Below are positions 1-39,047 of a stretch of 39,047 nucleotides of DNA, piece after piece. The notes under the pieces were generated by a model. The model was given only the letters and a program-made list of their open reading frames with translations, made no database searches and was not told the origin of the DNA. This DNA is from Patescibacteria group bacterium (GTDB lineage: Bacteria; Patescibacteriota; Patescibacteriia; Patescibacteriales; WJLG01): NCBI GenBank assembly GCA_028707065.1, contig JAQTUZ010000015.1, positions 1-39,047 of the forward strand, read 5' to 3'. How positions within the stretch are numbered: the stretch's first letter is position 1; each line of letters opens with the position of its first letter. A program made the translations under genes and the position numbers.

Positions 1-1932
1 GCCACTCTAAGAAAATTGCGCCAATTAAATCCAAATATTATCATTTTGGCCTATATCACTTCCGAAGAAATAGATAGTACGCCGCAGGATTCGACGCTGG
101 GAAAATTACGCAACGAGCTATTGAGCCAGATTGACTCGTCTTGGTGGCTAAAAGATAAAAGCGGCCGCTTCACTTCCTTTTGGTCGCAAACCAGGATGTT
201 GAATATTACTGACGGTTCCGGACAATCAGCTGCCGGAGAACGCTGGAATGATTTTTTGCCCGAATTCGTCAATAGCAGAATTATGTCCACGGGACTTTGG
301 GACGGCGTCTTTTTTGATAATATCTGGCCGGATATTTCCTGGTTCAATGGCGGCAACCTCGACACTAATAACGATGGCCAGCTTGATAGCAAAAGCGCGA
401 TGGATAATGCCTGGGCGGCAGGCAATAAAAAAATGTTGGCTAAAACACAAGCGCTTTTCGGCGGCAAATATCTGATCGCGGCCAATAGCCGGCACGATAC
501 AGCCTATCAGCCATATTTGAACGGCATCATGCTGGAAAGTTTTCCCGCTCCCTGGGAAGCGGACGGCACTTGGGCCGGCTCGATGAAATCTTACACCGAT
601 ATTAAGAATTTTTCCCAACCCTATGTTGGCATTCTGAATTCCAACACCAATAATACTTGGGGGGTGAGCGATTATCATAAAATGCGTTTTTCTTTGGGTT
701 CGGCGCTCTTGGGCGATGGCAATTTTTCTTTTGATTATGGCGTCAATGACCATTCACAGACCTGGTGGTATGACGAATATAAAGCGTCTTTGGGCAACGC
801 CGTATCCGCGCCGATTAATATTTTGGACAAGAGCAATAAGACTTATAAGAAGGGATTGTGGCGCCGCGATTTTAACAATGGTATTGTCGTGGTTAATTCC
901 ACCGACCAGACGCAAAATTACGTTTTTACCGATGAAGCCTTTAATAAATTAAGCGGCACGCAAGATCCGAACGTCAATAACGGTTCGCGGGTAAATTTGG
1001 TGAGCATCGCTTCTAAAGACGCGGTAATTTTATTGGGCGATTTGGCCAGCCGAAAAATTCCCAGCGCCGGCCAGCTTGCGCCCGCGGCGGGAGCGCCAAC
1101 TCCGGCAACGCCGGCTCAACCGGTTTCTTCGGGCAAAACCACGGAGAATATCATCACTGACGCGGTTTTCAAGAACGGAACTTTTTTCCGCGTTTTTGAC
1201 CAAGCCGGCAATCAAACCCGCAGCGGATTTTTCGCTTTTGATTCTCGCTACGCCGGCGGCGCGCAAATCATTTCCGCCGATATTGATCATAATCAGATCA
1301 ACGAAACTCTGGTAAACAGCAATGGCCTGATCACGATTTATCGCGGCGCGCAAGTTTTAAAATCATTCAAGCCTTTTGACAGCGTGTTTAAGGGGGATAT
1401 TTCTTTGGCGATCGCCGATTTGAACGGCAACGGCCAAAAGCAATTGGTTATCGGAGCTGGCAAAGGAGGCGGTCCGCAGATAAGAATTTTCAGCACTGAC
1501 GGCCGTTTGCTTTCCGGCGGTTTTTTCGCCTATGATCGCAATTTCCGCGGCGGAGTCAATGTGGCGGCGATCGATTATAATAATGACGGCAAGGACGAAA
1601 TATTTACCGGCGCGGGCGTCGGCGGCGGCCCGCAAGTGCGGATTTTTAATCGGGACGGCAAGGTTCTGGGCGGTTTTTTCGCCTATGATAAAAATTTACG
1701 TTCCGGCGTATCAATTACGGTAGGAAATTTAGGCGGGACAAACGAGAAAAGAATCATCACCGGAGCCGGACCCGGCTCTCAGCCGCAAGTCAGGGTTTGG
1801 GATAAATTCGGCAAATTGATCTCGCAATTTTTAGCTTATGACAAGGCGGCAACGGCCGGCCTGACGGTTGTCGCGGCCGATATCAATAACGATGGCAAAG
1901 ACGAAATACTCGCAGGGAATACTTCTTATTGA
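1..1932 (+). CDS. Secreted GHL15-like glycoside hydrolase with C-terminal FG-GAP/VCBS-type repeats (5' partial)
   Basis: The reading frame is open to base 1, so the N terminus lies outside the window; 643 residues are visible. The N-terminal half resembles the putative glycosyl hydrolase family GHL15, a TIM-barrel family: it has LAYITSEEI near the start, the strand motif GVFFDN (Asp about residue 106) and MLESF (Glu about 179), which are candidate catalytic acids. A calcium-loop-like DTNNDGQLD lies at about 121-129. After a Pro/Ala linker, about five repeats of roughly 53 residues run to the end, each built on GFFAYD, DxNxDGKDE and GAGxGGGPQVRIF, as in FG-GAP/VCBS beta-propeller repeats. The likely role is polysaccharide binding or cleavage at the cell surface. 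The domain assignment is from motif recognition; the substrate is unknown. It is first in a run of four surface-protein genes. Confidence 0.75.
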   Translation, partial: ATLRKLRQLNPNIIILAYITSEEIDSTPQDSTLGKLRNELLSQIDSSWWLKDKSGRFTSFWSQTRMLNITDGSGQSAAGERWNDFLPEFVNSRIMSTGLWDGVFFDNIWPDISWFNGGNLDTNNDGQLDSKSAMDNAWAAGNKKMLAKTQALFGGKYLIAANSRHDTAYQPYLNGIMLESFPAPWEADGTWAGSMKSYTDIKNFSQPYVGILNSNTNNTWGVSDYHKMRFSLGSALLGDGNFSFDYGVNDHSQTWWYDEYKASLGNAVSAPINILDKSNKTYKKGLWRRDFNNGIVVVNSTDQTQNYVFTDEAFNKLSGTQDPNVNNGSRVNLVSIASKDAVILLGDLASRKIPSAGQLAPAAGAPTPATPAQPVSSGKTTENIITDAVFKNGTFFRVFDQAGNQTRSGFFAFDSRYAGGAQIISADIDHNQINETLVNSNGLITIYRGAQVLKSFKPFDSVFKGDISLAIADLNGNGQKQLVIGAGKGGGPQIRIFSTDGRLLSGGFFAYDRNFRGGVNVAAIDYNNDGKDEIFTGAGVGGGPQVRIFNRDGKVLGGFFAYDKNLRSGVSITVGNLGGTNEKRIITGAGPGSQPQVRVWDKFGKLISQFLAYDKAATAGLTVVAADINNDGKDEILAGNTSY

Positions 1933-1959
1933 TAATAGATTTAAGCTGATAAAACAATC

Positions 1960-2025
1960 AGAACAAAGATCAAAGAACAAAAAACATTTTTTCGATTTGC
2001 TCTGTGCTCTTTGCTCCTTGTTCTC
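1960..2025. repeat. AT-rich intergenic hairpin, 'GAACAAAG' word family, copy 1
   Basis: The left arm is built of the words GAACAAAGATCAAAGAAC and the right arm of their complement (GCTCTTTGCTCCTTGTTCT). Related hairpins lie at 13035-13104 and 14001-14061. It sits just after the GHL15-like gene and could act as a transcript 3' end, but no clean T-run follows. Confidence 0.6.
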
Positions 2026-2076
2026 AGTGCCGATAGCGCAAGACCTAAAATAAATGTATAATTAATTTTAAACTAT

Positions 2077-3966
2077 ATGAACGACAAAAATCAGAAAAAT
2101 TCACCCGTGATCGAGGCGGAGGAGATTACGCCTACGGAGGTTCTTGCCGAACTTGGAAAAGACGACGCGGTTGAGCTGGTCAAGGGGAAGCTTAATCTCA
2201 AGAAAAGCGGCAACATCATCATCGGCACGATCAATGTGATGGCTAGTCCGCTGGCCAAGCATTTAAAAAAGCGCCATGAAAGATTTTACCGCGACAGCAA
2301 GTTCCATCTGGCGGCCGATATCTTTTTTGTGCTGTTGATCCTGGGCTTGGCGCTGATATTCTTGTATTTTTACACCTTTCAGCCTAAGGCGCAGATCGAT
2401 TTGCAAGCCACCGTCGCCGCCGACAGCGTGATAAGCGGCCAGAGCGAAACTTTCACTATCCAATATAAAAATAACGGCAAAGTGGATATAAAATCAGCCA
2501 CGCTTTCGCTGGTTTTCCCGGAAGATTTTGTTTTGCTCGCGGCTAATCCGCAAAATATCTGGTCCGATCAAACCAATACTTTCACGATCGGCGATCTGCC
2601 CCGCGGCGCCAACGGCAAAGTCAAAATCACCGGCATAGCGCAGGGAGCGGTCGGCTCGCCGCAAACTCTCAACTATTCTTTGAATTATCTGGAAAACGGC
2701 CGGGCCGCCAATATTCTCGGTTCTTATATTTTTTCTCTGGAATCATCCGTCTTGAGCGTAAGTTTTGACGCTCCGAAACAGATTTACCGAAATCTCGATT
2801 TTGCCGGAAACATCAATTTGAAAAATAACGGCCTGGCCGACGTGACGGAAGAAATCGATTTGTCTTTTGCCAACAGCCCGATAATCATTAAAAGTATTTC
2901 GTCGGATCAGGCGAATCTGGTCAATGGCGTCATTATCGTTAACGGCCTGAAGGCCGGCCAAAGTTTGGCGATCGAATATGAAGCGGCGGCGAGCGCGCCC
3001 GAAGGAAGTTTAGCGGCAACGCTTGAAGCTGATTTGAATTTGGACGGGCAAAAGATGAAGCAAACAACGGCCGATCTCGCGCTTAACGTGACCGTGCCGA
3101 AATTCGGCGTTACCATTTCCGCCGATAAAAAAATCATCAAGAGCGAAGAAGCCGTGAATTTTAAATTGAATTTTACCAATCAGGAAGGGGCGGCGATCAA
3201 TAACGCGAGTTTGACGATCGTGGCCGCGGACAGCGCCGTGGTCCTTAAAAATTTGGCGCTGACCGGCGCGAGCGCGTTCAAGACGACCGGCAATACCATT
3301 GTCGTGGGAGATTTGGCCGCGGGACAATCCGGCGAAGTTGATTTTTCCGCTTTACTTTCGCGCAAGACGATCAGCGTTGATCAGCAAACCGGCATCATCG
3401 CCGACATCAATTACCAGGCGGGCGGCCGGCAAGTCGAATATCAGATGTTCAGCCCGAAAATTAAATTTTTATCCGATTTGCAAATCGGTTCCAAGGGACT
3501 TTATTACAGCGCCCAAGGCGATCAGCTGGGCGTCGGTCCGCTGCCGCCGATAGTGGACGTGCCCACGCATTATTGGATATTTTGGGAGATCAATAACGCC
3601 GGCAATGAATTGAAAAATTTATCGGTCAGCGCGGATCTGCCCGCCAATGTCGGCTGGACCGAGCAGAAAACGGTTTTGGCCGGCGATTTGCGCTACGGCC
3701 AGATCAGCCGCAAAGTCGTCTGGACAGTCGATGATATTGCCGCCTCGGGCGGAAATTATCGCGTCGGTTTCGAAGTCGAGCTGATCCCGACCGCGGCCGA
3801 TCTGGGAAAAATTCCAATGCTTATTTCCAATATTCAATATAGCGCGACCGATTCTTTCGCCGGGCAGGAAATATCCGGCACTTTATCTAATATTGACGCC
3901 AGCCTGAAAGATGATCCGACCGCCTCGGGGAAGGGGACGGTCATTGAGTTGAAAATTGTAAAATAG
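2077..3966 (+). CDS. Membrane-anchored surface protein with DUF11-like Ig repeats
   Basis: This is a 629-residue protein. Residues 1-75 are charged and probably cytoplasmic. One hydrophobic helix lies at about 79-100 (ADIFFVLLILGLALIFLYF). The rest is outside the cell and consists of several beta-sandwich repeats of about 100-120 residues with patterns such as GQSETFTIQYKNNGKVDI, NLKNNGLADV and LKNLSVSADLPANVGW, typical of DUF11/conserved-repeat domains. No catalytic motif is visible; a structural or adhesive envelope role is inferred. The ATG at 2077 has no good Shine-Dalgarno; a TATAAT at 2057-2062 could be a -10 box, but no matching -35 was found. It lies between the GHL15-like gene and the DUF2207 gene on the same strand. 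Confidence 0.7.
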   Translation: MNDKNQKNSPVIEAEEITPTEVLAELGKDDAVELVKGKLNLKKSGNIIIGTINVMASPLAKHLKKRHERFYRDSKFHLAADIFFVLLILGLALIFLYFYTFQPKAQIDLQATVAADSVISGQSETFTIQYKNNGKVDIKSATLSLVFPEDFVLLAANPQNIWSDQTNTFTIGDLPRGANGKVKITGIAQGAVGSPQTLNYSLNYLENGRAANILGSYIFSLESSVLSVSFDAPKQIYRNLDFAGNINLKNNGLADVTEEIDLSFANSPIIIKSISSDQANLVNGVIIVNGLKAGQSLAIEYEAAASAPEGSLAATLEADLNLDGQKMKQTTADLALNVTVPKFGVTISADKKIIKSEEAVNFKLNFTNQEGAAINNASLTIVAADSAVVLKNLALTGASAFKTTGNTIVVGDLAAGQSGEVDFSALLSRKTISVDQQTGIIADINYQAGGRQVEYQMFSPKIKFLSDLQIGSKGLYYSAQGDQLGVGPLPPIVDVPTHYWIFWEINNAGNELKNLSVSADLPANVGWTEQKTVLAGDLRYGQISRKVVWTVDDIAASGGNYRVGFEVELIPTAADLGKIPMLISNIQYSATDSFAGQEISGTLSNIDASLKDDPTASGKGTVIELKIVK

Positions 3967-3999
3967 TAAGTGAAAGTAATCCCGCCGCGGCGGGACAAG

Positions 4000-4131
4000 A
4001 AAGTAAAAAGTATCTCTCTCTACTGGCCGCGCCGCAGTTTCGCGCGGCGGACTGCGGCGAAAAGGCGGCACAAAACAACATGATAAACAAGTCTTGCCAT
4101 GCTGCAGTCTCGCGGAGCGGACTGCAGCTAA
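4000..4131. repeat. Two related GC-rich hairpins (GCAGT...ACTGC)
   Basis: Two imperfect palindromes of one design occur in tandem: GCCGCAGTTTCGCGCGGC with ACTGCGGC near 4027-4058, and CTGCAGTCTCGCGGAGCG with ACTGCAG near 4101-4127. A shorter CCGCCGCGGCGG lies at about 3982. They fill the gap between the DUF11-like and DUF2207 genes and look like dispersed REP-type repeats; terminator activity is possible but no T-run is present. Confidence 0.55.
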
Positions 4132-4150
4132 TAGGGGTAATAAATATAAT

Positions 4151-5854
4151 ATGAACAGAAAAATATTTTTTATCGCGGCAGCGTTTGTTTTTTCTTTTTT
4201 GATTTGCCAGAGTGTTCTGGCCGAGCAGATCAATGATTTTCAAACGTCGATCAGAATTAATCCGGACGCGAGCATCAATGTCACGGAAAAAATATTTTAC
4301 GATTTCGGCGATCTGGAGCGGCGCGGAATTTATCGCGATATTCCCGTAAAATACCAGCGCAACGGCTTGAATTATAATTTGAAAATTTCGCAGATTTCAG
4401 TCACTGATGAGAACGGCCGGGCGGATAAATTTTCCACTTCTCCCGCGGGAAAAAATATCAGGATCAAGATCGGTGATGCCGATACTTTGATTTCGGGTGT
4501 GCGCTATTACGTCATAAATTATACGATCAAGCGGGCGATAAATTATTTTTCCGACCACGATGAACTCTACTGGAATACGACTGGCAACGCCTGGACAGTG
4601 GACATTAACCAGGTCGAAGCCACGGTTGTTTTACCGACTGGCGTCGACGAAAATAAAATTTCCTCCGCCTGTTATTATGGTCCTTATGGCAGCCAGACCG
4701 AATGCCAGAGTAATTTGAGCGGCCATGCTGTTTTATATTCTTCGGCAAATTTGGCCGCCGGAGAAGGGATGACGATTGTCGCCGGTTTCCCCAAGGGTTT
4801 AGTGGCCGAGCCGACAGCTCGGGGAAGATTAATTGATGCTATTAAAGATAATTGGGCGTTTGGCATTCCGATTTTCGCCTTGATCATTCTATTCTTTGTC
4901 TGGTTGAGATTTGGTCGCGATCCCGAGGATAAAAATCCAATTGTGGCGCAATACGACGTACCGGATAATCTGACGCCGATCGAAGTTGGCACGCTGATCG
5001 ATACTCGGGCTGACAATAAAGATCTGTCGGCGGAAATAATTTATTTGGCGATCAACGGCTATCTTAAAATAATCCGGCAGGAAGGGGTGAAGATAATGGG
5101 AATCGGCATCGGCGCAGATTACCTTTTGGAGAAGTTGAAAAATTCTTCATTGTTGAATAATGACTTTGACCGGCAATTGCTTGATGCTCTGGTTCCTGAT
5201 AAAGAGCGCAAGCTGTCGGAGATCAAGCAGGATTTCGGCGCGGCAAGCAAATTTCAGTCAGTCAAGGCGGCCGTTCATGAGAAGTTAGATAGCGCCGGTT
5301 ACTTTTCCACGAAAACAAAGGCGCTGAAGTTGTCTTTATCTTTTGCCGGTTCGTTATTGATCGGCGGCGGAATCTTCGCTTTAATAATGGCAAATAGCAT
5401 TGCTTTATTAATTTCATTAATTGCGCCTGGCGTTTTATTTATTGTCCTCGCGCAATTTATGGGGCAGAGAACGGTCAAGGGCGTGAAAACGGAAAATTAT
5501 CTCAAGGGTTTGAAATTATATTTGGGCGTGGTGGAAAAAGATCGCCTCGAATTCCATAACGCGCCGGAAAAAAATCCCCGGACTTTTGAAAGATTTTTGC
5601 CCTATGCCATGGCGCTGGGCGTGGAAAAAGCCTGGGCCGGGCAATTTGAAGGAATTTATACCGAGCCGCCAGCTTGGTACGTTTACCCGGCCGGTTACGG
5701 TTTTTCCGTTATTCATTTTACCGACGATCTCCATTCTTTTTCTTCAACGGCTAATATGTCGATGGCGGCGTCGGCGCAGAGCGGCGGCAGCGGCATGGGC
5801 GGCGGAGGTTTTTCCGGCGGCGGCTTTGGCGGCGGCGGAGGCGGATCTTGGTAG
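4151..5854 (+). CDS. DUF2207 family membrane protein
   Basis: Start chosen at the ATG at 4151, which opens directly into a signal peptide (MNRKIFFIAAAFVFSFLICQ, cleavage near VLA-EQ); the frame upstream is open but non-conserved, GC-rich repeat sequence. The protein has 567 residues. The extracellular N-terminal domain has the DUF2207 pattern (SINVTEKIFYDFGDLERRGIYRDIP: initial segments visible). A transmembrane helix lies at about 232-250 (FGIPIFALIILFFVWLRFG), a cytoplasmic part at about 255-390 and a hydrophobic pair at about 395-440. The tail is Gly/Ser-rich and ends in GGGGGGSW, typical of this family. The molecular function of DUF2207 proteins is not established. It belongs to the same-strand surface-protein cluster. 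Confidence 0.85.
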   Translation: MNRKIFFIAAAFVFSFLICQSVLAEQINDFQTSIRINPDASINVTEKIFYDFGDLERRGIYRDIPVKYQRNGLNYNLKISQISVTDENGRADKFSTSPAGKNIRIKIGDADTLISGVRYYVINYTIKRAINYFSDHDELYWNTTGNAWTVDINQVEATVVLPTGVDENKISSACYYGPYGSQTECQSNLSGHAVLYSSANLAAGEGMTIVAGFPKGLVAEPTARGRLIDAIKDNWAFGIPIFALIILFFVWLRFGRDPEDKNPIVAQYDVPDNLTPIEVGTLIDTRADNKDLSAEIIYLAINGYLKIIRQEGVKIMGIGIGADYLLEKLKNSSLLNNDFDRQLLDALVPDKERKLSEIKQDFGAASKFQSVKAAVHEKLDSAGYFSTKTKALKLSLSFAGSLLIGGGIFALIMANSIALLISLIAPGVLFIVLAQFMGQRTVKGVKTENYLKGLKLYLGVVEKDRLEFHNAPEKNPRTFERFLPYAMALGVEKAWAGQFEGIYTEPPAWYVYPAGYGFSVIHFTDDLHSFSSTANMSMAASAQSGGSGMGGGGFSGGGFGGGGGGSW

Positions 5855-5868
5855 AAAAGCAAGGGAAT

Positions 5869-5897
5869 TTGCATAATTCAGCGATTAATGGTATGGT
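5869..5897 (+). promoter_or_regulatory. Possible sigma70 promoter for the CARDB protein gene
   Basis: TTGCAT (5869-5874) is followed after 17 bp by TATGGT (5892-5897), about 105 bp before the start codon of the next gene. The match is moderate. Confidence 0.35.
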
Positions 5898-6001
5898 AAC
5901 AAAAAACAAAAAGGGTAAAGGGGGATATCGAGATTCACGATTTAAGGCCTGGTTTTCATAAGTTTCATAATTTTAACTTTATAAAAATAATAATAAAATC
6001 T

Positions 6002-8857
6002 ATGAACAAAAAAATCCTGATTGTGTTTTCATTAATCCTGCTTTTTATCGCCTTTTCGGGCGTTAAAAACGCCAAAGCGGAAGAGATCAAACCCGATCTG
6101 ATCGTCAGTTCTATTACCGAAAACGTGGCTGACAAATCCATCAATGTCACTCTGAAAAATATCGGGGCGGCTGATGCCAACCTTACAAATTCAGTGGTGT
6201 GGGCTACCTACGGATTGAATAATGGAGCAGTCGAATATGACGCTTTTATCAACGCGGGATTTTTGGGCAAGGCGGTTTTAGTACCAGGGGAAGAATATTC
6301 CGTCTTATTCAATAAAGCCAACTATTTATTAGCTGATATCAATTTTAATTCCGGCTCAACTTACCTAGTCAAAGCTTATGCTGATGTTTATAATACAGTC
6401 GCGGAGACAAACGAGAATAATAACGTCTTGGAAAAAACCGTGGTCGTGCCTTCTGACGCCAAATCCGATTTGGTCATTAGCTCGATTTTTGCAAATACGA
6501 CCAGCCAATCCATCAGCGTCACCCTGACGAATACCGGAACGGCTGCGGCCAATATTTCAAATTCCACAGTTAGGGTTACTTATAATAAAAATGGCTCGGC
6601 CAATGAATATGAGGCCCTGATCAACGCCGGATTTTTAGGCAAGACGACTTTGGCGGCCGGAGAGGATTATTCGATCATCTTTAATAAGCAGAATTATTTA
6701 CTCGATGATATAAATTTTCAACTCAGCACTTCTTATACTATCGATGCCTACGCCGACTACAATAATACCGTGGCCGAGTCGAATGAGAATAATAATAAAT
6801 TGGAAGTACCTTATAACGGCTCTGACGTAGTAGAGCATTCGTCTAATTTCGATGTTCCGACCCTGGTTATCACTCCCGGCACCGCCACTATCACCAGCGA
6901 GAACAAGGGGATTATTTATTGGACTACCAATGTTAATGCCAATTGCGGCGTTGATTTCAGCAAGAATTCCGATCTGAGCGGGATAATGAGCGCTAACGGA
7001 CAATTGATTCAAACCGGATTACCGACCAATGACGGAAAATTTTATTTCATGGCGCAGTTATCGAATTTAACGCCTAACACCGATTATTATTATTATATTA
7101 TTTGCACTACCGTTAATGGGCAGAACGCGACAAGCGAGATAAAGCGCTTGCCCAAATCCAGTTCGGTGAGCATAATAATTTCCAATCTTGGCGTTCCGAC
7201 CGCCGCTATAAATTCCAATAGTTTAACTGTAAATTGGATTACCAATGTCAATACTGATAGTATCGTTTTTTATCGGGAATATGGTCAGGATTCTTGGTCA
7301 TGGCAGGGTACATCCGATTTATCCACGAATCACAGCGTTAACTTGGTCGGATTGAAGCCGGCGACGACTTATTTTCTTTATGTAAATGCTAAAGATGCCA
7401 ATGGTAACGTGGTTAAGAGTGAGACTAGCTGGGGAGAAACGGCTGCCGCCAGCGCCGCGCAAAATCAGGTAAAAATAACATTTCCCAACGGCGGAGAGAA
7501 TTATCAGCAGGGAGAATATATCACCATTAAATGGCAAGGCGGCAAGGATGTCGTGCAGATCGGAGTAGCCAGTTACGACGCTAGTTTTGTCAATGGTCAA
7601 ATGAATGGAACATTGCTGGGATGGATTGATACACATAACTATCCGGACGGACAGCTGGTTTGGAACGGCAAGACGATTTGCGATGCGGCGATGGGCAGTT
7701 GTTTTAATTTATACCCGGGTAATTATAAGATTATCGCGGTTTCTAAAAGTACGGTTGGCAATTTGCTTTTGGGAAACGGTGTCGGGGGAGATACCGGCAA
7801 TTATGATTTGAGTGATAATTATTTCACGATTTCTTCAGCCACCACCAATATCCCTCCGGCCGTAACCGAACCGGTCCTTCCCGCCGGGCAGGATCTTAAG
7901 AGTTTGATCAGCTCGACTTATGGCAGTAATTATTTAAATCACCAGATAACCAATCCCGCTTCGGTCACCAGCGGACTGATACTTTTCCGCGTCATCAGAT
8001 CTTGCGCCACCGGAGCGCCGGTTGATCAGAATTATCCTCAACTGACAAGCTTCGGCCCGGGTCGTTTGGTACAGGGTCATCTGCAGGAGGTTAATTTGGA
8101 TACTGCCAATTATTATAACTACACTTGCAATTCCCGCTTCCAGGAACAATGTATCGCTGACGGCACTTTTGATTCCTATTACGATGAATTTTGCGCTACC
8201 GGTGTTGTGACCGCGAGTCCTGTCGCTACGGTAGCCGCGCCGGTCGCGGCAACGGCCAGTATAATCGCCATTAACGATAATGCCAGCCAGCTATACAGCG
8301 GCTCGATCGATTCGCTTTTGGCGCAATTGAATGAAATGAAAAATACGATCGCCGAGCAAGCCGCGCAGATCAAATATCTGCAAAGCTTGATCAAGAATGT
8401 CGCGGCAGTGCCCTCGTCCACGCTTAGCAATATCAATAATTTCATAACTTACGGGGTTGATTACAATACCGTCAAGCTGGGTGCCGGGCAAAGAGCGGCG
8501 GTCGTCAATTCGTTCAAATCCGCGTTCTACCGCCTGCCCACCACGCAAACGGATTTTACGGACGTGGTTAAGATCGCCAACGGCCGCTGGCCGGGGCAAA
8601 CCAGCGCGAGCTCGATAGCTTGGGCCCAACAGCAATTCCAAAAAGTATATTTGCGCGCTTCGAACATGAGCAACGTCAACGATAATGCCGCGGTAACGAT
8701 TATGGCTTATGGCTTGATGCAGCAGGCCGTTAACCGCAATTTAAAGAGTGAAACGGTAAGCATCAATACTTTCGAAAATATTTTCGGGAGATTGCCCAGC
8801 TCGGCGCAAGACTGGAATACGGTCGCCGCGATCGCCTATTCCGGAGCAATAAGATAA
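6002..8857 (+). CDS. Secreted multidomain adhesin-like protein (2x CARDB, Fn3-like, KRE9/KNH-like, coiled coil)
   Basis: The 951-residue protein starts with a signal peptide (MNKKILIVFSLILLFIAFSG, cleavage near AKA-EE). Two tandem CARDB-type domains follow, at about 28-150 and 155-270, sharing INAGFLGK, NYLLxDINF and the ending VAExNENNN. Two fibronectin-III-like domains lie at about 285-380 and 395-475 (TITSENKGIIYWTTN; LKPATTYFLYVNAKD). Residues about 491-610 open with ITFPNGGENYQQGEYITIKW, the signature of the KRE9/KNH-like Ig domain. A short coiled coil is at about 768-800 and a helical domain ends the protein. No enzyme motif is seen. Surface attachment or substrate binding is inferred from the architecture. 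A strong terminator follows 20 bp after the stop. Confidence 0.75.
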   Translation: MNKKILIVFSLILLFIAFSGVKNAKAEEIKPDLIVSSITENVADKSINVTLKNIGAADANLTNSVVWATYGLNNGAVEYDAFINAGFLGKAVLVPGEEYSVLFNKANYLLADINFNSGSTYLVKAYADVYNTVAETNENNNVLEKTVVVPSDAKSDLVISSIFANTTSQSISVTLTNTGTAAANISNSTVRVTYNKNGSANEYEALINAGFLGKTTLAAGEDYSIIFNKQNYLLDDINFQLSTSYTIDAYADYNNTVAESNENNNKLEVPYNGSDVVEHSSNFDVPTLVITPGTATITSENKGIIYWTTNVNANCGVDFSKNSDLSGIMSANGQLIQTGLPTNDGKFYFMAQLSNLTPNTDYYYYIICTTVNGQNATSEIKRLPKSSSVSIIISNLGVPTAAINSNSLTVNWITNVNTDSIVFYREYGQDSWSWQGTSDLSTNHSVNLVGLKPATTYFLYVNAKDANGNVVKSETSWGETAAASAAQNQVKITFPNGGENYQQGEYITIKWQGGKDVVQIGVASYDASFVNGQMNGTLLGWIDTHNYPDGQLVWNGKTICDAAMGSCFNLYPGNYKIIAVSKSTVGNLLLGNGVGGDTGNYDLSDNYFTISSATTNIPPAVTEPVLPAGQDLKSLISSTYGSNYLNHQITNPASVTSGLILFRVIRSCATGAPVDQNYPQLTSFGPGRLVQGHLQEVNLDTANYYNYTCNSRFQEQCIADGTFDSYYDEFCATGVVTASPVATVAAPVAATASIIAINDNASQLYSGSIDSLLAQLNEMKNTIAEQAAQIKYLQSLIKNVAAVPSSTLSNINNFITYGVDYNTVKLGAGQRAAVVNSFKSAFYRLPTTQTDFTDVVKIANGRWPGQTSASSIAWAQQQFQKVYLRASNMSNVNDNAAVTIMAYGLMQQAVNRNLKSETVSINTFENIFGRLPSSAQDWNTVAAIAYSGAIR

Positions 8858-8876
8858 ATCCGTAATAAATTTTCCA

Positions 8877-8912
8877 ATAAAAAATCATCCGCCCTAGGCG
8901 GATGATTTTTTA
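8877..8912. terminator. Bidirectional intrinsic terminator
   Basis: A perfect palindrome, AAAATCATCCGCC-CTAG-GGCGGATGATTTT (two 13-nt halves sharing the CTAG centre), is flanked by A- and T-runs. It lies between convergent genes (the CARDB protein and the cold-shock gene) and can serve both. Confidence 0.9.
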
Positions 8913-8929
8913 TTTATTTAAAAAAGTTA

Positions 8930-9127
8930 TTAAGCTTTTCTAACTTGAGCCGCGGCCGGACCTTTAGGGGTCTCGCCGATTTCGAAAGTGACGGCGTCAC
9001 CTTCTCTCAACTCGCTGAAATCGACTCCTTCCAAGCTCGAAGCATGGAAAAACAGATCTTTGCTGCCGTCGGCAGGGGTGATGAAGCCAAAGTTTCTGTC
9101 GGTCAACTTTTTGATGGATCCTTGCAT
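8930..9127 (-). CDS. csp: Cold-shock domain protein (CspA family)
   Basis: This is a 65-residue single cold-shock domain. The start was placed at the internal ATG (MQGSIKKL), where the family normally begins; the open frame upstream is leader. RNP1 is NFGFI (12-16) and RNP2 is DLFFHAS (23-29); EGDAVTFEIGETPKGPAAAQV gives the last strands (seen in two parts). These proteins bind single-stranded RNA or DNA and act as RNA chaperones. The gene has its own near-consensus promoter about 120 bp upstream and therefore a long 5' leader, as in regulated csp genes. The RNP1 aromatic usually found before GFGFI is Asn here. Confidence 0.93.
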   Translation of the reverse strand: MQGSIKKLTDRNFGFITPADGSKDLFFHASSLEGVDFSELREGDAVTFEIGETPKGPAAAQVRKA

Positions 9128-9248
9128 GTAAATGTAAAAATCTAGTTTGTTAATTAGTTTTAGCGCCGGGAAATTCGACTTAATTTCCTTTAGCACTATC
9201 TTCGCCTCTCTTTTATGGAGAAACGGTCAGTTTTTACCTAACACTAGA

Positions 9249-9277
9249 AGTATAGCATAAAGAAATATCCTTGTCAA
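9249..9277 (-). promoter_or_regulatory. Sigma70 promoter of the cold-shock gene
   Basis: On the minus strand TTGACA (9272-9277) and TATACT (9249-9254) are separated by exactly 17 bp. The predicted transcript starts near 9242, giving a leader of about 115 nt. Confidence 0.85.
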
Positions 9278-9348
9278 TGATTATTGCTAATATTGTCAAT
9301 GTCGGCGTATATTTGGCAAAATACCGTCCTTTGGTAGAAGTTTATTAG

Positions 9349-9420
9349 TAGTCCCTAGGGGAATCGAACCCCTATTTTCAGGATGAGAACCTGATGTCCT
9401 AACCGTTAGACGAAGGGACC
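9349..9420 (-). tRNA. tRNA-Glu (CUC anticodon)
   Basis: The minus strand folds as a cloverleaf. The acceptor is GGTCCCT/AGGGACT with a G-U outer pair; the D arm is GTCTAACGGTTAGGAC; the anticodon stem is TCAGG/CCTGA around the loop TTCTCAT (anticodon CTC); the T arm is AGGGG-TTCGATT-CCCCT. The CCA end is not encoded. The outermost base pair and hence the exact ends are uncertain by one base. Confidence 0.92.
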
Positions 9421-9470
9421 TCATTTGCGGGCGAGCAAATGATCACCCAGGCCGAAGGCTGTCCGGGTGA
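9421..9470. repeat. Two adjacent hairpins left of the first GIY-YIG gene
   Basis: TCATTTGC...GCAAATGA (9421-9442) is followed by an imperfect palindrome starting TCACCCAGGCC and ending GTCCGGGTGA (9443-9470). The second resembles, in inverted orientation, the palindrome at 9750-9786 on the other side of the gene. Confidence 0.6.
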
Positions 9471-9476
9471 ATCATT

Positions 9477-9734
9477 TTACTTGTCATTTACGTATTTGAT
9501 TCTGTCTAATAATTCTTTCTTTTTAAAACTGTTATTTTTTAATTCCAGCTCTCTTTTTCTTGCGACTGTTTTATTGCAATAGATTTCGCAATATTTTAAG
9601 ACAAAGGGAATCTTATGTTTAATCGATTTTGTTCGCCCTTCATTATGTTCTTTTAATCTTCTTCTTATGTCGTCAGTATACCCGATATAAAAAGTACGAT
9701 CTTTTTTGCTCTGTATTAAATATACAAACCACAT
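9477..9734 (-). CDS. GIY-YIG nuclease domain protein (UPF0213/YhbQ-like)
   Basis: This is an 85-residue stand-alone GIY-YIG domain. The first motif is VYLIQS and the second is FYIGYTDDIRRRLKEHN, with the conserved Arg and the helix that follows; a basic C-terminal helix (RKRELELKNNSFKKKELL) ends it. Its size fits the small UPF0213 group. GIY-YIG domains are divalent-metal-dependent DNA endonucleases, but the cellular role of this subgroup is unclear. It lies on the same strand as the tRNA-Glu and is bracketed by inverted palindromes. Confidence 0.88.
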   Translation of the reverse strand: MWFVYLIQSKKDRTFYIGYTDDIRRRLKEHNEGRTKSIKHKIPFVLKYCEIYCNKTVARKRELELKNNSFKKKELLDRIKYVNDK

Positions 9735-9749
9735 AGATAGAAATTAGAC

Positions 9750-9786
9750 AGGATGCCACCCAAAGGGTGGTCAGCCTCTGGGTGAG
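9750..9786. repeat. Palindromic repeat right of the first GIY-YIG gene
   Basis: CCACCCAAAGGGTGG is followed by TCAGCCTCTGGGTGA. Read on the minus strand (TCACCCAGAGGCTGACC) it resembles the left copy at 9443-9470. The similarity is loose. Confidence 0.45.
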
Positions 9787-9821
9787 ATTTGCAGATAGTA
9801 TAAATAAAAAGTTGCTTAAAG

Positions 9822-10775
9822 TCAAGACAAGATCGAACCGATGAAATCGGCGTGGCCGCGCAGGAATTCCTCGGCTGTCATGGGCTTGCCGCCTTCCAAC
9901 TGCAATTTTTTAATCACCAAAGCCCCGTCACCGCATTGCATTGCCATTTTTTCGTTATCCAAGAAAATTTCCCCAATTTTAAATTTATTTATCGGCAGAA
10001 CATTGTTTTCAACCTCTAAAATTTTAATAATTTGTAATTTATAATTTTTAATTTGTAATTGTCCGAAGGCCGACGGCCACGGCATATAAGCCCTGACCAT
10101 CCGCTCGATTTCTACTGCCGGTTTAGCCCAGTCGATTTTTCCATCTTCTTTTTTAAGTTCTCGCGCGTAAGTCGCCAGTTTTTCATTCTGCGGTTTCAGT
10201 TCCATAACGCCCGAGGCAAATGCTTTCAAAGTTTCCGGCAGCATTTGCGCTCCTAGTTTGGCTAATTCATCGTGCAAAGTTTCAGCAGTTTCATTTTTTA
10301 AAATATTGATCCTCATCTGGGCGATGATCGGCCCGGTGTCCAAGCCTTTATCCATTTTCATGATCGTCACGCCGGTTTCGGTATCGCCGGATAAAATCGG
10401 CGCTTGGATCACGGCCGCGCCTCGCCAGCGGGGCAAAAGGGAAGCATGAATATTAATACAGCCGAATTTTGGAATGTCCAAGATGCTTTGCGGAATAATT
10501 TGGCCGTAGGCGATTACGACGATAAAGTCAGGTTTAAGCGCGGCAATTTCATCTTTGATATCTTTTATTTTTGCCGGCTGCAGAACTTTTAAATTATTTT
10601 CTAGCGCGACGGTTTTGACCGGCCCCGAAGTAAGCTCTTGTTTTCGGCCGATTGGCTTGTCTGCTTGAGTGATGACAGCAACAATTTCAAAGTCAGTGTC
10701 CGCAATCAGCGCTTTGAAAACCGGAACGGCAAAGTCCGGCGTGCCGGCGAATATTATTTTAAGTTTATTTTTCAT
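9822..10775 (-). CDS. fmt: Methionyl-tRNA formyltransferase
   Basis: The enzyme transfers a formyl group from 10-formyl-THF to Met-tRNAi in the cytoplasm. The 317-residue length is normal. The N-terminal Rossmann-type domain begins IIFAGTPDFAVPV. The folate-binding and catalytic region shows NIHASLLPRWRGAA with N108 and H110, then DTETGVTIMKMDKGLDTGP with D146. The C-terminal domain includes PWPSAFG and ends near EEFLRGH. Odd feature: after PWPSAFG the chain reads QLQIKNYKLQIIKILE, and the DNA there (about 10020-10067) consists of the same AATTACAAATT-type words that form hairpins between genes elsewhere in the window, so this looks like an in-frame repeat insertion in a surface strand. def, its partner, is 1.3 kb away. 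Confidence 0.96.
   Translation of the reverse strand: MKNKLKIIFAGTPDFAVPVFKALIADTDFEIVAVITQADKPIGRKQELTSGPVKTVALENNLKVLQPAKIKDIKDEIAALKPDFIVVIAYGQIIPQSILDIPKFGCINIHASLLPRWRGAAVIQAPILSGDTETGVTIMKMDKGLDTGPIIAQMRINILKNETAETLHDELAKLGAQMLPETLKAFASGVMELKPQNEKLATYARELKKEDGKIDWAKPAVEIERMVRAYMPWPSAFGQLQIKNYKLQIIKILEVENNVLPINKFKIGEIFLDNEKMAMQCGDGALVIKKLQLEGGKPMTAEEFLRGHADFIGSILS
10020..10067. repeat. AT-rich 'AATTACAAATT' words inside fmt
   Basis: On the minus strand this coding segment reads as repeats of CAATTACAAATTAAAAATT and TATAAATTACAAATTATT, matching the intergenic family at 19144-19303. It encodes QIKNYKLQIIKI in frame. Confidence 0.5.
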
Positions 10776-10785
10776 AAGTTACTGT

Positions 10786-11214
10786 TTAGAATGCTTTATT
10801 ACAAAGCGATACCCTTCTCGTTTTGTCATCCTGAGCGCCGCGCGAAGGATCTATTTTGTAGGATGCGCGGATTTCCTCAGCCAGATTTTTTATAGTTTCA
10901 TTTGAATACCCGGATTCCCTAATAATTTTATCTGACAAGTCTAATAATAACGGATTATCTCTTTTAATCAAGTTTATTTTTTTATTTTTGCACCAGCCCT
11001 TTAATTCTTTTTCTCTTTCGACCGCCCGGTTGAAATATCCGTGCGGTTCGTAATAAACTAAATATTTCGTTTTATATTTGCGGGTGAACGCACAACCGAA
11101 GCCGAATTTGTGCTCGATCATTCTTCTGACCAGATTGTTGGTCATTCCCGTGTATAAAACAGTTTTGCGATAATTGGTTAAAAGATAAACGAAAAATTGA
11201 TATTCCCTCCTCAT
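10786..11214 (-). CDS. GIY-YIG endonuclease, flanked by inverted REP-like palindromes
   Basis: The start was set at the ATG at 11214 (MRREYQFFVYLLTN), immediately before the domain; the open frame upstream runs through a repeat. The 142-residue protein has the motifs FVYLL and LYTGMTNNLVRRMIEHK, the conserved Tyr/Arg region, and EREKELKGW with the catalytic-type Glu. The C-terminal tail (DPSRGAQDDKTRR) is encoded by a palindromic repeat, so the repeat supplies the end of the gene. An inverted copy lies 80 bp upstream of the start. The arrangement suggests a mobile or repeat-associated nuclease. It is divergent from the DedA gene. The target is unknown. Confidence 0.85.
   Translation of the reverse strand: MRREYQFFVYLLTNYRKTVLYTGMTNNLVRRMIEHKFGFGCAFTRKYKTKYLVYYEPHGYFNRAVEREKELKGWCKNKKINLIKRDNPLLLDLSDKIIRESGYSNETIKNLAEEIRASYKIDPSRGAQDDKTRRVSLCNKAF
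10821..10853. repeat. REP-like palindrome (GTCATCCTGAGCG type), copy A
   Basis: The repeat contains TTGTCATCCTGAGCGC and CGCGAAGGATCTA and is partly palindromic. It matches the reverse complement of 11291-11323 at 29 of 33 positions. It lies inside the 3' end of the GIY-YIG gene. Confidence 0.85.
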
Positions 11215-11290
11215 ATCAAAATTATTTATGTTTAATTGATATTTGATTCGCTCAAAATTTTTTTTGAAATATGAACGCTTTCTCGGATAA

Positions 11291-11323
11291 TAGATCCCTC
11301 GCGACGCGCTCGGGATGACAAAA
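11291..11323. repeat. REP-like palindrome, inverted copy B
   Basis: The repeat contains TAGATCCCTCGCGACGCGC and TCGGGATGACAAA. It is the inverted partner of 10821-10853, and the two bracket the GIY-YIG gene. Confidence 0.85.
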
Positions 11324-11352
11324 ACAGAAATTATCTCTATAATTAATTTATT

Positions 11353-11973
11353 ATGAATTTTATCAATAATTTGATTAATATTTTCGGCCACCTCGGTTAT
11401 CAGGGTATTGTTTTTTTAATGGCGCTGGAAAGCTCGATCGTTCCGGTGCCGTCCGAGCTGGTAATGCCGCCGGCGGGAATTTTGGCGGCGCGCGGAGAAA
11501 TGAATCTTTGGCTGGTCATCGTGGCGGGCGTCGTTGGCAGTTTGATCGGCGCTACCATTAGTTATTGGATTTCCTGGCTCTTGGGCCGGGCGGTTATTCT
11601 GATCTTGGCCGATCATCAGATCGCGAAAATTTTGCGCATCACTCCGGAGAAGGTGGAAAAAGCGGAAAAGTTTTTCTTAAAATACGGTTCAATTTCGATT
11701 TTTGTCGGGCGCCTCTTGCCGGTCATCAGGCATCTTATTTCTATTCCCGCCGGATTTTCCAAGATGAATTTCGGCAAGTTCGTGCTTTACACTTTTCTGG
11801 GCTCGGCGATCTGGGTTTCGGTTTTAGCTGTCGGCGGCTACTATTTAGGTTCAAAGATCGAAGTTATCGCGGAACACTTTAAAACAATAGTTGAAATATT
11901 ATTAGTGATTGCAGTATTGGGATTAATAATGTTTTGGATCAGAAAAATAAATAAAAAGAAATTAGAAATTTGA
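11353..11973 (+). CDS. DedA family integral membrane protein
   Basis: This is a 206-residue polytopic membrane protein of the DedA/SNARE-associated (VTT) family. The family motifs are visible: ESSIVPVPSELVMPPAGILA near residues 26-45 and FVGRLLPVIRHLISIPAGFS near 117-136, with the re-entrant helix pattern and GR/PAG residues. Several hydrophobic helices follow to the basic C terminus. DedA proteins are linked to undecaprenyl-phosphate or lipid flipping and membrane homeostasis; the substrate here cannot be read from sequence. No clear Shine-Dalgarno precedes the ATG. It is divergent from the GIY-YIG gene and convergent with def. Confidence 0.92.
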   Translation: MNFINNLINIFGHLGYQGIVFLMALESSIVPVPSELVMPPAGILAARGEMNLWLVIVAGVVGSLIGATISYWISWLLGRAVILILADHQIAKILRITPEKVEKAEKFFLKYGSISIFVGRLLPVIRHLISIPAGFSKMNFGKFVLYTFLGSAIWVSVLAVGGYYLGSKIEVIAEHFKTIVEILLVIAVLGLIMFWIRKINKKKLEI

Positions 11974-12037
11974 AATTGGAAATTTGCATTTTAAAATTAT
12001 ATTTCTCAATTTCAAATTTCTAATTTCAAATTTCTTT
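11953..12037. repeat. AT-rich intergenic hairpin ('AAATTTGAAATT' words)
   Basis: Left-arm words AATTAGAAATTTGAAATT are complemented by AATTTCAAATTTCTAATTT on the right, between the convergent DedA and def genes. A T-run follows on the plus strand and the element may act as a terminator. Confidence 0.6.
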
Positions 12038-12048
12038 TTTTTCTTCAT

Positions 12049-12513
12049 CTATTTTTTTAAATTCTTCGCTTTATCGACAAATAAAATTCCGTCCAAGTGA
12101 TCGATCTCATGCTGGATCACCCGGGCAAGAAATCCCGAGGCATTAATTTTTTCTTTGGCGCCGCGGCGGTTGCAAAAAACGCAGGTGATTTTTTTGTGGC
12201 GCTTGACGTCGCCGAAGATCAGCGGTACTGACAGGCAGCCTTCTTCGTTCCATTCTTTGAGCCAGGATTTTTGCACGATCTTGGGGTTGAATAAAAAAAT
12301 CGGGCCGTTCTTGGTGTTAACGACTATCAGGCGGACATTTTTGCCGATCTGCGGCGCCGCCAGCCCCACCCCTTCTTTTTTGATCATTGTCTCCCCCAGA
12401 TCATCGCTTAGTTCCTGGAATTCCTTGGCCGTGATCCGATCTTCGCCGATCACTTCTGATTTTTTCCGCAATGCTTTGTCGGGCAGAGTCAATATTTTCA
12501 AAACATTACCCAT
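12049..12513 (-). CDS. def: Peptide deformylase
   Basis: The enzyme removes the formyl group from nascent proteins; it is an Fe/Zn enzyme of the cytoplasm. The protein has 154 residues and all three motifs are intact: GVGLAAPQ (48-55), EGCLS (91-95, metal ligand C93) and HEIDH (135-139, metal ligands H135 and H139, catalytic E136). The length matches bacterial type I enzymes. The start at MGNVLKILTLPD is the usual N terminus. It completes the formylation cycle with fmt nearby but is not in one operon with it, since DedA and a GIY-YIG gene lie between. Confidence 0.97.
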   Translation of the reverse strand: MGNVLKILTLPDKALRKKSEVIGEDRITAKEFQELSDDLGETMIKKEGVGLAAPQIGKNVRLIVVNTKNGPIFLFNPKIVQKSWLKEWNEEGCLSVPLIFGDVKRHKKITCVFCNRRGAKEKINASGFLARVIQHEIDHLDGILFVDKAKNLKK

Positions 12514-12528
12514 ATTGAAATATGTTTG

Positions 12529-12629
12529 AATGTAATACTAATCCACGAATACATACTAATACGACGAATGTTTGTTAAGCACTTTATTCGTCATATTAGT
12601 ATGTATTCGTATGACATTAGTATTACATT
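12529..12629. repeat. Long AT-rich hairpin, 'ATACTAAT' family, copy 1
   Basis: Two arms of about 45 bp pair: AATGTAATACTAAT with ATTAGTATTACATT, and CGAATACATACTAATACGA with TCATATTAGTATGTATTCG. A close relative occupies 28936-29037 just before parA. It lies between def and the 102-residue gene. Confidence 0.85.
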
Positions 12630-12695
12630 AAGACATTGAAAAAAACCTAATTACATGATAAATTATAGTATTAAAAAGGCGGAAAGGCAAATCTT

Positions 12696-13004
12696 ATGGG
12701 AAATGATAATAAAGGTGAATTCGAGAGTTTAGGATCGATATTCATCCAAAAAAAAGGCCGCGCGGTAAAGAAGCCGCCGGCTTATGCTTGGCAGGACTTG
12801 GCGTTGAGAGTCATTGCCGATTTAGGGGTACCGGCGTTTAAACGAAATTCAATTTTTAAAATTTGCCGCGATTATCCCAAAGAATTCGTCGAAAGATGCC
12901 TTAATGACACGAAAGAGCTATGCCAGAGCGGAGAGAAGTGGAAATATTTTTTGAAAGTAGTCGATGCTGAAAGCAAACGCCTGAGGAATATTGAGGAAAA
13001 ATGA
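12696..13004 (+). CDS. Hypothetical protein, 102 residues
   Basis: I do not recognise a family. The protein is soluble and basic in the N-terminal third (KKGRAVKKPPAYAWQDLALR), with predicted helices through FKICRDYPKEFVERCLNDTK and a C-terminal helix (VVDAESKRLRNIEEK). A purine-rich GGCGGAAAGG lies about 9 bp before the ATG and supports the start. Three Cys (C54, C63, C72 approximately) are not arranged as a zinc ribbon. It stands alone between two hairpin repeats; AT/GC usage matches the neighbours. Confidence 0.6.
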   Translation: MGNDNKGEFESLGSIFIQKKGRAVKKPPAYAWQDLALRVIADLGVPAFKRNSIFKICRDYPKEFVERCLNDTKELCQSGEKWKYFLKVVDAESKRLRNIEEK

Positions 13005-13034
13005 GTAAAAATATTTTTTACCAAGAAGATGGTT

Positions 13035-13104
13035 GGAACAGAGAACAAAGATCAAAGAACAAAGTTGATTAAAAATGCTCCTTGTTCTTTGCTCTTTGTT
13101 CTGT
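13035..13104. repeat. AT-rich intergenic hairpin, 'GAACAAAG' family, copy 2
   Basis: GAACAAAGATCAAAGAACAA pairs with TTGTTCTTTGCTCTTTGTTC. It lies between the convergent 102-residue gene and the LigB-like gene. Confidence 0.75.
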
Positions 13105-13143
13105 TGCTTCGCATTTTTAAAAATCACCATTGAAGGTGATTTT

Positions 13144-13941
13144 TTAGTTTGGTAGCGGTTTCAGGATCATCGAGAGATAGCCGACGCCGAAAGGGGATTC
13201 ATAGTCGGTCGAATCGATCTCATAGCCGTTGGCGCCGAGAATTCCCCAAAGCAGGGCGATCGCCTTTAGCCCGCACGGTTTGGTTTCGGCGATCAATTTT
13301 TCATCAAGTTTTAAGAATTCCTCAATAGCTTTATTTTGCAATAATTCGATTATTTTCTGGTCAAACTTGACCGCGCGGGGAGAAAATCCGGCCGGCGATT
13401 TTTTTTCCAAGGTATGCGCCAGATCGCCGGAAGCCAGAACGGCGATTTTTTTTTGGCCCTTTTTAATCGGCGCGCCGATCATTTTGCCCAAGTTAAAATG
13501 TTCGGTAAGGCTTTGGCCGGAAATATAAAGCGGGACGATCTCGATATTTTTTTGATTCAGAAGCAGCGAGTAAAGCGGCACGCCGCAGCCATGGTCCAGG
13601 ATCGGCTGGGAGATCGCCTGCACGCGATCGTTTTCGATCAGGCTTTCGCGGATCGACTGCGCCAATTCCAGATCGCCGCCGACTTTAAGTTTGGTGGAAA
13701 AGTCGCCGAACTCTTCAAAATTAATGGCAAAATCAACGGCCAGATTTATGCTCCAGACATTTTCCCTGACCAGACCGTGGGAAGAGATGATGACGATCGT
13801 CTCGATCTTTTCCGCGGTCAGCGCCTCCTCGATCTTGGAATAAGAATTCTTGGTTTTCTCCAAACGCAAAATATTTTCCTTGCCGATGGAAGGAATAAGC
13901 AGAGGCGGGTGGGGGACGATGGCAGCGAGACGTAAAGACAT
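13144..13941 (-). CDS. LigB/Memo-like protein (class III extradiol dioxygenase fold, AmmeMemoRadiSam type)
   Basis: This is a 265-residue protein of the class III extradiol dioxygenase subunit B fold. Metal-site motifs of the fold are visible: AIVPHPPLLIPSIG at the N terminus (His11), VIISSHG near residue 53, DHGCGVPLYSLL near 116 and ASGDLAHTL near 170. The C terminus reads YESPFGVGYL. In many genomes this family occurs with AMMECR1 and a radical-SAM protein, as the AmmeMemoRadiSam set of unknown function. Those partners are not next to it here. A true aromatic-ring dioxygenase role is unlikely in this setting. Confidence 0.8.
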   Translation of the reverse strand: MSLRLAAIVPHPPLLIPSIGKENILRLEKTKNSYSKIEEALTAEKIETIVIISSHGLVRENVWSINLAVDFAINFEEFGDFSTKLKVGGDLELAQSIRESLIENDRVQAISQPILDHGCGVPLYSLLLNQKNIEIVPLYISGQSLTEHFNLGKMIGAPIKKGQKKIAVLASGDLAHTLEKKSPAGFSPRAVKFDQKIIELLQNKAIEEFLKLDEKLIAETKPCGLKAIALLWGILGANGYEIDSTDYESPFGVGYLSMILKPLPN

Positions 13942-14000
13942 GGCGGTGGCGGTTAAATTGATTTATTTTTTTATAATCAAGCGGTAGTGATTAAACGGCG

Positions 14001-14061
14001 AGAACATGGAGCAAAGAACAAGGATCATTTCTGATGCTCTTTGTTCTATGTTCTATGCTCC
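14001..14061. repeat. AT-rich intergenic hairpin, 'GAACAAAG' family, copy 3
   Basis: AACATGGAGCAAAGAACAAG pairs imperfectly with CTTTGTTCTATGTTCTATGC. It follows the secreted lysozyme-like gene at its 3' side on the minus strand. Confidence 0.65.
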
Positions 14062-14065
14062 GCGA

Positions 14066-15469
14066 TCAAAAGTTGTTTTCCTTTATAACTTCGCCGTTGT
14101 CATAATTGGCCAGGAATTGCGGCGAGACCTTGATCACGTTGGAAAGTTTATAGCCAAGTTTTACGAACAAGTCGGTGGACATGAACGGCCGTTTTTTTCC
14201 GCCGACAATAAGATAGATGGCTGGCGATGAAGGAGAGCTTAAGAGCTCGCCATCGCCGAAAAGCACCGGGTTGGTGGTGGGATATTGGGCAAGTTCCGCG
14301 GCGGAAGCTTTGATAATTTTTTTATTTTTGAACTTGGTGGTAAGCAAGATTTTGTCGGGTACGGGCGCTTTTTTGCCTTCATAAACCCAATAGACGCCGC
14401 CGGTTTTGCTGTCCTGCAGCAGCGCGCCCGCCGGATAAGTCGAGGTGGCGTAGAGCGGCGCGCCTTCGGGGTAAGAATTAATATCATCCCAGCCGGCGGC
14501 CACCACTTCAACCGGGTTATAGCCGAATTTTTTAAAGACCGCCTTGGAAGTGAAGCCGCGTTTTTGATCGTCAACCAGCAGATAGACCGTGCCGCGCGGC
14601 GAGCGGATCAAAGAATAATTGGCAAATTTTATCGCCGTGCTGGTGCCGAATTTATCCAGGTCGGCTTTTTCGATTAAGATGATTTTATTGGCATCGAATC
14701 TTGAAGAGAGAACATTGAGCGAAGTAAAGGGGCGTTTCTTGCCGTTTTGGATCAGCCAAACTGTTTTATCGCCCTTGATCTGCAACAGCGAGCCGTCGGG
14801 ATAATTGCGCGCGAAATATTTTTGCCAGAGCACGTAAAAATTATAATTGCCGTTGTAAACGTGCGGCGTGTAATTATAAAGCGCGGCCGTGGCGATATTA
14901 TAAGGGGTCACGCTAACCGGGCCGTCGACGATCGTCGAATACTTATTGGTAAAAACATAAGTGTTTCCCTTTTGATAGCCATAATCGCCCGGATTGACCA
15001 TATAATCGTAAAATTGCAGCGTGGCGCTGTTCACCTGTTTCCATAAACCTTGCCAGCGGGCGTTGCAGCCGCCGCCGTCCGGGCAGCCATAACCGGTTGC
15101 CCAATCAAGGCTTCCCGGGGAAGGATTGGGATCTTCGACCAAGCCCTGTTCTTTTTGCAAAAGCACTAAAACAAAACGCGGACTGATCTTATTGGCCTGG
15201 CAGCGGTCATAGATCGCCTGCGCCGCGGTTTCGTTGATCCCGGTATTGGGGTCGGTTACCGCGTAAGCGGCCAGATAACTGCCGCGGCTTTCCAGAAATT
15301 TTTGGATCTCCGGGGCAGTCATCGAGTTATAGTTTAAGATCTCCGCGTCGCTGATAATATAATTAGGGTCAAAATCAGACCGGACATCCTGGGCCAGCGC
15401 TGTCTTGGCCATTCCTATTATGATTAATAAGGTTACAACGAAGATTGCCAGACTTTTCGATGATTTCAT
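14066..15469 (-). CDS. Secreted protein with lysozyme-like N-terminal domain and four KRPF-type repeats
   Basis: The start was placed at the ATG at 15469, which opens a signal peptide (MKSSKSLAIFVVTLLIIIGM, cleavage near ALA-QD); 467 residues. Residues about 35-245 have a helical pattern with EIQKFLESRGSYLA, AAQAIYDRCQANKISPRFVL and LLQKEQGLVED. The Glu in LLQKEQGL sits as in lytic transglycosylase or glucosaminidase-like domains, so a peptidoglycan-cleaving role is plausible but not proven. Residues about 250-467 hold four repeats of about 55 residues of the type GSLLQ-x-VWLI-x-GKKRPFTS-x-LSSRFD, seen as GKKRPF, DDQKRGF, GKKAPV and GKKRPF. These repeats may bind cell-wall material. It has no operon partner. 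Confidence 0.7.
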   Translation of the reverse strand: MKSSKSLAIFVVTLLIIIGMAKTALAQDVRSDFDPNYIISDAEILNYNSMTAPEIQKFLESRGSYLAAYAVTDPNTGINETAAQAIYDRCQANKISPRFVLVLLQKEQGLVEDPNPSPGSLDWATGYGCPDGGGCNARWQGLWKQVNSATLQFYDYMVNPGDYGYQKGNTYVFTNKYSTIVDGPVSVTPYNIATAALYNYTPHVYNGNYNFYVLWQKYFARNYPDGSLLQIKGDKTVWLIQNGKKRPFTSLNVLSSRFDANKIILIEKADLDKFGTSTAIKFANYSLIRSPRGTVYLLVDDQKRGFTSKAVFKKFGYNPVEVVAAGWDDINSYPEGAPLYATSTYPAGALLQDSKTGGVYWVYEGKKAPVPDKILLTTKFKNKKIIKASAAELAQYPTTNPVLFGDGELLSSPSSPAIYLIVGGKKRPFMSTDLFVKLGYKLSNVIKVSPQFLANYDNGEVIKENNF

Positions 15470-15620
15470 GAAAATAAATTTATTTTTTAAACAAGATAGT
15501 GTCATTATAGTATATCGGCTGATAATTTTCAACCGGGCATTGACGCCAATCAGCTGATATTATAAAGTTAATTCAATTAACAGGAAAATGCTCATTTTTT
15601 TTCAGCCGAAAGGGGACTTT

Positions 15621-15926
15621 ATGGCAAATATGAGAGATATGGTTTTTCTGGAATTAAAATATTCCGGGGATAAAGACGTGAAGCATGGAGTGCCTGTCAA
15701 TTTTATGCCTAAGCTCGCGGCAAAGTTAGCCGGCAAGGAATACTCGCTGTTTTCCGTGGGTTCGGCAGGACACAACTGCTATCCCGATCGGATACTCCTT
15801 GGTACGACTAACGTACGCGCGGATTTTCACAAACTGAATGATGATTTTAATGAGGCGGCAGTCGGCTTAGGCTGCGAAGATGGCTATGAGCCCGTAAGCC
15901 ATTTTTTTCGAGAAAATCCGTACTAG
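15621..15926 (+). CDS. Hypothetical protein, 101 residues
   Basis: Start chosen at the ATG at 15621 because AAAGGGGA lies 5 bp upstream; an earlier in-frame ATG at 15588 lacks this. The protein is soluble, has no signal peptide, and reads MANMRDMVFLELKYSGDKDV at the start and EPVSHFFRENPY at the end, with two Cys in the middle (GHNCYPD, GLGCEDG). I do not recognise a family. A good terminator follows at 15975. Its strong Shine-Dalgarno is unlike most neighbours but like the genes at 36-37.6 kb. Confidence 0.65.
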   Translation: MANMRDMVFLELKYSGDKDVKHGVPVNFMPKLAAKLAGKEYSLFSVGSAGHNCYPDRILLGTTNVRADFHKLNDDFNEAAVGLGCEDGYEPVSHFFRENPY

Positions 15927-15974
15927 CCGGGCGGCGGCTTGGACGGCCCGAGGATTATCGGGGCAATAAGATCA

Positions 15975-16016
15975 GAAAAGCGCGGGAGAAAATTCATCGC
16001 GCTTTTTCATTTTTCT
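15975..16016 (+). terminator. Intrinsic terminator
   Basis: Stem AAAAGCGCG...CGCGCTTTT followed by TCATTTTTC. It ends the 101-residue gene's transcript and insulates it from the nrd promoter. Confidence 0.8.
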
Positions 16017-16019
16017 GAG

Positions 16020-16068
16020 TTATCCACATTTAATTTTGCGTAATGGCAATGGGCGGGCCTGTGGATAA
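16020..16068. promoter_or_regulatory. Inverted pair of consensus DnaA boxes
   Basis: TTATCCACA at 16020-16028 and its inverse TGTGGATAA at 16060-16068, both perfect 9-mers, are 31 bp apart and about 55-100 bp upstream of the -35 box of the nrd promoter. In E. coli DnaA binds upstream of nrdAB, so a regulatory role is plausible; two boxes alone do not make an origin. Confidence 0.6.
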
Positions 16069-16122
16069 TTATTTAGAAATAAAGAGGCTAATCTTTGTCT
16101 AAAATTTGGTGGGGAAGGGGAT

Positions 16123-16151
16123 TTGACCGCGACTTTTTTTAGGTGTATAAT
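16123..16151 (+). promoter_or_regulatory. Sigma70 promoter of the nrdR-nrdD locus
   Basis: TTGACC (16123-16128), a 17-bp spacer and a perfect TATAAT (16146-16151). The predicted start near 16158 gives a leader of about 315 nt before nrdR. Confidence 0.85.
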
Positions 16152-16162
16152 ATAATTAGATA

Positions 16163-16210
16163 CCACAAGATATGGTGTTTGAGTGATGATTAAGACACAA
16201 AATACAGGAT
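16163..16210 (+). promoter_or_regulatory. Tandem NrdR-box-like operators
   Basis: CCACAAGATATGGTGT at 16163-16178 fits the NrdR consensus ACACWATATATWGTGT at the core positions (CAC-N8-GTG). A weaker ACACAAAATACAGGAT lies at 16195-16210, exactly 32 bp further on, the three-turn spacing typical of paired NrdR boxes. They cover the start of transcription of the gene set that includes nrdR itself, implying autoregulation. Confidence 0.7.
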
Positions 16211-16258
16211 AAGTCAACTTCCCCACCCATCGAACTTGAGAGCAGTAAATTTGTTTGT

Positions 16259-16437
16259 AATATAATACGAATACCGCGAATTATTTTCGAATACTACGAA
16301 CGCTACAAATCGAAAAACAGCTATTTCGCCGTCTGCAAATTTGCAGAAACTCGTAGTGAAGCATGGGTCAGTCCAGGGGATGAGGTTCGTTAAAATGTTC
16401 GTTGTATTCGCGAACAATTCGTAGTATTCGCATTATA
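16259..16437. repeat. Long imperfect inverted repeat ('CGAATACTACGAA' words) in the nrd leader
   Basis: Arms of about 50 bp (TATAATACGAATACCGCGAA and onward; right arm TTCGTAGTATTCGCATTATA) enclose about 80 bp that contain the palindrome CTGCAAATTTGCAG. It fills the untranslated leader before nrdR and may fold in the mRNA. No gene is seen from 15927 to 16472. Confidence 0.7.
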
Positions 16438-16472
16438 TACCCAATTTTTCTACTTATTTCTTGCTAGAATTT

Positions 16473-16943
16473 ATGATTTGTCCGATCTGCTATTTTGAAG
16501 ATACTAAAGTCATTGATTCCCGGGTGGCCTCTGACGGGCTTTCGATCAGGCGCCGCCGCGAATGCGAGAAATGCGGTTTTCGTTTCTCCACTTTTGAAGA
16601 AATGGAAATATTGGATCTGGCGGTTATCAAGCGCGATGGCCAAAAGGAAGCCTATAGCCGCGATAAATTGGTTTCCGGCTTGAAAAAAGCTTTGGAAAAA
16701 AGGCCGATTACTGATGATGATTTTAAAAAGTTGGTTCATAATATCGAGCGGGATATCCAGCAATTAAAAAAGAGCGAAGTGGAATCAAGCGAGATCGGCG
16801 AGATTGTAATGAAGCATTTGAAAGAGGCTGACGTAGTCGCCTATATCCGCTTTGCCTCGGTTTACGAATCATTTGAGAACGCCAAAGATTTTAAGGAGAC
16901 TTTAAATAAAATTTTGGAGGATAAAAAGAAAAGTAAGAAGTAA
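16473..16943 (+). CDS. nrdR: Transcriptional repressor NrdR
   Basis: NrdR is a zinc-finger, ATP-cone repressor that senses ATP/dATP and represses ribonucleotide reductase genes. The start was set at the ATG at 16473 (MICPICYFEDTKVIDSR), the family's usual N terminus; a TTG 12 bp upstream is also in frame. The zinc ribbon is C3-x2-C6 ... C31-x2-C34, followed by FRFSTFEE. The ATP-cone starts at about 47 with VIKRDGQKEAYSRDKL and runs to about 140. The 156 residues match the normal length. It is transcribed with nrdD and preceded by its own operator sites. Confidence 0.97.
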   Translation: MICPICYFEDTKVIDSRVASDGLSIRRRRECEKCGFRFSTFEEMEILDLAVIKRDGQKEAYSRDKLVSGLKKALEKRPITDDDFKKLVHNIERDIQQLKKSEVESSEIGEIVMKHLKEADVVAYIRFASVYESFENAKDFKETLNKILEDKKKSKK

Positions 16944-17000
16944 GAAGTCAGAAGTGAGAAATCGGAAAATTTTCTTACTTCTAACTTCTTCCTTCTAACT
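16929..17000. repeat. AT-rich hairpin between nrdR and nrdD ('AAGTAAGAAG' words)
   Basis: AAGTAAGAAGTAAGAAGTC pairs with CTTACTTCTAACTTCTTCC. It occupies the whole gap and could attenuate or stabilise the transcript between the two genes. Confidence 0.7.
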
Positions 17001-17007
17001 TGCTGCT

Positions 17008-19143
17008 ATGCCTAATATTATTTCGCAAATCCGCAAACGCTCGGGTGAAATCGTTGATTTTAACCGGGAAAAGATTACCAAAGCCATTAGTAAGGCGCAA
17101 GAATCAGTGGGTATTATTGATTCTGATCTGGCAGAAAAATTGACCAACCAAGTTGTGGACAAACTCTCAAGAAAATTCCATGCGCGCAGCATCCCGGCGG
17201 TTGAAGAAATTCAGGACATCGTCGAAGAAACCTTGATTGAAAGCAAGCAGATCCCGCTGGCTAAAGCGTTCATTCTTTATCGCGATCAGCATCGCCAATT
17301 GCGCGATTTGAACGCCAAGACCAACGATGAAAAATTGATGGAAGACTATTTGGGGCAGGCCGATTGGCGCTTGAAGGAAAACGGCAATATGAGTTTTTCT
17401 GTCCAAGGTTTGAACAATTATCTGGCGTCTTCCATTTCCGCCAAATATTGGCTGAATAAATTATATCCGACCGAAATCAGGAATGCTCATGTCAATGCTG
17501 ATTTTCATATTCATGATTTGGGAATTCTCGCGCCATATTGCTGCGGCTGGAATCTGAAAGATTTATTAACGAGAGGCTTTACCGGCGTGGAGGAGAAAAC
17601 GCAATCCGGGCCGGCCAAGCATTTCCGCAGCGCGCTCGGCCAGCTGGTTAACTTCCTCTATACGATGCAAGGAGAGGATGCCGGCGCCAACGCCATCTCC
17701 AATGTTGATACTTTATTGGCGCCTTTTATCCGCTATGATGGCTTGAGCCGGAAAGAAGTTAAGCAGGCGATGCAAGAATTTGTTTTTAATATGAATGTCC
17801 CGACCCGCGTCGGCTTCCAGACTCCCTTTACCAACATTACTCTGGATGTCAAGCCGACCGGAACTTTGGCTAAAGAATGCGTGGTTATCGGCGGCAAGAT
17901 CATGCCGGAAAAATACCAGGATTTTCAGGAAGAAATTGATCTGTTCAACGATATTTTCGCCGAAGTGATGCTGGAAGGCGATTCCAAACACCGGATGTTC
18001 GCTTTTCCGATCCCGACTTACAATATTGATAAAGATTTTGAATGGGACAGACCGTCGCTTGCCAAAGTTTGGCAGATGACCGCCAAATACGGCATTCCTT
18101 ATTTTTCCAATTTCGTTAACTCTGATATGAAAATTGATGACGCGCGGAGCATGTGTTGCCGCTTGCGCTTGGATAATCGCGAATTGCGCAAACGCGGCGG
18201 CGGCTTATTTGGCGCCAATCCTTTGACCGGATCAATCGGCGTGGTGACGATAAATTTGGCCAGAATCGGTTTTTTGTCGCGCGATAAAGAAGATTATAAG
18301 AAAAGGCTGGAGCGCGTGATGGATTTAGCCAGAGAAAGCCTGGAGATCAAAAGAAAAATAATCGAGAAATTCACTGATGACGGATTGTATCCTTATTCCA
18401 AGTTTTATTTGTCCGACATCAAAGAACGTTTTGGAAAGTATTGGCAAAATCATTTTTCCACCATCGGTATCAACGGCATGAACGAATCCTTGCTCAACTT
18501 CATGAAAAGGGATATCGCCTCCGTCGAAGGCAAAGCATTCACCTTGGAAATTTTGGATTTTATGCGCGAGAGATTGAAAAAATATCAGGCTGAAACCAAT
18601 AATCTTTATAATTTAGAGGCGACTCCCGGCGAAGGCATAACTTATCGTTTCCCCAAAAAAGACAAGGAAATTTATCCGAATATTATCGTGGCTAACGAGA
18701 AGCAGGTCGTGGAAAAAGGCGCCGTTCCTTATTATACCAACTCCACTAATCTGCCGGTTAATTATACCGATGATATTTTTGAAGCTTTGGACCTGCAAGA
18801 TGAATTGCAGACTAAATATACCGGCGGCACGGTTTTGCACGGCTTCTTGGGCCAAATGATTGACGATCCGGAGATGGCTAAACAGCTGATTAAGAAAATT
18901 TTCTATAATTACCACCTGCCTTACATTACTTTGACGCCGACTTTTTCCATCTGCCCTAAACACGGTTATTTGTCGGGTGAGCATAAATATTGCCCCAAAT
19001 GCGACGAGGAAATGGGTTACCGGGAAATTGCCAGCGACGAGATGATCGTGCGCCAGACCGGGATTGATCTGCCGCTGGAAGTTGCGACGGCTGAAGAAGT
19101 TCGCGTCGGCAAAGAGCGGGATATTATCAAGGCAATTGCCTAA
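17008..19143 (+). CDS. nrdD: Anaerobic ribonucleoside-triphosphate reductase, catalytic chain lacking the glycyl-radical segment
   Basis: Class III ribonucleotide reductase reduces NTPs to dNTPs without oxygen. The 711-residue chain has an N-terminal ATP-cone (IRKRSGEIVDFNREKITKAI), then the ten-stranded barrel with active-site cysteines in APYCCGW (C178/C179) and SMCCRLRLD (C383/C384). The C-terminal zinc site is seen as CPKHG (C649) and CPKC (C662, C665). The chain then runs about 46 residues further and stops at DIIKAIA. The essential glycyl-radical motif RVVGY, normally 15-30 residues after the zinc site in the same chain, is absent. It is encoded by a separate ORF at 19312. nrdR is upstream and nrdG downstream. 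Confidence 0.95.
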   Translation: MPNIISQIRKRSGEIVDFNREKITKAISKAQESVGIIDSDLAEKLTNQVVDKLSRKFHARSIPAVEEIQDIVEETLIESKQIPLAKAFILYRDQHRQLRDLNAKTNDEKLMEDYLGQADWRLKENGNMSFSVQGLNNYLASSISAKYWLNKLYPTEIRNAHVNADFHIHDLGILAPYCCGWNLKDLLTRGFTGVEEKTQSGPAKHFRSALGQLVNFLYTMQGEDAGANAISNVDTLLAPFIRYDGLSRKEVKQAMQEFVFNMNVPTRVGFQTPFTNITLDVKPTGTLAKECVVIGGKIMPEKYQDFQEEIDLFNDIFAEVMLEGDSKHRMFAFPIPTYNIDKDFEWDRPSLAKVWQMTAKYGIPYFSNFVNSDMKIDDARSMCCRLRLDNRELRKRGGGLFGANPLTGSIGVVTINLARIGFLSRDKEDYKKRLERVMDLARESLEIKRKIIEKFTDDGLYPYSKFYLSDIKERFGKYWQNHFSTIGINGMNESLLNFMKRDIASVEGKAFTLEILDFMRERLKKYQAETNNLYNLEATPGEGITYRFPKKDKEIYPNIIVANEKQVVEKGAVPYYTNSTNLPVNYTDDIFEALDLQDELQTKYTGGTVLHGFLGQMIDDPEMAKQLIKKIFYNYHLPYITLTPTFSICPKHGYLSGEHKYCPKCDEEMGYREIASDEMIVRQTGIDLPLEVATAEEVRVGKERDIIKAIA

Positions 19144-19303
19144 GGCAATTACAAATGACAAATTATAAATTACAAATTAAATTTGTTATTAATTTAATTA
19201 AAATAAAAATAATAAAAAATTAAAAAAATACGACTTAAATTATAAATTTTCAATGTTTGCCGGGTAATTTGTAATTTTTAATTTGTAATTTTTAATTTTT
19301 AAC
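19144..19303. repeat. AT-rich hairpin separating nrdD from the glycyl-radical ORF
   Basis: CAATTACAAATGACAAATT and TATAAATTACAAATTAAATT on the left are complemented by AATTTGTAATTTTTAATTTG on the right, around an A/T-only core. The same word family occurs inside fmt. Stops occur in all plus frames near both ends. Confidence 0.75.
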
Positions 19304-19311
19304 AGGGAGCT

Positions 19312-19461
19312 ATGAGTCCCACAAAAATCGAAAGGCAAGAATGTGTTGTTTACAGCCGCGTCGTCGGTTATTTGGCGCCGGTCAAGAACTGGAACAAGGG
19401 CAAGAAGTCCGAGTTCGCCGACCGGAAAACTTTTTCCGTCGATAAAAAAGATTTTAATTAA
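19312..19461 (+). CDS. Autonomous glycyl-radical peptide of the anaerobic ribonucleotide reductase (split NrdD C terminus)
   Basis: A 49-residue ORF reads MSPTKIERQECVVYSRVVGY, then LAPVKNWNKGKKSEFADRKT and FSVDKKDFN. This is the standard C terminus of NrdD: RVVGY with the radical Gly at residue 19, preceded by QEC and followed by NWNKGKK. The start is the ATG at 19312: an in-frame TAA lies four codons upstream, and a purine-rich CAGGGAGCT abuts the ATG. It therefore cannot be read through from nrdD without recoding. By analogy with the separate glycyl-radical protein YfiD/GrcA, it probably docks in the NrdD barrel after activation by NrdG, encoded 41 bp downstream. Its full conservation argues against a decaying fragment. 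Confidence 0.88.
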   Translation: MSPTKIERQECVVYSRVVGYLAPVKNWNKGKKSEFADRKTFSVDKKDFN

Positions 19462-19465
19462 TTTT

Positions 19466-19492
19466 ATAGTCGGTTAGCCGGTCCTAACCGGT
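19466..19492 (+). repeat. Short hairpin ahead of nrdG
   Basis: CGGTTAG-CCGGTC-CTAACCG lies within 15 bp of the nrdG start codon and could affect access to it. No T-run follows, so it is unlikely to be a terminator. Confidence 0.5.
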
Positions 19493-19502
19493 GACACTTG
19501 CT

Positions 19503-20252
19503 ATGAAGATCGGCGGTTTGGAAAAATTAAGTTTGATCGATTACCCGGGCGAAGTTTCAGCAGTAATTTTTACGATCGGTTGCACCTTCCGCTGCCCGTT
19601 TTGCTATAATCCCATGCTTGTCCTGTCCCAACAAGGGGATAGGAGTGGAAATACTTTGCCGCAAGGCAAAGAAACAGATCAAGATCATACTCCGTTAAAC
19701 GAGGATGATCTTTTTCTTTTTTTAGAGAGCCGCCGGAAAAAGCTCGATGCGGCGGTGATTACCGGCGGCGAGCCGACCTTGCAGCCGGACTTGCCGGAAT
19801 TTATCCGCCGCATCGGGGCCTTGGGCTATAAAATAAAATTAGATACCAATGGCACTGATCCGGCCATGCTCGAAAAACTATTAACGGATAAGTTGATAGA
19901 TTATTTAGCCATGGATTTAAAAGCCGCGCCTGAAGATTATCCGCGCGCAACTGGTACTAAATTCGATTTTGAAAAGATTAATCAAAGTGTTAAACTGATT
20001 ATGGAAAGCGGCTTGCCTTATGAATTCAGAACAACTTGCGTGCCGGGGTTTATTGATGCAGGCGGGATTGAAAAAATAGGGGAGTTGATTAAAGGCGCGG
20101 ATAAGTGGTATTTGCAGAATTTCAAATCCGACACGGATTTGATCGACAATTCCCTGAAAGGCAAGCCCGGATTTACTTCGTCGGAGATGGAAAAGTTTGC
20201 CGAGATCGGGCGGAAAATTGTTAAGAGATGTGAAGTGAGGGGGACTAGTTAA
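19503..20252 (+). CDS. nrdG: Anaerobic ribonucleotide reductase activating protein (radical SAM)
   Basis: The activase uses a 4Fe-4S cluster and S-adenosylmethionine to form the glycyl radical. Start chosen at the ATG at 19503 (MKIGGLEKLSLIDYPG), the usual N terminus; a GTG at 19491 is in frame but less likely. The cluster motif is C27-TFR-C31-PF-C34, followed by TGGEPTLQ and KLDTNGT. Between residues about 39 and 63 there is an extra segment (LSQQGDRSGNTLPQGKETDQ) not expected in the family, encoded by two tandem DNA hairpins. The 249-residue length agrees with NrdG of the pyruvate-formate-lyase-activase-like type. It directly follows the glycyl-radical ORF. Confidence 0.93.
   Translation: MKIGGLEKLSLIDYPGEVSAVIFTIGCTFRCPFCYNPMLVLSQQGDRSGNTLPQGKETDQDHTPLNEDDLFLFLESRRKKLDAAVITGGEPTLQPDLPEFIRRIGALGYKIKLDTNGTDPAMLEKLLTDKLIDYLAMDLKAAPEDYPRATGTKFDFEKINQSVKLIMESGLPYEFRTTCVPGFIDAGGIEKIGELIKGADKWYLQNFKSDTDLIDNSLKGKPGFTSSEMEKFAEIGRKIVKRCEVRGTS
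19621..19672 (+). repeat. Two tandem palindromes inserted in frame in nrdG
   Basis: CCTGTCCC-AACAA(G)-GGGATAGG (19622-19643) is followed by CTTTGCC-GCAA-GGCAAAG (19654-19671), a perfect 7-bp stem with a GNRA-type loop. Both lie in a loop region of the protein just after the cluster motif. Confidence 0.65.
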
Positions 20253-20340
20253 TTAGTTAATTGGTTAATTAGTTTACTAATTTTTATGTTTATAAAACAA
20301 TAAACTTGTAAACTAATTAACTAATTAACCAATCAACCAA
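20250..20340. repeat. AT-rich hairpin between nrdG and the next gene ('TTAATTAGTT' words)
   Basis: TTAGTTAATTGGTTAATTAG and TTTACTAATT are complemented by GTAAACTAATTAACTAATT and AACCAATCAACC. It abuts the next start codon. Confidence 0.75.
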
Positions 20341-20341
20341 A

Positions 20342-20641
20342 ATGGATGAAGATTTAAAGCAAAGTTTGGAAAAATTAACCAAGTTGTCCGAGGAAAATCA
20401 TCAGATGCTTAAAAGCATCAAGCGGCATTTTATCTGGCAGAAGATTGTTTCCGTTTTTTATTTCATTATAATCGTCGGGCCGATAATTTGGGCGATCTTT
20501 TATCTCCCGCCGCTGATTAAGCCGCTCATCAGCCAGTATCAGGATCTCTTGGGCGTAAATCCGACCGGACAGATCAATCTGCAGGATATTCAGAAGAGTA
20601 TCACTCCGGAGATGTTAAATAAGCTAAAGATGGGCCAATAA
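20342..20641 (+). CDS. Small one-pass membrane protein with N-terminal coiled coil
   Basis: The 99-residue protein begins with a heptad-like helix (MDEDLKQSLEKLTKLSEENH) and a basic patch (KSIKRHFIWQK). One transmembrane helix lies at about 37-58 (VSVFYFIIIVGPIIWAIFYL). The tail is polar, about 40 residues (TGQINLQDIQKSITPEMLNK). I do not recognise a named family. It has no Shine-Dalgarno; the ATG abuts a hairpin repeat. A role in membrane-associated complexes is only a guess. Confidence 0.7.
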   Translation: MDEDLKQSLEKLTKLSEENHQMLKSIKRHFIWQKIVSVFYFIIIVGPIIWAIFYLPPLIKPLISQYQDLLGVNPTGQINLQDIQKSITPEMLNKLKMGQ

Positions 20642-20703
20642 TTACGATAATTTGGTCTCGTCCGAATCTCCCGCTAGAGGAGTCTGACGATTTTGCGCCG
20701 CAT

Positions 20704-20747
20704 CGGCAGAATCCGCTCCCGCCAGCCGGCGGAGCGAGATTCTGCCG
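20704..20747. repeat. GC-rich palindrome
   Basis: CGGCAGAATC...GATTCTGCCG with an inner CGCTCC/GGAGCG and CCGCC/GGCGG gives a near-continuous stem. It lies 10 bp before a terminator. Confidence 0.75.
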
Positions 20748-20756
20748 GAACAAATT

Positions 20757-20780
20757 GAGGGTTTCGCCCTCTTTTTTTTA
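20757..20780 (+). terminator. Intrinsic terminator
   Basis: GAGGG-TTTC-GCCCTC followed by eight T. It ends transcription from the nrd/small membrane protein direction. Confidence 0.8.
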
Positions 20781-20791
20781 TTCAAAAGCAA

Positions 20792-20817
20792 TGGTATAAT
20801 CTCAACTAACAAGGAGG
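20792..20817 (+). promoter_or_regulatory. Extended -10 promoter and strong Shine-Dalgarno-like AAGGAGG
   Basis: TGGTATAAT (20792-20800) is an extended -10 box, and AAGGAGG follows at 20811-20817, with no good long ORF directly after it. Only a five-codon TTG ORF and a 22-codon ATG ORF are nearby. The promoter probably drives the NUDIX gene. Confidence 0.45.
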
Positions 20818-20825
20818 CATTTTGA

Positions 20826-20985
20826 GGGTCTTGAGGTGAATGCGCTTTCGTGGCGAAATTTTCAAAATTCGTAGCGAAAAATCAAAAAAGCGACAACGTT
20901 TATAGGTATATAAGCGGCGGAGTTTTTTTGATTTTGCAGCAGAATTTTAAAAATTGCAGCGGAAATGGCATTCGGCTCAAGACCC
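20826..20985. repeat. 160-bp imperfect hairpin element upstream of the NUDIX gene
   Basis: The ends are GGGTCTTGAG (20826-20835) and CTCAAGACCC (20976-20985). Inner arms pair over about 65 bp (for example GCGAAATTTTCAAAATTCG with AATTTTAAAAATTGC, and ATCAAAAAA with TTTTTTGAT) around a loop of about 30 bp. The reading frame crossing it upstream of the NUDIX start is not protein-like. Confidence 0.75.
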
Positions 20986-21006
20986 GGGATGCTTATTTTT
21001 TATATT

Positions 21007-21057
21007 TAACACACCCCATCCCGCCCCGGTGGCGGTCCACCCCTCTCAAGAGGGGAA
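21007..21057 (-). repeat. GC-rich palindromic element, variant A, intergenic copy
   Basis: On the minus strand it reads TTCCCCTCTTGAGAGGGGTG, then GACCGCCACCGGGGCGGGAT, then GGGGTGTGTTA. It is the same element that is inserted in miaA and miaB. It ends 9 bp before the NUDIX start codon. Confidence 0.8.
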
Positions 21058-21065
21058 CAAAAAAT

Positions 21066-21488
21066 ATGGAAAAAGAATATGCTAAAGTTTTGGTTGCAGC
21101 TGATGTGATTGTTGAAAAAGATCGCCGATATTTATTAGTCCAAGAAAAGAAGAAATCAGCTTATGGTCTGTGGAATTTTCCCGCAGGCAAGGTTGAAGTC
21201 GGGGAAACAATTGCGGAAGCGGCAGTGCGCGAAGTCAAGGAAGAAACCGGATACTCGGTAAAATTAATCGGGGAAGTTATGATTATTCACGAAGACCTTG
21301 AGCATTGCGTGGAACATATTTTTGCCGGTGAAATAACCGATGGGGATTTGAAATTTCCTGAAGATGAAATTATGGATGCCCAGTGGTTTTCTTTGGAAGA
21401 AATTGAATCAATGAAAAACGCTTTACGGTTTGCTTGGATTTTGGAAGCAGTCATGAAATACGAAGAAACCTTTAAAAATTTTGTCTAA
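21066..21488 (+). CDS. NUDIX hydrolase
   Basis: Start set at the ATG at 21066 (MEKEYAKVLVAADVIVEKDR); the longer open frame upstream only translates repeats. The 140-residue protein has a complete Nudix box GX5EX7REUXEEXGU: G41, E47, R55, E56, E59, E60 and G62, within AGKVEVGETIAEAAVREVKE. These enzymes hydrolyse nucleoside diphosphates linked to other groups, with Mg2+ held by the box glutamates. The substrate cannot be told; the short single-domain form fits MutT-like or ADP-ribose-type members. The gene is isolated between repeat-rich regions. Confidence 0.92.
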   Translation: MEKEYAKVLVAADVIVEKDRRYLLVQEKKKSAYGLWNFPAGKVEVGETIAEAAVREVKEETGYSVKLIGEVMIIHEDLEHCVEHIFAGEITDGDLKFPEDEIMDAQWFSLEEIESMKNALRFAWILEAVMKYEETFKNFV

Positions 21489-21517
21489 CCATTAAGATGG
21501 TTTATTGATTTATATCC

Positions 21518-21900
21518 GCGAGCATTGGAAAATTTCCGTAATCACGCAGCGTAGAAGCCGTGCAAAATTGCGTTGTCCGAAGCCCAGCTCCAGTTTTCGT
21601 GAAAGAATATGATAAATTATTATCTTAAAATAGCTGTGATATTAAAAAATATTAAATTAAAATAATAAAACTGGGGCTGGGCAAGTATAGCAATTTTGCT
21701 AGGCTTCATAGCGGAGTGATAGGAAATTTGTCCAGCGAGCATTTTTTTGCGCCACTTTTTTTAAAAAAAGTGGCAAAGATTTTGATAATAATGTCAGTAA
21801 TATACCCACCCCGCCTCGCCGGGCTCGGCACCCCTCCCAAGAGGGGAATGATTCCGCCCGACCCAAAAATTTATAATTTATCATTTATAATTTATAATTG
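21518..21900. repeat. Composite repeat region (copy 1), no gene
   Basis: The 414-bp gap before dnaE holds no protein-like ORF. Its parts recur in inverted order at 28290-28640: GCGAGCATTGGAAAATTTCC, a segment with GCTTCATAGCG and AAATTTGTCCAGCG, the A/T stem GCCACTTTTTTTAAAAAAAG, and a GC-rich palindromic element (21803-21849). It ends with TATAATTTATCATTTATAAT words just before the dnaE start. Confidence 0.7.
21803..21849 (-). repeat. GC-rich palindromic element, variant B, intergenic copy
   Basis: On the minus strand it reads TTCCCCTCTTGGGAGGGGTG, then CCGAGCCCGGCGAGGCGGGG. The inner stem CCGAGC/GGCGAGG distinguishes variant B. Confidence 0.75.
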
Positions 21901-21902
21901 AC

Positions 21903-24900
21903 GTGTCCTTCGTCCATCTCCACAATCACACCCATTATTCCTTGCTCGACGGTCTGACCAAGATCGACGAGATGGTTAAGTATGCCAAAGAGCAGGGTTC
22001 GCCGGCGGTGGCCATCACTGATCATGGCACGATGTACGGCGTGATCGAATTTTACGAAAAATGCAAGAAAGAAGGGATCAAGCCGATCATCGGCGTGGAA
22101 ACTTATCTGGCTCCCCGCGGCCGGATGCTCAAAGAAACCGTGGAGGACCGGGCCAATCATCACCTTTTGTTGTTGGCCAAAGATAATCAAGGCTATAAAA
22201 ATTTGATCAAACTGGTTTCGGCCGCGCATCTGGAAGGCTTTTATTATAAGCCGCGGGTCGACTGGGATTTGTTGCAGCAGTATCACGCAGGTTTGATCGC
22301 CTGCACCGCCTGCATGGGCGGAGAGATTCCGCATTTGATCGAAGCGCGCCAGATGGAAAAAGCCAAGAAAAGAATTTTGGAATACAACGAACTTTTCGGC
22401 CAGGGAAATTTTTATCTGGAATTGCAGGATCACCCCAATCTGGAAGGCCAGGATTTTTTGAATAAAACCTTGATCGCTTTCGGCAAGGAGTTGAATATTC
22501 CGCTGGTCGCCACCAACGATATCCATTATTTCCGCAAAGACGACGCGGAAGCGCAGGACATTCTGCTTTGCCTGCAGAACAAGAAAAAAGTCGAGGACGA
22601 AGACCGGATGAATATGATGGGCACGGATTTTTCCATGCGCTCGAACGAGGAAATGATCGGGGCTTTCAGGGATGTGCCCGAAGCCGCGGCCAATACTTTA
22701 AAGATCGCCGAGTTATGCAACGTGGAGATCGAATTGGGAAAAGTGCAGCTGCCTTTTTTTCCCGTACCGGCCGGGTTTGATGAGATCAGTTATTTGGAGC
22801 ATTTGGCTCATGAAGGATTGAAGAAACGCTATGGCAAGCCTTACGCCGAGATCGATAAAATAAAAAAAGACCGGCTGGATTACGAAATTTCCGTCATTAA
22901 GAAAATGGGCTGGCCGTCATATTTTTTGATCGTCGCAGATTTCATCAATTGGGCCAAGGATACGGGGATCATCGTCGGGCCGGGCCGAGGTTCGGCGGCC
23001 GGTTCGCTGGTTTGCTATCTGACGGGCATCACCAATATCGATCCTTTAGAGTACGATCTGCTTTTTGAAAGATTTTTAAATCCCGAGCGCATCTCCATGC
23101 CGGATATCGATACTGATTTCGCCGATACCGGCCGCGACGCGGTGATCCGCTACGTGGAAGGGAAATACGGCAAGGATCATGTTTCGCAGATCATCACTTT
23201 CGGGACGATCGCCGCCCGGGCTTCAATGCGCGATGTCGGCCGCGTGCTGGATATTCCTTATGATTTTTGCGACAAGCTGGCCAAGGCCATCCCGATGTTC
23301 ACTGACCTGTCCGAAGCCCTGGAAAATATCAAAGAGTTCAGAGATCTGTATGACAAGGAACCGGATGCCAAAAAAATTATCGATTATGCCTTGCGTTTGG
23401 AAGGGGTTGCCCGCCATGCTTCCACGCACGCCTGCGGAGTTTTGATCACCAAAGAGCCGCTGACCGAATACGTGCCGATCCAATATGCCTCATCTTCGGA
23501 TCTGACCGTGGTTTCGCAGTATTCTTTGCATCCGATCGAAGATCTGGGTTTGTTGAAAATGGATTTTTTGGGCTTGAAAAATTTGACCATCATCGAATCG
23601 GCGCTAAAGATCATTAAGCGCACCAAAGGAGCGGAGTTGAAGATGGATGAATTTCCTTTGAACGATAAAAAAACTTATCAGTTATTTCAGGACGGCGAAA
23701 CTACCGGTGTCTTTCAATTTGAATGTTTATCCGGAGACACAATTGTTTCCAATACCACTATTAAAAAATTATATGAAAAAAGAAACAAAACAAAGCTTAA
23801 TTCGGTTTATTTAGATCAGGGTAAAGTTCATAAAAATGAAATTGTCGGTATCGCTAAAAGCGGTGAAAAAGAAACTTTTTATCTTGTTGCGGAAAATAAT
23901 TGGCAGATAAAGGCGACGAAAGACCATGGTTTCTTAACAGACGGCGGGTGGAAAAAATTAGGTGAAATAAAAAAGGGCGACAATATTTTAATTAAAGCGG
24001 ACGCCAAACATTTGGTTTATAATCTTTGCCGAACTTGCGGCAAGCAAATAAGCGGACAAAAGAACGGGAAAAGCGAGTATTGTTATGCTTGTTCGGCGGC
24101 GTTATATAAAAATCCCGGCAAAAAAAAATCAAGGCGGAAAATTAAAGCGGCTAGAGTGGCCTTCTTTAGGCGCGGAGGCGTAACCTGGAATATCGGCTTG
24201 CGCAAGAATATCGACCAAAGGCTGGAAATGAGCGGGAAAAAAATATCCCAAGCATTAATCGGGCGCTCACTGGTAGATCGTTGCGGACGCGCCAAAGCCG
24301 ATTTGATAAAAAAGAAGCTGTCGCGAAGATTCAGCGGCGCCGGAAATCCGATGTTCGGAAAAAAATCACCGCATCGCCGCGGCGGATTCAGAGAAGATCT
24401 GGGCCATTATGTGCGTTCATCATGGGAGGCGGATTTTGCCAGAATTTTAAAGCTGAATAAAATAACTTACGAATACGAACCGAAAACTTTTTCTTTGCGC
24501 AAACCAGACGGAAGGACGGTTAATTATACGCCGGATTTTTATGTAAAAGATCAAAATACTTTTTATGAAATAAAGGGGTGGATGCATGATCTGGACAAGG
24601 AAAAAATTGAATTGTTTCAGAACCAATATCGGCAGTATAAATTCACGCTGATTAATACGACTAAATTCGCCGAGCTGGCTTTGCAATATAAAAAATTAAT
24701 CAACTGGGAGTGTCCCCGAATTCCGGTCGAAAGGCAATTTAAATTCATAAAAGTTAAAGATATTATCCCGGCCGGAAAAGAAATGACTTACGATATCGCT
24801 ATGCGTCCGCCGGGAAATAATTTTGTCGCTAACGGCTTTTTGGCGCATAATAGCAGCGGTATGAAACGGTATTTGAAAGAATTAAAACCGACCGTCTTCG

Positions 24901-26591
24901 AAGATATCATCGCCATGTCGGCGCTCTATCGCCCCGGTCCGATGGAATGGATCCCTGATTATATCGCCGGCAAGCACGGCCAGAAAAGAGTGCAATATTT
25001 GCATCCGGTGTTAAAGCCGATCTTGGATAAAACTTATGGCGTGGCGGTTTATCAGGAACAGGTGATGCAGATCGCCCGCGACCTGGCCGGGTTCACTTTA
25101 GGCGAGGCGGATGTTTTGCGCAAAGCGGTGGGCAAAAAAATCTCCGAGCTTTTGGTCAAACAAAAGGAAAAATTCGTCGAGGGCTGCATGAAAAAAGGCG
25201 TGGCCAAGGAATTGGGCGAACAAATTTTTTCTTTTATCGAACCTTTCGCCGGCTACGGCTTTAACCGGTCGCACGCCGCTTGTTACGCGATGATCGGTTA
25301 TCAAACCGCTTATTTAAAAGCCCATTATCCGGCGGAATTCATGGCCGCGCTGTTAAGCTCGGACCAGCAGGATATCGACCGCATCGCCATTGAGATCGAA
25401 GAGTGCCGCAATATGGGAATCAAAGTGCTTTCACCGGACATCAATGAATCTTTCGCGTCGTTTACCGTGGTCAAGGATGAAAATACCGGCGAAGAATTCA
25501 TCCGCTTCGGCTTGAACGCGATCAAAAATGTCGGCGAACATATTGTCGAAGTGATCATTAACGAGAGAAAGGCCAATGGCAAGTATCAGGATATTTTTGA
25601 CTTGCTGGAAAGGATCGTGGACAAAGATCTGAATAAAAAATCTTTGGAATCATTGACTAAATGCGGCGCGCTTGACCAATTCGGCGATCGCGGCATGTTT
25701 TTGGCCAATATGGAATCTCTGCTGGAATATAATAAAGAAGTCAGCCGCAATCGGGATTCCAAACAGAGCAGTTTGTTCGGCAATTCCGCGACCAATATGC
25801 CTTCCCGGATCAAACTCGACAAAGCGACGACGGTGGGTCAGCAGGAAAAATTAGCCTGGGAAAAAGAATTGCTGGGACTTTATTTGAGCGCTCATCCCTT
25901 TAATGATTTTAAAAAACATTTAGGAGATTTTGTATTTCCGATCAATAGTTTAGCCTCGCATCTTTACGAAGACGCGGTCCGTACCGCCGGCGTGATCACC
26001 GTCGTTAAAAAAATTATCACCCGGAGCAATAAGCCCATGCTCTTCGTCAAGATCGAAGATGCGGTTGCTTCCACCGAGCTCTTGATCTTTCCTAATCTCT
26101 ATGAAACGACCGCCGAGCTCTGGCAAGAAGGCAGGGTCGTTTTGGCGCAGGGAAAAATTTCCGACAAAGACCAGGAGATAAAATTATTAGTGGACAAGGC
26201 GGCAGTCTTGACTCTGGATAAACTGGACGAATCGATCAATAATTTTAAAAATATCGAAGTCGCGGCCAGAAAACAGTTTAATGGCTACGGCAATAATGGC
26301 AATAATAACGGATTTTATCGTCCCCAGACCCGAGCCGCCAAACCGGCGGCTCCGGCAACGCCCCCGCCGCTTAAATTGATTTTCAAGCGCGATTTAAACG
26401 CGGACGAATCAGCCCGCTTAAAAGAGATTTTAACCAAAGCGTCAGGACAAAGCTTAGTTTACTTCAAAATAATCCGGAACAACGAACCGGTCATTTTTCA
26501 GGCCGGTTTTCGGGTGAGAAATGACGCTGATCTGACCGGCTTCATCAAAAAAGAATTTTCCGACTCGATCGAGGTTGTAGACGCCAAATAG
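21903..26591 (+). CDS. dnaE: DNA polymerase III alpha subunit, interrupted by an intein
   Basis: This is the replicative polymerase. The GTG start at 21903 (MSFVHLHNHTHYSLLDG) begins the PHP domain at the usual place. The precursor has 1562 residues; removing a 376-residue intein leaves 1186, normal for DnaE. Catalytic aspartates are D401 and D403 (MPDIDTDFAD) and D554 (LKMDFLGLKNL); GPGRGSAAGSLVCYLTGI is also intact. The intein lies between E607 and a Ser, in the conserved VFQFE/SSGMKRYLKELKP. After the intein come the fingers (YGVAVYQEQVMQIARDLAGF), a helix-hairpin-helix region and an OB fold at the C-terminal side (VRTAGVITVVKKI). Because the host protein is essential, splicing must work. 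Confidence 0.97.
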   Translation: MSFVHLHNHTHYSLLDGLTKIDEMVKYAKEQGSPAVAITDHGTMYGVIEFYEKCKKEGIKPIIGVETYLAPRGRMLKETVEDRANHHLLLLAKDNQGYKNLIKLVSAAHLEGFYYKPRVDWDLLQQYHAGLIACTACMGGEIPHLIEARQMEKAKKRILEYNELFGQGNFYLELQDHPNLEGQDFLNKTLIAFGKELNIPLVATNDIHYFRKDDAEAQDILLCLQNKKKVEDEDRMNMMGTDFSMRSNEEMIGAFRDVPEAAANTLKIAELCNVEIELGKVQLPFFPVPAGFDEISYLEHLAHEGLKKRYGKPYAEIDKIKKDRLDYEISVIKKMGWPSYFLIVADFINWAKDTGIIVGPGRGSAAGSLVCYLTGITNIDPLEYDLLFERFLNPERISMPDIDTDFADTGRDAVIRYVEGKYGKDHVSQIITFGTIAARASMRDVGRVLDIPYDFCDKLAKAIPMFTDLSEALENIKEFRDLYDKEPDAKKIIDYALRLEGVARHASTHACGVLITKEPLTEYVPIQYASSSDLTVVSQYSLHPIEDLGLLKMDFLGLKNLTIIESALKIIKRTKGAELKMDEFPLNDKKTYQLFQDGETTGVFQFECLSGDTIVSNTTIKKLYEKRNKTKLNSVYLDQGKVHKNEIVGIAKSGEKETFYLVAENNWQIKATKDHGFLTDGGWKKLGEIKKGDNILIKADAKHLVYNLCRTCGKQISGQKNGKSEYCYACSAALYKNPGKKKSRRKIKAARVAFFRRGGVTWNIGLRKNIDQRLEMSGKKISQALIGRSLVDRCGRAKADLIKKKLSRRFSGAGNPMFGKKSPHRRGGFREDLGHYVRSSWEADFARILKLNKITYEYEPKTFSLRKPDGRTVNYTPDFYVKDQNTFYEIKGWMHDLDKEKIELFQNQYRQYKFTLINTTKFAELALQYKKLINWECPRIPVERQFKFIKVKDIIPAGKEMTYDIAMRPPGNNFVANGFLAHNSSGMKRYLKELKPTVFEDIIAMSALYRPGPMEWIPDYIAGKHGQKRVQYLHPVLKPILDKTYGVAVYQEQVMQIARDLAGFTLGEADVLRKAVGKKISELLVKQKEKFVEGCMKKGVAKELGEQIFSFIEPFAGYGFNRSHAACYAMIGYQTAYLKAHYPAEFMAALLSSDQQDIDRIAIEIEECRNMGIKVLSPDINESFASFTVVKDENTGEEFIRFGLNAIKNVGEHIVEVIINERKANGKYQDIFDLLERIVDKDLNKKSLESLTKCGALDQFGDRGMFLANMESLLEYNKEVSRNRDSKQSSLFGNSATNMPSRIKLDKATTVGQQEKLAWEKELLGLYLSAHPFNDFKKHLGDFVFPINSLASHLYEDAVRTAGVITVVKKIITRSNKPMLFVKIEDAVASTELLIFPNLYETTAELWQEGRVVLAQGKISDKDQEIKLLVDKAAVLTLDKLDESINNFKNIEVAARKQFNGYGNNGNNNGFYRPQTRAAKPAAPATPPPLKLIFKRDLNADESARLKEILTKASGQSLVYFKIIRNNEPVIFQAGFRVRNDADLTGFIKKEFSDSIEVVDAK
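23724..24851 (+). mobile_element. DnaE intein with a zinc-ribbon/NUMOD3-like/PD-(D/E)XK-type nuclease
   Basis: The 376-residue intein starts CLSGDTIVSN (Cys1) and ends FVANGFLAHN with the penultimate His and terminal Asn; the +1 residue is Ser. Block B is KATKDHGFLTDGGWKKLGEI (T-x2-H). Between the splicing blocks, residues about 100-340 carry a C-x2-C ... C-x2-C ribbon (CRTCGKQ, YCYAC), Lys-rich NUMOD3-like modules (GNPMFGKKSP; SGKKISQALIGR) and a nuclease-like core with SSWEADFARIL, TPDFYV (D878 of the precursor) and YEIKGW (E889, K891). The PD...ExK layout points to a PD-(D/E)XK fold. No LAGLIDADG motif is seen. It is probably a mobile homing element; activity is inferred. Confidence 0.9.
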
Positions 26592-26627
26592 CAAATATAG
26601 TATAATAAAGTTATAAACAAAAGCTCC

Positions 26628-26660
26628 AACTTTTCATTTTTTACTTTTTACTTTTAACTT
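26628..26660. repeat. Pyrimidine-rich 'TTTTTACTTTTAACTT' tract before the 523-residue gene
   Basis: The tract is built of ACTTTTTACTTTTAACTT-like words and is complementary to the purine-rich tract after the same gene (28233-28290). The same pair flanks parB. Confidence 0.6.
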
Positions 26661-26665
26661 ATCAT

Positions 26666-28237
26666 ATGTCTTCTGAAAAAAACGATTCAATAACTTCGAC
26701 CAAGATCAAGACCGTGGCGGTGAAACGGCGCATTGCCGAACCCAAAACCGAATTGGCAGAGCTAAAAGAGGACGAAAAATTGCCGAAGAAAAGCAAGTTG
26801 TCCGTGCGGGTGGTCGGGCGAGAGCTTAAAGTAAAAGAGAGCGACCTGGCGGCTGAAGTTAAAGAGGAAAAAAAGATCGCCACCGAAACAACGCGGCTTG
26901 AGCCGGGAAAAAAATCCGCCTCCGCCAAGGCTTCCCCTTCCGCTAAAGCTGCGGGGGACAAGACGGCGGAGAGGGGAGAAAAGAAAGCCAAGAAGCATGA
27001 GAAAGATTATTTTCATCGCGTCAGTCATCGCCTGGAAGAATCTAAGGCTGAATCAGCTCATCATCATGGCAAGGAAAAGAAAAAGGCCAAGCGCGAAACA
27101 GTGTCGCGCCCGGTCGGCGTTTATCGCAAAATATCGGTATTTTTTATAATTTTGACCTTAGCTTTGCTGGCCGCCGCTTTTTATTTTTTCCTGGTCAGCT
27201 TGACGGTCGAGGTGACGCCCAAAACCGAAAGGATCAGCGACCGGCTGAATATCATAGTTACCAATAGCGCGCCAAATCAGGCGGCGGCCAATCTTGCCAA
27301 CGCGGCCAATGTCGCGGGAGCGGTTGAACAAATTCCGGTCAAAGAACAAAAGACTTATGGGGCCACGGGCGCCAATATTTTGGGGCAGGAAATCATCGGC
27401 AAAGTCAGCCTGATCAATAATTACAGCCAGGACAAGACTTTAGTGGCGACGACGAGATTATTGACTTCGGATGGAAAATTATTCCGCATTAAAGACAAGG
27501 TTTTTATTCCGGCCGGCGGCTCGGCCGAAGTGGAGATCTATACCGACGAACCAAGTTTGGAGATGGCTATCGGTCCGACCACCTTCACTATTCCCGGGCT
27601 TTGGGCGGGCTTGCAGGACAAGATCTATGCCAAGTCGAAGACTGCTTTTGTTTATCGATCCAATGTGCAAAAATTCGTCCAAAATTTAGACATTGAAAAA
27701 GCGATGCAAGATATCAAGGAATCCCTGGTCAACAAAGTCAACGCGCAATTTACCAATAATTACAAAGGTTATGATAAAGTCATCGTCCAGGTGGATAAAA
27801 ATTCTTTAGTGGCCTCGAGTTCGGTGAAGGCGGGCGAGAAAGTCGATTCTTTCAATCTGGCGCTTTCCGCCAATGTCGACATCGCGGCCTTTCAGACCGC
27901 GGATGTTAAGAAGCTGGCCGAAGCCAGGCTCGTTTCCGTAATGCCGGCCGGGGAAAAATTCGTCGGCCTGAATCAAAACGAAATACAGTATAATGTGACC
28001 AGCGCCGATTATAAAAATGGCGCGGTGAACCTGGAAGTTCCGATCGCGGGGACTATGGCTCTTTCCGATATTGATAACGCGGTGGATAAGACCAAGCTGG
28101 TCGGATTGACCGCGGCGCAGATCAATCAATATTTGCTTGGCCTGGACAAATTTTCCGACATCAAATTGACTTTTATGCCGTCGTTCATTCGTAAAGCGCC
28201 GAGCCTGGTGGACAGGATAAAGATCATAATCAAGTAA
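26666..28237 (+). CDS. One-pass membrane protein with charged N terminus and extracytoplasmic beta domain
   Basis: The protein has 523 residues. Residues 1-150 are highly charged and low in complexity (Lys/Glu/Ala rich). A transmembrane helix lies at about 154-174 (ISVFFIILTLALLAAAFYFF). The outer part has VSLINNYSQDKTLVATTRLL and KVFIPAGGSAEVEIYTDE, a pattern often annotated in these lineages as baseplate-J-like, and later a helical region with VNKVNAQFTNNY. The function is not known; an envelope or pilus-like assembly role is a guess. A palindromic repeat encodes ASAKASPSAKAAGDKTAE in frame at about 26919-26973. No clear Shine-Dalgarno is present. Confidence 0.65.
   Translation: MSSEKNDSITSTKIKTVAVKRRIAEPKTELAELKEDEKLPKKSKLSVRVVGRELKVKESDLAAEVKEEKKIATETTRLEPGKKSASAKASPSAKAAGDKTAERGEKKAKKHEKDYFHRVSHRLEESKAESAHHHGKEKKKAKRETVSRPVGVYRKISVFFIILTLALLAAAFYFFLVSLTVEVTPKTERISDRLNIIVTNSAPNQAAANLANAANVAGAVEQIPVKEQKTYGATGANILGQEIIGKVSLINNYSQDKTLVATTRLLTSDGKLFRIKDKVFIPAGGSAEVEIYTDEPSLEMAIGPTTFTIPGLWAGLQDKIYAKSKTAFVYRSNVQKFVQNLDIEKAMQDIKESLVNKVNAQFTNNYKGYDKVIVQVDKNSLVASSSVKAGEKVDSFNLALSANVDIAAFQTADVKKLAEARLVSVMPAGEKFVGLNQNEIQYNVTSADYKNGAVNLEVPIAGTMALSDIDNAVDKTKLVGLTAAQINQYLLGLDKFSDIKLTFMPSFIRKAPSLVDRIKIIIK
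26919..26973 (+). repeat. In-frame palindromic insertion in the membrane-protein gene
   Basis: CTCCGCC at the left pairs with GGCGGAG at the right, with TTCCGCTAAAGCTGCGG inside. It encodes an Ala/Ser/Lys-rich stretch in the cytoplasmic tail. Confidence 0.5.
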
Positions 28238-28290
28238 TAAGTAAAAAGTAATAAGTAAGAAGCAATAAATTAGAAGCAAAAAGCAGAAAA
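28233..28290. repeat. Purine-rich 'AAGTAAAAAGTAATAAG' tract
   Basis: The tract repeats AGTAATAAGTAAAAAGTAAT words, complementary to 26628-26660. Confidence 0.6.
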
Positions 28291-28640
28291 GTCCCCTCCT
28301 CGGGAGGGGTGCCGAGCATGAGCGAGGCGGGGAGGGTTTATTCCCGACATTATTATTCTGTCATTCCCGTCCCCGTTGTCACGAGGATAAACTCCGGCGG
28401 GAATCCAGAGTACGAGCACAGTCAACATCTTTGCCACTTTTTTAAAAAAAAGTGGCGCATACAAACCACCCCCAAACCCCTCCTTGGAAAGGAGGGGAGA
28501 CGCGCTGGACAAATTTTGGGACGCTTCGCTATGAAGCCGTGCCCCGCCGCAGGCGGGGCGCGGTTTCCCTGTCCGCCTTGGGAGGATACTCTGCGTGCTT
28601 TAACGGAAATTTTCAATGCTCGCTATAAGGAAGTTTATTT
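28291..28640. repeat. Composite repeat region (copy 2), no gene
   Basis: It holds a GC-rich palindromic element (28292-28340), a 'GTCATTCCCG...CGGGAATCCAG' palindrome (about 28359-28409), the A/T stem GCCACTTTTTTAAAAAAAAG (28431-28455), a second CCCCTCC/GGAGGGG palindrome (28463-28499), the segment TGGACAAATTTTGGGACGC with CGCTATGAAGC, a GCCCCGCC/GGCGGGGC hairpin and GGAAATTTTCAATGCTCGC. Most parts match 21518-21900 in reverse order. A 113-codon open frame here only translates repeats. Confidence 0.7.
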
Positions 28641-28668
28641 ATTTGTTTAAATATAAAAAACGGCGAAA

Positions 28669-28699
28669 ATAAAAACTGGTTTTAAAACCAGTTTTTATA
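28669..28699. terminator. Bidirectional terminator beside tRNA-Leu
   Basis: A perfect AAAAACTGGTTTTAAAACCA-GTTTTT palindrome lies just past the 3' end of the tRNA-Leu on the minus strand, with T-runs on both strands. Confidence 0.85.
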
Positions 28700-28701
28700 T
28701 T

Positions 28702-28788
28702 TGGTGGGCATGGTGGGAATCGAACCCACATGAGATCGCTCTCACACGATTTTGAGTCGTGCGCGTCTGCCAGTTCCGCCACACGCCC
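28702..28788 (-). tRNA. tRNA-Leu (CAA anticodon)
   Basis: Minus strand: acceptor GGGCGTG/CATGCCC, D arm GGCGGAACTGGCAGACGC, anticodon stem CACGA/TCGTG with loop CTCAAAA (anticodon CAA, reading UUG), a long variable arm (GAGAGCGATCTC) and a T arm with GGTTCGATTCC. The 87 nt include an encoded CCA end, unlike the tRNA-Glu of this window. Confidence 0.95.
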
Positions 28789-28935
28789 GGATTAGTATCT
28801 GGTATTAAGTATTTGGTATTTAGTATATTCTAAAATTTTAACATTTTCTATAAAAAAATTGCTTTTCTTTTAGCAACAAATATTATTATATGACATCCAA
28901 AATAAATTGTCAAAGGCAGGAAAATAGTTTATAAT

Positions 28936-29037
28936 AAATGCAATACTAATGCCATACGAATACATACTAATATAACGAATAAGTGTTCAGGAAGCATTCG
29001 TGAGATTAGTATGCATTCGTAGATTAGTATTGCATTT
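28936..29037. repeat. Long AT-rich hairpin, 'ATACTAAT' family, copy 2, abutting parA
   Basis: AATGCAATACTAAT pairs with ATTAGTATTGCATT and CGAATACATACTAAT with ATTAGTATGCATTCG. The right arm ends exactly at the parA start codon, so it must lie in or overlap the 5' leader. Confidence 0.85.
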
Positions 29038-29808
29038 ATGGGTAAGATCATCGCCATCGTCAACCAAAAAGGAGGTGTCGGCAAAACCACTACCGCGGTT
29101 AATCTGGGGGCGTATTTGGCGCAAGCAGGCAAGCACGTTTTGTTGGTCGATGTCGATCCGCAGGGCAACGCGACTTCCGGTTTGGGCATTGACGCGAAGG
29201 AATTGGAACATGGCCTTTATGAAGCTTTGACCGAGCAAAAAACCATTTTTGAGATCATCAAGAAAACCAAGCAGGAAAAATATCATCTGGCTCCGTCAAC
29301 GCCGGCTTTGGCGGGCGCGGGAGTTGAATTGGTCAATTTGGAGGATCGCGAATTCCGCCTCCTGCGGCTCTTGGAAGCGATAAAAAACGAATATGATTAT
29401 ATAATCGTTGATGCTCCGCCTTCGCTGGGACTTTTAACCATTAATAGTTTAGTTGCCGCCGATGAAGTTTTGATCCCGGTGCAGAGCGAATATTATGCCC
29501 TGGAAGGCCTGGGTCAATTATTGGAAACGATCTCTCTGGTGCAAAATAATTTAAAGCCGAGTCTGGGAATAATGGGCGCGGTCATCACCATGTTCGATGC
29601 CCGCAATAAATTATCATCTTCGGTGATGGGCGAATTGTATCAGTATTTTCCCAATCGCGTTTTTCGTTCGGTGATTCCCCGCAGCGTCCGCCTGGCCGAA
29701 GCGCCGAGTTTCGGCCGCTCGATTCTGCATTACGATCATAATTCCAAAGGCGGCCGCGCTTACGAGCGCTTAGCCCGGGAAATAATTGATTTAGAGCAAA
29801 GGGTGTAA
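29038..29808 (+). CDS. parA: Chromosome-partitioning ATPase ParA (Soj)
   Basis: The 256-residue protein has the deviant Walker A motif KGGVGKTT (residues 11-18), Walker A' region VDVDPQGNATSGLG, Walker B-like IIVDAPPSLGLL and the C-terminal FRSVIPRSVRLAEAPSFG typical of Soj. It binds DNA nonspecifically as an ATP dimer and moves ParB-bound origins. parB follows 44 bp downstream on the same strand. The start codon directly abuts a long hairpin and has no Shine-Dalgarno. Confidence 0.96.
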   Translation: MGKIIAIVNQKGGVGKTTTAVNLGAYLAQAGKHVLLVDVDPQGNATSGLGIDAKELEHGLYEALTEQKTIFEIIKKTKQEKYHLAPSTPALAGAGVELVNLEDREFRLLRLLEAIKNEYDYIIVDAPPSLGLLTINSLVAADEVLIPVQSEYYALEGLGQLLETISLVQNNLKPSLGIMGAVITMFDARNKLSSSVMGELYQYFPNRVFRSVIPRSVRLAEAPSFGRSILHYDHNSKGGRAYERLAREIIDLEQRV

Positions 29809-29815
29809 GTGCTAA

Positions 29816-29850
29816 ATTTTTTACTTTTAACTTTTAACTTTTTACTTACT
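29816..29850. repeat. Pyrimidine-rich 'TTTTACTTTTAACTT' tract before parB
   Basis: The tract is built of TTACTTTTAACTTTTAACTT words. It is complementary to 30721-30775 after parB and similar to 26628-26660. Confidence 0.6.
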
Positions 29851-29852
29851 AT

Positions 29853-30734
29853 ATGGCTTACGGCTTAGGCAGGGGATTGTCTTCTTTAATTCCACCAAAA
29901 AAAGAAAGGTCAAGCGCGGTGATCAAGCAGGACGAATATTACGCGCCCATGGCTGGCGTTGCGCCGGGAGACGGCGTGCTGCAGGTAGCGCCTGACGAGA
30001 TCGAGGCTAACCCAATGCAACCCCGCAAAAGTTTTTCTGAAGTTGACATCAATGAATTGGCCGAGTCGATCAAAACCTATGGCATCATTCAGCCGCTGAT
30101 TGTCACCCGCAAGGGCGGCCGTTATGAATTGATCGCCGGCGAACGCCGCTTAAGAGCGGCTAAAGTTGCCGGTTTGGATAAAGTTCCGGTGATCGTCCGC
30201 GATTATGACCAGCAGAAAAAATTGGAGGTGGCTTTGGTGGAGAATCTGCAAAGAGAAGATCTGAATCCGATCGATCGCGCCGGCGCCTATCGGCAATTGA
30301 TGGATGATTTTAATTTGAGTTTGGAAGATGCGGCCAAAAAAGTCGGCAAGTCGCGGCCGCAAGTTTCCAATACCTTAAGGCTTTTATCGCTGCCGGAAGA
30401 GATCCGCGCCGCGCTTTCCGGCGGGAAATTAAGCGAGGCTCACGCGATCTATCTTTTAGGGCTTGATTCGGAAGTCAAGCAATTGCAGGTGTTTCGGAAG
30501 ATTTTACGGAATGATTGGACTGTCAGAGAAACCAGCCGGCAGGTGCGCAAGATCGGCGGCACCAAGGAATCGCGCATCAAGGATGATCCGGCCGATCGCT
30601 CTCGCGAAGCCGCTTTCCGCTCCTTCTTTGGCGCCAAAACCGAGATCAAGCGCGCTAACCGCGGCGGCAAGGTCATTATTGATTTTTACAGCGACGATGA
30701 ATTGGCGGAAATGACACGGAAAGTGAAAAGTTGA
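29853..30734 (+). CDS. parB: Chromosome-partitioning protein ParB (Spo0J)
   Basis: The 293-residue protein starts MAYGLGRGLSSLIP. The ParB/Srx CTP-binding domain has PRKSFSEVDINELAESIKTY and the GERRLRAAK box; the helix-turn-helix includes VGKSRPQVSNTLRLLSLP. The C-terminal dimerisation part ends VIIDFYSDDELAEMTRKV. ParB binds parS sites and spreads as a CTP clamp. I found no consensus parS (TGTTTCACGTGAAACA) in this window, so its sites are elsewhere or divergent. A terminator follows at 30794. Confidence 0.96.
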   Translation: MAYGLGRGLSSLIPPKKERSSAVIKQDEYYAPMAGVAPGDGVLQVAPDEIEANPMQPRKSFSEVDINELAESIKTYGIIQPLIVTRKGGRYELIAGERRLRAAKVAGLDKVPVIVRDYDQQKKLEVALVENLQREDLNPIDRAGAYRQLMDDFNLSLEDAAKKVGKSRPQVSNTLRLLSLPEEIRAALSGGKLSEAHAIYLLGLDSEVKQLQVFRKILRNDWTVRETSRQVRKIGGTKESRIKDDPADRSREAAFRSFFGAKTEIKRANRGGKVIIDFYSDDELAEMTRKVKS

Positions 30735-30775
30735 AAGTAAAAAGTTATAAAGTTGAATGTTTTAAAGTTGAAAGT
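30721..30775. repeat. Purine-rich tract after parB
   Basis: It contains AAGTGAAAAGTTGAAAGTAA and repeated AAAGTTGAA words, complementary to the tract before parB. Confidence 0.6.
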
Positions 30776-30793
30776 AGGGTAATATAGTTTAGC

Positions 30794-30825
30794 AAAGATC
30801 CGCGCTTAGGCGGACTTTGTTTTAT
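30794..30825 (+). terminator. Intrinsic terminator of parAB
   Basis: AAAG-A-TCCGC...GCGGA-C-TTT stem followed by GTTTTAT. Confidence 0.7.
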
Positions 30826-30856
30826 GGGGCGATTGACGCGGCGGCTAAGATAACTT

Positions 30857-30895
30857 AAAATAAAATTCCCCGCTCTGGTTTTTGCCAAAGCGGGG
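30857..30895 (-). terminator. Intrinsic terminator of small RNA candidate B
   Basis: Minus strand: CCCCGCT-TTGG-CAAAAA-CCAG-AGCGGGG followed by AATTTTATTTT. It is an unusually long stem with a compound structure. Confidence 0.85.
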
Positions 30896-31053
30896 TGAGA
30901 GTTTCGCTCCTGATGACGCGATGTGCGCGCCTGTTTGTTTAGTGGAAGAGCTTTTGGCTCAAAAGGTTGCCAGAACTAATCAAATGGCAGAGCCTTAAAC
31001 AAGGCGGAGATCCTTCGCCGGAGCTTTTTCCCCGGCGTCCATACTCTCAAGCA
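30857..31053 (-). ncRNA. Structured small RNA candidate B (about 195 nt)
   Basis: Between parB and miaB, on the minus strand, a consensus promoter and an intrinsic terminator delimit a transcript with no ORF. It folds well: an outer stem GAGAGT/ACTCTC, hairpins CGCCGGGG/CTCCGGCG, TGCCA/TGGCA, CTTTTG-AGC-CAAAAG and CGCG/CGCG, and a long-range pairing GCC+TTGTTTA with TAAACAA+GGC. It does not match the signatures I know for tmRNA, RNase P RNA, SRP RNA or 6S RNA. It is not a leader, since the next gene downstream (parB) is convergent. Confidence 0.65.
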
Positions 31054-31059
31054 TTTAAA

Positions 31060-31088
31060 ATAATAGGGTAAATTTATTTTTTTGTCAA
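31060..31088 (-). promoter_or_regulatory. Sigma70 promoter of small RNA candidate B
   Basis: Minus strand TTGACA (31083-31088), 17-bp spacer, TATTAT (31060-31065). Confidence 0.8.
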
Positions 31089-31100
31089 AACTAAATTTAA

Positions 31101-31129
31101 ATAAAAACCCCGTCTAGCTTGAGACGGGG
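31101..31129 (-). terminator. Intrinsic terminator of small RNA candidate A
   Basis: Minus strand CCCCGTCT-CAAGCT-AGACGGGG followed by TTTTTAT. Confidence 0.88.
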
Positions 31130-31233
31130 GCGGGAAAGCCTTAATATTGCCGCTTTGGACATATCTCCTGCCGGGAGGACGGAAGGAATGGCCCCTGGCA
31201 ACCGTGATGTTTGGATGCCCCCTTTCCCTGTAT
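31101..31233 (-). ncRNA. Structured small RNA candidate A (about 130 nt)
   Basis: This is the upstream member of the tandem pair. It has a closing stem GGGAAAG/CTTTCCC, an inner stem TTGCC/GGCAA, a hairpin TCCT-CCCGGC-AGGA and the terminator. There is no ORF. The plus strand contains GGCCCCTGGCAACC, which recalls part of a SAM-I riboswitch, but the other conserved parts are missing and promoter and terminator are on the minus strand. The class is unknown to me. Confidence 0.65.
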
Positions 31234-31239
31234 GGATAT

Positions 31240-31268
31240 ATATTATATTTTGATTAAGACATTGTCAA
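31240..31268 (-). promoter_or_regulatory. Sigma70 promoter of small RNA candidate A
   Basis: Minus strand TTGACA (31263-31268), 17-bp spacer, TAATAT (31240-31245); TATAAT overlaps at 15-bp spacing. It is divergent from miaB, whose start is at 31285. Confidence 0.8.
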
Positions 31269-31284
31269 TTTAATAAAATAAATC

Positions 31285-32721
31285 ATGAAAAAGTCTTACC
31301 ATATTATCACGATCGGCTGCCAGATGAATATTTCCGATAGCGAGCGGATCGCCGCTTATTTGGAATTCTATGGCTTTAAACCCGAATCAGACCGCGCTAA
31401 AGCTGGTTTGGTAGTTTTGAATACCTGCGGCATCAGGCAGAAAGCCGAAGACCGCAATTACGGCCTGATTCCCGCGATCAAGAAAAAAAATCCGCGCGCC
31501 AGAATAATCCTGACCGGCTGTCTCTCGGAAAGAAAAGACGTGAGGCGAAGACTGGAAGAAGTCGTGGATATCTGGCTGCCAATAAAAAATTTACCCCGAC
31601 TTTATCGCGAACTTGACTTAAAAAAAGTCCCCTCTTGCTTGCCCCGCAAAGCGAAGCGATGCGCGGGAGAGGGGTGCCGAGCTTCCCCTCTTGGGAGGGG
31701 TGGACGCGCCTCGCGGACGGGGTGGGTTGGCGAGGCGGGGTGTGTGACGCCGGGTTCAAGTGACTATTTGAATATAACACCTAAAATAAGTTCCGATTTT
31801 TCCGCCTACGTGCCGATCGGCAACGGCTGCGATAATTTCTGCTCCTATTGCGTCGTGCCGTATGCCCGCGGGCGCGAGGTCTATCGTCCGGCCGGCGTGA
31901 TTATCGCGGAAGTGAAGAAATTTATTGATCGGGGATATAAGGAGATTGTTTTGATCGCGCAAAACGTGAATAGTTATGAAACCATGATCACCAAAAGTGA
32001 TTTGAAATATTTTCCTAAGAAAAAGATTGGCCAGGAAATATTTTTCCCCGAGATACTTGATGCCGCCGCTAAATTGCCCGGAGATTTTTGGCTGAGATTT
32101 TTCACTTCCCATCCGAAAAATATGAGCGATGAGCTGGTCGCGGTGATGAAAAAAAATTTCAAGATCTGCCGGCAGATCCATCTTCCGGCGCAATCTGGCG
32201 ACGACCAGATTTTGGCGGCAATGAACCGTAAATATACCGTTAAGCATTATTTGAGTTTGATTAAAAAATTAAGAACCGCCATGCCGGAAATTGGAATTTC
32301 CACGGATATTATTGTTGGTTTTCCCGGCGAAACCAAAAATCAATTCGCCAATTCGGAAAAATTAATGCGAGCGGCGAAATATGATATGGTTTATCTGGCT
32401 CGTTTCAGTTCGCGGCCTGGCACGGCAGCGGCCAAATTGAAAGATAATATTTCGGCCAAAGAAAAACAGCGGCGCGAAGAAATATTAAATGAAATTTTGA
32501 AAAAAACTGCTTGGAAAAATAATCAGCGGTATCTGAATAAAGCGGTCAAGGTTTTAGCTGAAGAAAAAAATAAGAGAGGGGAATGGCTGGGCAAAAATGA
32601 ACAATTCATTACGGTAAAAATTTTGGGCTCGGCTAAAGTTGATTTAAAAGGCGAATTTGCTAAAGTTAAAATTACCGAAGCCAAAGATTTTGGGCTCACT
32701 GGCAGCTTAGTAAAATATTAA
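31285..32721 (+). CDS. miaB: tRNA-2-methylthio-N6-dimethylallyladenosine synthase MiaB, with in-frame palindrome insertion
   Basis: A radical-SAM methylthiotransferase that turns i6A37 into ms2i6A37. The N-terminal UPF0004 domain binds the auxiliary cluster through Cys in ITIGCQMN, LNTCGIR and LTGCLSE. The radical SAM motif is GCDNFCSYCVVPYARGRE. The C-terminal TRAM domain starts near KAVKVLAEEK. The chain has 478 residues; residues about 115-155 (PSCLPRKAKRCAGEG and on to GEAGCVTPG) are encoded by a 123-bp nested palindrome. Without them the length is about 437, normal for the family. The insertion sits in the variable linker before YLNITPK, so function is probably kept. miaA follows 4 bp downstream. 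Confidence 0.96.
   Translation: MKKSYHIITIGCQMNISDSERIAAYLEFYGFKPESDRAKAGLVVLNTCGIRQKAEDRNYGLIPAIKKKNPRARIILTGCLSERKDVRRRLEEVVDIWLPIKNLPRLYRELDLKKVPSCLPRKAKRCAGEGCRASPLGRGGRASRTGWVGEAGCVTPGSSDYLNITPKISSDFSAYVPIGNGCDNFCSYCVVPYARGREVYRPAGVIIAEVKKFIDRGYKEIVLIAQNVNSYETMITKSDLKYFPKKKIGQEIFFPEILDAAAKLPGDFWLRFFTSHPKNMSDELVAVMKKNFKICRQIHLPAQSGDDQILAAMNRKYTVKHYLSLIKKLRTAMPEIGISTDIIVGFPGETKNQFANSEKLMRAAKYDMVYLARFSSRPGTAAAKLKDNISAKEKQRREEILNEILKKTAWKNNQRYLNKAVKVLAEEKNKRGEWLGKNEQFITVKILGSAKVDLKGEFAKVKITEAKDFGLTGSLVKY
31628..31750 (+). repeat. Nested GC-rich palindromic insertion in miaB
   Basis: The outer element is variant B: CCCCTCT...AGAGGGGTGCCGAGC...TGGCGAGGCGGGGTGTGT. Its first loop holds a hairpin (TTGCCCCGC...GCGCGGGAG) and its second loop holds a full variant A element (TTCCCCTCTTGGGAGGGGTG, GACGCGCCTCGCGGACGGGG). 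The total is 123 bp, or 41 codons, in frame. The first 48 bp are identical to 32910-32957 in miaA. Confidence 0.85.
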
Positions 32722-32725
32722 GAAA

Positions 32726-33775
32726 ATGAATAAAAATAATAAAAAAATTATTGTAATATTAGGCACAACAGCGTCGGGCAAAACTTTGCTCGGGGTGGCT
32801 TTGGCGCGAGAATTCAACGGCGAAATAATTTCCGCCGACAGCCGCCAAGTCTATCGCGGCCTCGACATAGGTTCAGGCAAAGATTTGTCCGAATATGGCG
32901 AGAAAAATTCCCCTCTTGCTTGCCCCGCAAAGCGAAGCGATGCGCGGGAGAGGGGTGGACGGCCCCTGGCCGGACGGGGTGTGTTAAACTTGAACGAAAC
33001 GTCTATCTCGTTTGTGCTGCATCATCTTATTGATATTGCCGATCCAAAGGAAATTTTCAGCGTAGCCGAATATCAGAAACAAGCTTTCGCCGCCATTGAA
33101 GATATTCTACAGCGCGGCAAACTGCCGATCATCGTCGGCGGTTCCGGCCAATATTTGGAGGCAGTAGTAGAAAATTATCAATTAACCGACATCAAGCCGG
33201 ATATGGCGGCTAGAGCTGAAAACGAAAACAAAACCACCGAAGAATTATTCGAAGAATTAAAAAAGAAGAACCCTGCTTTTGCCGCAAAATTAAATAATAG
33301 CGACCGGAATAATAAGAGAAGATTGATTCGATATTTGGAAGTCGCAAATAATTCCCCTCTCGAGAGGGGTGGACGGCCCCTGGCCGGACGGGGTGTGTCA
33401 AACGGCCGCCAGTACGAATTTTTATTGATCGGTCTCACTTGGTCTAAGGAAGCTCTGGCCGAGCGGATCCACCGCCGCCTGATCGACCGTCTGGAAAAAG
33501 AGGGGATGATCCAGGAGGTGAGCGATCTGCATGACAAAACCGGCCTAACTTGGGAACGTCTCGAATCTTTCGGTTTGGAATATAAATTTATCGCTCAATA
33601 TCTGCAGGAAAAAATAGATTACGATCAAATGGCCGAACTGCTCGACCGCGCCATCAATCAATTCGCCAAAAAACAAATGACTTGGTTCAAACGCTGGGAA
33701 AAGAAGAGAAAAATTAGTTGGTTAAATGATAAAATCAAAGCGGAAAAAATGGTCGAAGATTTTTTGGAGAAATAA
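32726..33775 (+). CDS. miaA: tRNA dimethylallyltransferase MiaA, with two in-frame palindrome insertions
   Basis: It transfers a dimethylallyl group to A37 of tRNAs reading UNN codons, the step before MiaB. The P-loop is GTTASGKT (13-20); ISADSRQVYRGLDIGSGK and HHLIDIADPKEIFSVAEYQ follow, then IIVGGSGQYLEA and the basic C-terminal KKQMTWFKRW. The length is 349 residues. Two stretches, about 62-87 (SPLACPAKRSDARERGGRPL...) and 210-225 (SPLERGGRPLAGRGVS), are encoded by palindromic repeats; without them the chain is about 307, as expected. The first lies between GLDIGSGK and HHLID, the second in the loop before FLLIGLTW. It is transcribed with miaB. Confidence 0.97.
   Translation: MNKNNKKIIVILGTTASGKTLLGVALAREFNGEIISADSRQVYRGLDIGSGKDLSEYGEKNSPLACPAKRSDARERGGRPLAGRGVLNLNETSISFVLHHLIDIADPKEIFSVAEYQKQAFAAIEDILQRGKLPIIVGGSGQYLEAVVENYQLTDIKPDMAARAENENKTTEELFEELKKKNPAFAAKLNNSDRNNKRRLIRYLEVANNSPLERGGRPLAGRGVSNGRQYEFLLIGLTWSKEALAERIHRRLIDRLEKEGMIQEVSDLHDKTGLTWERLESFGLEYKFIAQYLQEKIDYDQMAELLDRAINQFAKKQMTWFKRWEKKRKISWLNDKIKAEKMVEDFLEK
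32909..32987 (+). repeat. GC-rich palindromic insertion 1 in miaA
   Basis: Variant A: CCCCTCT...AGAGGGGTGGACGGCCCC, TGGCCGGACGGGGTGTGTTA, with the same internal hairpin as in miaB in the first loop. Confidence 0.85.
33353..33400 (+). repeat. GC-rich palindromic insertion 2 in miaA
   Basis: The minimal variant A: TCCCCTCTCGAGAGGGGTGG, ACGGCCCCTGGCCGGACGGG, GTGTGTCA. Its second half is almost identical to that of insertion 1. Confidence 0.88.
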
Positions 33776-33867
33776 ATGGTATTCAACCGCAGGGCAGGCA
33801 CTCGCCCCCATCTTTTCTAAAAGGTATCCTCGCTGCAAGCGGACGAGGTATTTATCATCGCTCGCTC

Positions 33868-33900
33868 GGAAATAATCCCCGCGAGGCGCGGGATTATTTC
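33868..33900. repeat. Palindrome GAAATAATCCC...GGGATTATTTC
   Basis: An 11-bp perfect stem between miaA and the argC terminator. A second palindrome (CCTCGCTGCAAGCGGACGAGG: CCTCG/CGAGG) lies at about 33828-33848. Terminator function for miaA is possible. Confidence 0.6.
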
Positions 33901-33915
33901 ACTCGCTTCGCTTGA

Positions 33916-33953
33916 TAATAAAAAGGCGGGCGCATTGACGCACCCGCTTTGAT
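33916..33953 (-). terminator. Intrinsic terminator of argC
   Basis: Minus strand GCGGGTGCG-TCAA-TGCGCCCGC followed by CTTTTTATT. Confidence 0.85.
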
Positions 33954-33954
33954 T

Positions 33955-34920
33955 TTAAAGAAGTCCGGTGGTTTCTTCTTTGCCCAGCATCAGATTCAGA
34001 CATTGGACAGCGTTGCCGGATGAGCCCTTGCCGAGATTATCCAGCAGAGCCACGATATTTATGACTCCGGGTTTGCCGTAAACGTGGATTTCCACGCGGT
34101 TGGTATTGACGAGCGCTTGGGCCGAAAGTCCGTCGCCGATTTTTTCGGTTTCTTCCTGACCGGCGACTCTGACGAATTTTTCTCCCCGATAAGTTTTTTC
34201 TAATTCCGAGCGGATCATTTCGGGGGTAAAGAAGCCGCGATCATCGCTAACCAGCGAAACGCCAACTTTCATTCCTTGATACAACTTCTTTTCGACAAAA
34301 GAGAGGAATGTCGGTTCCCGTTCCAGAAATGAATATTTTTGCATTTCCGGCAGATGCTTGTGGCCGGCATTCAGGCTAATTTCACGGCAGCATACTTCAG
34401 TGGCCGAATTTGGCGGCAGAGATTTATACTTTTTGATCATTTTTTTGCCACCACCGCTAAAACCGCTGATCGACCAGCAAAAGACTGGGAGCTTAGGATC
34501 GATCAGGCCGGAAAGCGATAAGGGATTAAGTATCAATAGCACTGCCGCGCTGTGACAGCCGGCGCCACTAACGCAATTGGCAGTCTTGATCAACTCGCGG
34601 TATTTCTCATAGCTGCGGTTTTTTTGGCGCAATTCCGGCAGGCCATAGACCCAATCCAGGCGATGGGCGTTGCTGCAGTCGATGATCTTAGTCCGCCGCC
34701 TATCGATAAATCCAGCCGCTTCCCGGGCCGCGGCATCAGGCAAGCAGAGAATTGCCAGATTAATCTTGGTGTCATGATAGAATTTTTTCTTGGCTTCCGA
34801 ATCCTTTCTTTTTTTCGGATTAATCTTGATAATTTCGAGATCAGACCGATGCCTTAGCCGTTTCTGGATTTTTAATCCGGTCGTGCCTTCGTCGCCATCA
34901 ATAAATATTTGGGGTTTCAT
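33955..34920 (-). CDS. argC: N-acetyl-gamma-glutamyl-phosphate reductase (ArgC, type 2)
   Basis: It reduces N-acetylglutamyl phosphate to the semialdehyde with NADPH in arginine synthesis. The 321-residue length and IFIDGDEGTTGLKIQKRL with ILCLPDAAAREA, DCSNAHR and WVYGLPEL identify type 2 ArgC. The catalytic Cys is in SGAGCHSAAV, where most relatives have NPGCYPTG, so the loop around it is altered. A good Shine-Dalgarno (AGAAGGGAC) and its own promoter precede it. No other arginine gene is nearby. A related N-acetyl-amino-acid semialdehyde role cannot be excluded. Confidence 0.9.
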   Translation of the reverse strand: MKPQIFIDGDEGTTGLKIQKRLRHRSDLEIIKINPKKRKDSEAKKKFYHDTKINLAILCLPDAAAREAAGFIDRRRTKIIDCSNAHRLDWVYGLPELRQKNRSYEKYRELIKTANCVSGAGCHSAAVLLILNPLSLSGLIDPKLPVFCWSISGFSGGGKKMIKKYKSLPPNSATEVCCREISLNAGHKHLPEMQKYSFLEREPTFLSFVEKKLYQGMKVGVSLVSDDRGFFTPEMIRSELEKTYRGEKFVRVAGQEETEKIGDGLSAQALVNTNRVEIHVYGKPGVINIVALLDNLGKGSSGNAVQCLNLMLGKEETTGLL

Positions 34921-34957
34921 GAATGTCCCTTCTGATTGTTAAATGTGCGATCAGAGA

Positions 34958-34986
34958 AATATAACAATCATTGAGGCCATTGTCAA
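34958..34986 (-). promoter_or_regulatory. Sigma70 promoter of argC
   Basis: Minus strand TTGACA (34981-34986), 17 bp, TATATT (34958-34963). The -35 box directly adjoins the T-run of the pyrBI terminator. Confidence 0.85.
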
Positions 34987-35015
34987 TAAAAAAGCGGACT
35001 TTAAGGGTCCGCTTT
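34984..35015 (-). terminator. Intrinsic terminator of pyrBI
   Basis: Minus strand AAAGCGGAC-CCTTAAA-GTCCGCTTT followed by TTTATT. Confidence 0.88.
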
Positions 35016-35022
35016 ACTCTTT

Positions 35023-36498
35023 TTAAATCAGAACTTCGCGATGCGGGAAGCTGATGCCGCAATAGCAGCAGCGTAGTGCATTCGCTTCGTTGATAAACTC
35101 GGTGGCGCATCCGCCGTCGGAATTATTGGTGATGCAGGCTGGATTGCCGCATTTGCCGAACCCGACCGCGATTGGTGAGGCCTTGACTTTGTACTGGATG
35201 TACTTTCCGCTCCGCACGTCGTTAAAGGTTATCGTAGGACAAAGCGCTGACATGGCCAGCATGAGTTTTTCGGGAATATGCTGGTCGTGAAGAATAAGGA
35301 TGTCTTTTTCTCCCATTCTGGTTGGCCGGCATTTCTCGAACAGTCCCGTCGTTCCGACATCGCCGATAACTCCGTTTTTGATCAAGAAATTTCGGAAGAC
35401 GATGCCCAGACCGGCTTGAATACGATCGACTATCACGCCTTCGTCAGTAATCAAACTGTAAAGTGTTTCTTTTTTCCCTTTTTCCCTCCTGTCTTTAAGA
35501 TAATCCGCTACCGACATTTGTGGTTTGCCTACCTCGATCGAATTTTTATGAATATGATCAAAGTTGGCGAGGTTACGGTTTTTTCGGGTTTCGTGGAGAA
35601 GAAAAGTTCTGTTGAAGACGCCCATCCTGACTTCCAAACTAAGGGCCAGGCGCGGATCGGTTTCCAGATCGTCCGAGAATTCCGTGTTAAAAGGCTGCGG
35701 ATGGCAGAAAATTACGTCTTCCGGAAACATGCCGATGTTTTCGCCGGTGACCCTGAATTTGCCTTGCGCTCTTTGCAGGGCGACAACATCGTTTCCGAAC
35801 CGCTCGAATTGAACCCGAAATCCGACATTCACCCGGCAAGGTTTCAAAAATTCCAGCTTATCGCCGGCATGGAATCGGTTACCGAACATCCTGACGAAAT
35901 AATCGGGCAGGGAGGATTGTTCATCAGAAGCCGTATAAAGCTCGCCGCCGAATTTATTGATCAGGATGGCTTCCGAATGAGCGACGCGGCCGTACTTCAG
36001 ATCGCCGAAAAATCCGTAAGGGAAGCCCGTCAGTCTGCCGACGCGCTTCAAAACCGTGGCCGCGAATTGCATGGCCTGAGTCGGATGTTCCTGGCGTCCG
36101 TCACCGGCGTTGATCACGCTGATGTCGTAGCCCAATTGCTCGGCGCGACGCGCGATAAAGCGCTGCGCCCCTTCGATATGGGTGCGTAGCACCAGAGTAG
36201 TCGTGAAGGTGTCAAACAGATTCTTGGCAAAGCGCCAGAGCGGCTCGCCTTTTTTGAGCGAAGTCATCTCGGCAGTCGGCGGTTGGAAATAATCCCAGCC
36301 CAGCCGCAGGCAGGCCTCGTGAAAGGAGGAAATGGTGCGCGTGCTTGGTTCTAAAATCGCCAAAGTTGCTTTCTCCCGCCGTCGGCTTTTGATAATTTTC
36401 TTTTTGCCATCATGGAGGGCAACGGTCTGGCGGGCGATCTCCTCCAAGTCTTCGCGGCTGAAATCATTGATTGAAAGGACATGGCGAAAAGGCTTCAT
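35023..36498 (-). CDS. pyrBI: Fused aspartate carbamoyltransferase, catalytic plus regulatory chain (PyrB-PyrI)
   Basis: It makes carbamoyl aspartate, the first committed step of pyrimidine synthesis. Residues about 1-335 are the catalytic chain: EPSTRTISSFHEACLRLG, SLKKGEPLW, GDGRQEHPTQAM and GDLKYGRVAHS give the carbamoyl-phosphate and aspartate sites. Residues about 345-491 are the regulatory chain: ITDEGVIVDRIQAGLG and a C-terminal zinc site with Cys in GFGKCGNPACITNN and ALRCCYCGI. At 491 residues it is one continuous chain without a break. GGGAGGAACAATA before the ATG is a good ribosome site. Fused PyrBI is known in some bacteria. It has its own promoter and terminator. No other pyrimidine gene lies in the window. 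Confidence 0.93.
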   Translation of the reverse strand: MKPFRHVLSINDFSREDLEEIARQTVALHDGKKKIIKSRRREKATLAILEPSTRTISSFHEACLRLGWDYFQPPTAEMTSLKKGEPLWRFAKNLFDTFTTTLVLRTHIEGAQRFIARRAEQLGYDISVINAGDGRQEHPTQAMQFAATVLKRVGRLTGFPYGFFGDLKYGRVAHSEAILINKFGGELYTASDEQSSLPDYFVRMFGNRFHAGDKLEFLKPCRVNVGFRVQFERFGNDVVALQRAQGKFRVTGENIGMFPEDVIFCHPQPFNTEFSDDLETDPRLALSLEVRMGVFNRTFLLHETRKNRNLANFDHIHKNSIEVGKPQMSVADYLKDRREKGKKETLYSLITDEGVIVDRIQAGLGIVFRNFLIKNGVIGDVGTTGLFEKCRPTRMGEKDILILHDQHIPEKLMLAMSALCPTITFNDVRSGKYIQYKVKASPIAVGFGKCGNPACITNNSDGGCATEFINEANALRCCYCGISFPHREVLI

Positions 36499-36554
36499 TA
36501 TTGTTCCTCCCGGATAAGGGTGAATTCATTTTTAAAGTACAGGGTTTTCATTTC

Positions 36555-36583
36555 AATTTACCTAAAAATATCAGTTTGGTCAA
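36555..36583 (-). promoter_or_regulatory. Sigma70 promoter of pyrBI
   Basis: Minus strand TTGACC (36578-36583), 17 bp, TAAATT (36555-36560). The leader is about 50 nt. Confidence 0.75.
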
Positions 36584-36594
36584 GGGCAAAAATA

Positions 36595-36627
36595 TAAAAA
36601 AGCGGACCTGTTTTTCGGCCCGCTTTT
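36595..36627 (-). terminator. Intrinsic terminator of the LecA-like lipoprotein gene
   Basis: Minus strand AAAAGCGGGCC-GAAAAACA-GGTCCGCTTTT followed by TTATAT. Confidence 0.85.
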
Positions 36628-36643
36628 AGCGATCGCTTGACGA

Positions 36644-37120
36644 TCATTTTTTCCTTATTTCCACGGAAACGGGTATTGATCCTCGATTATCGTCATAACA
36701 AGAGCCTCGAAAAAATTGGCATGGGCCCATATTATCATTGGCGCCAAGATAGAGATGCCCGCTATTTTCGGCGATAATTTTTGTCCCCGAGCCGATAAGA
36801 AAATATTTTCCCGAACCGATGCGGCCGATCACCGCGCCGATCGGACCGAAATAATTTCTTCCGTTATATTCGCTTACCGGGCACTCGCAAAGATCTCCAC
36901 TACCGTCCGGCCCGACTGCGCCAAGGCCCATATCCCAGATTCCGGAGGCGGAGAAGATCAGTGTATCGCCAATGTCGACTTTCAGGTTTTTGCATTTTTG
37001 AGCCCGATGGCGAGCGCTGACATTGAAAGTCCCGGTTCCATCGTCTGATATGTCGCAAGAAGTGAACAGAAATAAGAGCAAAAGCGAGCAAAGGACCGGG
37101 AAAAAGGTTTTTGTTTTCAT
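36644..37120 (-). CDS. Lipoprotein with PA-IL (LecA)-like carbohydrate-binding domain
   Basis: The 158-residue protein has a lipoprotein signal (MKTKTFFPVLCSLLLLFLFTSC, here given as start and lipobox LFTSC with C22). The mature part has the LecA-like pattern: TLIFSASGIWDMGLGAVGPD, GAVIGRIGSGKYFLIGSG, SGHLYLGANDN and DDNRGSIPVSVEI, where the GANDN...DDN residues resemble the calcium and sugar site. Galactose-type binding at the cell surface is inferred. AAAGGGG lies ahead of the ATG. It has its own promoter and terminator and is divergent from the next gene. Confidence 0.78.
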   Translation of the reverse strand: MKTKTFFPVLCSLLLLFLFTSCDISDDGTGTFNVSARHRAQKCKNLKVDIGDTLIFSASGIWDMGLGAVGPDGSGDLCECPVSEYNGRNYFGPIGAVIGRIGSGKYFLIGSGTKIIAENSGHLYLGANDNMGPCQFFRGSCYDDNRGSIPVSVEIRKK

Positions 37121-37188
37121 GAGACACCCCTTTGAAAATTGTTTGAGGATTGCGTTTCGGCTTTGACTATAAAAGAGCTATTCGAATT

Positions 37189-37217
37189 AATTTAGTACTA
37201 ATTTTTATTTATGTCAA
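37189..37217 (-). promoter_or_regulatory. Sigma70 promoter of the LecA-like lipoprotein gene
   Basis: Minus strand TTGACA (37212-37217), 17 bp, TAAATT (37189-37194). Confidence 0.8.
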
Positions 37218-37225
37218 TTAAAGTA

Positions 37226-37254
37226 TTGACTTTGATAAATAAACATGTTAATGT
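37226..37254 (+). promoter_or_regulatory. Sigma70 promoter of the 101-residue gene
   Basis: TTGACT (37226-37231), 17 bp, TAATGT (37249-37254). It lies back to back with the lipoprotein promoter, 8 bp apart. Confidence 0.65.
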
Positions 37255-37305
37255 CATAAGTTCTTTTTACAAAGATATTTTCAACATTTTCGAAAGGAAT
37301 ATATT

Positions 37306-37611
37306 ATGGATTGGCCGCCTTTTTCAGTTAGCGCCGCGGGTAAGTCATATGACGAAGCAACCTTTAAAGTTGTTAACGGAATTTTCTCCTGTTTTCACTC
37401 CGCGTTTCTTACTTCCCAAGATTCGGAAAATGTGGCAAAAATAACGTGGGACATGCAATTTTTTTATAATTTTTTCATTAACGACAAAGTTGATCCTGTC
37501 GATTGGATGCTGGGAACATTGAGATCGGCCAGCGTCGAAGCAAGGAAGGTTGGCAGAACGATAATCGTTGTGCAAGAAGATTGGCTGTCCCGAGTAGGGG
37601 GACGCGCCTAA
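37306..37611 (+). CDS. Hypothetical protein, 101 residues
   Basis: The start at 37306 is supported by CGAAAGGAA about 8 bp upstream, a promoter and a downstream terminator. The protein is soluble; it begins MDWPPFSVSAAGKSYDEATF and has an aromatic centre (ITWDMQFFYNFFINDKVDPV) and a beta-like end (RTIIVVQEDWLSRVGGRA). I do not recognise a family. It shares an intergenic control region with the LecA-like lipoprotein. Confidence 0.65.
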   Translation: MDWPPFSVSAAGKSYDEATFKVVNGIFSCFHSAFLTSQDSENVAKITWDMQFFYNFFINDKVDPVDWMLGTLRSASVEARKVGRTIIVVQEDWLSRVGGRA

Positions 37612-37624
37612 AAAGTTTAATCAA

Positions 37625-37663
37625 GGCAGGGTTTTTCGCAAGAGAACCCTGTCGTTTTTTTAT
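37625..37663 (+). terminator. Intrinsic terminator
   Basis: GGCAGGGTT...AACCCTGTC followed by GTTTTTTTAT. It ends the 101-residue gene; the ABC-F gene converges from the right. Confidence 0.85.
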
Positions 37664-37670
37664 AGATCAT

Positions 37671-39047
37671 TTAGCTGACCTTGAGCCATTGGTCTTCTTT
37701 TTCGGCGATCATCTTTTTGACTTCTTCCAGCTCTTGGACTTTGGCCGGGTCGTAGTTGACTGGATTTTCCAGAAAATATCGCAAGAGCTCCAGCTGTTTA
37801 AGATTAAGTCTGTCTAATTTTTTTTCCAAAGCGGCTGCTTCTTTTTGCGCGGCTCTTTTTTGTAAATAGTCATCATTCCTTGCCGCCGGCTTATTTTCTT
37901 TGGCCGGTTTTGTTTTATGTTCTTGCTCCAATTCTTTTTCCAGATTATCCACGTAATCTTCATAAGTTTCCAGACAACGGGCAGTTACGCCGTTTTTTAT
38001 TTCCATCAAGCCGGTGGCAAGCAGATTGCTGAAAGTCCGGTCGTGAGAGGTGAAGATGACCGTGCCGTTGAATTTCATCAGCGCCGAACCTAAAGCTTCG
38101 ACAGTTTCAAAATCAAGATGGCAAGTCGGCTCGTCCAAAAGGAAAATGTCCGGCTTGGATAAAAGCAGCCCGGCCAGAAGCAAGCGGGATTTTTCTCCGC
38201 CGGAAAGGACGCTGATTGATTTTTTTAATTCATCGTCGCGGAACAAAAAATCACCGGCCATTTTCAAGACCGCCTGGGTTTTCAGGTCGGGCGTCGCCAT
38301 CCGCTGCAAGAATTCGCCGACCTGTTCCTTGCCGATCAAGTTATCGATCGGATCCGGCCCGTGATAGGCGATCTTGGTATTGGCCGACCAGTGGAAAGAA
38401 CCGCTAAGAGGCGGCAAAAATCCTGCCAGGGTGCGTAATAGAGTGGTCTTTCCTTGCCCGTTCAAGCCTAAAATGGCCAGTTTTTCGCCGGCCGGCAGAT
38501 CCAGGACGATATTTGATACTACTGGTACGTTATCGTAGCCGATGGCCATATTCTTGATGCGCAAGGCCAGATTATGGCGTTTGGGCGCGGGCGGAATACT
38601 GATCCTGGTAATGCCGGCTTTATGCTCGATAGTGATTCGTTTGGCTTCGATCTTATTTATTTTTCTCAAGAAAGCTTGGGCTTGCTTGGCGTGAGAAGCG
38701 CTATAGCGGAAGCGGTCGACAAATTCCTGCATATGTTCTTGCTGACGCGCCAATCCTTTGTTCTGTTTGATGATGGTCGAAAGTTTTTGCTCTTTGAAGA
38801 CCAGATAATTTTCGATATTGCCCGGATAATGATAACAGCCGGTCTTTGATATTTCGATGGTCTCGTTGCAGGTGCGTTTCAAGAATTCGCGGTCATGAGA
38901 GATTATCAGGAAACTGCCGCGATAGGCGCGCAGATAATCTTCTAGTAATATCAGGGTATTAAGATCGAGATAATTGCTCGGCTCGTCGAGGAGGAATAGA
39001 TTCGGGTCTTTGAGAAGCATGGCCGTCAGGCGCAAGCGCATGCGCCA
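37671..39047 (-). CDS. ABC-F family ATPase (5' partial)
   Basis: The frame is open to the right edge (WRMRLRLTAM), so the first Walker A lies outside the window. What is visible: the end of the first signature (GG)WRMRL, Walker B LFLLDEPSNYLDL, the inter-domain linker (about 85 residues) and a second ATPase domain with GLNGQGKTTLLRTL, LSGGEKSRLLLAGLLL and IFLLDEPTCHLDFE. There is no membrane segment. A basic and coiled-coil C-terminal extension follows (AALEKKLDRLNLKQLELLRY). ABC-F proteins act on the ribosome in translation control or antibiotic protection; which one this is cannot be told. Confidence 0.93.
   Translation of the reverse strand, partial: WRMRLRLTAMLLKDPNLFLLDEPSNYLDLNTLILLEDYLRAYRGSFLIISHDREFLKRTCNETIEISKTGCYHYPGNIENYLVFKEQKLSTIIKQNKGLARQQEHMQEFVDRFRYSASHAKQAQAFLRKINKIEAKRITIEHKAGITRISIPPAPKRHNLALRIKNMAIGYDNVPVVSNIVLDLPAGEKLAILGLNGQGKTTLLRTLAGFLPPLSGSFHWSANTKIAYHGPDPIDNLIGKEQVGEFLQRMATPDLKTQAVLKMAGDFLFRDDELKKSISVLSGGEKSRLLLAGLLLSKPDIFLLDEPTCHLDFETVEALGSALMKFNGTVIFTSHDRTFSNLLATGLMEIKNGVTARCLETYEDYVDNLEKELEQEHKTKPAKENKPAARNDDYLQKRAAQKEAAALEKKLDRLNLKQLELLRYFLENPVNYDPAKVQELEEVKKMIAEKEDQWLKVS

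Follow-up and report, generated by a model that had tools for sequence, protein, structure and literature searches.

Two adjacent tRNA-modification genes of a Patescibacteria group bacterium, miaB and miaA, carry GC-rich palindromic segments within their coding sequence, which raises the question of what these segments are and how they came to lie there. An earlier note on the window (the whole stretch of DNA that was analysed, 39,047 nucleotides) had described them as insertions, in frame and in variable loops, and alignment of MiaA and MiaB with about 30 relatives bears this out. The insert residues have no equivalents in these relatives, and the inserts occupy variable-length loops between conserved blocks that are empty or differently filled elsewhere. 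The nearest genome (G001), from the same genus and with a miaA 80% identical to the one studied here, lacks all of the miaA and miaB inserts, and the outer miaB element is found neither there nor in the approximately 30 relatives. In total, miaB contains one nested double insertion and miaA contains two insertions, with the reading frame open throughout (Table 1); the in-gene inserts would give peptides of the SPLERGGRPLAGR type. A GC-rich insert of about 35 nt (TTGCTTGCCCCGCAAAGCGAAGCGATGCGCGGG), itself a hairpin, resides in the hairpin 1 loop of about ten copies as a second-order insert. In order-level relatives (L165, L157, L183, L182), the same MiaA and MiaB loops hold unrelated repeat-derived stretches, e.g., CGLDPQSR...SGFRLGGRNDV, RSFDFAQDD and PAKCGTPLLRGD, so the loops appear to serve as insertion sinks in general.

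The copies between genes that had been reported near positions 21007, 21803, 28292 and 28463 are also real, with two refinements. The one near 28463 belongs to a different subfamily (subfamily 4), the type that flanks the DUF559 gene of locus L035, and the one near 21007 lies inside a called open reading frame, upstream of its NUDIX domain and probably upstream of the true start of the NUDIX gene. The dnaE gene in the window contains an intein, the middle part of which reads as an inserted nuclease domain (EIKGW motif).

Table 1. Element copies and associated genes in the window
Feature	Position	Strand	Length	Details
Copy probably upstream of NUDIX gene	21009-21056	-		
Intergenic copy	21804-21847	-		arm GGAGGGG, TGGGT end, then subterminal tail ATATTACTGACATTATT
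dnaE	21903-26591			intein (PF14890, residues 617-983)
Intergenic copy	28292-28337	+		GGGGAGGGT end, then tail TTATTCCCGACATTATT common to DUF559 gene leader
Intergenic copy, subfamily 4	28465-28498	-		arm AAGGAGGGG, end GGGGGTGGTT
miaB ORF (host gene)	31285-32721	+	478 aa	UPF0004, Radical_SAM and TRAM domains flank the insert
Outer element in miaB	31628-31745	+		hairpin 1 with ~35-nt GC loop insert, split second hairpin, 3′ end GGGGTGTGT
Loop insert TTGCTTGCCCCGCAAAGCGAAGCGATGCGCGGG	31636-31669			
Inner element in miaB	31684-31727	+		sits inside the outer element, in its second-hairpin loop; hairpin CCCCTCTTGGGAGGGG, arm GGAGGGG, 3′ end GGGGTGGGT
miaA ORF (host gene)	32726-33775	+	349 aa	IPPT domain
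Element copy 1 in miaA	32909-32984	+		with ~35-nt loop insert; 3′ end GGGGTGTGT
Loop insert TTGCTTGCCCCGCAAAGCGAAGCGATGCGCGGG	32917-32950			
Element copy 2 in miaA	33353-33398	+		CCCCTCTCGAGAGGGG, second hairpin, GGGGTGTGT

Searches of the 1.51 Mb genome with the hairpin pattern CCCCTCNNNNGAGGGGTG yielded 95 matches and none for the pattern read backwards, which excludes chance. In the 252 kb of stretches around the pattern matches, 128 complete copies were recognised, a lower bound that is biased to CCCCTC hairpins and was counted only in those stretches. Sixty-six copies lie in open reading frames with at least 40 and at least 25 codons on the two sides; 36 such insert-bearing frames are at least 150 aa long, and the 29 of these that are Pfam-supported contain 42 copies. 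The Pfam-named host genes include those for UvrD-, RecG- and RecQ-like helicases, RarA, DNA polymerase III delta, an exonuclease III-like protein, aminoacyl-tRNA synthetases, LepA, QueA, TsaD, Der, FemAB, glycosyltransferases, MurD-like and Mur ligases, a P-type ATPase and a dCTP deaminase-like protein. Among the 42 copies, sense frames 0, 1 and 2 account for 12, 3 and 1, and antisense frames 0, 1 and 2 for 18, 5 and 3. With all six frames in use, the proposal that a single frame (SPL...RGGR) is tolerated is wrong, and it is openness in frame that selection keeps. Element lengths overall show no bias to multiples of three. Copies inside genes probably survive if they are open in frame and located in loops.

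As the genome is a draft of 42 contigs with 4.8% estimated contamination, the inserts might be thought to be artefacts of assembly or binning. This is extremely improbable, since the independently obtained G001 genome also carries the element, with copies in the dCTP deaminase-like gene and tsaD at about the same sites, and the frames are open in the 29 Pfam-supported genes.

Copies also occur in compound arrangements. Divergent doublets 26-37 bp apart, resembling REPIN doublets, are present in this genome (G000) at C1:34462/34493, C11:9640/9666, C11:32009/32038 and C20:6828/6859, and closely spaced divergent, REPIN-like pairs are found in a Mucilaginibacter genome (G328). At L119 (G000:C7:39034-39248), a tandem duplication with a period of about 157 bp carries element pairs together with their flank. 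Several elements (L014, L015, L022, L136, L140 and others) sit in the loop of another inverted repeat with arms CGCGAATACTACGAACC and GGTTCGTAGTATTCGCG; nested elements likewise occupy second-hairpin loops. Insertion into inverted-repeat loops as a general rule was rejected, the cases being striking yet showing no general excess over shuffled flanks.

Anatomy of the element

Each element end, of which TCCCCTCTTGAGAGGGGATTTAGGGGTGTGT is an example, comprises a C-rich/G-rich hairpin, then either a second, freely varying hairpin or a linker only a few bases long, and then a G-rich 3′ end that mirrors the purine arm of the first hairpin. Element length ranges from 34 to 100 nt, and the consensus of the commonest class, which has two separate hairpins before its mirror 3′ end, reads A-A-(G/T)-TCCCCTCT-YG-AGAGGGG, followed by TGG-stem-loop-stem-AC (or other second hairpins) and GGGGTGTGT-T-A. 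The second hairpin takes 65 sequences among 111 copies and keeps its complementarity, with a mean stem of 4.4 compared to 3.0 when the left half of one copy is combined with the right half of another. Many genomes of other phyla have a linker of just 2-5 nt, e.g., TCCCCTCTTGAGAGGGG-ATTTA-GGGGTGTGT. In the TGGGT and AGGGT classes, TATTCCYGACATTATT often follows the 3′ end and is also found in the leader of two DUF559 genes here. In the dCTP deaminase-like gene (L144/L247), where this genome and G001 both carry the element, hairpin 1 and the 3′ end are conserved between the two genomes and the second hairpin is wholly different.

The flank consensus is A-K before the element and T-A after it. 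No target-site duplication was found, flanks of 15-25 bp being no more alike than shuffled pairs, which leaves room for a very short one. Together, these two observations suggest end joining or copying into AT-rich sites, and the missing target-site duplication speaks against a classical DNA transposon or MITE. At L034 (1290-1365 and 1885-1940), the gene upstream of a DUF559 unit has some 58 nt of its end repeated, in diverged form, just past the right end of the unit, which could be a long, old duplication from insertion.

Their size, palindromic shape, intragenic occurrence and REPIN-like doublets make it conceivable that the elements belong to known REP or RPE families (GTAG or CGTC REPs, RPE-4/6) and made their way into genes, the more so as intragenic REPs are known in several bacteria (PMC3733652). 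The sequences themselves make this very improbable: in the six bases before the hairpin, GTAG occurs in 0 of 123 copies and CGTC in 1 of 123, no Rfam family matches the element, the partner gene differs, and no RAYT flanked by repeats, or any other RAYT, was detected in the genome.

DUF559 genes between inverted copies

All six DUF559 genes in this genome lie between inverted copies of the element, mostly of the matching subfamily. The protein reaches the Pfam gathering score for DUF559 (PF04480) with conserved D, E-x-D and H residues, and its structural model (pLDDT 91) resembles the gonococcal endonuclease-like protein 3hrl, I-Bth0305I and Vsr; as modelled, it is a small Vsr/EDxHD-type PD-(D/E)XK nuclease.

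A scan of 84,980 genomes with the DUF559 proteins of this genome provided 80 loci from Planctomycetota, Bacteroidota, Nitrospirota, Chloroflexota, Neomarinimicrobiota, Moraniibacteriota, Proteobacteria and others, 78 of them with enough flanking sequence. When the upstream flank was compared with the reverse-complemented downstream flank, and a score of at least 30 was required, inverted flanks were present in 57 of these 78 loci of other phyla and in 3 of 1662 control windows from the same loci; about a quarter of the DUF559 loci are without clear inverted flanks at this threshold. Among 30 extra phylum loci, for which open reading frames were found crudely, 16 were scored and 10 of these 16 reached at least 30. 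The bracketing repeats in other phyla have the same architecture as those described here, the left arm is of the same class as the right arm in 43 of 47 loci, and arm classes cluster on the DUF559 tree (13 changes compared to 31.8 when shuffled), a signal of which host relatedness may account for part.

In related genomes, the number of copies roughly follows the presence of DUF559: 96 pattern copies accompany six DUF559 genes, 23 accompany one gene and a fragment (G001), and 3 are found with none. In another genus, 35 copies occur with three DUF559 genes, 6 with four (G190), 2 with one and 0 with none, so the numbers scale poorly. Counting a single hairpin pattern across the phylum is of limited use, as arm sequences are particular to each lineage. 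Solo copies are also present in Bacteroidota, in Mucilaginibacter, Muricauda and Winogradskyella genomes that include isolates.

The reading that we consider fairly likely is that the inserts are solo ends of a mobile element, whose ends would fold into an intramolecular triplex and be processed by the DUF559 nuclease. Neither transposition nor excision was observed, nor any insertion that is recent and polymorphic. DUF559 might instead be a passenger or beneficiary, captured between copies of palindromes that some other host or viral enzyme moves. Solo copies do far outnumber DUF559 units, G190 has four DUF559 genes and few copies, and free-standing, non-mobile DUF559 relatives exist, DUF559 being an ordinary chromosomal gene in the case of Caulobacter VsrA (PMC12907096). 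Such a capture would nevertheless have to recur in many lineages, always with the DUF559 family, and the excess of inverted flanks over control windows across many phyla, the tracking of DUF559 phylogeny by arm class and the retention of the nuclease motif all weigh against it. In addition, Y1_Tnp/RAYT (PF01797) had no match in this genome in searches that were positive in control genomes. The passenger scenario is unlikely, and processing of the ends by the DUF559 nuclease is the preferred reading.

The hairpin and 3′-end code

In this genome, the purine arm of hairpin 1 and the 3′ end change together. The arm AGAGGGG is accompanied by the end GGGGTGTGT in 72 of 72 copies, and the arm GGAGGGG, opposite the same 5′ arm CCCCTCT, by the end GGGGTGGGT in 30 of 30 copies (P ~ 2e-26), from a search that had already required one of a few 3′ ends; a less filtered tally gives 74 and 31 with a handful of exceptions. 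In all 30 copies whose stem places T opposite G, it is the purine arm that the 3′ end matches.

Placed antiparallel to the purine arm, the 3′ end sets G on G and T (or A) on A. Purine-motif (reverse-Hoogsteen) triplexes are built from these triads, in which G lies on a G-C pair and either T or A on an A-T pair, and at the level of sequence the elements show the antiparallel third strand that such a triplex calls for. Across 112 DUF559-flanking elements of other phyla, an arm A meets T in 119 positions, A in 34 and another base in 7, and an arm G meets G in 140 and another base in 12. This corresponds to a 90.4% fit to the triplex rule, compared to a permuted mean of 67.9% (maximum of 5000 permutations, 74.5%), and the fit with repeats collapsed is 76.7% compared to 58.4% permuted (0 of 5000). 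The run at the foot of the hairpin equals the run at the end in 93 of the 112 elements. When the rule was afterwards tried on a separate lineage with different arms (G122/G190/G050), all copies that were read fit, with arm GGAGGGGA paired with end GGTGGGGT and arm GAGGGGGA with end G(A/T)GGGGGT. Other ways of reading the 3′ end were rejected: the fit is about 56% for a plain mirror (A to A) and about 38% for Watson-Crick pairing, compared to 90% for the triplex rule, and a direct repeat leaves the class-dependent part unexplained.

The hairpin probably specifies the 3′ end through triplex contacts, judging from these sequence patterns. A triplex of 7-9 triads is short, and a protein can read a mirror code just as a triplex can. 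It is possible, if somewhat improbable, that the code is a mirror motif read by a protein, or that the subfamilies were simply inherited by descent; subfamilies do exist, and several features co-vary, e.g., the TATTCCYGACATTATT tail in the TGGGT/AGGGT classes. Inheritance of entire subfamilies does not account for the code, however, as six second-hairpin sequences are found in each of the two classes, with arm and 3′ end changing in step. The code also holds across phyla for arms that differ in sequence and in G-run length, the plain mirror falls well short of the triplex rule, and the end follows the purine arm even where the stem has T opposite G. Purine-motif triplexes are a feature of DNA, which makes RNA an unlikely substrate.

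Proposed mechanism and comparison with known systems

The full element would be a DUF559 gene between two inverted ends, with the inserts as its non-autonomous solo ends. In a single-stranded state, the hairpin would form and the 3′ end would fold back along the purine arm as a third strand, giving a short purine-motif triplex that marks the cut site. The cognate DUF559 nuclease would recognise this fold and cut there, and the end would be copied or joined into new AT-rich places without a detectable target duplication. The nuclease would act on many solo ends as well, a logic comparable to that of RAYT with REPs but with another enzyme. More tentatively, and with the balance of probability tilting slightly against it, the elements may represent a widespread, undescribed class of mobile DNA in which DUF559 recognises triplex-folding ends, the triplex code and not a fixed sequence specifies the cut site, and subfamilies evolve by paired changes of arm and end.

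Intragenic REPs (PMC3733652) and RPEs (PMC2229807) are already known, so insertion into genes by itself adds a new case to a known kind. The earlier note regarded the inserts as not described for this lineage, which agrees with our search of open-access papers; it overlooked the kinship of the copies with the ends of DUF559 units, the spread over many phyla and the hairpin and 3′-end code. Among the open-access papers searched, nothing links DUF559 to palindromic, repeat or mobile elements, and nothing relevant was found there on palindromic repeats in Patescibacteria or on triplex-ended insertion sequences. To judge by these searches, both the nuclease partner and the 3′-end code are new. The bracketing of small nuclease genes across many phyla and the triplex-type match between the two parts of the element suggest an undescribed mobile DNA family. 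DUF559 proteins are common and without an agreed role, and if they move structured DNA ends, a large family of unknown function becomes a mobile-element enzyme. Use of a triple helix as a recognition code would give H-DNA-like structures a rare natural role. The in-gene copies indicate how readily conserved proteins (tRNA synthetases, MiaA, MiaB, TsaD, RarA, MurD and others) take up additional segments, whatever the frame.

Elements of the IS200/IS605 type have hairpin ends and a cut site set by base contacts within the element, in a guide/target logic. The ends described here are alike in having hairpins and a cut site apparently specified within the element itself. IS200/IS605 elements use an HUH transposase and base pairing, whereas here there is no HUH transposase and the code is a mirror (purine-motif triplex) code; identity with IS200/IS605 or other HUH transposons was rejected on the lack of a Y1 tyrosine transposase in the genome. 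The fold and nuclease core of DUF559 are common to the EDxHD homing endonuclease I-Bth0305I and to Vsr, but the former sits in a group I intron, the latter repairs T-G mismatches, and neither is known with palindromic brackets.

The Rickettsia palindromic elements (RPEs), to which the inserts had been likened, are 105-146 bp long with a long terminal inverted repeat (PMC2229807). The parallel stands as far as entry into coding genes in frame is concerned: RPEs and CGTC REPs are likewise palindromic, occur in and between genes and are translated in frame within conserved proteins (PMC2229807, PMC3733652). The inserts are very probably not RPEs themselves, as neither the RPE length nor the single long terminal inverted repeat of that description was found; RPEs have no known enzyme, whereas the present elements have a linked nuclease gene, a length of 34-100 bp, another architecture and use of all six frames. 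REPtrons, i.e., REP elements with RAYT (Y1/HUH) transposases (PMC3733652), likewise comprise many short palindromic repeats and a small gene bracketed by inverted copies, with solos, doublets and some intragenic copies. Their partner is a tyrosine transposase, whereas the partner here is a DUF559 nuclease of the PD-(D/E)XK/EDxHD fold, and in place of a GTAG tag the present elements carry a hairpin and a mirror 3′ end with a triplex-type code.
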